Shown here one piece after another: positions 1-40,514 of a DNA stretch of 40,514 nt. Every line of letters starts with the position of its first letter. Position 1 is the first letter of the stretch. A program made the translations under genes and the position numbers. The DNA comes from an uncultured Bacteroidales bacterium (GTDB taxonomy: Bacteria; Bacteroidota; Bacteroidia; Bacteroidales; Bacteroidaceae). The stretch lies in assembly GCA_902788275.1 (NCBI GenBank), contig CADAJV010000011.1, positions 1 through 40,514 on the forward strand. The letters run 5' to 3'. The notes under the pieces were generated by a model that ran no database searches, was not told the origin of the DNA, and was given only the letters and a program-made list of their open reading frames with translations.

Positions 1-83
1 AAGAGCCTCGAGCTGTCATTTTCAAGGCTCTTAGATTTGGTTTCGAGGCTCTTAGATTTCGTTTCAAGGCTTTTAGTTTTGAT
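1..83. repeat. 21-bp tandem array 1 (cut by window edge)
   Basis: Three units of exactly 21 bp begin at 21, 42 and 63. Each starts TTCRAGGCTYTTAG and ends in a T-rich spacer. The first 20 bases hold the core in inverted form (AAGAGCCTCGAG), so the array is partly palindromic. On the minus strand a frame stays open through it with heptads ending in Leu-Lys/Arg-Ala. A -7 box at 94-101 points into it. The array probably extends left of the window. Confidence 0.75.
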
Positions 84-93
84 TTCCACAGGA

Positions 94-101
94 CAAAATT
101 A
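94..101 (-). promoter_or_regulatory. Bacteroidetes -7 box firing into array 1
   Basis: The minus strand reads TAATTTTG, a perfect match to TAnnTTTG. Transcription would start near 85-90 and read through the 21-bp array. A minus-strand ATG at about 103-105 opens a small frame through the array. No clear -33 element was assigned. Confidence 0.4.
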
Positions 102-183
102 CCCTGCATATTAAATCGTCTGTTTTTCAACTCTTTAACTGAAACAATGCAGGAATGTATGCAAAAAACATTTTATTTTTTTA

Positions 184-269
184 TAGGCAATGACACAGAT
201 GTTGGCGCAGAGAGAGCATGACTATTTCGCAGAGACTGTAATCTGTGCCAACTGCTATATTGTTGCCTA
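184..269. repeat. Inverted repeat with dispersed motif
   Basis: Arms at 184-212 and 239-269 are imperfect reverse complements over about 28 bp. Both carry the TAGGCAA start and GTTGGCRCAGA end, around a loop of about 26 bp. The reverse complement of 238-267 matches 40310-40339 at 27 of 30 positions, so this is a dispersed element and not just a local hairpin. It lies between the queA terminator and array 1. Confidence 0.7.
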
Positions 270-272
270 AGA

Positions 273-308
273 AAATTGCGCGCGTAAATAATATCTACGC
301 GCGCAATT
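273..308 (-). terminator. Rho-independent terminator of queA
   Basis: A near-perfect hairpin has arms AATTGCGCGCGTA and TACGCGCGCAATT around a short AT loop. On the minus strand a T-rich stretch follows. It lies 24 bp past the queA stop. Confidence 0.8.
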
Positions 309-331
309 ACTTATAATTATTTTCTCTTCTC

Positions 332-1618
332 TCACTCTTCGTGGGGGTTGGGTTCGAGTAGTGAGGAGTCGCCATAGCTGAGGAAGCGGAAGTCATGGGA
401 GAGGGCGTACTGATATACCTTGCGCCAGTCGTCGCCGATGAAAGCACTGACCAAAAGGAGAAGGGTGCTCTGGGGCATGTGGAAATTGGTGATGATACGC
501 TCTACATAATGATAACGGTAACCGGGAGCTATGATGATCTGGGTGCTGGTGTGGAGTACGTCGGTATGGTTGCGGTCCATCCACGAGAGGATGGCACGGA
601 GAGGGAGCTCGCCTAACTCGTCACTCTTAACTCCTAACTCGTCACTCTTAACTCCTAACTCCTCATAGGGTTCCCATTGGGTGACATGGAGCTGCTGGTA
701 TGTGAGGTGGGGGGTGCGCATGAGTTTGAGACCGATATAGTAGAGGCTTTCGAGGGTGCGCACGGAGGTGGTGCCAACGGCGGTGCAGCGGCAGCCGTGG
801 GCAAGGAGACGCTCGATGGTGCGGCGCGTGACGAAGATATACTCGGAGTGCATCTCGTGACCCTCCATCTGCTCGCTCTTGACGGGACGGAAGGTGCCGG
901 CACCGACATGGAGGGTGACCTCGTCGCGCTCGATGCCCTTGGCGTCAAGGGCGCGGAAGACGGCATCGGTGAAATGGAGGCCGGCGGTGGGGGCAGCCAC
1001 GGAACCGTCAATCTTGGAATAGACGGTCTGGTAGGTGCGCTTGTCGCTCTCCTCGGTGGCACGGTTGAGGTAGGGGGGGATGGGTAGCTCGCCGGCAAGC
1101 TCGAGGACTTCGGAGAAGGAGAGGGGGGGTGTTTGAGATTTGAGATTTGAAATTTGAGATTTAGGTTCTTCTGACCAGGTGAAGCGGATGATGAAGCTGG
1201 TGCCCTGCTGACCAACGAGGTCGGCACGGAGGGTGACGGTGCCGAGGTGGAGGGTGAGGGGGCCGTCGTGCCACTTCTTCTTGTTGCCGACGAGGCAGAG
1301 CCACTGGCAGCTGGTGCGCTGCTGGAAATTGTCCTGATAGTCGCGCGGCTGGTGAGGCTCGAGACAGAAGATCTCGATGAGGGCTCCGGTGTCCTTGCGG
1401 AAACGGAGGCGCGCCTGGATGACCTTGGTGTTGTTATAGATGAGCAGGGTGTCGGCGGGCAGGAGGTCGGCGATGTCGCTGAAGGTGTGCTGGCTGATGG
1501 CTCCGCCGCGATAGACGAGGAGCTTGGACTGGTCGCGCTGCTGCATGGGATAACGGGCTATGCGCTCGGGGGGCAGCTCGTAGGTGTAGTCGCTGATATG
1601 GATGTGTTTGGGTGACAA
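332..1618 (-). CDS. queA: S-adenosylmethionine:tRNA ribosyltransferase-isomerase
   Basis: QueA transfers and isomerises the ribosyl group of SAM onto preQ1-tRNA, giving epoxyqueuosine, in the cytoplasm. The protein shows the family core SVAAPTAGLHF, TLHVGAGTFRPV, VGTTSVRTLES and a C-terminal ITNFHMPQSTLLLL. The N-terminus (SPKHIHISDYTYELPPERIA) fits the longer Bacteroidetes type of QueA. No ATG lies at the expected place. I chose TTG at 1618, which puts SPKHI right after the start; an earlier TTG at 1660 falls inside a hairpin. Two low-complexity inserts stay in frame: KSQISNLKSQ, from a 7-bp repeat at 1129-1163, and ELGVKSD repeats, from a 21-bp repeat at 613-660. The gene lies downstream of the sigma-factor gene with repeat DNA between them. 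Family call firm; start uncertain. Confidence 0.92.
   Translation of the reverse strand: MSPKHIHISDYTYELPPERIARYPMQQRDQSKLLVYRGGAISQHTFSDIADLLPADTLLIYNNTKVIQARLRFRKDTGALIEIFCLEPHQPRDYQDNFQQRTSCQWLCLVGNKKKWHDGPLTLHLGTVTLRADLVGQQGTSFIIRFTWSEEPKSQISNLKSQTPPLSFSEVLELAGELPIPPYLNRATEESDKRTYQTVYSKIDGSVAAPTAGLHFTDAVFRALDAKGIERDEVTLHVGAGTFRPVKSEQMEGHEMHSEYIFVTRRTIERLLAHGCRCTAVGTTSVRTLESLYYIGLKLMRTPHLTYQQLHVTQWEPYEELGVKSDELGVKSDELGELPLRAILSWMDRNHTDVLHTSTQIIIAPGYRYHYVERIITNFHMPQSTLLLLVSAFIGDDWRKVYQYALSHDFRFLSYGDSSLLEPNPHEE
613..660. repeat. 7/21-bp repeat inside queA
   Basis: Heptamers of the type TAACTCC, TAACTCG, TCACTCT repeat as a 21-bp super-unit a little over twice. On the minus strand this encodes ELGVKSD ELGVKSD ELGE in the queA frame. 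Because 21 is a multiple of 3, copy number can change without a frameshift. Confidence 0.85.
1129..1163. repeat. 7-bp microsatellite inside queA
   Basis: TTTGAGA-like heptamers repeat about four times and encode KSQISNLKSQ on the minus strand. Similar heptamer tracts occur at 4372-4390 and 37696-37728. Confidence 0.8.
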
Positions 1619-1631
1619 GGGAGGGGGAATT

Positions 1632-1663
1632 TTTATTGCCAGGTCGGGAGGACCTGGCAATAA
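1632..1663 (-). other. Strong hairpin at the queA start
   Basis: The stem TTATTGCCAGGTC pairs with GACCTGGCAATAA around a 5-nt loop. On the minus strand it ends 13 bases before the TTG I chose as the queA start and contains the alternative TTG at 1660. It could be an attenuator, a translational hairpin or the tip of the adjacent repeat element. Confidence 0.55.
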
Positions 1664-1664
1664 T

Positions 1665-1880
1665 GGTTGTGAAAGTTGTTAAGTTGTAAAGTTTGTAAGT
1701 TGCCGCTTCGCTCTTACCTCCGCTTTGCGTGCTCCGCTTCGCGACAGCACTGCTTCGGTTCTCTGAGATAACATTGCTCGAAAGAGCAATGTCTCGCGAT
1801 GCCTGCGGCATTCGAGTGTTGCCGGACTTGGCATCTATAACTTATAACCGCTAACCTCTAACCATTCTTCCGGACTTGGC
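1665..1880. repeat. Composite dispersed repeat between sigma gene and queA
   Basis: This stretch of about 215 bp without a gene has five parts. They are heptamer-like AGTTGTAA tracts at 1670-1699, a GCTTCGCT-rich block, a perfect 9-bp hairpin with a GAAA loop at 1771-1792, a second hairpin at 1793-1816 (ATGCC-tgc-GGCAT), and two copies of CCGGACTTGGC about 50 bp apart flanking ATAACTT-type heptamers. Blocks recur in reverse at 37696-37815, inside a glycosyltransferase gene, and at 10497-10545. Confidence 0.65.
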
Positions 1881-1909
1881 TAAATTTCAAAAATCTGACG
1901 GTTATCGGT

Positions 1910-2767
1910 TTAGAGGTATTTCCTTAGGACTTTTACGTTTACTTTTTCATTGATGTGGGCTATGGCCTGCTCCTTAATCTGGCGTACGCGCTCACGGCTG
2001 AGTCCAAGTATTTGGGCGACTTCCTCGGCGGTCTTCTCGCGCTCGCCGATGCCGTAGAGCATAGTGAGGACGCGCTGCTCCTTCTGGGTGAGGCACTGCA
2101 GGGCTACATTGAGGTCGCGGGCGAGTGACTCGTGCTCCATGCGGTCGTCGGTGGGCTTGTCGTTTTCGTAGGTCATGTTGTCGGCCATGGTGGTGGTCTC
2201 ATCGTTCTGATAGGGGGTATCGACGGATATCTTCTTGCCGGTGTTGCCCATGGCCATGGCTACCTTCTCGACATCGGCGTCAACGAGCTCGGCGAGCTCC
2301 TCGGGGGAGGGCTCGCGCTGATTGATCTGCTCAAATTCTACGCGGGCTTTGTTGAGCTTGCTCTGGAATCCTACCTGATTGAGGGGCATACGGACTATGC
2401 GGCTGTTTTCGCTGATGGCCTGGAGGATGCTCTGGCGTATCCACCATACGGCGTAGCTGATGAATTTGAAGCCGCGGGTCTCGTCGAATTTCTCGGCGGC
2501 ACGGATTAGGCCGATGTTGCCTTCGTCGATGAGGTCGTTGAGTGAGAGGCCCTGGTTGCTGTATTGCTTGGCTACGCTGACGACGAAGCGGAGGTTGGCG
2601 CACACTAGTTTTTCCATGGCGGCCATGTCGCCCTTATGGATCTGCTGGGCGAGGAGTACCTCCTCCTCGGTGGAGATCATGGGTATGCGACTGACTTCAC
2701 TGAGGTAGCTGCCGATGCCTGCTTCCTGACGGTTGGTAATTCCCTGAACAATTTTTAGTTGGCGCAT
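1910..2767 (-). CDS. RpoD/SigA-type sigma-70 factor
   Basis: This is an RNA polymerase sigma factor of 285 residues, the compact length usual in Bacteroidetes. Region 1.2 is near residues 18-50. Region 2 carries [20 protein letters not shown] and [19 protein letters not shown], the -10 recognition helix. Region 3 holds PSPEELAEL, and region 4.2 ends in [15 protein letters not shown]. Bacteroidetes factors of this type read promoters of the TTTG / TAnnTTTG class, which this window uses. The spacer before region 4 ([20 protein letters not shown]) and the C-terminus (NVKVLRKYL) depart from the primary-sigma sequence I recall, so this may be the housekeeping factor or a group 2 paralogue. The -7 box TACTTTTG at 2796-2803 lies about 30 bp upstream and touches the cstA terminator. 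Confidence 0.9.
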
Positions 2768-2795
2768 ATAACTGGTAATTTAGAAAATTGGTGTG

Positions 2796-2803
2796 CAAAA
2801 GTA
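2796..2803 (-). promoter_or_regulatory. -7 box of the sigma-factor gene
   Basis: The minus strand reads TACTTTTG, matching TAnnTTTG. It begins in the T-rich tail of the cstA terminator, so termination and initiation share sequence. The predicted start is near 2790, giving a leader of about 20 nt. Confidence 0.65.
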
Positions 2804-2805
2804 GT

Positions 2806-2844
2806 AAAAGCGTATCAGAAATTCGAATTTCTGGCACGCTTTTT
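2806..2844 (-). terminator. cstA terminator
   Basis: A hairpin with arms GCGTGCCAGAAATT and AATTTCTGATACGC (one G-T type mismatch pair), followed by TTTTACTACTTTT on the minus strand. The tail is also the sigma-gene -7 box. Confidence 0.75.
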
Positions 2845-2889
2845 CTCTTTTTTCTGTTAAGAAAAGTTTATTTTCTTGCCACGGTGCTG

Positions 2890-4368
2890 CTAAAGGTGGG
2901 TGTTTTGCAATTTGTCGTGGCGTTTTTTCCATATCATGAACCACGCGATGGTGAGGGCGACGAGGCCCAGGCCTATGGCGTAGGCGATGGTGGAGGGCAG
3001 GGTGAAGCCCTCGGGGGCTATGCATATATAGGTGGAGCAGACGAGCATCATGAAGAGACCTGGGAGGAATGATACCCAATAGACTTTATGGCGCTTGGCG
3101 AGATAGACGCTGATGGCGAGGAAAGTGAAGACGGAGAGGGTCTGGTTGAACCAGGCGAAGTAGCGCCAGAGGATGTCGAAATTGATGAACATAAGCACTA
3201 TGCTGACGGCGAAGATGGGGGCAGCCAGCACGAGGCGCTTGTACACCTTGTTTTGCTTGAACTTCATAAAGTCGGCTGCAATCAGGCGAGCTGAGCGGAA
3301 GGCGGTGTCACCGCTGGTGATGGGTGCGGCTACTACGCCCAGTATGGCCAGGACGGCGCCTACTGTGCCGAGCCAGCTGTTGCAGATGGCATTGACCAGC
3401 AGTGCGGGCGAGACTTTGCCTGTTTCGGGATTGGTCATGGCGCTGATGAGTTTCTCATAGGGGGTGTTGCCCTCCACATTGAGGCTATCGGCAAACTTGA
3501 TGGCTGCGGCTGCCCAGATGAGGGCAACAAGGCCCTCGGTAATCATTGCGCCGTAGAACACTCTTCGGCCGAGGCGCTCGCTCTTCAGGCAGCGGGCCAT
3601 CATGGGGCTTTGGGTGGCATGGAAACCGCTGACTGCACCGCAGGCTATGGTGATGAACAGGCCCGGGAAGAGGGGGATGCCAGAGGAGGGATGATGGTTT
3701 TGGAAGGCTTCTGTAGCCTCCGGAATGTTGCCTGGGTATGCAAGGATGCCGTAAACTAAGCCGACTGCCATGGCAAGCAGTGCCACTCCGAAAATGGGGT
3801 AGATGCGGCCTATGAGCTTGTCGATGGGCAGCAAGGTGGCCATAAAATAGTAAATAAAGATTATGATTACCCAAAAGGTTTTTGACCAAAGGAAGCCGCT
3901 GTCGGGTATCATGCCGTCAAGCAGGTCGGCCGGAGTGGTGGCAAACACTGCGCCCACCAGCACCATAAGGGCAAGGGTGAGAAGGCGCATGCAGAAGCGG
4001 GCGCCACTGCCAAGCTCGTCACCAATTATCTCGGGCAGGCTGGCGCCGCCCTTGCGTAGGGAAATCATACCGCTGAGGTAGTCGTGGACAGCTCCCCCGA
4101 AGATGCAGCCGAGGACTATCCAGAAGAAGGCGGCGGGACCATAGAGGATGCCCAGTATGGCTCCGAATATGGGGCCGGTGCCTGCTATGTTGAGAAACTG
4201 AATAAGGTAGACTTTCCATGTGGGCATCGGTAGGTAGTCCACATCGTCCCGCATGGTATAGGCAGGCGTCTGAGCCTTGAAGTCGGGGCGGAATACCCGT
4301 TCAACTATGCGGCTATAGGTGAGGTAGCCGACAATGAGAAGCAGGAAGCTGATTACAAAGGTAAGCAT
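2890..4368 (-). CDS. cstA: Carbon starvation protein A (CstA) family carrier
   Basis: This is an inner-membrane carrier of the CstA family, whose studied members import pyruvate or peptides during carbon limitation. The 492 residues form a chain of hydrophobic helices from the first residue (MLTFVISFLLLIVGYLTYS). Family stretches include a DVDYLPMPTWKVYLIQFLNI segment, NIAGTGPIFGAILGILYGP and LGCIFGGAVHDYLSGMISLR, then GFHATQSPMMARCLKSE and ITSGDTAFRSARLI. Enterobacterial CstA is about 700 residues; this is the shorter form found in many anaerobes. A promoter box lies at 4449-4456 and a terminator at 2806-2844, so it is probably monocistronic. Substrate cannot be read from sequence. Confidence 0.93.
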   Translation of the reverse strand: MLTFVISFLLLIVGYLTYSRIVERVFRPDFKAQTPAYTMRDDVDYLPMPTWKVYLIQFLNIAGTGPIFGAILGILYGPAAFFWIVLGCIFGGAVHDYLSGMISLRKGGASLPEIIGDELGSGARFCMRLLTLALMVLVGAVFATTPADLLDGMIPDSGFLWSKTFWVIIIFIYYFMATLLPIDKLIGRIYPIFGVALLAMAVGLVYGILAYPGNIPEATEAFQNHHPSSGIPLFPGLFITIACGAVSGFHATQSPMMARCLKSERLGRRVFYGAMITEGLVALIWAAAAIKFADSLNVEGNTPYEKLISAMTNPETGKVSPALLVNAICNSWLGTVGAVLAILGVVAAPITSGDTAFRSARLIAADFMKFKQNKVYKRLVLAAPIFAVSIVLMFINFDILWRYFAWFNQTLSVFTFLAISVYLAKRHKVYWVSFLPGLFMMLVCSTYICIAPEGFTLPSTIAYAIGLGLVALTIAWFMIWKKRHDKLQNTHL

Positions 4369-4371
4369 TGA

Positions 4372-4390
4372 GAATTTGAGATTTGAAATT
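4372..4390. repeat. TTTGAGA heptamer tract upstream of cstA
   Basis: TGAGAAT, TTGAGAT, TTGAAAT heptamers lie just before the cstA ATG, followed by a C8/G8-rich palindrome at about 4394-4408. It is the same heptamer type as inside queA. It falls in the cstA leader, between promoter and start. Confidence 0.6.
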
Positions 4391-4448
4391 TTCCTCCCCG
4401 GGGGGGGCTTTGAAATTGTGAATGTGGAATATAGATTATTCTGTCGCG

Positions 4449-4456
4449 CAAAATTA
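4449..4456 (-). promoter_or_regulatory. -7 box of cstA
   Basis: The minus strand reads TAATTTTG, matching TAnnTTTG, about 80 bp before the cstA start. The leader would contain the heptamer tract at 4372-4390. Confidence 0.6.
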
Positions 4457-4519
4457 GTGCTTTATTTCGAAATGGAGTAGGCCTCCAGGCACTTTGTTAC
4501 GTATTTTTATGGTATATGT

Positions 4520-4557
4520 ATAAATGCAGGTGTGTAATGACGCACACCTGCATTTAT
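4520..4557. terminator. Hairpin terminator
   Basis: Stem ATAAATGCAGGTGTG pairs with CACACCTGCATTTAT around a short loop. It lies about 28 bp past the stop of the small minus-strand ORF at 4585-4917 and supports that ORF being, or having been, the end of a real transcript. Confidence 0.7.
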
Positions 4558-4584
4558 ATTAAAAAAGAGTAGGGGGAAGTGAAA

Positions 4585-4917
4585 TCAGCGTTTCTGCGCT
4601 TTGTGCCCGTACATGCCTTTGGGAGCGGTCTGCCAGTCAACGGGGCGTCCGTAGAGGTCGAGGTACCTGCTGTTGTCCTTTGCTGACTGGCCATTAGTTT
4701 CTACTCTATGCATGGCTATCTGGGTACCGTCGGTGGCAACCCAAATTTCGGTGCTTCTGATATTGTATGTGCTAGTCTTGCTGTAATCGAAGCCGTTGTC
4801 AGTGGTAAAGATGGTATTGGCAGAAGCACCTGTGAAAAAGCAATTCACACCATTGGGGAGATTGGAACCAATACTGATGATTTTTGTGGATATAATCCAG
4901 AGGGGAAACAGTTGCAT
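4585..4917 (-). CDS. Small hypothetical protein, possibly a remnant
   Basis: The 110-residue frame is not recognised. It has a weakly hydrophobic start (MQLFPLWIISTKI) but no convincing signal peptide. It ends in YLDLYGRPVDWQTAPKGMYG, which resembles the start of Bacteroidetes secretion-tail motifs of the LNGRPV...KGIYI kind but lacks the final strand. Its start abuts the divergent trmO promoter, and a terminator follows at 4520-4557. The tail-like ending without a preceding secreted domain suggests the 3' end of a larger secreted gene that lost its front. Could also be a small real gene. Confidence 0.4.
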   Translation of the reverse strand: MQLFPLWIISTKIISIGSNLPNGVNCFFTGASANTIFTTDNGFDYSKTSTYNIRSTEIWVATDGTQIAMHRVETNGQSAKDNSRYLDLYGRPVDWQTAPKGMYGHKAQKR

Positions 4918-4939
4918 CTTTCAATTATAAAAAAAATCG

Positions 4940-4947
4940 TAACTTTG
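4940..4947 (+). promoter_or_regulatory. -7 box of trmO, near-leaderless
   Basis: TAACTTTG matches TAnnTTTG. The ATG at 4956 is only 8 bases after the box, so the mRNA leader would be about 3-6 nt, with no room for a ribosome-binding site. Confidence 0.65.
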
Positions 4948-4955
4948 CGGTGCCA

Positions 4956-5624
4956 ATGAAGATAATAGCAAAAATAGAGACTTATCTTGGCAGCAAGTTT
5001 GGTGTGCCGCGACAGAGTGGCATGGTGCCCGAATTGCTTGGCCGCGTAGTGTTTGAGCCAGAATACAGGGTGGCGGATGCTCTGCGCGGACTGGAAGGCT
5101 TCGACTACATCTGGCTGCTGTGGGACTTCAGTGAGGCTCACCGCGAAGAGTGGAGTCCTACTGTAAGGCCGCCACGCCTTGGCGGCAACGAGAGGGTGGG
5201 CGTGTTTGCCACCCGTTCGCCATATAGGCCCAACAGTATCGGCCTTTCGTCTGTGAAGCTGCTCGGCATTGACTATGAGGCCAAGGATGGTCCCGTGCTG
5301 CTGGTGGGTGGTGTCGACTTGATGGATGGCACGCCAATCTATGACATAAAACCCTATCTGGCGTATACCGATGCTCATCCGGAGGCCAGGGGCGGGTTTA
5401 CCCAAGGCAAGTCGCATAGGGACAACGAGGAACTGAAGGTGGTGATGCCGGAGAGCCTTCTGCTAAGACTTGGTGAGGAGAAGGCTGCTGCCCTGCGTGG
5501 AGTGATGGCTGCCGATCCCAGACCCCGCTACCAGAGTGACCCTCATCGCATCTATGGGCTGACCTTTGACGGTCAGGACATCCACTTCCGGGTGGAGGGA
5601 AAAGTGGTGATAATTGAAAATTGA
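4956..5624 (+). CDS. trmO: tRNA (N6-threonylcarbamoyladenosine(37)-N6)-methyltransferase
   Basis: TrmO (TsaA/VirR family) methylates t6A37 of threonine tRNAs using SAM, in the cytoplasm. The family beta-barrel shows the motif chain KFGVPRQSG, LEGFDYIWLLWDF, VRPPRLGGNERVGVFATRSP, RPNSIGLSSVKLL and LDLMDGTPIYDIKPY-like GVDLMDGTPIYDIKPYL. Length is 222 residues, close to the usual 220-240. The first ATG, at 4956, gives MKIIAKIETYLGSKFG; a GTG two codons earlier is less likely. A near-leaderless promoter lies directly upstream. rlmN follows 114 bp downstream, another RNA methyltransferase on the same strand, with its own possible promoter between. Confidence 0.93.
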   Translation: MKIIAKIETYLGSKFGVPRQSGMVPELLGRVVFEPEYRVADALRGLEGFDYIWLLWDFSEAHREEWSPTVRPPRLGGNERVGVFATRSPYRPNSIGLSSVKLLGIDYEAKDGPVLLVGGVDLMDGTPIYDIKPYLAYTDAHPEARGGFTQGKSHRDNEELKVVMPESLLLRLGEEKAAALRGVMAADPRPRYQSDPHRIYGLTFDGQDIHFRVEGKVVIIEN

Positions 5625-5738
5625 GAATTATTATCAATTCAAGAGGTGAACACTGAAAGTAATTGCCAGAAATTTTATCATAATTTTATGCAGTAAGGCA
5701 TGTCAAATTGTGAAATTGTAAAATCGTAAAATAAAAAC

Positions 5739-6806
5739 ATGTTGCAGGATAAGACTTTGTCGGGTATGATTCCCAAGGAGCTGGAGCAGGTGGTAGCCGA
5801 GCTGGGCCAGCCTCGCTTCGTGGCCAGGCAGCTGGCCGACTGGCTATACAAGAAACGTGTTTTTGACTTTGGCGAGATGACTAATGTGTCGAAGCGAGTA
5901 CGTGAGCTGCTGGCTGAGCACTATGAGTTGGGGCGCCGCAGGCCCGTGGATAAGTCGGTGTCGAGGGACGGCACGATAAAATATCTGTTTCCGGCGGCTG
6001 ACGGTCGCACGGTGGAGGCGGTGTTTATTCCCGACCACGATAGGGCGACGCTCTGCGTGAGTTCGCAGGTGGGCTGCAAGATGGGGTGCCGCTTCTGTAT
6101 GACAGGCAGGCAGGGTTTCGAGGCTAACCTTACGGCTGCAGAAATTCTTAACCAGATATATTCGTTGCCTGAATTTGACAGACTGACGAATATAGTCTTT
6201 ATGGGCCAGGGCGAGCCTTTTGACAATACCGATGAGGTGATGAGGGCCCTGGAGGTGCTGACGGCTGACTGGGGCCTGGCATGGAGTCCGAAGCGTATCA
6301 CGGTATCGACGGTGGGCGTGATGAAGGGTCTGCGCCGTTTTATTGAAGAGAGTCGTTGCAACCTGGCCATAAGCCTGCACTTTGCTCACGGCGCCGACCG
6401 TGCCGCCTATATGCCTGCACAGCGCCCATATCCTATAGAGGATGTGGTAGAGATGTTGCGGCATGAGGATTTCTGCCGGGATGCCGACGAGGAGAATCCG
6501 CGCGAGGGTTCTCACCAGCGTAGGCTGTCGTTTGAGTACATCCTGTTTGAGGGGCTTAACGACAAGGTGCACCACCTGGACAAGATAGTGCGACTGCTGC
6601 GCGGACTGGACTGCAGGGTGAACCTGATACCTTTCCACTCTATTCCCGACAGCCCCTTTGTGGGCGCATCTGCCGAAAAGCTGATGCATGTGCGCAACTA
6701 TCTGACATCGAAGGGGCTGTTTGCTACTGTCAGGGCATCGAGAGGGCAGGATATCGAGGCGGCCTGCGGATTGCTAAACACTAAGCATAAGGGTGAAAAA
6801 AGGTAA
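5739..6806 (+). CDS. rlmN: Dual-specificity rRNA/tRNA adenine C2-methyltransferase
   Basis: RlmN is a radical SAM enzyme that makes 2-methyladenosine at A2503 of 23S rRNA and A37 of some tRNAs, supporting translational accuracy. The 4Fe-4S motif is GCKMGCRFC, with Cys113, Cys117 and Cys120 (CxxxCxxC). Also visible are NIVFMGQGEPFDN, the SAM-site strand LAISLHFAHG and the C-terminal ATVRASRGQDIEAACG, whose cysteine is the family's methyl-carrying residue. At 355 residues it has the usual length. Upstream is an 8-bp-period tract (AAATTGTG-like) near 5705-5730. The next gene, pdxA, has its own promoter. Confidence 0.96.
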   Translation: MLQDKTLSGMIPKELEQVVAELGQPRFVARQLADWLYKKRVFDFGEMTNVSKRVRELLAEHYELGRRRPVDKSVSRDGTIKYLFPAADGRTVEAVFIPDHDRATLCVSSQVGCKMGCRFCMTGRQGFEANLTAAEILNQIYSLPEFDRLTNIVFMGQGEPFDNTDEVMRALEVLTADWGLAWSPKRITVSTVGVMKGLRRFIEESRCNLAISLHFAHGADRAAYMPAQRPYPIEDVVEMLRHEDFCRDADEENPREGSHQRRLSFEYILFEGLNDKVHHLDKIVRLLRGLDCRVNLIPFHSIPDSPFVGASAEKLMHVRNYLTSKGLFATVRASRGQDIEAACGLLNTKHKGEKR

Positions 6807-6812
6807 TTCTTT

Positions 6813-6842
6813 TTGTTGGTAAGGAAAAAAGTGCTACTTTTA
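6813..6842 (+). promoter_or_regulatory. Promoter of pdxA
   Basis: A TTTG-type -33 element at about 6811-6815 is followed after about 19 bp by TACTTTTA at 6835-6842 (one mismatch to TAnnTTTG). The leader to the pdxA ATG would be about 85 nt; no known riboswitch fold is recognised in it. Confidence 0.5.
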
Positions 6843-6932
6843 CACTTCGAATCTGAGGACCTGAAAAAACAAGTCAGGTCGGGAGGTGGAGAAATCGTCA
6901 TCGCTAACTAGTTAAAACATCAAAATACAGTT

Positions 6933-8015
6933 ATGGACAAGATAAGAATAGGTATTACCCACGGCGACCTGAACGGTGTGGGCTATGAGATAATCCTAAA
7001 GGCTTTTGCCGATGCCGAGCTTAGCAACATATGCGTGCCTATAGTCTATGGCTCGCCGCGTGCGGCTATCTACTACCGCAAGAACCTCAACCTGCAGACA
7101 AACTTTAAGTCTGTCAACTCAGCCAGTGAAGCTGAGCCGGGCATGCTTAACATGGTGGTGTGCATAGAGGACGAGGTGAAGATTGACGTGGGTCAGAGCA
7201 CTGAGGAGAGCGGCAAGGCTGCCCTTGTGTCGCTGCAGAGAGCTGTGGCCGACTGTAAGGAGGGACTGATAGATGCCATTGTTACGGCGCCTATCAACAA
7301 GGCGGCCATACATAGCGATGCTTTCCCCTTCAGTGGTCACACGGAGTATCTGGAGAGTGAGTTCGGCCCCAAGGGCGATGCGCTGATGATTCTGATGAAT
7401 CCCATGATGCGTGTAGCCTTGGCCACCACCCATATGCCGCTTAAGGAAGTGGCTGCCGCCATCACGCAGGAGAGGGTGGAGCACTGCATTGGGCTGCTCC
7501 ATAAATCGCTGAAGCACGATTTCCTAGTCAGTACACCACGCATAGCCGTGCTGAGTCTTAATCCCCACTGCGGTGACGACGGCCTGATAGGCCAGGAGGA
7601 GAAAACGGCCATAGAGCCGGCCATCAGCGCTCAGCGTGGCCAGGGCGTGCAGTGCTTTGGTCCTTATGCAGCCGACGGATTCTTCGGTGCCGGCATGTAC
7701 ACCCACTTTGATGCCGTGCTGGCTATGTATCATGACCAGGGACTGGCACCATTTAAGGCACTGGGCTCTGACGATGGCGTAAACTTCACAGCCGGACTGA
7801 GCGTGGTGCGCACCTCGCCGGGCCACGGCACGGCCTACGACATTGCCGGCAAGGGTGTGGCTGACGAGAATCCCCTGCGTCAGGCTATCTATGCAGCCAT
7901 AGACATAGTGGGCAACCGTCGCGCTGATGATGAGGCTTCGGCCAATCCCCTGAAGATTGTGGTCAGTGAGCGTCGCGATCGCGGTATGCGCAAGGATGCA
8001 GAACCTGCCGAGTAA
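6933..8015 (+). CDS. pdxA: 4-hydroxythreonine-4-phosphate dehydrogenase
   Basis: PdxA oxidises 4-phosphohydroxy-L-threonine with NAD and, after decarboxylation, supplies 3-amino-2-oxopropyl phosphate for pyridoxine 5'-phosphate synthesis. The N-terminus has IGITHGDLNGVGYEIILKAF. The three metal-binding histidines sit in FSGHTEYL, AMYHDQGLAPFK and SPGHGTAYDIAG. VTAPINKAAIH is also typical. Length is 360 residues, slightly over the usual 330-350 through a charged tail. The AraC-type gene starts 38 bp downstream and the DPP III gene follows with an overlap, so these three may share a transcript. Confidence 0.95.
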   Translation: MDKIRIGITHGDLNGVGYEIILKAFADAELSNICVPIVYGSPRAAIYYRKNLNLQTNFKSVNSASEAEPGMLNMVVCIEDEVKIDVGQSTEESGKAALVSLQRAVADCKEGLIDAIVTAPINKAAIHSDAFPFSGHTEYLESEFGPKGDALMILMNPMMRVALATTHMPLKEVAAAITQERVEHCIGLLHKSLKHDFLVSTPRIAVLSLNPHCGDDGLIGQEEKTAIEPAISAQRGQGVQCFGPYAADGFFGAGMYTHFDAVLAMYHDQGLAPFKALGSDDGVNFTAGLSVVRTSPGHGTAYDIAGKGVADENPLRQAIYAAIDIVGNRRADDEASANPLKIVVSERRDRGMRKDAEPAE

Positions 8016-8053
8016 GGGAGATAGCGGCCTACGCACTTTTTTTCTAAAACCAG

Positions 8054-8482
8054 ATGGAAAGGAAATACCACGAGCGGCTGAGTCAGGCACGGATAGACCG
8101 CGTATGTCAGATACTATATGGGGAGCTCTTTCAACAGGAGGCTTTCCTGCAGCAAGGGCTCACTGCTCGCATGGTGGCTGAGCGCAACGGTATAACGCTG
8201 CAAGACATCTCGGCTGTGTGCTCCGAGTACTTTGGTGACAATTTCCCGATGTTGTTGCAAAGGCTCCGCGTTAAGCGCGTGTGTCGCCTGCTTAGCAGCA
8301 AGGAGTATGAGCGTGTGAGCTGCGAGAATATCGGCCTGCGATGCGGATTCTCCAGTCGCCAGAGCTTGCACAATGCCTTTCGCCGTCAGAAAGGTATGAC
8401 CCCTGAGGAATACAGAAAGCAAAACCTTAATAACAATGAAAAGAACAGCAATACTAATGACAGTGGCACTGTGTATGGGTAG
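8054..8482 (+). CDS. Small AraC-type helix-turn-helix protein
   Basis: The 142-residue protein has a C-terminal AraC/XylS DNA-binding module. Two helix-turn-helix segments are visible: MVAERNGITLQDISAVCSEY at about 38-57, and IGLRCGFSSRQSLHNAFRRQ with the family end KGMTPEEYRKQ. There is no ligand-binding or sensor domain, so it is the short, binding-domain-only form. Its last 47 bases overlap the start of the DPP III gene in another frame, which points to translational coupling. It may regulate its own operon or a neighbour; target unknown. Confidence 0.85.
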   Translation: MERKYHERLSQARIDRVCQILYGELFQQEAFLQQGLTARMVAERNGITLQDISAVCSEYFGDNFPMLLQRLRVKRVCRLLSSKEYERVSCENIGLRCGFSSRQSLHNAFRRQKGMTPEEYRKQNLNNNEKNSNTNDSGTVYG

Positions 8483-10475
8483 CGGCATCAAGGCTGCTGC
8501 GCCCGCCGATGACTTTGAGTATAATAATGAGCGCTTTGCCGACCTGCAGATGCTGCGCTACAAGGTGCATGGATTTGAGCAGCTGACCGTGAAGCAGAAG
8601 ACCTTGGTCTATTACCTGAGTGAGGCTGCCCTCTGCGGTCGCGACATATTGTTTGACCAAAACGGAGCCTACAACCTGCGCATACGCAAGATGCTGGAGA
8701 CGGTCTATACCGACTTTAATGGCAACCGCCAGAGTGACGACTTCAAGGCTATGGAGGTCTATCTCAAGCGTGTGTGGTTCTCTAACGGCATACACCACCA
8801 CTACGGCTGTGAGAAATTTGTGCCCGGATTCTCTGAGGCCTTCTTCCGCTCAGCCCTCAAGGGCGTGGACAGTAATAAGCTGCCACTGCGCAAGGGCCAG
8901 ACTGTCGACCAACTGTGTGACGAGGTGTTCCCCGTGATGTTTGACCCCACGCTGATGACCATGCGCGTCAACCAGAAGGATGGCGAGGACCTGATTAAGA
9001 CCTCCGCCTCCAACTACTATGGCCCCGGGGTGACCCAGGCTGAGGCAGAGGCTTTCTATGAGGCACAGAAGGACACTATTGACCCTGAGCCCGTGATGTA
9101 TGGACTCAACAGCCGACTTATCAAGAAGCACGGCAAGCTGACCGAGCAGCGATGGACGGCCGGCGGACTCTACGGACAGGCTATAAGCAAGATAGTCTAT
9201 TGGCTCAAGAAGGCGGCCACCGTGGCCGACACGCCCCAGCAGAAGGATGTTATCAATGAGCTCATCAAGTTCTATAAGACCGGCGACTTGCGCACCTTTG
9301 ACTCTTATAGCATACTGTGGCTTAAGGACACCGAGGGCATGGTGGACTTCACCAACGGTTTTATAGAGAGCTATGGTGACCCGCTGGGCTTGAAGGCCAG
9401 CTGGGAAGGTTTGGCTAATTTCAAGGACTTGGATGCCACCAAGCGCACGGAGAAACTGAGCACCAATGCGCAGTGGTTTGAAGATAACTCGCCCGTTGAC
9501 CCTCGATTTAAGAAAGATGAGTGCAAGGGTATCTCCGCCAAGGTTATCACTGCAGCCATGCTGGGTGGCGACCTCTACCCCTCCACGGCTATTGGCATCA
9601 ACCTGCCCAACAGTAACTGGATACGAAAACAGCACGGCTCCAAGAGTGTGACTATCGGCAATTTGACCGACGCCTATAACAAGGCTGCCCATGGTAACGG
9701 ATTTAACGATGAGTTTATTTGCGACCCCACCGTGAAGGACCTGATAGATAAGTATGGTGATGTGTGTGATGACCTGCACACCGACCTCCATGAGTGTCTG
9801 GGTCACGGCAGCGGCAAGGTGCTGGAGGGTGTAAGTGATGATGCCCTCAAATCGTACGGCTCCACCATTGAGGAGGCGCGCGCCGACCTCTTTGCCCTTT
9901 ATTACCTGGGCGATCCCAAGCTGGTGGAGCTTGGCTTGACGCCTAACATGGATGCTTACAAGAGCCAGTACTACTACCAGATGATGAACGGCCTCATGAC
10001 GCAGCTGGTGCGTATTGAGCCGGGCAAGGATCTGGAGGAGGCTCATATGCGTGACCGCGCCCTAATAGCCAACTGGGCCTTTGAGCACGGCAAGGCCAAT
10101 AATGTTTGCGAACTTATAAAGAAGGACGGCAAGACCTATCTGCAGATAAATGACTATGACGCTTTGCGCCAACTCTTCAAGGAGCTGCTGATTGAGGTGC
10201 AGCGCGTGAAGAGCGAGGGCGATGTGGAGGGTGCCCGCCAACTGGTGGAGACCTACGGAGTGAAAGTTGACCCCGAACTCCACAAGGAGGTGCTCAGCCG
10301 CTATGAGGCCCTTAACCTGGCTCCCTACAAGGGCTTTATCAACCCTGTATATACTCCGGTGCTTGATGCCAAGGGCAAGATTCAGGATGTCAAGGTCAGC
10401 TACACCGAGGGCTATGCCGAGCAGATGCTGCGCTATTCTCATGATTATGGATTCCTTCCCTTTATTAATGAATAG
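8436..10475 (+). CDS. Secreted dipeptidyl-peptidase III (M49)
   Basis: DPP III is a zinc exopeptidase that removes dipeptides from peptide N-termini. The zinc motif HECLGH begins at His452 (family HEXXGH), and the second motif EEARAD, supplying the third ligand, follows near residues 479-484. The N-terminus (MKRTAILMTVALCMGSGIKA) looks like a signal peptide, so the protein is probably periplasmic or surface-exposed. Its 679 residues match the bacterial M49 size. The start lies inside the AraC-type gene (47-bp overlap). In gut Bacteroidales this enzyme probably feeds peptide use; that role is inferred. Confidence 0.93.
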   Translation: MKRTAILMTVALCMGSGIKAAAPADDFEYNNERFADLQMLRYKVHGFEQLTVKQKTLVYYLSEAALCGRDILFDQNGAYNLRIRKMLETVYTDFNGNRQSDDFKAMEVYLKRVWFSNGIHHHYGCEKFVPGFSEAFFRSALKGVDSNKLPLRKGQTVDQLCDEVFPVMFDPTLMTMRVNQKDGEDLIKTSASNYYGPGVTQAEAEAFYEAQKDTIDPEPVMYGLNSRLIKKHGKLTEQRWTAGGLYGQAISKIVYWLKKAATVADTPQQKDVINELIKFYKTGDLRTFDSYSILWLKDTEGMVDFTNGFIESYGDPLGLKASWEGLANFKDLDATKRTEKLSTNAQWFEDNSPVDPRFKKDECKGISAKVITAAMLGGDLYPSTAIGINLPNSNWIRKQHGSKSVTIGNLTDAYNKAAHGNGFNDEFICDPTVKDLIDKYGDVCDDLHTDLHECLGHGSGKVLEGVSDDALKSYGSTIEEARADLFALYYLGDPKLVELGLTPNMDAYKSQYYYQMMNGLMTQLVRIEPGKDLEEAHMRDRALIANWAFEHGKANNVCELIKKDGKTYLQINDYDALRQLFKELLIEVQRVKSEGDVEGARQLVETYGVKVDPELHKEVLSRYEALNLAPYKGFINPVYTPVLDAKGKIQDVKVSYTEGYAEQMLRYSHDYGFLPFINE

Positions 10476-10496
10476 GGAGAAAAGGTGAAGTAAAAA

Positions 10497-10560
10497 GTTA
10501 GAGGTTATAGGTTAGTGCTTAGAGAAGCCAAGTCCGGCAGTGACTATGGGCTTAAACTTC
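10497..10560. repeat. Dispersed repeat fragment
   Basis: Heptamers GTTAGAG, GTTATAG, GTTAGTG are followed by GCCAAGTCCGGCA. The same two blocks occur in reverse orientation at about 1814-1880. A spurious GTG-started extension of the next gene runs through it. Confidence 0.65.
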
Positions 10561-10613
10561 CGAACTCTGTAACCCCTTTTGCAAAGCAATCAATAGCCCG
10601 CAAAGCAACAGCC

Positions 10614-11216
10614 ATGACCTTGGTAGAAGTAAAGCAGCATTTTCGTGCCATGATGAATGGCCCCTTGGCGCAGTCTATGCGCGAGAAGGGGCTGGCTTAT
10701 CGTGTGATATTCGGCGTGGAGTGGCCTCGCCTTATGGAGCTGGCGCAGGAGGTGGGCAAGGACCACCAGCTAGCGCAAAGTCTATGGAAGGAGGACATAC
10801 GCGAATGTCGCCTGCTGGCCGGACTGGTGCAGCCAGTGGAGAGTTTTTACCCGGAGATAGCTGACATCTGGGTGGAATCTATGCATTACCCCGAGGAGGC
10901 GCAATACACTGTGCTGTCGCTCTTTCAGCATCTGCCCTATGCTTCGCAGAAGGCCTTCGAGTGGGTGGCGGCGGCTGATGAGATGCATCAGCTATGTGGT
11001 TACCTGCTGCTGGCACGCCTGTTTATGCAGGGCAATCCGTTGATGCGCCAATCGGAGGTAGAGTATATGGACCAGGCCTCGGCAGCACTGGGCAGCAGAA
11101 GCCTTGCCGTGAGGAAGGCTGCCTACGACTCGCTGATGAAATACTCGCTTATTGGTGCCGAACAGGAAGCCTTGGTAAACAAAGTGATGTGCTCCTTGGA
11201 GTGTGCCGCCAATTAG
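10614..11216 (+). CDS. AlkD-like DNA alkylation repair protein
   Basis: This HEAT-repeat protein of the AlkD family, whose characterised members are DNA glycosylases for alkylated bases, has 200 residues. Family-like segments are YRVIFGVEWPRLMELAQEV and LAQSLWKEDIRECRLLAGL, followed by helical repeats. The start is ATG 10614 (MTLVEVKQHF). A longer frame from GTG 10515 would translate the dispersed repeat and is rejected. The catalytic aspartate and tryptophan of studied AlkD proteins cannot be assigned with certainty. Function as a glycosylase is inferred from family only. Confidence 0.8.
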   Translation: MTLVEVKQHFRAMMNGPLAQSMREKGLAYRVIFGVEWPRLMELAQEVGKDHQLAQSLWKEDIRECRLLAGLVQPVESFYPEIADIWVESMHYPEEAQYTVLSLFQHLPYASQKAFEWVAAADEMHQLCGYLLLARLFMQGNPLMRQSEVEYMDQASAALGSRSLAVRKAAYDSLMKYSLIGAEQEALVNKVMCSLECAAN

Positions 11217-11219
11217 GAC

Positions 11220-11235
11220 GGGCAAAATTTTGCCG
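11220..11235. terminator. Possible short terminator palindrome
   Basis: The perfect palindrome GGCAAAATTTTGCC lies just past the stop of the AlkD-like gene. It is AT-rich in the centre and overlaps the purA -33 region, so its role as a terminator is weak. Confidence 0.3.
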
Positions 11236-11259
11236 TTTAATGATAATTGATTAACTTCG
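11228..11259 (+). promoter_or_regulatory. Promoter of purA, variant -7 box
   Basis: TTTTG at 11228-11232 is followed after 19 bp by TAACTTCG at 11252-11259. The -7 box differs from TAnnTTTG in one position (C for T). The same variant precedes the acyl-CoA synthetase gene at 18959. Confidence 0.55.
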
Positions 11260-11316
11260 CCAATCGGTAGTAAGACATTCTAACAGCGAGACATTTTTAA
11301 CAGAACCAACAAATCC

Positions 11317-12585
11317 ATGACAAAAGGAAAAGTAGATGCCCTGCTGGGCATAGTCTTCGGTGACGAAGGCAAGGGAAAAGTGGTAGATTATTTCACCCCG
11401 CAATATGACGTGGTGGCACGCTTTGCCGGTGGCCCCAATGCCGGCCATACCATTATCTTCGAAGGCAAGAAGTTTGTGCTGCGCTCTATTCCCTCCGGCA
11501 TATTCTGCGAGGGCAAGATAAATATCATCGGCAACGGCTGTGTGCTGGCTCCCGACTTGTTTATGGCTGAGGCCAATGAGCTGGAGGCTGCTGGCTACGA
11601 CATTAAGAGCCGCCTCCATATCTCCAAGCGCGCTCACCTCATCCTGCCTACCCACCGCGTGCTTGACCGTGCCTACGAGAGCCTAAAGGGCAAGAATAAG
11701 ATAGGTACTACCGGCAAGGGCATAGGTCCGACCTATAGTGACAAAGCTGCCCGCACCGGTCTGCGTGTGGGCGATATCCTCAGCAATTTTGATGAGAAAT
11801 ATGCTGCTGCTAAGGCACGCCATGAGCAAATACTTAACAATATTGGCTATCAGTATGACATTGCCGAGGAGGAGAAACTATGGATGAAGGGTGTAGAGTA
11901 TATGAAGACCTTCCAGCTTACCGACAGCGAGAATGAGCTCAATGCTCTCCTGGCCGAAGGTAAGAGTGTGCTGGCCGAGGGAGCTCAAGGCACCATGCTT
12001 GACATTGATCATGGCACCTATCCAATGGTATCATCTTCCAGCACCACCACCGGTGGTGTCTGCACCGGCCTCGGTGTGGCCCCCTCGAAGATAGCTGATG
12101 TGTTCGGTATCTTCAAGGCATACAGTACCCGTGTCGGCTCAGGTCCATTCCCTGTGGAGCTCTTCGATGCCACCGGTGACCGCATTCGCGAGATAGGTCA
12201 TGAGTATGGTGCCGTGACCGGGCGTAACCGTCGTTGCGGCTGGCTTGATCTCGTGGCACTGAAGTATGCCGTGGAGGTCAATGGCGTCACGCAGCTCATC
12301 ATGATGAAGAGCGATGTGCTTGATGAGTTTGCTACCATTAAGGTGTGCACCGCCTACCGCAAGAATGGCGAGACACTCACCACTGTGCCCTACGACCTAA
12401 GTGGCTGCGAGGCTGTCTATGAGGAGCTGCCCGGATGGCAGACCGATATCACGGGCATCACTGTCTATTCCGAGCTGCCTGCCACGTTGCGCAGCTACAT
12501 TGACTTTATTGAGCGCTTTATTGGAGTGCCTGTTACCATTGTCAGCGTAGGGCCCGATCGCAATGCTACAATCGTAAGAGAATAG
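11317..12585 (+). CDS. purA: Adenylosuccinate synthetase
   Basis: PurA joins IMP and aspartate with GTP to form adenylosuccinate, the first committed step to AMP. The 422-residue chain carries the P-loop GDEGKGKVVD at 15-24, GGPNAGHT, GTTGKGIGPTYSDK, EGAQGTMLDIDHGTYP, GRNRRCGWLDLVALKYA and the GTP-site end VSVGPDRNATI. In many PurA proteins the P-loop is preceded by Gln-Trp; here it is Val-Phe (GIVFGDEGKGK). A strong terminator follows at 12689-12723. Confidence 0.97.
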   Translation: MTKGKVDALLGIVFGDEGKGKVVDYFTPQYDVVARFAGGPNAGHTIIFEGKKFVLRSIPSGIFCEGKINIIGNGCVLAPDLFMAEANELEAAGYDIKSRLHISKRAHLILPTHRVLDRAYESLKGKNKIGTTGKGIGPTYSDKAARTGLRVGDILSNFDEKYAAAKARHEQILNNIGYQYDIAEEEKLWMKGVEYMKTFQLTDSENELNALLAEGKSVLAEGAQGTMLDIDHGTYPMVSSSSTTTGGVCTGLGVAPSKIADVFGIFKAYSTRVGSGPFPVELFDATGDRIREIGHEYGAVTGRNRRCGWLDLVALKYAVEVNGVTQLIMMKSDVLDEFATIKVCTAYRKNGETLTTVPYDLSGCEAVYEELPGWQTDITGITVYSELPATLRSYIDFIERFIGVPVTIVSVGPDRNATIVRE

Positions 12586-12688
12586 AAATAAAAACCGTAC
12601 AGAACCTTTTCGCTAAGCCAAATGAGCAGAATGATGCTTGCATCAAGTCTGCCATGGCGAGAAAAGGTGGTTGCGAAGAAACCAACGA

Positions 12689-12723
12689 AAAAAAAGCCGC
12701 TTTTTTGCAAAAGCGGCTTTTTT
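12689..12723. terminator. purA terminator
   Basis: Stem AAAAGCCGCTTTT pairs with AAAAGCGGCTTTT around a 3-4 nt loop, with A and T runs on either side, so it can work in both directions. It lies about 100 bp past purA and would also stop transcripts coming from gdhA on the minus strand. Confidence 0.85.
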
Positions 12724-12774
12724 CGTGTTGTATCGTTTCTTTGGCGTAGATTGAGAATAATTCAATTATGCGCC

Positions 12775-12890
12775 ACTCCGCGCCGATGGCGCGACTGTTG
12801 GCGAGCAACTCGCGAAATCTCTAAGTCGATGCTTACCAAGGTTCCCATTAAATGGGGCCTTGGTCAATCATCGCTTTAGCTACTGTGCCG
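12775..12890. repeat. Diverged copy of the gdhA 3' region
   Basis: Aligned with 12912-13028 at a spacing of about 137 bp, this copy shares ACTCGCGAA, CTAAG-type blocks, GCTTnCC and GTTCCCATT, then the last 11 gdhA codons. Similarity is strong (about 80%) at 12831-12883 and fades on both sides. The rest of the 12586-12985 gap holds the purA terminator and no other gene. Confidence 0.7.
12848..12883 (-). pseudogene. Remnant of a second gdhA copy
   Basis: The minus strand reads VAKAMIDQGPI followed by TAA, identical in peptide to the end of gdhA at 12986. Seven codons differ and every difference is at a third position, so the copies diverged while both were under protein-level selection. Everything upstream of the Val codon is unrelated (RSGT), so all but the last 11 codons of this copy are gone. 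A recent short duplication would not be expected to show this pattern. Confidence 0.75.
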
Positions 12891-12985
12891 CTGCGCTCTC
12901 GCGTTTTTTTTATGTCAGCCCGCCTTCGGCGACCACTGACGAAACGCTCGCGAAGCAGCTAAAGCTCAGCTTGCCCAAGTTCCCA

Positions 12986-14323
12986 TTAGATGGGACCCTG
13001 ATCAATCATGGCCTTGGCTACTTTCATGAAGCCGGCGATGTTGGCACCCTTCACATAATTGATGTAGCCGTCGGGCTGCTTGCCATACTTGAGGCACTGG
13101 CCGTGGATGGAGCTCATGATGTGGTGCAGGCGCTGGTCAACCTCCTCGGCGGTCCAGCTGAGGTGCATGGCGTTCTGGCTCATCTCAAGACCGCTGGTGG
13201 CTACGCCGCCGGCGTTGACTGCCTTGCCGGGAGCGAAGAGCATGTTGTGCTGCAGGAAGAGGTTAGTGGCCTCCTCTGTGCAACCCATATTGCTGACCTC
13301 GGCGATGCAGAGGGTTTTATTGTCGATGAGCTGCTGTGCATCGGCTCCGCTGACCTCGTTCTGGGTGGCGCAGGGCAGTGCAATGTCAACCTTCTGCTCC
13401 CAAGGCTTGCGGCCAGGGTAGAAGGTGGCGGAGGGGAACTTGTCGGCAAAGGGGGCTACGATGTCGTTGCCGCTTTCGCGGAGTTCAAGCATGTAGTCTA
13501 TCTTCTCGCCGCTGATGCCCTCGGGGTCATAGACATAGCCATCGGGGCCTGAGAGGGTAACCACCTTGGCGCCGAGCTGGGTGGCCTTGGTGGCAGCACC
13601 CCATGCTACATTGCCGAAGCCGGAGATGGCCACGGTCTTGCCCTTGATGTCAATGCCCTTCTCCTCAAGCATCTGGTTGACAAAGTAGAGTGCGCCGAAA
13701 CCTGTGGCCTCGGGGCGCAGGATGGAGCCGCCGAACTCGAGGCCCTTGCCAGTGATGGTGCCGGTGTGCTCGCGCTGCAGCTTCTTATACATGCCGTAGA
13801 GGTAGCCTACCTCGCGGCCGCCTACGCCTATGTCGCCGGCGGGCACATCCTGGTCGGGACCGATGTTGCGCCAGAGCTCAAGCATGAAGGCCTGGCAGAA
13901 ACGGCGGATCTCGGCGTTGCTCTTGCCACGGGGCGAGAAGTCGCTGCCACCCTTGGCGCCGCCCATGGGCAGGGTGGTGAGGGCGTTTTTGAAGGTCTGC
14001 TCGAAACCAAGGAACTTGAGGATGCTGAGGTTTACGGAGGCATGGAAGCGGATGCCACCCTTGTAGGGACCTATGGCATTGTTGAACTGCACGCGGTAGC
14101 CGCGGTTGACCTGCAACTCGCCCTTGTCATCCTCCCACACTACACGGAAGGTGAGGATGCGGTCAGGCTCTACGAGACGCTCTATTATCTTGTTCTTTTC
14201 AAACTCGGGGTGCTGGTTGTAGACATCTTCTACCGAGAGGAGCACCTCTCTCACTGCCTGGAGAAACTCTGATTCGCCAGGATGCTTGGCCTCAAGGTCG
14301 GCCATGATTTTTTGTGTATTCAT
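12986..14323 (-). CDS. gdhA: Glutamate dehydrogenase (hexameric, NADP type)
   Basis: GdhA interconverts 2-oxoglutarate plus ammonia and glutamate, the main ammonium assimilation route in Bacteroidales. The 445-residue chain shows RVQFNNAIGPYKGGIRFH, LPMGGAKGGSDFSPRGKS, the dinucleotide-binding KTVAISGFGNVAWGAA and DVPAGDIGVGGREVGYLYG. Length and motifs fit the hexameric NADP-type enzyme. A promoter lies at 14362-14369. The residual 3' end of another copy lies just downstream. Confidence 0.96.
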   Translation of the reverse strand: MNTQKIMADLEAKHPGESEFLQAVREVLLSVEDVYNQHPEFEKNKIIERLVEPDRILTFRVVWEDDKGELQVNRGYRVQFNNAIGPYKGGIRFHASVNLSILKFLGFEQTFKNALTTLPMGGAKGGSDFSPRGKSNAEIRRFCQAFMLELWRNIGPDQDVPAGDIGVGGREVGYLYGMYKKLQREHTGTITGKGLEFGGSILRPEATGFGALYFVNQMLEEKGIDIKGKTVAISGFGNVAWGAATKATQLGAKVVTLSGPDGYVYDPEGISGEKIDYMLELRESGNDIVAPFADKFPSATFYPGRKPWEQKVDIALPCATQNEVSGADAQQLIDNKTLCIAEVSNMGCTEEATNLFLQHNMLFAPGKAVNAGGVATSGLEMSQNAMHLSWTAEEVDQRLHHIMSSIHGQCLKYGKQPDGYINYVKGANIAGFMKVAKAMIDQGPI

Positions 14324-14361
14324 CTGGTATAAGTTTAAGATGTGTTTGTTAAATTGGTATG

Positions 14362-14369
14362 CAAATGTA
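14362..14369 (-). promoter_or_regulatory. -7 box of gdhA within a hairpin edge
   Basis: The minus strand reads TACATTTG. A TTTG -33 element lies about 18 bp upstream, in the loop of the hairpin at 14367-14404, whose 3' arm runs into the -7 box. Folding and initiation therefore share DNA. Confidence 0.65.
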
Positions 14370-14404
14370 ACCTTTTTATGCTAATGGCAAAGAAAAAAGG
14401 TTAC
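14367..14404 (-). terminator. Hairpin after the secreted-protein cluster
   Basis: Arms GTAACCTTTTT and AAAAAGGTTAC flank a 16-nt loop, about 40 bp past the stop at 14444. AT-rich and without a following T-run, so termination is plausible but not strong. Confidence 0.45.
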
Positions 14405-14443
14405 TAATTAGGTATTTTCGTGGGGTGTTCCCCTCTTGTCCTG

Positions 14444-14884
14444 CTACTTCAACAGAAGTTTGTGGCTTACGTGCCCGTACCTTATTATATATATGCCGGC
14501 AGGCAGGTCGGTGTAGGGCACACTGCGGCCGCTGCGTAGCAACTGGCCGTCGAGGGTGTAGATGTCGAGGGGTGTCTGGCCGCTGACGCTCAGTGTCTGG
14601 CCGTTGTCGCTTATTGCTGACTCCACAGCCTTGGCACCACTGATTGCGGTGATGTCGTCGGGCATGGCGCCAAACTGGAAGCGTAGCACCTGGGCCATGG
14701 GGAACTGCACGTTGAAGCGGTCGGTCTGCACTACAAGGGTGGTGCCCTGGATGGTCACCAGCGGCTTCTCGCTGAAGAGGTAGGTGACGTAGGTGCTGTC
14801 CTTGAGCACTACGTTGAGCTGCTCCTGGGCTGAGGCGAAGAGGCTGCTCAGGGCCAGGGCGGCTATGAGTAGTATGTGTTTCAT
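14444..14884 (-). CDS. Small secreted protein with sorting-like C-terminus
   Basis: The 146-residue protein starts with a clear signal peptide (MKHILLIAALALSSLFASAQ). The middle is a short beta-rich region (LVTIQGTTLVVQTDRFNVQF). The end, from about residue 105, reads LDIYTLDGQLLRSGRSV...LPAGIYIIRYG and closes KLLLK, the pattern of Bacteroidetes type IX secretion C-terminal domains. It is the last gene of a three-gene minus-strand cluster, 12 bp after the SGNH hydrolase gene. Function unknown; it may help anchor or export its neighbours. Confidence 0.75.
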   Translation of the reverse strand: MKHILLIAALALSSLFASAQEQLNVVLKDSTYVTYLFSEKPLVTIQGTTLVVQTDRFNVQFPMAQVLRFQFGAMPDDITAISGAKAVESAISDNGQTLSVSGQTPLDIYTLDGQLLRSGRSVPYTDLPAGIYIIRYGHVSHKLLLK

Positions 14885-14896
14885 GTCTGCAGGGTA

Positions 14897-15709
14897 TTAT
14901 TTCTGACTGTCAAAGGTGATTACTTTTTTCATGGCGGGTATGAGCACGTTGGCCATCATCTGGTAGCCTTCGTCGTTGGGGTGGAGGGCGGTGTCCATCG
15001 ACATACGGGCAAGGTCACGCTGGCCGCCGCACTCAGCATAGAAGTCGGCCAGGGGGAATCCCTCATACTCGGCTATCTGGCGGATGATGTCAACATAGTC
15101 CTTGAGGTATATGCCGTTGAGGTCGCTCATGCAGTTGTTGGGCAGGTAGCCGCTGAAGCCGTAGGCCTTGCGCGGGGTGCAGAGCACTATCTTGGCCTTG
15201 GGATTGACGGCGAAGATGCGGTCGATGACCATGCGATACCAGTAGGCGAAGCTGTCATTGTTGTTCTTGTTGAGATAGTCGTCAAAGGTGCCGACGGGGG
15301 TAAACTGTCCCCAGTCGTTGATGCCGTGCTCTATGGTGTAGTAGTCGGCCTTGATGACCTGATTGTATGCCGACTTGATGCAGCCGCCGCTGATGCCTTG
15401 GTTGGTCATCTTGGTGAAGTGCAGCTGGTCGAGGGTGCGGTCCATGTAGCCCTTCTCAAAGCGGCCTTGCTTGTCGTAGTCGTTGAGGTAGGTAATGGAG
15501 GTGCCCAGGGCGCACCAATGGGCGTTGATGGTTACCTGGGTGGTGTAGGGCACATTGGCGGGCATCGTGTTGGCCTCGTTGAAGGTGATGCTGTCAACAA
15601 GTGTGGTGTTGTAGTTGGTGGTGTTGCCGCTCTTCTCGTGTACGGTGACGGTCTGTGCGGCGGCGGTGGTTGCTATGGCCAGGGCCAGGGCGAAGATTGC
15701 TGTTTTCAT
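14897..15709 (-). CDS. Secreted SGNH-fold hydrolase
   Basis: A signal peptide (MKTAIFALALAIATTAAAQ) precedes a short Bacteroidales N-terminal strand region (VDSITF). The SGNH/GDSL-like esterase domain covers about 60-270. Block I is ALGTSITYL with nucleophile Ser71; block III is EHGINDW with Asn131; block V is DTALHPNDEGY with Asp239 and His243. The catalytic set is therefore complete. Such enzymes usually cleave ester groups on glycans or lipids; the substrate here is unknown. It is closely related to the last 190 residues of the upstream protein at 15777-18467, which lacks these residues. Confidence 0.85.
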   Translation of the reverse strand: MKTAIFALALAIATTAAAQTVTVHEKSGNTTNYNTTLVDSITFNEANTMPANVPYTTQVTINAHWCALGTSITYLNDYDKQGRFEKGYMDRTLDQLHFTKMTNQGISGGCIKSAYNQVIKADYYTIEHGINDWGQFTPVGTFDDYLNKNNNDSFAYWYRMVIDRIFAVNPKAKIVLCTPRKAYGFSGYLPNNCMSDLNGIYLKDYVDIIRQIAEYEGFPLADFYAECGGQRDLARMSMDTALHPNDEGYQMMANVLIPAMKKVITFDSQK

Positions 15710-15776
15710 ATTGAGTGAGTTTTTTGTTTTTATAGAGATTATAGTAACTACAGGTACTATAGATATTATTGTTTAA

Positions 15777-18467
15777 TTACTGTGCGGCGTCGTATTTCAG
15801 AACCTTGTTGAGACCGTCGGTTACCTCGTTGGCAACGCGCTGGTTTATTTCGTCGGCGCTGATCTCGTCGCTGTAGAACTGTCCGCCGCAGTTGGCGGTA
15901 AGGTCGGCTACGGGATAGCCCTCATATTCACCTATCTCGCGAATCAGGCGGGCATAGGGCAGCAGGTCGGTGCCCTCTTCGCTGTGGCGCGGGGTGCAAA
16001 GCACCACCTTGGCCTCGGTGCTGACGCTGTTGATGAGGTCAATGACCTTGCGCATCCAGAAGGCGAAGCTGCCCGAGTTGGTGCCGTTGACATAGTCCGT
16101 CAGGGTGCCCACGGGGGTGCCGGCGGCGCAGTCGGTGGAGCCGAGCTCCACGGTGTAGTAGTCGGCCTGCTTAATCCTGAGGTAGGCTGAGTTGATCTTG
16201 CCTTCGCCAATGGGGCAGGTCATTACCTGGCTGAAACAGAGGCGGTCGGAGACATAGTCAACGTAGTCGCGGCCTGTCTCAGGGGCCTTGACGCCGGCCA
16301 GGTTGCCGATGGCCAGCCAGCTGCCCTTGACGAGCTTGGTTTGTGAGCCCACGGCGGGCACGGGGTCCTTGGGCGCGGGCTGGGGGTTCTCCAGGTTGTC
16401 CATGGCAGCCTGCAGGGCGGCGATGTCGTCATCGGTGGCTACGCCCGAGTTGAGGATGTCCTTCTGACTCTTGAGCAGTTCCTGCAGGTCGGCGTAGGCC
16501 TGCTGCTTCTCGGCGGAGTCGAAGTAGGTGGAGTGTTCCTCGTCGAGGGTGGCTTCATACATCTGCAGTTCGCAGAGGGTAAAGAATGGGTGGGTCTGGC
16601 CGCTGTTGCAGCGGTTCTGCTGTGTCTTGAGTATGGTGAAACGTACGTACTGATACTCGTCGCGCAGCAGTATGAGGTCGGTGGTCTTGGTCTCCACCAC
16701 GTCGGGGTTCCACGAGGTGTAGTAGTGGGTGATGTCCTGGAATGTCTGGCCGTCCTTGGAGGCGGAGATGAGTATGTCCTTGGCGGCGTCCGCATAGCCG
16801 TAGCCACCGCTGCGGCGTGCCAGCACGGCCTTGAAGGCCTTGATGGGCGCAGCGAGCTTTACTTGCAGATAGTGGGGCACTCCCGGGTCGGCGGGGTTGC
16901 CGTAGGTGGAGTGGAAGAAGGGCGAGCCGGTGGTCTGGCCGTCAATGAGGGAGGCTATGCTGCCCTCCTGGGCCGACTGGGCGTTGCTGGTTATCTGGCT
17001 GGTGGCGGTTATTAGTTTCTTGGTGCCCATCTGGTAGGAGAGCACGGCCTGGCTCAGCGAGTCAGCCTTCTGATGTAGGGCCCTGAGCTGCTCGGTTTTC
17101 TCCTTGGCCTGCATGGCCATGGCGAGCACTTCAATCACGTTGGGGTGAATGGGTATCATCTTCCATGTGGACTGCGAGCCCACGGTGTTGGCGTTAAAGA
17201 GGACTATGTTGCCCTGCTTGCCTGAGCCGCTGGAGTGGCCCTGCGGGTGGTAGGCCTTGTCATAGACATTGTCGGCTATGGTCCACTGGGTATGGCCGAT
17301 GGGGGTGATGACCTGTTCGCGCTCGGGCTCGCTGCCGGTGAGCACGGCGGTGCCGTTGGCGTCAGTTGTGGCGCCTGTGATATACTGGTTGGTGGCAAAG
17401 TTGCGGATGCGGAAGTTGCCGTTGTCGAGAGCCTCAATGTAGAAGGCCTGATAGGGGTCGAGGTCCTGGTAGCTGCCCCAGGCGAGGGTGCCGCTGCCGT
17501 TGTCGAGCATACCCTTGTATTCCTTCTGGTTCTTGAGGAAGTTGGTGTAGGCCGACTGGATATTGTAGTAGCCGGTGGTGATGGGGTTGTAGCTCTGCAG
17601 CATGGCCTGCCAGGCGGCCTCCAGGTCTTGCTGGGCCTGGTTGTAGGTGTCCTCGTCAAAGTCGCCGGTGCTGACGGTGTCGGCGTGCAGCTTGGCGGCG
17701 GCGAAGATGTCAAACTTGTCTTGCGGATAGACGTCGGGCGTGGTGCCGCCGCAGGCAGCGTTCATTGCATCGGCGTTGGCAGCCAGATAGTTAAGCAGGG
17801 CTATCTTGCCTGAGCTGACGGAGTATTCGCTGGCCTTCATGATGGTGAAGGTCTTCCATGTAGAGTTGTTCTTGTAGGTGTTGTAGGCCTCGTCGGGCAC
17901 AGTGATGACGCAGCTGGTGCTGCCGCCGAAGGCGTAGGTGCCCAGCGAGGGCGGGGTGGGAGTGTTGATGTGTACTACCTTGAGGGCGGGGTCGTCAAAG
18001 AATGACCACCCGCCGATTTTCTTTATGGTGGAGGGTAGGGTGGCCTCCTCAAGGCTCTTGCACGAGCCGAAGGCACGGTCGGCGCCCAGGGTGGTGACGC
18101 CCTCGGGCACCACTACGCTCTTGAGTTTGGGGCACTCGGCAAAGGCCCAGAGGGAAATCTCGGTGAACTTGACGGGCGAGTCAAAGGTCAGCTCTTCCAG
18201 GGTCTGACAGCCTTGGAAGGCATTGCCGATGTTGCCCATGGTATAGGTTACGCCGTCCAGCACCATGGTGGCCGGCACGTGGAGGGTCTTGCCCTTAAAC
18301 TCGGTGCGGTTGGTGCCGCTGCCCATACCGGTGACGAAGGTGACAATGCGGGTGCTGGTGTCGAAGTTATAATAGACTCCGTCTATCAGTTTCTTCACCG
18401 TAGCCGCCTGACTGCTCACCGCCACGGCTAAGAGGGCAGCGAACAGGGGGAATAGGGTTTTTCTCAT
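15777..18467 (-). CDS. Secreted LRR / F5-8C-like protein with inactive SGNH domain
   Basis: Signal peptide (MRKTLFPLFAALLAVAVSSQA). Residues about 25-205 are BspA-type LRR_5 repeats (NAFQGCQTLEELTF, WAFAECPKLKSVVVPEGV, AFGSCKSLEEATLPSTIKKIG). Helical linkers follow, then a carbohydrate-binding-like F5/8 type C region at about 480-640 (HYLQVKLAAPIKAFKAVLARR, YVRFTILKTQ). The C-terminal 190 residues align with the neighbouring SGNH enzyme (ADYYTVELG versus ADYYTIEHG, AKVVLCTPR in both). GTS has become GNL, GIND has become GSTD, and the Asp/His block is missing, so this domain should be inactive. It is the first gene of the cluster, with a -7 box at 18531-18538. Confidence 0.85.
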   Translation of the reverse strand: MRKTLFPLFAALLAVAVSSQAATVKKLIDGVYYNFDTSTRIVTFVTGMGSGTNRTEFKGKTLHVPATMVLDGVTYTMGNIGNAFQGCQTLEELTFDSPVKFTEISLWAFAECPKLKSVVVPEGVTTLGADRAFGSCKSLEEATLPSTIKKIGGWSFFDDPALKVVHINTPTPPSLGTYAFGGSTSCVITVPDEAYNTYKNNSTWKTFTIMKASEYSVSSGKIALLNYLAANADAMNAACGGTTPDVYPQDKFDIFAAAKLHADTVSTGDFDEDTYNQAQQDLEAAWQAMLQSYNPITTGYYNIQSAYTNFLKNQKEYKGMLDNGSGTLAWGSYQDLDPYQAFYIEALDNGNFRIRNFATNQYITGATTDANGTAVLTGSEPEREQVITPIGHTQWTIADNVYDKAYHPQGHSSGSGKQGNIVLFNANTVGSQSTWKMIPIHPNVIEVLAMAMQAKEKTEQLRALHQKADSLSQAVLSYQMGTKKLITATSQITSNAQSAQEGSIASLIDGQTTGSPFFHSTYGNPADPGVPHYLQVKLAAPIKAFKAVLARRSGGYGYADAAKDILISASKDGQTFQDITHYYTSWNPDVVETKTTDLILLRDEYQYVRFTILKTQQNRCNSGQTHPFFTLCELQMYEATLDEEHSTYFDSAEKQQAYADLQELLKSQKDILNSGVATDDDIAALQAAMDNLENPQPAPKDPVPAVGSQTKLVKGSWLAIGNLAGVKAPETGRDYVDYVSDRLCFSQVMTCPIGEGKINSAYLRIKQADYYTVELGSTDCAAGTPVGTLTDYVNGTNSGSFAFWMRKVIDLINSVSTEAKVVLCTPRHSEEGTDLLPYARLIREIGEYEGYPVADLTANCGGQFYSDEISADEINQRVANEVTDGLNKVLKYDAAQ

Positions 18468-18530
18468 AATATTTTGGTTGTTTTGTTGATAAAAGGCTCA
18501 GTCGGTGAGGGTACACGCCCCTACAACAAG

Positions 18531-18538
18531 CAAAGATA
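18531..18538 (-). promoter_or_regulatory. -7 box of the secreted SGNH cluster
   Basis: The minus strand reads TATCTTTG, matching TAnnTTTG, about 64 bp before the start at 18467. It probably drives all three genes, since gaps inside the cluster are 67 and 12 bp. Confidence 0.65.
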
Positions 18539-18680
18539 TTACATTTATTTCTTAACAGGTATATTTCCCTACCTTATTTATATAAATAGTGGCATTTTTT
18601 TTGCAAAAAAGTAACGGAAAAGGCAGCCGATAACTATTAATCAATAAACAATAAACGTTGAGTTATACGTCCCCGTCATC

Positions 18681-18783
18681 TTTGGAGTTGCTCTCATATG
18701 CTCCCGCCGCCAAGACGGCTCCCCCCTCTAAGATAGAGGGCGTGGCTGCGAAGCAGCCGGGGGCGTATGAGAGTAACTCCAAA
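18681..18783. repeat. MITE-like 103-bp palindrome
   Basis: Outer arms 18681-18707 and 18757-18783 are imperfect inverted repeats of 27 bp (TTTGGAGTTGCTCTCATA against TTTGGAGTTACTCTCATA). Inside are two smaller hairpins, CCCTCT-aagat-AGAGGG and GGCTGC-gaa-GCAGCC. It carries no gene. The 18468-19020 gap otherwise contains only promoters and a small GCACAC/GTGTGTGC hairpin near 18872-18895. Confidence 0.75.
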
Positions 18784-18958
18784 AATAGCGAAGCGGACAT
18801 TCTTTCGAACGTCAGAACTTTCGAAATCTATTTCATTTCTCCTGTTTTTTTACAAAAGCATAGTTTTTTATTGCACACTCAGCCAAGGGTGTGTGCTAAA
18901 ATGTTCTATTTCACATATTTTATGACATTTTTATTGCACGCGAAACTAAAAAAAATAT

Positions 18959-18966
18959 TAACTTCG
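18959..18966 (+). promoter_or_regulatory. Variant -7 box of the acyl-CoA synthetase gene
   Basis: TAACTTCG, one mismatch from TAnnTTTG and identical to the purA box. A TTG lies about 22 bp upstream. The leader would be about 50 nt. Confidence 0.45.
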
Positions 18967-19020
18967 CGTGGATTTCAGCACACAAGACTCAATGTGTGCA
19001 GACTACACAACGACGATTAA

Positions 19021-20694
19021 ATGATAGAACACTTTCTAAAACAGACGATATTTGCTGACAATGAGGATTACAGGCGCAACCTGGAGTTCACGGTGCCCGA
19101 AAACTTTAACTTTGCCTACGACGTGATGGACCGCTGGGCTGCCGAGGCCCCCGACAGCGTTGCACTGCTATGGGCGCGCGAGAACGGCGAGCACCGCACG
19201 TTCACCTTCCGTCAGGTTAAGGAGGAGAGCGACCGCGCGGCCAGCTATCTGCAGAGTCTGGGCATAGGCCGCGGCGACAAGGTCATGATTATCCTGAAGC
19301 GTCGCTACGAGTTCTGGTTCACCGTGCTGGCCCTGCATAAGCTGGGTGCCATAGCCATACCCGCTACCCACATGCTCACCCGCCGCGACATCGTCTATCG
19401 CAACCAGAAGGCCAACATCAAGGCCATCGTCTGCGTGGGCGACGACTATGTTGTAGAGCAGATAGCCGAGGCCATGCCCGAGAGCCCCTCCGTCGATGTG
19501 CTGGTCAGCGTCGGTCCCATCGTGCCGATGGGCTTCCACAACTGGCACAGGGAGATAGGCAGCGCCAAGCCCTTTGTGCGCCCCACCGAGGTCAACACCA
19601 ATTCCGACGTGATGCTGGCCTACTTCACCAGCGGCACCAACGGCGAGCCCAAGATGGTGGCCCACGACTACACCTATCCCATTGGTCATCTCACCACCGG
19701 AGTCTTCTGGCACAACCTGCACATGGGCAGCATCCACCTCACTGTTGCTGACACCGGATGGGCCAAGGCCGCGTGGGGCAAGCTCTACGGTCAGTGGTTT
19801 GCCGGAGCCACAGTCTTTGTGCTCGACCAGGAGCGATTCAACGCCCAGCGCCTGCTGCAGGCCATCGAGAAATACCGCATCACCTCCTTCTGTGCACCTC
19901 CAACAGTCTATCGCTACCTTGTCCATGAGGATCTCAGCCGCTTTGACCTCAGTTCGCTGGAGTGGTGCACCACCGCCGGTGAGGCCCTCAATCCCTCAGT
20001 ATTCGACCGATTCAAGGCCGCCACAGGCATCAGCCTGCACGAAGGCTTCGGTCAGACAGAGACAACCATGACCCTCGGCACCATGCCCTGGGTGACACCC
20101 AAGCCCGGCAGCATGGGTCTGCCCAACCCGCAGTACAACATAGCCCTGCTACGCGCCGACGGCACGCCATGCGACGATAATGAGAACGGCGAGATATGCA
20201 TCATCACCAGCCAGGGCAAGCCCCTCGGCCTCTTCCTCGGCTACTTCGGCGACGAAGACCTCACCCGCAGCGTATGGCACGATGGCATCTACCATACCGG
20301 CGACGTGGCCTATCGCGACGAGGACGGCTACTACTGGTTCGTGGGACGTACCGACGATGTTATCAAGAGCAGCGGTTACAGGATAGGCCCCTTCGAGGTG
20401 GAGAGCGCACTGATGTGCCATCCCTCCGTAGTGGAGTGCGCCATCACCGGAGTGCCCGACGAGTTTCGCGGCATGGTCGTCAAGGCCACCGTCGTGCTCC
20501 GCGAGGACTGGAAGCCCCGTGCCGGCGAACCCCTCATCAAGGAGCTGCAGGAGCACGTCAAGCGTACCACCGCGCCCTACAAATATCCGCGCATCATCGA
20601 GTTTGTTGACGAGCTGCCCAAGACCATCAGCGGCAAGATACGCCGTGTGGAGATACGCCGGCGCGATGCCGAGAACGCTTCCGAAAACGGATAG
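19021..20694 (+). CDS. AMP-binding acyl-CoA synthetase
   Basis: This ANL-superfamily ligase adenylates a carboxylic acid and transfers it to CoA. The P-loop-like motif YFTSGTNGEPK is at 201-211. VADTGWAKAAWGKLYGQW, EGFGQTETT and YHTGDVAYRDEDGYYWFVGR follow, then DDVIKSSGYRIGPFEVES. The catalytic lysine is probably Lys539 in KTISGKIRR. At 557 residues it matches medium-chain acyl-CoA or acetyl-CoA-like synthetases of Bacteroidales. Exact acid unknown. Codons here are markedly richer in C/G at third positions than in pnp. A bidirectional terminator follows. Confidence 0.92.
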   Translation: MIEHFLKQTIFADNEDYRRNLEFTVPENFNFAYDVMDRWAAEAPDSVALLWARENGEHRTFTFRQVKEESDRAASYLQSLGIGRGDKVMIILKRRYEFWFTVLALHKLGAIAIPATHMLTRRDIVYRNQKANIKAIVCVGDDYVVEQIAEAMPESPSVDVLVSVGPIVPMGFHNWHREIGSAKPFVRPTEVNTNSDVMLAYFTSGTNGEPKMVAHDYTYPIGHLTTGVFWHNLHMGSIHLTVADTGWAKAAWGKLYGQWFAGATVFVLDQERFNAQRLLQAIEKYRITSFCAPPTVYRYLVHEDLSRFDLSSLEWCTTAGEALNPSVFDRFKAATGISLHEGFGQTETTMTLGTMPWVTPKPGSMGLPNPQYNIALLRADGTPCDDNENGEICIITSQGKPLGLFLGYFGDEDLTRSVWHDGIYHTGDVAYRDEDGYYWFVGRTDDVIKSSGYRIGPFEVESALMCHPSVVECAITGVPDEFRGMVVKATVVLREDWKPRAGEPLIKELQEHVKRTTAPYKYPRIIEFVDELPKTISGKIRRVEIRRRDAENASENG

Positions 20695-20752
20695 CTGCTA
20701 ATTTCGAGAACAGCAATTGTAGGGATTCTGACTTTACATACTATATACTAGA

Positions 20753-20785
20753 TAGGCGGCGAACGCAAGTTGTTCGCCGCCTATT
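20753..20785. terminator. Bidirectional terminator
   Basis: ATAGGCGGCGAAC pairs with GTTCGCCGCCTAT around a 7-nt loop, followed by TGGTTTT on the plus strand. It sits between two converging genes, the acyl-CoA synthetase and the LRR protein. Confidence 0.85.
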
Positions 20786-20806
20786 GGTTTTGTCAGGCTG
20801 GGTGTC

Positions 20807-22093
20807 TTATTCATTGCGGAGCCATCCGCTGATGTTGCCTTTCACCTGGTCTCTGGCAAGGTCAGTCCTGACGCCGTATATATTAGGACAGCCGGAGAGG
20901 TCGAGGGTCGTAATCCTGTTTCTGTCGCAATAGAGTGTTTCGAGCTTGGGAGCACCGCTTAGGTCGAGACTTGTGAGGCTGTTTTCGCTGCAATCCAGAA
21001 TATCCAGTTCAAGTTTGCCGGAGAGGTCGAGGCTGGTCAGCTCGTTCTTGGAGCAGAAAAGCCTTTTTATCTCTGGGTTTTTTGACAAATCGAGGCTGCT
21101 CAGTGAATTGGCGACGCAGATGAGGTAGCGGAGCTTGGGGTTGTGGCTCACATCAAGGGAGGTAAGATGGCATTTATAGCATTCCAGGGCTTCCAACTCG
21201 GGGTTGTGGGAAAGGTCGAGGGTGCTGATTTCAGTACTGTTGCATCGCAGTTCCTCCAGGTATTTGAGCATAGTGACGTCGAGCGCGGTGATGGGATTGT
21301 CGCTGCATATCAGGAAGTCCAGGTCGGTGTTGTTGCTTACGTCGAGCGCAGTCAGTCGATTCTTTTGGCAATGCAGTTCCCCGAGCTTGGGATTGTGCGA
21401 CACATCGAGGCTGGTCAGCTCGTTTTCGTAGCAATGCAGGACTTTAAGATTGGGGTTGCAGGTGACGTCTAGCTCTTTTATCTTGGTGGTCATGCAGTAG
21501 AGCTGCGTGAGGGCTATGTTCTTGCTGACGTCCAGATTGCTGATATCGGTGTTTGTGCAGACGAGGCGCTTGAGAGCTTTGTTTCTGGCCACGTCGATAG
21601 AGGAAATGTGGTTTTGGCCGAATGCCAGTTCGGAGAGTTTCCTGTTTTTGGTTACGTCCAGCTTTGTAAGCTGGTTGAAGGCACAATCCAGGGTTTCCAG
21701 TTCTTTGTTCTTGGAGACATCGAGGTTCTTAATCTCGTTGAATTGGCAATTTATATGTCTCAGCGCCTTGTTGGCCGAAACGTCAAGCTCCGTGATAGAG
21801 CAGTGGGAGCAGAACAGTCTCTCGAGAGCGACGAAATGCTCGACTCCTTTCAGTGATTTCAGTTTTTTGTGGTGTACTGACAACTCCTTTACCGAGGCCA
21901 CTTGTGCGGCTGTCAGGGTCTCGCCTTCTGCTACGCCGGTTGCTTCGGCGACTTTGGCGCGGAATATGCTGTCGGGGAAGTTGACGCTGTTTATTGCCAC
22001 CGGCTTAGCCTTCTTGCCGTAGTCTTTGGCGCCGCCGAATGCAAAGATGCTGGCTGCGCTCAGGAGGATAGAAAATATCAATAATTTTTTCAT
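20807..22093 (-). CDS. Secreted leucine-rich-repeat protein
   Basis: Signal peptide (MKKLLIFSILLSAASIFA), then a helical cap (IFRAKVAEATGVAEGETLTAAQ), then about 15 LRRs of 21 residues from about residue 68. The repeat pattern is L..L.C..N.LTSLDVS.NP.L, the internalin-like type with a conserved Cys in most copies. The chain ends shortly after the last repeat with no anchor or sorting tail. Surface LRR proteins of this kind usually bind proteins or host ligands; the partner is unknown. It stands alone, with a promoter at 22167-22174. Confidence 0.85.
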   Translation of the reverse strand: MKKLLIFSILLSAASIFAFGGAKDYGKKAKPVAINSVNFPDSIFRAKVAEATGVAEGETLTAAQVASVKELSVHHKKLKSLKGVEHFVALERLFCSHCSITELDVSANKALRHINCQFNEIKNLDVSKNKELETLDCAFNQLTKLDVTKNRKLSELAFGQNHISSIDVARNKALKRLVCTNTDISNLDVSKNIALTQLYCMTTKIKELDVTCNPNLKVLHCYENELTSLDVSHNPKLGELHCQKNRLTALDVSNNTDLDFLICSDNPITALDVTMLKYLEELRCNSTEISTLDLSHNPELEALECYKCHLTSLDVSHNPKLRYLICVANSLSSLDLSKNPEIKRLFCSKNELTSLDLSGKLELDILDCSENSLTSLDLSGAPKLETLYCDRNRITTLDLSGCPNIYGVRTDLARDQVKGNISGWLRNE

Positions 22094-22166
22094 AGTATAA
22101 AAATTTTAAGGATTTGTTTTCTGTATCGCGGCTGAGAAGGGGAATGCTTCGGTTCTCCAACCGGTG

Positions 22167-22174
22167 CAAATATA
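22167..22174 (-). promoter_or_regulatory. -7 box of the LRR gene
   Basis: The minus strand reads TATATTTG, matching TAnnTTTG, about 75 bp before the LRR start. Confidence 0.6.
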
Positions 22175-22287
22175 CTACATTTTCTGTATGGATAAAGAAA
22201 ATATGCACAATTTTGTATGAATATTTAACAAAAAAAACATAAAGACAATTTTTTGATAAAGAATTACCGTTTTTAGAACTTTTTAGA

Positions 22288-22295
22288 TATCTTTG
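22288..22295 (+). promoter_or_regulatory. -7 box before the etfB fragment
   Basis: TATCTTTG matches TAnnTTTG and lies 19 bp before the ATG of the etfB fragment. It appears to be the original promoter, kept intact. A clear TTTG -33 element is not seen. Confidence 0.5.
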
Positions 22296-22314
22296 TGATA
22301 GGGTGCCAGATGCT

Positions 22315-22407
22315 ATGCGAAGTTGTAGATTAAAAATCGTTGTCTTAGCCAAGCAGGTGCCCGACACGCGTAATGTGGGCCCCGATGCTATGACTCCCGC
22401 GCCATGA
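22315..22407 (+). pseudogene. etfB: 5' fragment of electron-transfer flavoprotein beta subunit
   Basis: The 30-residue frame reads MRSCRLKIVVLAKQVPDTRN and continues VGPDAM before diverging (TPAP) and stopping. LKIVVLAKQVPDTRNVG.DAM is the N-terminal signature of Bacteroidetes EtfB as I recall it; the full protein is about 290 residues. No further EtfB sequence or etfA follows. The break coincides with the start of the 21-bp array. The final stop overlaps an ATG (ATGA) that opens a 36-codon frame of heptads inside the array. Probably a truncated relic rather than a working gene. Confidence 0.75.
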
Positions 22408-22409
22408 AC

Positions 22410-22766
22410 GCGAGAAGCCGTAATCTAAACGCGTTCTCCTGCATCGCAATTGCCTGCTCCTGTGTTCTAAAAGCGAGTAGCTGTAATCTAATCGCGACCT
22501 CCCGCGAAAATTCTTAAGGAATTTGAAATAATTCTTAAGGAATTTTCAAAAATTTCTAAGGAATTTTTTCATATTTCTAAGGAATTTTATAAGATTCCTA
22601 AGTATTTTTCAAAAATCCCTTAAGAATTTTCAAAGATTTCTAAGGAATTTTTCCACGAGCACGCGTTTATTTCGCAGCCTCTCAGCATCTCGTTGCGTTT
22701 CCTTGGTATCTAGTTGCGTTTTCTCGGCTTTAGAAAATTTTTCCTCAGCTTTTTGCGGCGTGAGTA
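22410..22766. repeat. 21-bp tandem array 2
   Basis: About 17 consecutive 21-bp units are in strict phase from 22410. The best conserved are the units starting at 22515, 22536, 22557, 22578, 22599, 22620 and 22641, with core TAAGGAATTTT. The flanking units keep the phase but drift: GCGAG-type starts on the left, and CAGC-, TGGT- or CGGC-type starts on the right. Its right part encodes the C-terminus of the small minus-strand protein at 22630-22959; its left part touches the etfB fragment. No spacers, so not a CRISPR. Confidence 0.8.
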
Positions 22767-22959
22767 AGGCGTTCTGATATTTCCTGCCATTGTAGTACAC
22801 CTCGTCGGGAATCCATATCTCTGGGGCTTCCCTCGGGGCACGCTTAACGTAGGCGGTCTTTTCGCTTTCGGAGAGTACGTCGTAATCTACTCCGCCAATG
22901 GTGAAGGCCTGGACGCTGATGCTGATTATTAACAGGAGGAATGAGAGAATCTTTTTCAT
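22630..22959 (-). CDS. Truncated BspA-like secreted protein ending in array sequence
   Basis: The 109 residues start at ATG 22959 with a signal peptide (MKKILSFLLLIISISVQA). The next part, FTIGGVDYDVLSESEKTAYV, then EIWIPDEVYYNGRKYQN, is the N-terminal cap normally found before BspA-type LRR_5 repeats. Instead of LRRs, the chain passes into charged heptads (AEKTQLD, TKETQRD, AERLRNK) encoded by array 2 and stops inside it. A longer start at 23094 runs through a terminator and is rejected. Either a decayed gene or a small secreted protein with a new helical tail. Confidence 0.6.
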   Translation of the reverse strand: MKKILSFLLLIISISVQAFTIGGVDYDVLSESEKTAYVKRAPREAPEIWIPDEVYYNGRKYQNALLTPQKAEEKFSKAEKTQLDTKETQRDAERLRNKRVLVEKFLRNL

Positions 22960-23004
22960 TTTTGCGGCGGTTTCAGTCTGTTTGTGCAATTTGTATTTTC
23001 GCGG

Positions 23005-23036
23005 CAGAGATACAATGATTAAATTGTGCGGCAAAA
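23005..23036 (-). promoter_or_regulatory. Promoter of the truncated BspA-like gene
   Basis: On the minus strand TTTTG is followed after exactly 19 bp by TATCTCTG (one mismatch to TAnnTTTG). The leader is about 40 nt. An intact promoter suggests the truncated gene is still transcribed into array 2. Confidence 0.6.
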
Positions 23037-23057
23037 TAATTGGTGGTAAAAAGTAAA

Positions 23058-23096
23058 AATGCGGCGCGAAAATCATTTGATTCTCGCGCCGCATTT
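23058..23096 (-). terminator. Terminator of the large protease gene
   Basis: AAATGCGGCGCGA pairs with TCGCGCCGCATTT, and the stem continues with AATCA/TGATT, giving about 18 bp with one mismatch. It is flanked by A and T runs and lies 17 bp past the stop at 23114. Confidence 0.85.
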
Positions 23097-23113
23097 GTCT
23101 GCTAAAGTGATTG

Positions 23114-26100
23114 TTATCTCACGATGATTTTCTGCCCGTTGGCAATGTAGATGCCGGGAGCGAAGGGGATGAAGTGGACGCCCTCCACGCGGTCGTTGAA
23201 TACGCACTGGCCGTCAAGGGTGTATATCTTGACGTCCTCGGCGTTCTCGCAGGCGAAGCGGATGGCACCGAGTGTGCCCTCTATGCTGGCGGCCTTGCCC
23301 TGGCGCACTGCGTCATAGACATGAGTGATGCCGTCGGCCTCGATGACTTCTGTCGGGCTGTCCTCGCTGAGGTCGAGGGTGAACACGCCCTTGCTGAGGC
23401 CCCATGCGTCGCCGTCGGGACCAAAGCCGATGCGGGTGAGGTCGATGGCGTTGGAGGTGCGATCCTTAACGCTGCCGCCGTCCTGATTGAAGTCATAGTA
23501 GGCCAGCAGGCCTGAGTTGCTGACGAGGTTGTCAATGTCGGTCAGGGGGGCGTTGATGTAATTCTTCATGGTGGAGAGCGACAGGGCCTTGGTCCAGATG
23601 CGCAGCTCGTCAATCTGACCCTTGTATCCGTCTTCGCCGCCGCTCAGAGTGAGCTTGCCCCAGTCGGTGGTGGAGGTGCCGATGCGTATGGAGGGTGAGG
23701 CAAAGAGCACTCCGTCGCGATAGAACTTGACGGTGCCGAAGGTATAGCTGACGGCATAGTGGTGCCATGTGCCGGGCAGCACATAGCCCTCATCGGAGCT
23801 GGCTGTCTTGTCGCCAATGGTTACTGACATCTCGCCGGTGGCATCGGTGGCAATGGTTACCTGCTCATTTTCTGTGGTCATATTGAGTGCGCCGTTAGCC
23901 TGGTAGGGCAGCATCCACCATTCGATGGTGAAGGCCTTGGTGCCGTCGGCAAAGAGGCCGGCAGTACTCTCCAGGCGTTCGCTGCCGCCCATTATGAGGC
24001 CGTTCTTGCTGTCGGCATTGAGCACCATGAGCATGCCCTGCTCGGTGGCCTCGCTTACGCCGAGGTCGTTGCTGCACTCGAGGGTGATGTCGTAGTAGCC
24101 GGGATGTTTAGGGGTGAAGGAGGAGTTCTGTCCGTGCACCTCATAGTCGTGTCTGCCGTTGGTGAGTTTCCAAACCCACGACTCGGGGCTCTGCTTGCTC
24201 TCGTCGATAAGGTAGGTGGTCTCGCCGAGCATGATGGTGCTGGGGTTGACGCTGAAGGCTACGCGCGGTGCTGACTTGGTGACGGTGACATAGAGGGTCT
24301 TCTTGCTTTCGCCGCCAGAGTTGCTGGCCGTGAGGGTGATGGGGAATACGCCGCTATGGCTGTAGGTGATGCCGGCATTGACGGCGTGTATCTCCTCCTG
24401 GTCGGCGCCGGGAGCGCTCCAGGTGTAGGTGCAGTTGTCGCCGCTCGACTGGTTGGCCAGGCTGAAGAGCTCGCCCTCGGCCAGCTCGGTCTGGGCAATG
24501 GTGAAGTCGGCCACAGGGGCCTCGGGGCTGAGTACTGTGATGATGCGCGTGCTGTCGGCGGTGTTGCCCTCGTTGTCAGTGATGGTGTGGGTGATGGGGT
24601 AGGTGCCTGGCTCGTTGAATACGAAGTAGGGATTGACGGCGCTGGCTTCCTTGTTGACTGCGTCGGGAGCCGACCAGTGCCAGTCAACGGAGTTGACCAT
24701 GGCGGTGGACTTCAGTCCGAAGGGTTCGCCTGCGAAGACTGACTCTTCGGGCATGGTGAAGGAGGCCACGCAGGCTACTACCGGTGCGCCCAGTATGGTG
24801 GCGTCTTTAACGGTCTCGGCGGAGCCTACGGCTATGTCGTAGCCCGAGGCGTAGTCCTTGATGAAGAGTTTGCCGTCGGCTTCGTAGGTGGCCATGGGGT
24901 AGTAGGCCAGCAGGTCGGTCTGGGCCGAGGGCTTGGCCACGGCGAGGCCTTTGTTGCGGTATATCTCAATCTGGCTGAGGGGCTTGGTCCAGATGCGCAG
25001 CTCGTCTATCATGCCGTTGTAGGAGCCGATGCAGAAGTTCTTGAGCGCGGGTATGCCCTGATAGGAGCTGGTGGTGGTGCTGCCCTTCTTCAAGCCGTTG
25101 ACATAGAGGGAGAGCGTGTTGCCGTCCACCACGATGGCAATATGGTACCACTTGTTGGTCCTGATGGTGTTGGTGGTGCTGATGAGGCGGTTGTTGGCAT
25201 CCCATCCCACCTGAATCTGGCCGGTGGTGCTGATGCAGAAGAGGAATGAGCCCCAGCCTTCGCCAATCTGCATGCTGTTGTTGGAGAGTGATGCGGCGTT
25301 GAGCCAAAACTCAATGGTGGCCTGATTAAGGCCGTTGCTGAGGAGGCCGCTGACAGAGGCGCTGGCATTGTCCAACTTAAGCACCTCGTTGTCCTGGTCG
25401 GAGATGATGTCGCCAGTGTTTCGGGCGGGGATGCTCTTGGCAGACTCCACGCGCTTGCCGCGATATTCGTAGGCAGTAGCTACATAGTAGGTGGCATCCT
25501 GGTCGTCAACAATATAGGAGTGGCTCATGGAGGGCACCTCGGCTACCTTGTCGCTACCTTTATATATATAGTAGCGTGCAATGTTGTAGCTCGATTTCTT
25601 GGGTTCGTTCCAGGAGAGCCGCTTTTGGTTGAGGCTGACATTGAGCGGAGTGTAGAATTGCTGACCCAGGGAGGTGACGGAGAGCAGGGTGGTCTTGCCA
25701 CCATTAAGGATGGCCACGGTGTCCACCTTGGTGGGAATCTCCAAGCCTTCGGGGTCGTAGGTGTAGTCCATCAGCGAGAGCTTATAGACGGTGCCCTCGC
25801 CGACGGCCTTGGCCTTGCTGTTAATCTTGAGGAAGTATTTGAGGGGCTTGCTCAGGTCGTAGCCCTCGGTGAGGTCGGTTACATCGTAGCCAAACTCCAT
25901 AGGCTCGTAGTTCATCCTGCCTTTCCATTTGCCCAGCATTGGCACTTCGGGCTCAGGCAGGTTGTTTTTCTCTGTTTCGCTTTTCTGACCATTGCCTGCA
26001 AAGTCGAAGAAGGGCATCGTCTCGGTCTTACGCGGCTCGAGGGCGGTGGTGTCGGTGCTGATGCCGGCACTGATGCTTATCTCTGAGCGGCGGCTATAGT

Positions 26101-27151
26101 CCATGACAATCTTGAATACGCGCTTGGGCTCGTAGTCCTTACGCCAGGTGTAGTGGCCGGAGTTCATGGGGATAGAGTTGGTGCCGATGGCGTAGCTGTA
26201 CTTGTAGGGGCAGTAGATGAAGCCCTTGTTGCACCATCCTGCGCCCCATGAGTTGCAGATAATCCAGGCGCCGACCTCGTCCTTGTCTTTCTCGCCGCAG
26301 ACCCCGTTCTGGTCAAGGTCAAATTCTATGCGGTCGTCATAGCCCACCACGGTGAGGGCGTGGTCGTAGGTCTTGCCCCAGGCGCCGACATACTTCATGC
26401 CGGAAACGCCGATGGCGCGATTGGTGGCTGTGTTGGGAATGTCAAGCCAGGTGCCGCCGCTGGCTACACCTATGCCGCTAACGCCGCCGCACCAGAAACT
26501 CTCGTCGCCCCAGTGATTCCACAGGTACTGCTTCAGCTGCTCACGGCCGAGCTCAGTGGTCTGGTCGGCATCGCAGAAGGTGTCGCCGCCCAGGGTGCGG
26601 TTGAACATCGCCGAGTACCACTTGTCGTATCCCTGCATATAGCCGTAGTCGGGATTGCTTGTGTCCTGCAGACCGAAAGTCTGGCTATAGGTGCGGCCAC
26701 CATAGGTGGCCACGTTGGGTACGCCGTGGCGATTCATGATTTCGTATTTGCCAATGCCGGCATTGGTATGCAGCCAGGTGAAGTGGGTGGGCAGCTGGTT
26801 TTCCTCGTAGGAGGCGTCGGCATTGCGGTAGGCATTCATCTCCAGCGTCATGGTGTAACCGACGGCCTGCGCCGAGCCACATGAACCGCCACTCTGGTTG
26901 AATACGGGCGGGAAATATTTGGTCAGCGCATTGTTGATGTGGTCGGGACGCTCAGTGCCATAGAGCGAACTGCGGGCTACGCCGCTGGTAGGTATCTTCC
27001 TGACGGTGGTGGAATAAGTCTTCTCAATCTTTGGGTTGGGGTTGGCGTCCGGGTAAGCCTTATAGTCCACAGGAACATCCTGGGCGCTGATGGTGTTACA
27101 GGTCAGTGCTGCAACGGCTACAAACAGCCAGTTTTTTAGAATGTTTTTCAT
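23114..27151 (-). CDS. Large secreted papain-like protease with LamG/PKD domains and sorting tail
   Basis: The 1345 residues begin with a signal peptide (MKNILKNWLFVAVAALTCNT). A C1 papain-like domain covers about 70-330: Gln86 and nucleophile Cys91 in FNQSGGSCGSAQA, His264 in YDHALTVVGYDD and Asn300 in IICNSWGAGW. A fibronectin-like stretch follows, then a LamG-like domain at about 595-750 (GMIDELRIWTKPLS). Next come three PKD domains at about 780-1060 (VDWHWSAPDA, YTWSAPGADQ, WVWKLTNG) and a second LamG (KGQIDELRIWTKALS). The end VKIYTLDGQCVFND...PGIYIANGQKIIVR is a type IX secretion type sorting tail. It is likely a surface or released protease; the substrate is unknown. The start was chosen at 27151 because an upstream TTG extension lacks signal features. 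Confidence 0.9.
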   Translation of the reverse strand: MKNILKNWLFVAVAALTCNTISAQDVPVDYKAYPDANPNPKIEKTYSTTVRKIPTSGVARSSLYGTERPDHINNALTKYFPPVFNQSGGSCGSAQAVGYTMTLEMNAYRNADASYEENQLPTHFTWLHTNAGIGKYEIMNRHGVPNVATYGGRTYSQTFGLQDTSNPDYGYMQGYDKWYSAMFNRTLGGDTFCDADQTTELGREQLKQYLWNHWGDESFWCGGVSGIGVASGGTWLDIPNTATNRAIGVSGMKYVGAWGKTYDHALTVVGYDDRIEFDLDQNGVCGEKDKDEVGAWIICNSWGAGWCNKGFIYCPYKYSYAIGTNSIPMNSGHYTWRKDYEPKRVFKIVMDYSRRSEISISAGISTDTTALEPRKTETMPFFDFAGNGQKSETEKNNLPEPEVPMLGKWKGRMNYEPMEFGYDVTDLTEGYDLSKPLKYFLKINSKAKAVGEGTVYKLSLMDYTYDPEGLEIPTKVDTVAILNGGKTTLLSVTSLGQQFYTPLNVSLNQKRLSWNEPKKSSYNIARYYIYKGSDKVAEVPSMSHSYIVDDQDATYYVATAYEYRGKRVESAKSIPARNTGDIISDQDNEVLKLDNASASVSGLLSNGLNQATIEFWLNAASLSNNSMQIGEGWGSFLFCISTTGQIQVGWDANNRLISTTNTIRTNKWYHIAIVVDGNTLSLYVNGLKKGSTTTSSYQGIPALKNFCIGSYNGMIDELRIWTKPLSQIEIYRNKGLAVAKPSAQTDLLAYYPMATYEADGKLFIKDYASGYDIAVGSAETVKDATILGAPVVACVASFTMPEESVFAGEPFGLKSTAMVNSVDWHWSAPDAVNKEASAVNPYFVFNEPGTYPITHTITDNEGNTADSTRIITVLSPEAPVADFTIAQTELAEGELFSLANQSSGDNCTYTWSAPGADQEEIHAVNAGITYSHSGVFPITLTASNSGGESKKTLYVTVTKSAPRVAFSVNPSTIMLGETTYLIDESKQSPESWVWKLTNGRHDYEVHGQNSSFTPKHPGYYDITLECSNDLGVSEATEQGMLMVLNADSKNGLIMGGSERLESTAGLFADGTKAFTIEWWMLPYQANGALNMTTENEQVTIATDATGEMSVTIGDKTASSDEGYVLPGTWHHYAVSYTFGTVKFYRDGVLFASPSIRIGTSTTDWGKLTLSGGEDGYKGQIDELRIWTKALSLSTMKNYINAPLTDIDNLVSNSGLLAYYDFNQDGGSVKDRTSNAIDLTRIGFGPDGDAWGLSKGVFTLDLSEDSPTEVIEADGITHVYDAVRQGKAASIEGTLGAIRFACENAEDVKIYTLDGQCVFNDRVEGVHFIPFAPGIYIANGQKIIVR

Positions 27152-27187
27152 ATAGCTTGTTTTTCTGTTTATCAGAGAATTTGATTG

Positions 27188-27195
27188 CAAATTTA
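27188..27195 (-). promoter_or_regulatory. -7 box of the protease gene
   Basis: The minus strand reads TAAATTTG, matching TAnnTTTG, about 37 bp before the start at 27151. Confidence 0.6.
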
Positions 27196-27248
27196 AATAT
27201 AAATTGGAATACGCGCGCGAAAAAGACGTCGGTTTTGCCAAAAATCCC

Positions 27249-27256
27249 TAATTTTG
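27249..27256 (+). promoter_or_regulatory. -7 box of the SprT-like gene
   Basis: TAATTTTG, 16 bases before the ATG at 27273, giving a leader of about 12 nt. It is divergent from the protease promoter about 60 bp away. Confidence 0.55.
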
Positions 27257-27272
27257 TCGGAAAAAATCCAGG

Positions 27273-27953
27273 ATGCGTGCAACCTTACCATTTTTGCAGC
27301 AAAAGTATGAGCACTTCAATGAGTTATGCTTCAGCGGCCAGTTGCCGCAGGTGAGGCTACGGCTTAGCCGTGCACGCACATATTTGGGCCAGCTTCGTTA
27401 TAAGCGCAACCGTGCGTTGTGGCTTCGCACGACTTATAGTGATATAACCATTTCGCTCAGCACCTATCTTGACCTGCCGGAGGCTGAGGTAGAGGATACT
27501 CTGCTCCACGAGATGATACATTTGTACATTTTGCTCAGCGGCCAGCGCGACACCTCGACCCACGGCGCTCTCTTTCGTGCAAAAATGCGCGAATTCAACG
27601 TGAAATTTGGCCGGCATATATCTGTTTCTCATCGTACCACTGAGCAGGAACGACAGCAGGATCAGCGTATGCGCCGCCATCTGCTCTGTGTGTGTCGACT
27701 TAGAAATGGAAAAACAGGCATATTGCTGGCCAGACCTTCTAATATATCGCGTTTCTGGCAGCAGGTGTCGCTACTGCCAGATGTGGATGAGTGCAGATGG
27801 TATCTTTCTACCTCTGTATACCTAAATCGCTATCCTCATCCCCGCACATGCAAGATTTATTCCATTCCCTCTGAGGAACTTGCCGCTATATTGAACGAGG
27901 CGCACCCGTTGGTGCGCGAGGACGGTCATATCTTTATTGCCAAGAAACGCTGA
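27273..27953 (+). CDS. SprT-like zinc metalloprotease-family protein
   Basis: This 226-residue SprT-like protein has the zinc motif HEMIH at 79-83 and a further histidine, His97, in STHGALF as the likely third ligand. The N-terminal segment (YEHFNELCFSGQLPQVRLRL) is the family lead-in. SprT/Spartan relatives act on DNA-linked proteins in eukaryotes; bacterial members are mostly uncharacterised. The C-terminal 100 residues carry no zinc-ribbon cysteines that I can pair. Cytoplasmic, no signal peptide. It converges with the esterase gene downstream. Confidence 0.85.
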   Translation: MRATLPFLQQKYEHFNELCFSGQLPQVRLRLSRARTYLGQLRYKRNRALWLRTTYSDITISLSTYLDLPEAEVEDTLLHEMIHLYILLSGQRDTSTHGALFRAKMREFNVKFGRHISVSHRTTEQERQQDQRMRRHLLCVCRLRNGKTGILLARPSNISRFWQQVSLLPDVDECRWYLSTSVYLNRYPHPRTCKIYSIPSEELAAILNEAHPLVREDGHIFIAKKR

Positions 27954-27964
27954 ATTGCCCGATG

Positions 27965-27986
27965 AAACCGTTTCTTTTTGCGGTTT
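27965..27986. terminator. Possible terminator between converging genes
   Basis: Arms AAACCG and CGGTTT flank a 10-nt T-rich loop, between the SprT-like gene and the esterase gene. The stem is short, so this is weak. Confidence 0.35.
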
Positions 27987-28000
27987 TGTGCTTTGGCGCT

Positions 28001-28579
28001 TTACTGAAGTTGAAGGATTTGCTTGGCCAAGGGAATGACCGTATGGCGAAGTACCTTTTCATTGAGGCGGTGCTCGCCTTCGAAGCGAGTGGCCTGGGTG
28101 TAGTACTTGCGGAAAAGATCGTAGGTGTTGACCGAGGTGTCGTTGATGCCGAATAGGCCCCAGCATATTTGCTGCTCGTCGGGCGTGATGTCCTTAAACT
28201 GCTGGCGCTCCATTTGATTGAAATGCTGGATGATGTCGCGAGTGATGCGAAAGGTTTTCTGATTGTCCTTGCGCCGGTTTAGAAATTCATGTTCGCCCGT
28301 CTTGAGAACCTTGCTCAATCTTGACATGTTAAATGCAGGATTGACGCAGATGCGCTTGAATCCACGCATTTGTTGGGCATACATGCCGCCCATTGAGGTG
28401 CCAATGATGAGGTCGGGCTGCTCCTGCCGGCAAAGTTCCTTCAGATAGGGTAGGGCTTCCTGTGGATCTATGGGGATGTCGGGGGCTATTACCTCAATAT
28501 CGGGCATTATCTTTCGCAGGGTCTGCACCGTGCCGCTGGCACCGGATGAGGCGAAACCGTGGAAATAGATTATTTTCAT
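28001..28579 (-). CDS. YqiA-like alpha/beta hydrolase
   Basis: This UPF0227/YqiA-type esterase has 192 residues from ATG 28579. YFHGFASSG near the start is the family oxyanion loop. The nucleophile elbow is GTSMGG with Ser62. A likely acid is Asp147 in GINDTSV, and the likely base is His170 in EGEHRL. Cytoplasmic; substrate unknown. An upstream ATG at 28624 adds 15 residues of no family character and is less likely. Promoter box at 28633-28640, divergent from pnp. Confidence 0.85.
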   Translation of the reverse strand: MKIIYFHGFASSGASGTVQTLRKIMPDIEVIAPDIPIDPQEALPYLKELCRQEQPDLIIGTSMGGMYAQQMRGFKRICVNPAFNMSRLSKVLKTGEHEFLNRRKDNQKTFRITRDIIQHFNQMERQQFKDITPDEQQICWGLFGINDTSVNTYDLFRKYYTQATRFEGEHRLNEKVLRHTVIPLAKQILQLQ

Positions 28580-28632
28580 TGTTTTTTGTCTTTTGCGTGT
28601 GTCTAGAATGTCAAAAGTGTTCATTTTGGTGG

Positions 28633-28640
28633 CAAAAGTA
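28633..28640 (-). promoter_or_regulatory. -7 box of the esterase gene
   Basis: The minus strand reads TACTTTTG, matching TAnnTTTG, about 54 bp before the ATG at 28579. The pnp promoter faces away from it about 50 bp further on. Confidence 0.6.
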
Positions 28641-28683
28641 TGATTTTCTTTTGGTTTTTCCCCTACATTATATATTAAATGAG

Positions 28684-28691
28684 TAACTTTG
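28684..28691 (+). promoter_or_regulatory. -7 box of pnp
   Basis: TAACTTTG, a perfect TAnnTTTG match, 48 bases before the pnp ATG. Confidence 0.65.
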
Positions 28692-28739
28692 CGCGAATTT
28701 TCAAGGTTATAAGAGTATTATTAAACAAAATCAAGACAG

Positions 28740-30974
28740 ATGAACGTTATTAAGAAGACGATCCAACTGCCTGACGGTAGAGAGATTACTATCGAAACTG
28801 GCAAGCTGGCCAAGCAGGCCGACGGATCAGCCGTGTTGCGTATGGGCAACACCGTTTTGCTCGCAACTGTGTGTGCAGCTAAGGATGCTGTGCCCGGCAC
28901 CGACTTTATGCCGCTCCAGTGTGACTACCGCGAGCAGTATGCGGCAGCAGGCCGCTTCCCCGGAGGATTTACCAAGCGAGAAGGCCGCCCCTCCGACAAT
29001 GAGATTCTTGTTTCCCGACTGGTGGACCGCGCACTTCGCCCGCTCTTCCCGAGCAACTACCACGCCGAGGTGTATGTTAATATCATCTTGTTCAGTGCCG
29101 ACGGCGTTGATCAGCCTGATGCACTGGCCGGTCTGGCTGCCAGCTCTGCACTGGCTTGCAGCGATATTCCCTTTGAGACACCTATCTCTGAGGTTCGCGT
29201 AGCCCGTGTGAACGGCGAATATGTTATCAATCCGACCATGCCTCAGATGAAGGAGGCCGATATGGATCTGATGGTGGCCGCTACCGAGGACAATATCATG
29301 ATGGTTGAGGGTGAGATGAAAGAAGTGAGCGAGCAGGATCTGCTCGGCGCTCTCAAGGCTGCCCATGAGGCCATCAAGCCCATGTGCCGCATGCAGGTGG
29401 AATTGAGCAAGGAGCTTGGCACCGACGTTAAACGCGAGTACTGCCATGAGGTCAACGATGAGGAATTGCGTGAGCAGCTGCGTCAGGCTTGCTACCAACC
29501 TGCTTACGATGTTACCAAGCAGGCTCTTGAGAAGCATGCCCGCGCCGAGGCCTTTGAGAAGATCCGCGAGGATTTCAAGGTGGCTTACGCTGAACAGCAC
29601 CCCGACCTCACTCCCGAGGAGCTGGAGGAGAAGAATGGCCTTATCGACCGCTACTATAATGATGTAGAGCGTGATGCAATGCGCCGCTGTGTGCTGGACG
29701 AGGGTATCCGCCTCGATGGCCGCAAGACCACTGACATTCGTCCCATTTGGTGTGAGGTTAGTCCGCTGCCCATGCCTCACGGAAGCTCTATCTTTACCCG
29801 CGGCGAGACCCAGTCGCTTACCACTTGCACCCTCGGCACCAAGCTTGACGAGAAGATGGTGGACGATGTGCTCAACAAGAGCTACATGAAGTTCCTGCTC
29901 CACTACAATTTCCCACCCTTCTGCACAGGTGAGGCTAAGGCTCAGCGTGGTACCGGCCGTCGTGAGATTGGTCATGGTCATCTGGCATGGCGCGCTCTGA
30001 AGGATATGATTCCTGAGGATTTCCCCTATACCGTTCGTGTAGTTTCGCAGATATTGGAGAGTAACGGCTCTTCCTCTATGGCTACTGTTTGCGCCGGTAC
30101 CCTCGCGTTGATGGACGCCGGTGTGCCCATCAAGAAGCCTGTCAGCGGTATTGCCATGGGTCTTATCAAAAACCCGGGCGAGGACAAGTACGCTGTGTTG
30201 AGTGATATTCTCGGCGATGAGGATCACCTCGGCGACATGGACTTCAAGACCACAGGTACTATTGACGGTCTTACCGCCACCCAGATGGATATCAAGTGCG
30301 ACGGCCTTAGCTACGAAATTCTGGAGAAGGCTCTTATGCAGGCCAAGGCTGGCCGCGAGCATATCCTCGGCAAACTGACCGAGACCATTGCTGAGCCGCG
30401 TCCCGACTTCAAGCCCCATGTACCCCGTATCGTCGCCTTCGAGATTCCCAAGGAGTTCATCGGTGCTGTTATTGGTCCTGGTGGTAAGATTATCCAGGGC
30501 ATCCAGGAGGAGACCGGCACAGTCATTACCATAGATGAGGAAGACGGCGTAGGCAAGGTTCAGGTAAGTGCTCCCGACAAGGAGAGTATCGAGGCCGGCG
30601 TTGCCAAGATTAAGGCTATCGTTGCCCTGCCTGAGGTGGGCGAGGTGTATGATGCCAAGGTCATCAGTATTATGCCTTATGGCGCGTTCGTAGAGTTTAT
30701 GCCTGGCCGCGAGGGTCTGCTTCACATCAGTGAGCTCGATTGGAAACGCCTTGAAGACATGGAAGAGAGTGGCCTGCAGGAAGGCGATGTAATCAAGGTA
30801 AAACTCCTTGAGATTAATGAGAAGACCGGCAAGTTCCGTCTTTCCCGTCGCGCCTTGATGGAGAAGCCCGAAGGCTATGAGGAGCGTCCGCAGCGTCCCC
30901 GTGGCCCACGTCCTCCTCGCCGCGAAGGCAATGGGGGGCCCCGTCGTGATGGCAATAGCGGTCCCCGCTTTTAA
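28740..30974 (+). CDS. pnp: Polynucleotide phosphorylase
   Basis: PNPase degrades RNA from the 3' end using phosphate and can also add tails. Domains in order are: RNase PH 1 (about 10-140; [18 protein letters not shown]), a helical linker, RNase PH 2 (about 320-550; [49 protein letters not shown]), KH (about 560-620; [16 protein letters not shown]) and S1 (about 635-705; [20 protein letters not shown]). The 744 residues end in an Arg/Pro/Gly-rich tail (from about 715) often seen in Bacteroidetes, likely for RNA binding. A small hairpin at 31043-31067 follows. Single gene with its own promoter. Confidence 0.97.
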
Positions 30975-31042
30975 TTAAATCAATCCTTTTTGTCCTGAAC
31001 ACTCTGCATAGGATTGCTTTTGGGCAAAGATGATAATAAATG

Positions 31043-31067
31043 CCGTCCGTGATAATTTCACGGGCGG
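31043..31067 (+). terminator. pnp terminator
   Basis: CCGTCCGTGA pairs with TCACGGGCGG around a short TAAT loop, followed by TGTTTTGT. Confidence 0.65.
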
Positions 31068-31181
31068 TGTTTTGTATGTTTGTAAAGGGTCTTTTTGCAA
31101 TGAATTGCAGACAAAAAGTGGGGAAAACATGTCCAAAAAAATAAAAAAAGAACATAAAAAGAATATTTCTTGTAAGAAAAC

Positions 31182-31213
31182 TTGCTCGTTTCAAGATATT
31201 TGCCATAACTTTG
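31182..31213 (+). promoter_or_regulatory. Promoter of the outer-membrane protein gene
   Basis: TTG at 31182-31184, 21 bp, then TAACTTTG at 31206-31213. The leader to the ATG at 31253 is about 35 nt. Confidence 0.65.
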
Positions 31214-31252
31214 CAGCGTCAAAATCTTTTATTAACTTTAAATTTTAGTATT

Positions 31253-31813
31253 ATGAAGAAATTGATTCTTGCTGCATTCGTTGCAGTTGCATCTCTGACC
31301 GCAAGCGCCCAGTGGTGGGTAGGTGGTGAAGTTGGTTTCAACGCAACTAAGACCACTGGACTTGGAGCCTCTGTAAAGGGCAACCAGTTTGTAGTAGCTC
31401 CTGAGATTGGCTACAAGGTTAACGACAAGATTGACGTTGCTGTACTTGTTGGCTATGCACACGCTAAGAACAACGAGTTGTTTGACTATGATGATGTATT
31501 TGAGAATGGTAACGGATTCGAGATTAATCCATATGTTCGCTACAGCTTTATCCAGGCTGGCAACTTCAAGTTCTTCGTTGATGGCGGTTTCGCCTATGGT
31601 CTCTTGCACGAGAGTGGCGAGAAGAGCATAAATGTTTGGGAAATTGCCGTTAAGCCCGGTATCGCTTATTCTCTCAGTGACAAGGTTAGCCTCGTTGCTC
31701 ATGTAGGTAGCGCAGGTTGGCAGTTTTCAAAGCAAGGCGATGTCAAGACCAACTCTTGGGGTTGCGGTGTAAGTGGCAATAACATCACCTTTGGTGCTTA
31801 CGTAAACCTTTAA
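31253..31813 (+). CDS. Outer-membrane beta-barrel protein
   Basis: The 186 residues start with a signal peptide (MKKLILAAFVAVASLTASAQ). The rest is alternating strands with aromatic ends (WWVGGEVGFNA, FVVAPEIGYKVNDKIDVAVL, FEINPYVRYSFIQAG, FKFFVDGGFAYGLL, NITFGAYVNL), the pattern of a small OMP_b-brl porin-like barrel of eight strands. It ends in a strand, as such barrels do. A longer start at 31211 is rejected because it places 14 residues before the signal peptide. Codons are visibly less C/G-biased at third positions than in neighbouring accessory genes. Role unknown. Confidence 0.85.
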   Translation: MKKLILAAFVAVASLTASAQWWVGGEVGFNATKTTGLGASVKGNQFVVAPEIGYKVNDKIDVAVLVGYAHAKNNELFDYDDVFENGNGFEINPYVRYSFIQAGNFKFFVDGGFAYGLLHESGEKSINVWEIAVKPGIAYSLSDKVSLVAHVGSAGWQFSKQGDVKTNSWGCGVSGNNITFGAYVNL

Positions 31814-31858
31814 TCCAAAGCACAGACAACTATACTGAATAAATAGTAATAGATTAGA

Positions 31859-31892
31859 AAAAAGGGCGACACAGCATTGTGCCGCCCTTTTT
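31859..31892 (+). terminator. Terminator of the outer-membrane protein gene
   Basis: AAAGGGCGACACA pairs with TGTGCCGCCCTTT around a short loop and is followed by T residues. Confidence 0.85.
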
Positions 31893-31980
31893 CTGTGTTG
31901 TTTGGTTAAAGATTGTTCTGTTTGGAGGTAAAAAATAATGAATATTGATTATGATTGAAGGGAAAAGTAATATTTTTTAT

Positions 31981-31988
31981 TACATTTG
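31981..31988 (+). promoter_or_regulatory. -7 box of the FAS1 lipoprotein gene
   Basis: TACATTTG matches TAnnTTTG, about 50 bases before the ATG at 32039. Confidence 0.55.
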
Positions 31989-32038
31989 CGGGTGATAAAA
32001 GAATGACACGTGCCACAGGCAATTAACAATCGTGCAAT

Positions 32039-34129
32039 ATGAGAATCCTCTCTCTCCTCCCCACCACTATTATTGCCACTGTCCTTGGCGCATTGCTTGG
32101 TGCTTGCACCGACGACGTGGATAAAAGTGACATGTACACCTTTCGGGGTCAAACTGTGCTTGACATTCTGAGCACCGACCCTGACTATTCCAACTACAAG
32201 GCTCTGCTTGAACGGGTGGCGTTCAGTTCCTATGTCAATGATGCCGAAGGAAAGAGTGTAGGGTCCTCCACTGCTGCCCAGCTGCTTGCCACGCGTGGTA
32301 ACTACACCGTCTTTGCCCCCACTAATGAAGCGTTGCAGTCTTACATAGACTCTGTAAGCAACACCCCCAACCTGCCAATCAGTCAGGTTAGCGACTCGCT
32401 GGCGGCAGACATTGTCAAAAACTCTATCATCGACTCTCACGATGACAAGGCTTATCTTTCCGTTGACTTCCCCTCAGGAGTGCTTGATCGCACCAACCTC
32501 GACGACCGTTTCATAGCTATAGACTTCCAGTCCAGCGAGGAGCGAGTGCGCATAGTTCTCAACAGCAACTCCACCATTGTCCGCCGCGACTTGCAGGGCT
32601 CTAATGGCGTTGTTCACGGCATTGACCATGTGCTCTCCTTTACCAATTCCAATCTGGCTCAGCTCATCAGGCAGACACCCAATCTTCAGATATTTGGTCA
32701 ACTGCTCCAGATCACTCACTGGCAGGACTCCCTCACCAAATATCGCGACCAAGAGTACGAGAAATATGAGCATGGTCCGGGCACTTTCTTTGATGGTAAC
32801 ACAACCTTCAATACCCTAACACCCCAGCACCGATACTACGGCTACACAGCCTTTGTGGAAACCGACAGTGTGCTGCAACTCTATTGGCAATTGCCAGCCG
32901 TGCGTTATAAGGAAAATGGCACCATAGAGAATTGGGAGGACGAGATATACCCAGCTATTATTCGCAAGTGTCAGGAGCTGTACCCTGAGTTTACTGATAC
33001 CGACCCTGTGTCGGAGAACAATCCCGTCAACAAATTTGTGGCCTACCACCTGCTGCCCGAACGCATCCGCTGGGACCAGATAGTTCTCCACCACTGTGAG
33101 ATGGGCTATGGCTACAACAACCCCACCCAGCTTGGCGTAGATTGCTATGAGTACTACGAGACAATGGGCTATCAGCAGCGTCGCCTCATGAAGATTACCG
33201 AGGGTGCGCAGAGCGACGGCAAGCGCATTAATCGCAAAGTAACTTATGACTACGGTCCTAATGGCGACCAACTTAACGTCAAGTCGGTGGAACGTCCGGG
33301 CATACTTATCACCGAGAACAATGGTGAATATATCCATCAGGCTCTCAATGGTTTCTACTACCTCATCAGCGAGCCGCTCGTCTATGACGACGGGGTGCCC
33401 AACTCGGTGCTCAACGAACGCCTGCGCTGGGACTATTCCTCACTGATACCTGAACTCATTACTAATAATCTTCGCAATATGCGTAGCAACACATTCTACG
33501 CCCTGCCAGCCAATTTCTTTGACCACATCAGGATGTCAGAGGCCACCCACTTCAAATATAATGCCTACTACACTGCTACTGTTGAGAACTACCAGGGTGA
33601 TGAGGAAAACATCAGCGGGCAGTATGACTTCACTATTGAACTGCCGCCCGTGCCTTACCGTGGCACATGGGAGTTTCGTATCAGTGTAGCCCACGCCTCC
33701 CACCTCGGCATGGCGCAACTCTACATCGGCAAGGACCCCGACCGCCTGCAGGCTTGCGGACTGCCTGTTGACCTTAGGCTCAGCGTAAGCAGCAGTGTGA
33801 TTGGCTATCAGCTTGACGGCCCCGACTGGGAGATTAACCGTCAGGTTGATAAGGATATGCGTCTGCGCGGATGGATGCGTCCGCCTCAGCACGACGGCAT
33901 TAAGACCGGCGGCGCACCGCCCGTAGAGTCTATGCGTTCCTCAGTGAGCAAGGGTCCCTATGCCCGTTTGCGCTACATAGTCACTACCGGCACTTTCGAC
34001 CCCAAAGACCGCCTCTACATACGAGTAAAGAATGTGTTGGAAAACACCTCTGCCAGCTTTGAGCTCGACATCTTGGAGTTTGTGCCCAAGCATGTCTATG
34101 CCGGTGAAGAGGCCGAGGATATCTGGTGA
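32039..34129 (+). CDS. FAS1-domain lipoprotein
   Basis: The 696 residues start with a lipoprotein signal peptide; the lipobox is LLGAC with Cys23, so the protein is membrane-anchored, probably at the cell surface. A fasciclin (FAS1) domain spans about 40-205, with ATRGNYTVFAPTNEALQSYI and the closing NGVVHGIDHVLSF. The remaining 490 residues are not recognised; they include a beta-rich stretch near 500-580 (GTWEFRISVAHASHLG). FAS1 lipoproteins in Bacteroidales often sit beside SusC/SusD pairs, but none is present here. Role probably adhesion or glycan binding, inferred. Confidence 0.85.
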   Translation: MRILSLLPTTIIATVLGALLGACTDDVDKSDMYTFRGQTVLDILSTDPDYSNYKALLERVAFSSYVNDAEGKSVGSSTAAQLLATRGNYTVFAPTNEALQSYIDSVSNTPNLPISQVSDSLAADIVKNSIIDSHDDKAYLSVDFPSGVLDRTNLDDRFIAIDFQSSEERVRIVLNSNSTIVRRDLQGSNGVVHGIDHVLSFTNSNLAQLIRQTPNLQIFGQLLQITHWQDSLTKYRDQEYEKYEHGPGTFFDGNTTFNTLTPQHRYYGYTAFVETDSVLQLYWQLPAVRYKENGTIENWEDEIYPAIIRKCQELYPEFTDTDPVSENNPVNKFVAYHLLPERIRWDQIVLHHCEMGYGYNNPTQLGVDCYEYYETMGYQQRRLMKITEGAQSDGKRINRKVTYDYGPNGDQLNVKSVERPGILITENNGEYIHQALNGFYYLISEPLVYDDGVPNSVLNERLRWDYSSLIPELITNNLRNMRSNTFYALPANFFDHIRMSEATHFKYNAYYTATVENYQGDEENISGQYDFTIELPPVPYRGTWEFRISVAHASHLGMAQLYIGKDPDRLQACGLPVDLRLSVSSSVIGYQLDGPDWEINRQVDKDMRLRGWMRPPQHDGIKTGGAPPVESMRSSVSKGPYARLRYIVTTGTFDPKDRLYIRVKNVLENTSASFELDILEFVPKHVYAGEEAEDIW

Positions 34130-34249
34130 AACGGACAGACAGTAGCCTGTAACCCTATATCCTTTTCTCTATACATACAACCTTCCTCATAGCGAGATAC
34201 AGAGTGCAAAAATATACACAAGGTATAGGCTCAATATAATCTTTTTGAT

Positions 34250-34257
34250 TAACTTTG
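34250..34257 (+). promoter_or_regulatory. -7 box of the glycan operon, near-leaderless
   Basis: TAACTTTG ends only 7 bases before the ATG at 34265, so the leader would be about 2-5 nt. This is the same arrangement as trmO. It probably drives the four-gene operon to 38244. Confidence 0.65.
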
Positions 34258-34264
34258 CGTCATA

Positions 34265-35269
34265 ATGCCGCAAGACAGTACGGATAAGACGTTGAGAATT
34301 TCAGTGGTGATGTGCACCTACAATGGTGAGAGTTACCTCCGCGAGCAGTTGGACAGCATCCTTCGGCAGACATATCCCGTGTATGAGATTGTGGTACAGG
34401 ATGATGGCTCCATCGATGGCACCATGTCACTCTTAGAGGAATATGCGCAGCATAATCCAAATATCAAGGTGTTTAGCAACGACAGCGGCCGGCATGGCAT
34501 CAATGCCAACTTCTTTTCTGCCATGCGCAGAGCCAAGGGCGATTATATAGCTATCTCCGACCAAGACGACATCTGGGAACCCGACAAGCTGAGCCTGCAG
34601 GCTGAGGCTATTGGCAACAAGATGGTCTGCTCCGGTTTCTCGGTGCCGTTTTCTGCCGACGGATTTCCTGTGCAGGCAGATTGGCGGCGCCCATGTCTGC
34701 ACTTGCTTCGCAACTGTTACCTCAGCGAGATGCCAGGCCACACTATACTGATGCGCCGCGACTTGCTGGACAATCTCAGGGAGGGCGAGAAGATCAGTCT
34801 CTATTATGATTGGCAGATAGCCTGCGTGGCTGCGGCTGCCGAGAGTGTGGCTTTTGTGGAAAAAAAACTCGTCAATTTCCGCCGTCACAGCCATGCGGCC
34901 ACGGCCACGGTGCCTGTGGGCAACGGCATAATCTCCAAGGGGGCGTGGAACTACGTTAAAGTCTCCCTTTTCCACCACCGTTTTCTGCAAAACGAGCTGA
35001 AGAAGCGATTTGCCATTGTCAAGCCGTTCTTGGAACAGTTGCCGTTTGTTACGCCAAGCCTCAGCGCAGGTGTGCGCATGAGCGAGCTGCATCTGCACAA
35101 AGGTCTGCTATGGTTTTTCAGGCGCATGATTTTCTTCGTCAGACATTCCCATCACATTTTCCACACCGAGGAGCGCAGGCCCGTGGTCAGGGTGCTGAGG
35201 GCAATATTTTTTGTATATTCCTGCGGCTACTACTATCGCAGTCATTTGCCACAAAAAGAAAAGAGATAG
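34265..35269 (+). CDS. Family 2 glycosyltransferase
   Basis: This GT-A fold sugar transferase (GT2, rhamnosyltransferase-like) has 334 residues. The nucleotide-sugar site appears as VVMCTYNGESYLREQLDS, VVQDDGSIDGT at about 44-53 and the metal motif SDQDD at about 98-102. Cytoplasmic face of the membrane. It is the first gene of a glycan operon and ends directly at the LicD start with no gap. Probably adds a sugar to a surface polysaccharide or lipopolysaccharide chain; donor and acceptor unknown. Confidence 0.92.
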   Translation: MPQDSTDKTLRISVVMCTYNGESYLREQLDSILRQTYPVYEIVVQDDGSIDGTMSLLEEYAQHNPNIKVFSNDSGRHGINANFFSAMRRAKGDYIAISDQDDIWEPDKLSLQAEAIGNKMVCSGFSVPFSADGFPVQADWRRPCLHLLRNCYLSEMPGHTILMRRDLLDNLREGEKISLYYDWQIACVAAAAESVAFVEKKLVNFRRHSHAATATVPVGNGIISKGAWNYVKVSLFHHRFLQNELKKRFAIVKPFLEQLPFVTPSLSAGVRMSELHLHKGLLWFFRRMIFFVRHSHHIFHTEERRPVVRVLRAIFFVYSCGYYYRSHLPQKEKR

Positions 35270-36109
35270 ATGAAAAACAAGAACTTGGAACAGATGCGCC
35301 GCGAAATGTTGCGCGAGGCTCAGCTGAAGATGCTCGGCATTTTGGAGGAGATAGACAAACTGTGCAAGGCCCACGGCATCAGCTACTGGATAGAGGGTGG
35401 CACATTGCTTGGTGCCATGAGGCACGGCGGCTTCATTCCCTGGGATGACGATGTTGACATCTCCATGCTGCGTCCCGACTACGAGCGGTTTCTTGAAGTT
35501 GCCGCCGGTGAGTTGCCGCCGCACCTTTTCTTGCAGACGCGCAAGACCGACCCCAGCTTTCATCACCGCGAGTGCAAGGTGCGTGACCTCAATTCCTTTA
35601 TCGCTGATGGTGGCGACGACACCGGAGCTGACTATCAGAAGGGCCTCTTTGTAGATGTCTTTCCTTACGACCTGGCACCGTCGAAGTTCCGCAGTCAGAT
35701 GGGCAATGTGGCTCACGGCATCACTATATCAACCATAGTTCTTGACGGACTCCATCATTATTCGTGGCACGCCGTGGGGCAGCTGCTCTATTTTGGCATC
35801 AAGCGTCCGCTGCTCAAGGCGGCGTGGCGACTGGGATGTCTCTTGTGGGCCAACGGAGAGTATGTGGCTATAGATCCTCATTTCAGTTGGAGCCGTGCCA
35901 TTCATAATAAGAGTAATGTATTTCCTTTGGGCGAGGTGGATTTTGAGGGTAAGCGATTCTTCGCCCCGGCCAAGCCCGATGAATATCTGACTACGCTCTA
36001 TGGCGACTGGCACCAGATTCCCCCCAAGGAGAAACAGCAGATTCACTCTATGCTGATATTGCCTAAGCTGGTGGATAATCCTGCAGCAGATGAACATACT
36101 GATAATTAA
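35270..36109 (+). CDS. LicD-family transferase
   Basis: LicD proteins attach phosphocholine or related groups to surface glycans. The family motif GGTLLGAMRHGGFIPWDDD is at about 43-61, followed by DVDISMLRPDY; the Asp cluster is the nucleotidyltransferase-like metal site. Length 279 is usual. The ATG follows the previous stop directly, and the last 20 bases overlap the GT4 start, so translation is probably coupled. The exact phospho-substituent cannot be told: no licA/licC kinase or cytidylyltransferase gene is in the window. Confidence 0.9.
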   Translation: MKNKNLEQMRREMLREAQLKMLGILEEIDKLCKAHGISYWIEGGTLLGAMRHGGFIPWDDDVDISMLRPDYERFLEVAAGELPPHLFLQTRKTDPSFHHRECKVRDLNSFIADGGDDTGADYQKGLFVDVFPYDLAPSKFRSQMGNVAHGITISTIVLDGLHHYSWHAVGQLLYFGIKRPLLKAAWRLGCLLWANGEYVAIDPHFSWSRAIHNKSNVFPLGEVDFEGKRFFAPAKPDEYLTTLYGDWHQIPPKEKQQIHSMLILPKLVDNPAADEHTDN

Positions 36110-37364
36110 CACCTCCGACCGAAGCGGCGGCGCAGCCATAGCGGCAGCACGCCTTAAGACGGCTTTGCTCAACCTGGGTCAGAAGCCGCGCATGCTTGTA
36201 GCCGCAAAGGAGGGCAGCGACCTCACCACCATTGCTCCAATGTCTGCGTGGCGCTATAAGCTCAGCTGGGCTTTTGAGCGTTTGGGCATATTCCTGCGCC
36301 AGGGGCTGAGCAAGTTTCATCTGTGGGACATTGACCCTGCCACTCATGGTATTGACATAACTGCGCTGCCTGTGTTTAGAGAGGCTGACATCATCCATCT
36401 GCATTGGGTGAACCAAGGTTTCTTTTCGCTCAAGACTCTTAGCAAGGTACTTGACAGCGGCAAACCGGTGGTTTGGACTATGCATGACGCATGGGCTTTC
36501 ACCGGGTTGTGCCACTCGCCGCTGGAGTGCATGGCCTTCCGCCGCGAGTGCGGCAACTGCATGCTGCTACGCAAGGCTGGGCAGAACGACTGGTCGCACA
36601 GGGTGTGGCAGCGCAAGCAGAGCCTCTATGCCCAGGGCGGCCGACTGGCTTTCGTGGCGTGCAGCCGATGGCTGGCTGATATGGCGCGCAGCAGCACATT
36701 GCTTAGCGGCCAGGCGGTGCTCGATATCCCCAATCCTATTGACACTCATCTCTTTACCCCTGGTGACAAGGAGCAGGCGCGCATGCTGCTCGGCTTGCCG
36801 CAGGGCAAGAGCCTGATACTCTTCTCCGCCTACAATGTCAACGCTCCCATCAAGGGGCTGACTTATCTGCGCGAGGCGCTGACCCGAATGGTGGAGGCTG
36901 AGCCAAGCGTGCGCGACAGGGTGGCCGTGGTGCTCACCGGCCGTGGCGCAGAGCAGATGGCTGAGCCCATGCCCGTGGAGGCTATCCCCCTGGGCTACGT
37001 CACCGACCCTAAGCGCATGGCGCTGATATATAATGCCGTCGATGCTTTCTGCCTCCCCTCGCTGCAGGAAAATCTGCCCAACACCATCATGGAGGCCAAG
37101 GCCTGCGGAGTGCCTACGGTGGCCTTCCGCGTGGGCGGCATACCGCAGATGATAGACCATTGTGCCGACGGCTACTTGGCTGAGCCGCGGGACGCTGCCA
37201 ACCTGGCGCAGGGCCTGCGCTGGGTTCTTGCGGCCGATGCTGCCAGTCTGCGCAAACTCAACAGGGCCGCCGCCGTCGAGCATTACTCCGAGGCGCGCGT
37301 GGCCGAGCGATACCTTAAACTTTACCAGCAACTCATAGACCATGGAAAACCAGTCGCAGATTAA
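36090..37364 (+). CDS. Family 4 glycosyltransferase
   Basis: This GT-B fold retaining transferase has 424 residues. The N-terminal MNILIINTSDRSGGAAIAAA is typical of WcaC-type transferases. The C-terminal donor site shows LFSAYNVNAPIKGLTYLREA, then CLPSLQENLPNTIMEAKACG with the E-x7-E pair, and VAFRVGGIPQMI. It overlaps LicD by 20 bases and the next GT2 by 23 bases. Role: extends the same surface glycan; sugar unknown. Confidence 0.93.
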   Translation: MNILIINTSDRSGGAAIAAARLKTALLNLGQKPRMLVAAKEGSDLTTIAPMSAWRYKLSWAFERLGIFLRQGLSKFHLWDIDPATHGIDITALPVFREADIIHLHWVNQGFFSLKTLSKVLDSGKPVVWTMHDAWAFTGLCHSPLECMAFRRECGNCMLLRKAGQNDWSHRVWQRKQSLYAQGGRLAFVACSRWLADMARSSTLLSGQAVLDIPNPIDTHLFTPGDKEQARMLLGLPQGKSLILFSAYNVNAPIKGLTYLREALTRMVEAEPSVRDRVAVVLTGRGAEQMAEPMPVEAIPLGYVTDPKRMALIYNAVDAFCLPSLQENLPNTIMEAKACGVPTVAFRVGGIPQMIDHCADGYLAEPRDAANLAQGLRWVLAADAASLRKLNRAAAVEHYSEARVAERYLKLYQQLIDHGKPVAD

Positions 37365-38244
37365 GATAACGGTGGCCACCGTGACATGGAATGCCGCTGC
37401 CGTCTTGCAGCGCACCCTAGACAGCGTCGCCGAGCAGGACTATCCCTGCGTGCAGCACGTGGTGGTGGATGGCTGCTCGTCTGACCAGACGCTCACCCTG
37501 CTGCGCCAGTATCAGGAGCGCGAGAGCACCGAGCTTGAGGAGCGCCACGAGATTAAGGTGCTCAGCGAGTCTGACAAGGGGCTCTACGATGCCATGAACA
37601 AGGCCATCAACATGGCCGACGGCGACTATATCCTCTTTCTCAACGCCGGCGACAAATTTCACGAGCGCGACACGCTGAGCAAGATAGCGGATAAAATTTC
37701 AAGTTCCAACTTTCAAATTTCAATGCCACAGGCATCGCGAAGACTTTCGTTGGCCATCGGCAAAGCCGGTGCCACCATACAAAGAAAGTCTGAGAGCGAA
37801 GCGGCAAACTTGCCTGCGGTCATCTATGGCGACACCGACATTGTGGACGACGAGGGCCGCTTCCTGCGCAAGCGCCACCTGCGTCCGCCGCACCAGCTTA
37901 CGTGGCAGTCGTTCAAGGACGGCATGCTGGTGTGCCATCAGGCATTCTTTGCCCGCACCGACATTGCCCGTGAGAATCTCTACAATCTCCGCTATCGCTT
38001 CTCCGCCGACTATGACTGGTGCATCCGCGTGATGAAGCAGGGCCATGCCCTCGGCCTTCCTATGGTCAATGCCGATATCGTTGTGGCCGACTATCTTGAC
38101 GGTGGCATGACGGTGAAAAATCACCGCCGCTCGCTCATGGAGCGCCTCCGCATCATGGCCGCCCACTACGGCTGGCTCACAGCCCTGGCCAAGCACGCCG
38201 GTTTTGTCTTCCGCGCGCTGAAACGGCGCATAAAGCGTCACTGA
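37342..38244 (+). CDS. Family 2 glycosyltransferase with a repeat insert
   Basis: A WcaA-like GT2 enzyme of 300 residues. The site motifs are ITVATVTWNAAAVLQRTLDS, VVVDGCSSDQTL, GLYDAMNKAINMADGDYILF and FLNAGD. After residue about 118 comes a stretch of about 38 residues (SSNFQISMPQASRRLSLAIG, then KAGATIQRKSESEAANL) coded by dispersed repeat DNA at 37696-37815. The normal chain resumes at AVIYGDTDIVDDEG. The insert stays in frame, so the protein may still fold with an extra loop on the GT-A domain. Last gene of the operon; a terminator follows. Confidence 0.9.
   Translation: MENQSQIKITVATVTWNAAAVLQRTLDSVAEQDYPCVQHVVVDGCSSDQTLTLLRQYQERESTELEERHEIKVLSESDKGLYDAMNKAINMADGDYILFLNAGDKFHERDTLSKIADKISSSNFQISMPQASRRLSLAIGKAGATIQRKSESEAANLPAVIYGDTDIVDDEGRFLRKRHLRPPHQLTWQSFKDGMLVCHQAFFARTDIARENLYNLRYRFSADYDWCIRVMKQGHALGLPMVNADIVVADYLDGGMTVKNHRRSLMERLRIMAAHYGWLTALAKHAGFVFRALKRRIKRH
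37696..37815. repeat. Dispersed repeat inside a glycosyltransferase gene
   Basis: Heptamers ATTTCAA, GTTCCAA, CTTTCAA, ATTTCAA open the element. Then come ATGCCACAGGCATCGCGA (a hairpin) and, about 65 bp later, AGAGCGAAGCGGCAAACTT. The hairpin and the AGAGCGAAGCGGCA block recur in reverse at 1690-1816. The middle differs between the copies. The length kept the reading frame. Confidence 0.7.
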
Positions 38245-38271
38245 CAATCTTGCCAAGGGCAAATAACTCAC

Positions 38272-38306
38272 AAACAGCTGCTATTTCTTAGATAGCAGCT
38301 GTTTTT
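38272..38306 (+). terminator. Terminator of the glycan operon
   Basis: AACAGCTGCTAT pairs with ATAGCAGCTGTT around a short loop, followed by TTTT. Confidence 0.85.
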
Positions 38307-38351
38307 ATCTCTGAGTGCAGGCGCTAGAAAATCCAGTGCAGAGCAAAAGAA

Positions 38352-38385
38352 TAAGCTTCTCCCTCTATTTAGGAGAGAAGCTTAC
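38352..38385 (-). terminator. Terminator of the dockerin gene
   Basis: TAAGCTTCTC pairs with GAGAAGCTTA, extended by CCT/AGG with one bulge. It lies about 20 bp past the stop at 38407 on the minus strand. Confidence 0.65.
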
Positions 38386-38406
38386 AGTGTGTGGGTTGCT
38401 GAGTTC

Positions 38407-39951
38407 TTATTCAGTGTCGCCGAGGATGATGATGTTGTACACGGCTACGACGTCGGCAGTGTTGACATCATCGTCGCCATCAACGTTGGCACGCTTTCTG
38501 GAGAAGCCGCTGGCGTCGCCTTGCTCGATGTAGCTGTAGATGGCCACTATGTCGGTGGTGTTGACTGAGCCGTCGTTATTTACGTCGCCTTTGATGTCGG
38601 ATGCGTCAATAATTACCCATTCGTCGCATACAGGCAGGCCGTCTTTGCCGCAGACAGAGTTGGAGCTCCACTGTGCGCCGTTCGGGTGGGTGATGCTATG
38701 CTTGTTTTCCAGCAGAAGGTCCTTCCAATCATAGATTGCGCCGTTAGTTTGTCCCTTGGCTGAGACCCGTGCTCTGTCCTTGATGCAGAGAGTGGCGTAA
38801 TACTGTAATTCTCTTGTGCTTACGTTCCAGCGAGATCGTGCCTGTAAGCCGCTGATTTTTCCGTTTGCCGTTAATTCGACATTGCCGCCGATGGTCAGAG
38901 TGCCCAGGCCGTCCATATAAATGCCGTAGTCTGCGGAGTAGCAATGCAGTTTGCCGTTACCTATGATGTTGGTTGTCTTGCAAAGATAGATGTTCGCATG
39001 TTTTTTGCCATAGTATGACAGTCGGTTATTTCCATTGGCGTTGATGGTGAGGCCGCTGATGTTGCTGTATATGCAGGCGAATTTTTCTGCTCCTTCACCA
39101 GTGTTGGTGCTTTCGCCCTGCAGCTGGACGCCCCATAGGTTCAGCGTTTTTGTGGACGGATTATAGTCGAGGCGCTTGTCCCATAAGAGTCCTTCGCAGT
39201 TCAACTCAGTAATTTGCACGCCCTGTATATATAGGTCGTATGACTCGATGGGTTGGTCGAGGCTGCGTATTACTGCTGTTATGGGACTTGGGTTTGTAAG
39301 GAATGTCTTGTTATATTCCGGTGATGAGGTTTCGTGGGAGCCGTCTTCCGGATAGACAAATCCCCAGCCTTCGCTGAAGGAGATGGGAGTATTGCTAATC
39401 ATATATATGCTTTGTCTGACAATGACCGTGGCTTTGTCGAGGAAACAATGCGAGTTAAAAATCATATCATAGCAATTTGCGTCGATGGTTATGTCTGACA
39501 CCTTGAGATTTTTGCTTAATACACCTGATGCGGCTCCGATGAGATTAAGCTTGTCGGCAGATGTGCCTTCAATTATCAGATCGCCTCTTTTATCTTTGTC
39601 AGATACACTTACGTTGATAAGAGAGTATCCAAGATCGAATCTTTCTGATTGCAGAGTGCACTCGCCCTTGACTTCAATGACGAGAGGCACTTCTACGTTT
39701 TCGTACAGAATTATGTTATTAAATGTTTCATTTTCTAAATAAAGGTAGGCATTGTCTAAGACAACCTTGTTCTGTTCCGGCAGATATTCTACGGTGCCGC
39801 TCTGGAGCACGCCTTCGGCTGTCAGCAATTCGTTCAGCTGGGTGTAGTTGTCGCTGTTGACGCTTAATCCTGCGATGCTCAGTTTGTAGTCTTCGGCGTT
39901 AGCCGTAAGCATTGCAAGGCATGTCATAAAGATGGGAAGCAGTCTTTTCAT
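38407..39951 (-). CDS. Secreted beta-helix-like protein with dockerin domain
   Basis: The 514 residues begin with a signal peptide (MKRLLPIFMTCLAMLTANAE) from ATG 39951; an upstream frame to 40071 is rejected. The body is rich in short strands with repeated TINANGN, LTIGGNVELTANGK and LIIEGTSADKL patterns, typical of a carbohydrate-binding-like or beta-helical DUF region in Bacteroidales surface proteins. The C-terminus is a type I dockerin with two calcium loops, DVNNDGSVNTTD and DVDGDDDVNTAD. No cohesin gene is in the window. It stands alone, with a -7 box at 40006-40013. Confidence 0.85.
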   Translation of the reverse strand: MKRLLPIFMTCLAMLTANAEDYKLSIAGLSVNSDNYTQLNELLTAEGVLQSGTVEYLPEQNKVVLDNAYLYLENETFNNIILYENVEVPLVIEVKGECTLQSERFDLGYSLINVSVSDKDKRGDLIIEGTSADKLNLIGAASGVLSKNLKVSDITIDANCYDMIFNSHCFLDKATVIVRQSIYMISNTPISFSEGWGFVYPEDGSHETSSPEYNKTFLTNPSPITAVIRSLDQPIESYDLYIQGVQITELNCEGLLWDKRLDYNPSTKTLNLWGVQLQGESTNTGEGAEKFACIYSNISGLTINANGNNRLSYYGKKHANIYLCKTTNIIGNGKLHCYSADYGIYMDGLGTLTIGGNVELTANGKISGLQARSRWNVSTRELQYYATLCIKDRARVSAKGQTNGAIYDWKDLLLENKHSITHPNGAQWSSNSVCGKDGLPVCDEWVIIDASDIKGDVNNDGSVNTTDIVAIYSYIEQGDASGFSRKRANVDGDDDVNTADVVAVYNIIILGDTE

Positions 39952-40005
39952 AGTTTTCGAAGTTTTATGGTGTTTCCTGCGGAGGCTTTCTGCGACCTTC
40001 CTTTG

Positions 40006-40013
40006 CAAAAATA
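40006..40013 (-). promoter_or_regulatory. -7 box of the dockerin gene
   Basis: The minus strand reads TATTTTTG, matching TAnnTTTG, about 55 bases before the start at 39951. Confidence 0.55.
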
Positions 40014-40084
40014 ATTGTTTTTTGCGGTCGAGGCAGCAGATTTGATAGGAAAAACAATATTTTCTTTGCACAAATAGCAGGTGG

Positions 40085-40264
40085 CGCGCAAAAAATTTGT
40101 ATTGGAAGTGTTTTTCCAGAGGAGCGTCTGCCGGCAGTGGTGAATTCCTTAAGGGTTATATCAATGGGATAGCGATTGCTCAGGTTATTGCTATTATGAT
40201 GGCGCAGCTGCCACCTGTTCCCGAGAGCCATTGCGACCATCGACCAGTGTCCTTTTGCCCGTGA
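40085..40264 (+). other. Possible decayed coding stretch
   Basis: Between the dockerin promoter and the dispersed motif there is no clear gene. From about 40130 one plus-strand frame reads protein-like (GEFLKGYINGIAIAQVIAIM, then MAQLPPVPESHC) to a stop at 40262, but has no start codon context or family I recognise. It may be the end of a lost gene or chance. Confidence 0.25.
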
Positions 40265-40309
40265 ACAAACGTCATCAGGGGGCGGCAAACTCCGAGCAGA
40301 ATTAATTTT

Positions 40310-40339
40310 GGTAACAATATAGATGTTGGCACAGATTAC
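40310..40339 (+). repeat. Second copy of the dispersed motif
   Basis: GG-TAACAATATAG followed by ATGTTGGCACAGATTAC matches the reverse complement of 238-267 at 27 of 30 positions. As at the left edge, a 21-bp array follows in the same relative direction, about 100 bp on. Confidence 0.7.
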
Positions 40340-40438
40340 TCATAATGCAACCAATTCTGACTGCGTTAGTTGTATGTTTATTGCATAGCAACGTTGAATA
40401 GAATAGACATAAAATTTTTATTCCGAGTCTTTCGCGTG

Positions 40439-40514
40439 ATCATTGCCTAAGTTTAATCTAATCCCCTTGAAAAAAGTTTTAACTCCGTGGAAAAATAAAC
40501 TAACTCCGAGGAAA
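40439..40514. repeat. 21-bp tandem array 3 (cut by window edge)
   Basis: Units begin at 40439, 40460, 40481 and 40502 in exact 21-bp phase. The last three share AAYYCC followed by a GGAAA or TGAAA core. In one frame they encode heptads such as LIPLKKV and LTPWKNK. The array very likely continues past the window. Confidence 0.65.

Follow-up and report, generated by a model that had tools for sequence, protein, structure and literature searches.

An array of 21-bp units that lies between two gene fragments of an uncultured Bacteroidales bacterium raises two questions: what keeps the period while the letters of the units change, and whether the array has to do with the loss of the adjoining genes. 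The DNA analysed here, referred to as the window, is a contig of 40,514 nucleotides (contig C11 of the source genome G000, whose assembly comprises 2.48 Mb in 93 contigs; C, L and G denote contigs, loci and genomes). The array belongs to a class of intergenic palindromes composed of direct repeats of about two helical turns, 21 bp here and 22-23 bp in some relatives. These arrays keep phase about a dyad, recur in the genome with a common consensus, recur at orthologous places and at one locus have changed their letters in concert; in the window, the array coincides with a rearrangement.

Periodicity and symmetry of the array

The initial annotation described about 17 units that drift in sequence but hold exact 21-bp phase. 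This was confirmed: 17-18 units, arranged head to tail with no spacers between them, stay in phase throughout 22394-22764, arms and centre alike, and the array starts one unit earlier than annotated, at 22394. Identity at a lag of 21 bp was 0.54 for 22410-22766 (z 11.7 against 300 dinucleotide shuffles). The left arm (22394-22514, + strand) is built of CTCCYG...AATCTAANCGCG-kind units, with letters of the AATCTAA kind, and the right arm (22662-22764, - strand) of units that are their mirror image. Between them lies an AT-rich centre (22515-22661) of seven nearly self-complementary TAAGGAATTTTCAAAAATTTC units, with a lag-21 identity of 0.71 (z 9.5). Both outer parts differ from the centre in their letters, yet each gave its own lag-21 peak, with z 4.5 on the left (22410-22514; lag-42 z 4.0) and 3.5 on the right (22662-22766). 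The 21-bp peak thus reaches outside 22515-22661. The flanks at 22288-22410 and 22767-23036 gave no clear lag-21 peak (z 0.9 and 1.6).

Overlooked in the first reading was that the whole array is a palindrome. Ungapped comparison of 22394-22764 with its reverse complement gave a single palindrome with its best dyad at 22579, where pairing was 0.56 over ±170 bp as compared to a shuffle maximum of 0.37±0.01. Alternative dyads 10.5 and 21 bp away were weaker (0.51, 0.48 and 0.45). Counted per 21-bp block from the ends to the centre, 13, 10, 8, 5, 12, 14, 16, 15 and 12 positions were paired, and beyond 22394 and 22764 pairing dropped to 7/21 and 10/42. An automatic extent rule ended this palindrome at 210 bp owing to two poor blocks, the sixth and seventh from the centre (3/21 and 8/21 by the rule's count). 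We extended it by hand to 22394 and 22764, as pairing recovers to 12/21 in each of the blocks that follow, the eighth and ninth.

Gene remnants and rearrangement at the array

Both flanking genes are truncated at the array, as annotated. On the left, an etfB 5' remnant of about 23 codons (22327-22399, + strand) matches the 5' end of etfB on contig C42 of G016 with 97% identity, and this identity stops at 22399; compared with the intact etfB of G000 itself at C5:44564, 22327-22397 shows 93% identity. The proposal that etfB had retained its promoter and start was refuted, since about 190 bp up to codon 3, including promoter and ATG, are deleted relative to G016. On the right, the remnant is the N-terminal part of a BspA-like protein (22633-22959, - strand, 109 aa) whose last residues are array sequence. 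It is 40-43% identical to the N-termini of long BspA-like ORFs (689-711 aa) in G002, G007, G016 and G000:C41, and a Pfam search with it gave no match. Search alignments ended at query residues 65-77 (22765-22729); by eye, clear identity to these paralogues ends at residue 61-62, near 22774, ten bases from the right end of the palindrome.

The join between etfB and the array is a 6-bp in-phase microhomology. The sequence CTCCCG at 22394-22399 (+ strand) is common to etfB and the array unit and is in 21-bp phase with CTCCYG at 22436, 22457 and 22499. Past the join etfB of G016 reads ACTCCCG AGGGC and the window reads ACTCCCG CGCC. Upstream in the window are a leucine-rich-repeat (LRR) protein gene (20807-22093, - strand; PF12799, E 3.8e-33) and an AMP-binding, acyl-CoA synthetase-like gene (19021-20694, + strand; PF00501, E 1.1e-64). 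In G016 and G007 the LRR gene adjoins etfB, the order being LRR gene, spacer and intact etfB. An AMP-binding gene is located directly 5' of etfB in G008, G002 and G004, but not in G009. Judged from these gene orders, the former position of etfB was most likely 22330. Today the etfBA genes of G000 and their promoter region are found from C5:44386 onward, and C11 is left with 73 bp of the 5' end. The remnant and the C5 copy differ at 5 positions in 71 bp, one at the left join and the other four synonymous in the etfB frame; with mostly synonymous differences, the remnant would have belonged to a functional gene until a fairly recent time.

The block to the right of the array (23115 onward) begins with the gene for a 1375-aa surface protein (23114-27241, - strand). 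The block is on other contigs than etfB in G016, G007, G002, G008 and G004; although a number of these contigs are short, etfB of G002 is deep within a 173-kb contig. In G016 this 1375-aa gene is followed, about 0.9 kb past its end, by an array on C98 that matches 22646-22686 with 78% identity in 41 bp (E 0.003). This copy of the array marks a lineage-specific rearrangement, and the place is a synteny breakpoint. Misassembly of the window was rejected, as the junction combines a deletion with a 6-bp microhomology and the centre matches other copies at only 75-82% identity. The idea that the array is a mark of breakage thus holds here, where both fragments end at or near its edges. It fails as a general rule: five other G000 arrays (two at L187 and one each at L188, L189 and L190) have flanks that are collinear in at least one relative, and arrays are therefore not general rearrangement breakpoints.

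Some further features were noted around the old and new positions of etfB. Window positions 21900-22330, covering the LRR gene start and the spacer, are 97% identical to G016, whereas most other compared stretches are about 85-88% identical; this suggests a recent exchange. At L062 (G000:C5), inverted copies of a 10-bp-unit array plus a 48-bp repeat (4124-4348 and 8801-8908) bracket the relocated etfBA genes and an adjacent block that follows etfBA in relatives too, as if the etfBA block were a cassette that had moved or been inverted. Just upstream, L062 3953-4120 holds a 21-bp array.

Arrays of the same class in the source genome

G000 has 71 places per strand where two CTWAG cores are spaced at 21 bp, as compared to 7 for a reversed control. 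The AT-rich centre family was found at seven other strong G000 loci with 75-82% identity. When written in 21-bp rows, several G000 loci show a left arm, a centre and a mirrored right arm, and the phase survives the changes of unit type. A period spectrum (13-60 bp) of 199 kb of G000, comprising C1, taken for length, and C5, already known to hold CTWAG arrays, gave six detections at 21 bp and four at 42 bp. In 100 kb of G002 there were four at 21 bp and three at 42 bp, and no period besides 21 bp and its double exceeded two detections.

A common unit consensus near GAAATYTAANNNCG was obtained from 91 sequence windows of G000, with a score of 7.7 against 4.08±0.06 for permuted columns; the loci behind 77 of the 91 had been selected by the CTWAG pattern or by arrays. 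The 14 sequence windows from C1 and C5 alone gave the same motif on the other strand (TTAGATTT..TTC..CGCGA), scoring 6.58 against 4.04±0.21. Among array entries with at least two motifs per orientation, the motifs point inward in 18 of 25 and do not in the other 7, some arrays being entered twice through overlapping loci. The dyad, length and fold tests used arrays hand-picked from those already seen. An ungapped dyad above shuffles was present in 22 of 23 such arrays, the arms of which differ by roughly 26-52%. By the automatic rule, the length of 22 measured palindromes ranged from 126 to 378 bp, and eleven were 294-378 bp long.

The window and other contigs contain further repeats. A second 21-bp array of the window, of the CTTAGATTT... 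type, is located at 20-86 and is repeated at contig ends: CTTAGATTT-type arrays occur at or near the window ends (1-55 and 40452-40514) and at the starts of G000 contigs C15, C24, C33 and C36. Such repeats are a probable cause of breaks in the assembly. Beside the array at 20-86, at 195-275, is an element of about 80 bp whose ends are inverted (GGCAATGACACAGATGTTGGC). IS-like ends of the GGCAATGACACAGATGTTGGC kind interrupt one array centre in G016, and others are beside arrays at contig starts; the loci concerned are L208 1-95, L095 1-98, L233 and L234. The possibility that the array near window 1-290 lies inside an IS was dropped because the neighbouring ORF at L065 reads as the GTPase TypA rather than as a transposase. 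Heptamer arrays, CCTAACT at 612-665 and TTTGAGA at 1132-1162, are inside a minus-strand ORF (332-1660).

Distribution in relatives

The survey was extended with contigs picked for length (among them G002:C3 and G013:C10) or from earlier hits; in G001:C107 and G009:C1 the sampled DNA covers sites of arrays that were already known. A further eight congeners (400 kb, coding status disregarded) gave nine detections at 21 bp, nine at 22, one at 23, six at 42, five at 44 and one at 46, with at most two at any other period. The detection threshold was 0.60 for these eight and 0.62 for G000, G002, G013, the named loci described below and E. coli. All five single-period detections in G009 were at 22 bp, and the sole detection in G012 (60 kb) was a 23-bp array. 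Neither G013 (100 kb sampled) nor G005 (60 kb sampled) gave any detection. In total, 21- or 22-bp arrays were present in 7 of 10 sampled congeners. The centre family of L189 and its G016 counterpart L228 had 68 matches in G009, with 40 scored candidates; these copies have the core TTCATATATGAA or TTATAAGAA, and a period of 22 bp in those that were read. Positions 19195-19344 of L266 in G012 hold a 23-bp array (CTAAGTTAGGCAACTAAAGCACC) with the unit length of BrickBuilt, an element discussed below.

Named records were sampled at 80 loci (1.07 Mb) chosen by an unrelated gene. They gave nine detections at 21 bp, 18 at 22 and 10 at 44, with three or fewer elsewhere, and 22 of 27 detections were less than half within long open frames. 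One array was at L116, from the cultured relative Xylanibacter muris. Two of the 80 loci are labelled Akkermansia, and the nearest locus (L107) may be from the same genus. The best named-record matches to one window gene have Prevotella, Prevotellaceae, Bacteroidaceae and Bacteroidales titles, many from rumen samples. For the dyad test, six of the 27 detections were set aside, namely five located in open frames and L178, which looked coding; the other 21 were tested. A significant ungapped dyad was found in 16 of the 21 arrays and was missing in 5; none of 20 random segments had one. No period gave a detection in 150 kb of E. coli.

Orthologous spacers

Five G000 arrays were traced into relatives, of which G016 was the closest congener compared. 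An array was present in all four evaluable orthologous spacers of G016, three of them without alignable letters at the thresholds used. The two L187 spacers each lie with their flanks on one G016 contig; L189 is represented by the array and the downstream gene only, and at L190 an IS-like element splits the array, so that its flanks are on two contigs. Over the 18 kb of G016:C43 that were compared, arrays occurred solely at the two orthologous spacers. One spacer holds arrays in G000, G016, G002 and G008 whose letters are mutually dissimilar by eye. The L188 spacer has arrays in G002 and G008 as well, whereas no array was found in the L189 and L190 spacers of these two genomes; the second L187 array was not evaluable there. 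Since arrays are missing from these spacers and from the G013 and G005 samples, any function is not essential genus-wide.

The one alignable pair, L189 of G000 and L228 of G016, matches without gaps over 281 bp at 30% divergence, with length and register kept; BLAST placed four gaps with zero net length change. All seven centre cores differ, being of the CTAAG or TTAAG type in G000 and CAATATG in four of seven in G016. At the control ratio described below, the absence of indels in this pair had a probability of about 0.01, which is suggestive only. Compensatory pairs numbered 8 at the true dyad and 7 and 6 at dyads 21 bp off, and covariation is therefore no proof of arm-to-arm pairing. The view that period is kept over sequence was borne out within the array, between orthologous arrays and in other genera.

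Coding capacity, gene context and RNA folding

Selection for heptad-coding frames, the second suggestion for the strict phase, does not explain these arrays. None of 11 detections in G000 and G002 was inside a long ORF, many arrays have a 22-bp period, and the + reading of the window centre, in the etfB-frame region, is full of stops. On the - strand, a stop ends the reading once it has passed through the right arm and the edge of the centre. With no open frame through the array, a coiled-coil coding repeat was rejected. A CRISPR array was also rejected, there being no unique spacers between units.

The gene context varied with the sample. Seven of 9 placed detections in G000 and G002 (L209 and L222 each counted twice) were between convergent genes, compared with 29 of 198 neighbour pairs. 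The 80 named loci gave 4 convergent, 8 tandem and 6 divergent contexts, that is, divergent enrichment and no convergent bias. For the 32 hand-picked arrays, a cruder count of 30 contexts found 14 to be convergent, 11 tandem and 5 divergent. By eye, a pair of inward terminators encloses the array in one G002 and G008 spacer, which makes DNA the likelier level of action. An intrinsic terminator was rejected as a general role since the arrays are long AT-centred dyads, not short G+C hairpins followed by a T run.

Predicted RNA folding was stronger than that of shuffled sequences (12 shuffles each) in 30 of 32 arrays at z ≤ -2.0, and two did not fold. The z values were -14.9 for L222, -13.4 for L055 and -5.4 for the window; L055 and L222 fold mostly into one hairpin. 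An Rfam search of 21900-23200 gave 12 matches, all far below gathering scores and mostly to miRNA precursor families, because hairpins alone produce such matches.

Possible function and origin of the arrays

The persistence of arrays in spacers and of their dyads, the separate terminators and the lack of hairpin-specific covariation together favour an element that acts as double-stranded DNA. We give a probability of about 0.45 to the reading that two-turn spacing and dyad are under selection, probably as a protein-binding scaffold, and that the array is also a fragile site. Selection would maintain spacing and symmetry since the element acts as duplex DNA: a candidate dimeric protein may bind every two turns on one helix face and spread symmetrically from the centre, possibly forming a nucleoid or supercoil domain element. 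The preferred letters may drift with the binding protein, with ectopic conversion homogenizing the copies. As a long palindrome the array would be break-prone; in the window a break may have removed most of etfB, after which the broken end would have been joined to an outer array unit via CTCCCG, with the etfBA block now elsewhere in the genome. Counting against a scaffold, two turns of B-DNA correspond better to 21 bp than to 22 or 23 bp, compensatory changes are no more frequent at the true dyad than one unit off it, and there are poor blocks, 7 of 25 entries without inward polarity, 5 of 21 arrays without a dyad, and patchy presence. That such elements are defined by geometry across Bacteroidales, with two-turn spacing and a single dyad selected and with letters that track a fast-evolving DNA-binding protein genome-wide until orthologous arrays are unalignable, seems rather unlikely to us.

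The main rival, which we doubt but regard as a substantial possibility, is functionless satellite-like DNA in which slippage adds units, strand switching at the centre mirrors the arms, conversion spreads unit types and spacers tolerate the result. Local homogeneity, switches of unit type within arrays, centre types common to several loci, the 7- and 10-bp arrays in these genomes and the patchy distribution among relatives all agree with it. However, it leaves the preferred 21-22 bp period unexplained, and arms that are 26-52% apart nevertheless share one ungapped register in 22 of 23 arrays. By our own reckoning from a control with 9 gap openings per 171 substitutions, each array should have had a few indels; as the dyad test favours indel-free arrays, this is suggestive only. 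A mobile element of the MITE kind, comparable to BrickBuilt and with a transposase acting in trans, appears improbable. It would account for the many dispersed related copies, for presence and absence at orthologous spacers and for the small inverted-repeat element and IS-like ends beside or inside some arrays, but the arms vary by locus, common termini or target duplications were not seen by eye, and an orthologous spacer holds its array despite changed letters. Moreover, the REP-type (Y1) transposase PF01797 was found in only 4 of 19 genomes, G000 being among the 19; they include the array-bearing G002 but not G000, G016 or G009.

A transcribed giant hairpin, serving as bidirectional terminator, RNA stabilizer or RNase III substrate, is quite improbable in our view. 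The fold scores, the single hairpins of L055 and L222 and the convergent context in the G000 and G002 sample agree with such a role. It is contradicted by the terminators that flank the array in one spacer, the missing convergent bias at the 80 other loci, the two unfolded arrays of 32, covariation that is not hairpin-specific and the lack of an Rfam match near gathering score. Very improbable is the proposal of the initial annotation that cutting or insertion at gene 5' ends is caused by the array: the breakpoint is real and both fragments stop at, or close to, the edges of the palindrome, but the five arrays with collinear flanks argue against it and the 6-bp microhomology is what end joining would give.

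Comparison with known repeat families

REP and BIME elements bind gyrase and are targeted by IS elements. They resemble the present arrays in being extragenic and palindromic with species-specific letters, but REPs are 20-40 bp hairpins, most tagged GTAG/CGTC and often accompanied by a Y1 transposase (PMC3733652), whereas here units of 21-23 bp build long mirrored arms and PF01797 was not found in G000. Mobilization by a REP/RAYT system was rejected on the genome distribution of PF01797 given above.

Iterons and the ends of Tn7 and Mu have binding sites of about 21-22 bp spaced two turns apart, in two arrays that face each other. In contrast, the present arrays consist of hundreds of bp of continuous repeats with only the palindromic centre between the arms, and no replicon or transposase gene was seen at the array in the window.

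The nearest described element is BrickBuilt, a 23-nt minisatellite inside a MITE of Porphyromonas gingivalis (PMC4596501). The two are alike in occurring in the same order, in intergenic location, in many copies and in head-to-tail imperfect units of about two turns, as well as in predicted stem-loops and in other elements inside or beside some copies (PMC4596501). BrickBuilt copies have one common 23-nt unit, and most have a leader or tail and inverted-repeat ends; here the units are specific to locus and species (21-23 bp, and 21 bp in G000) and common termini were not seen by eye. A further difference from BrickBuilt is that here the arms mirror about one dyad and position may outlast letters. 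The sole comparison of filled and empty sites, L190 against G002 and G008, showed no clean insertion. No description of this array class was found in the open-access literature searched, most subscription papers being outside its scope.

Significance

Elements kept by period and symmetry are difficult to detect with the usual similarity-based repeat finding and may be widespread in a main bacterial order of gut and rumen. The class is a measurable case of motif turnover at many loci, and it is relevant to breaks in assemblies, to IS insertions and to the relocation of at least one gene. To our knowledge, little is known about the nucleoid organization of these bacteria. If the arrays are true binding platforms, they would show how these bacteria lay out their chromosome.
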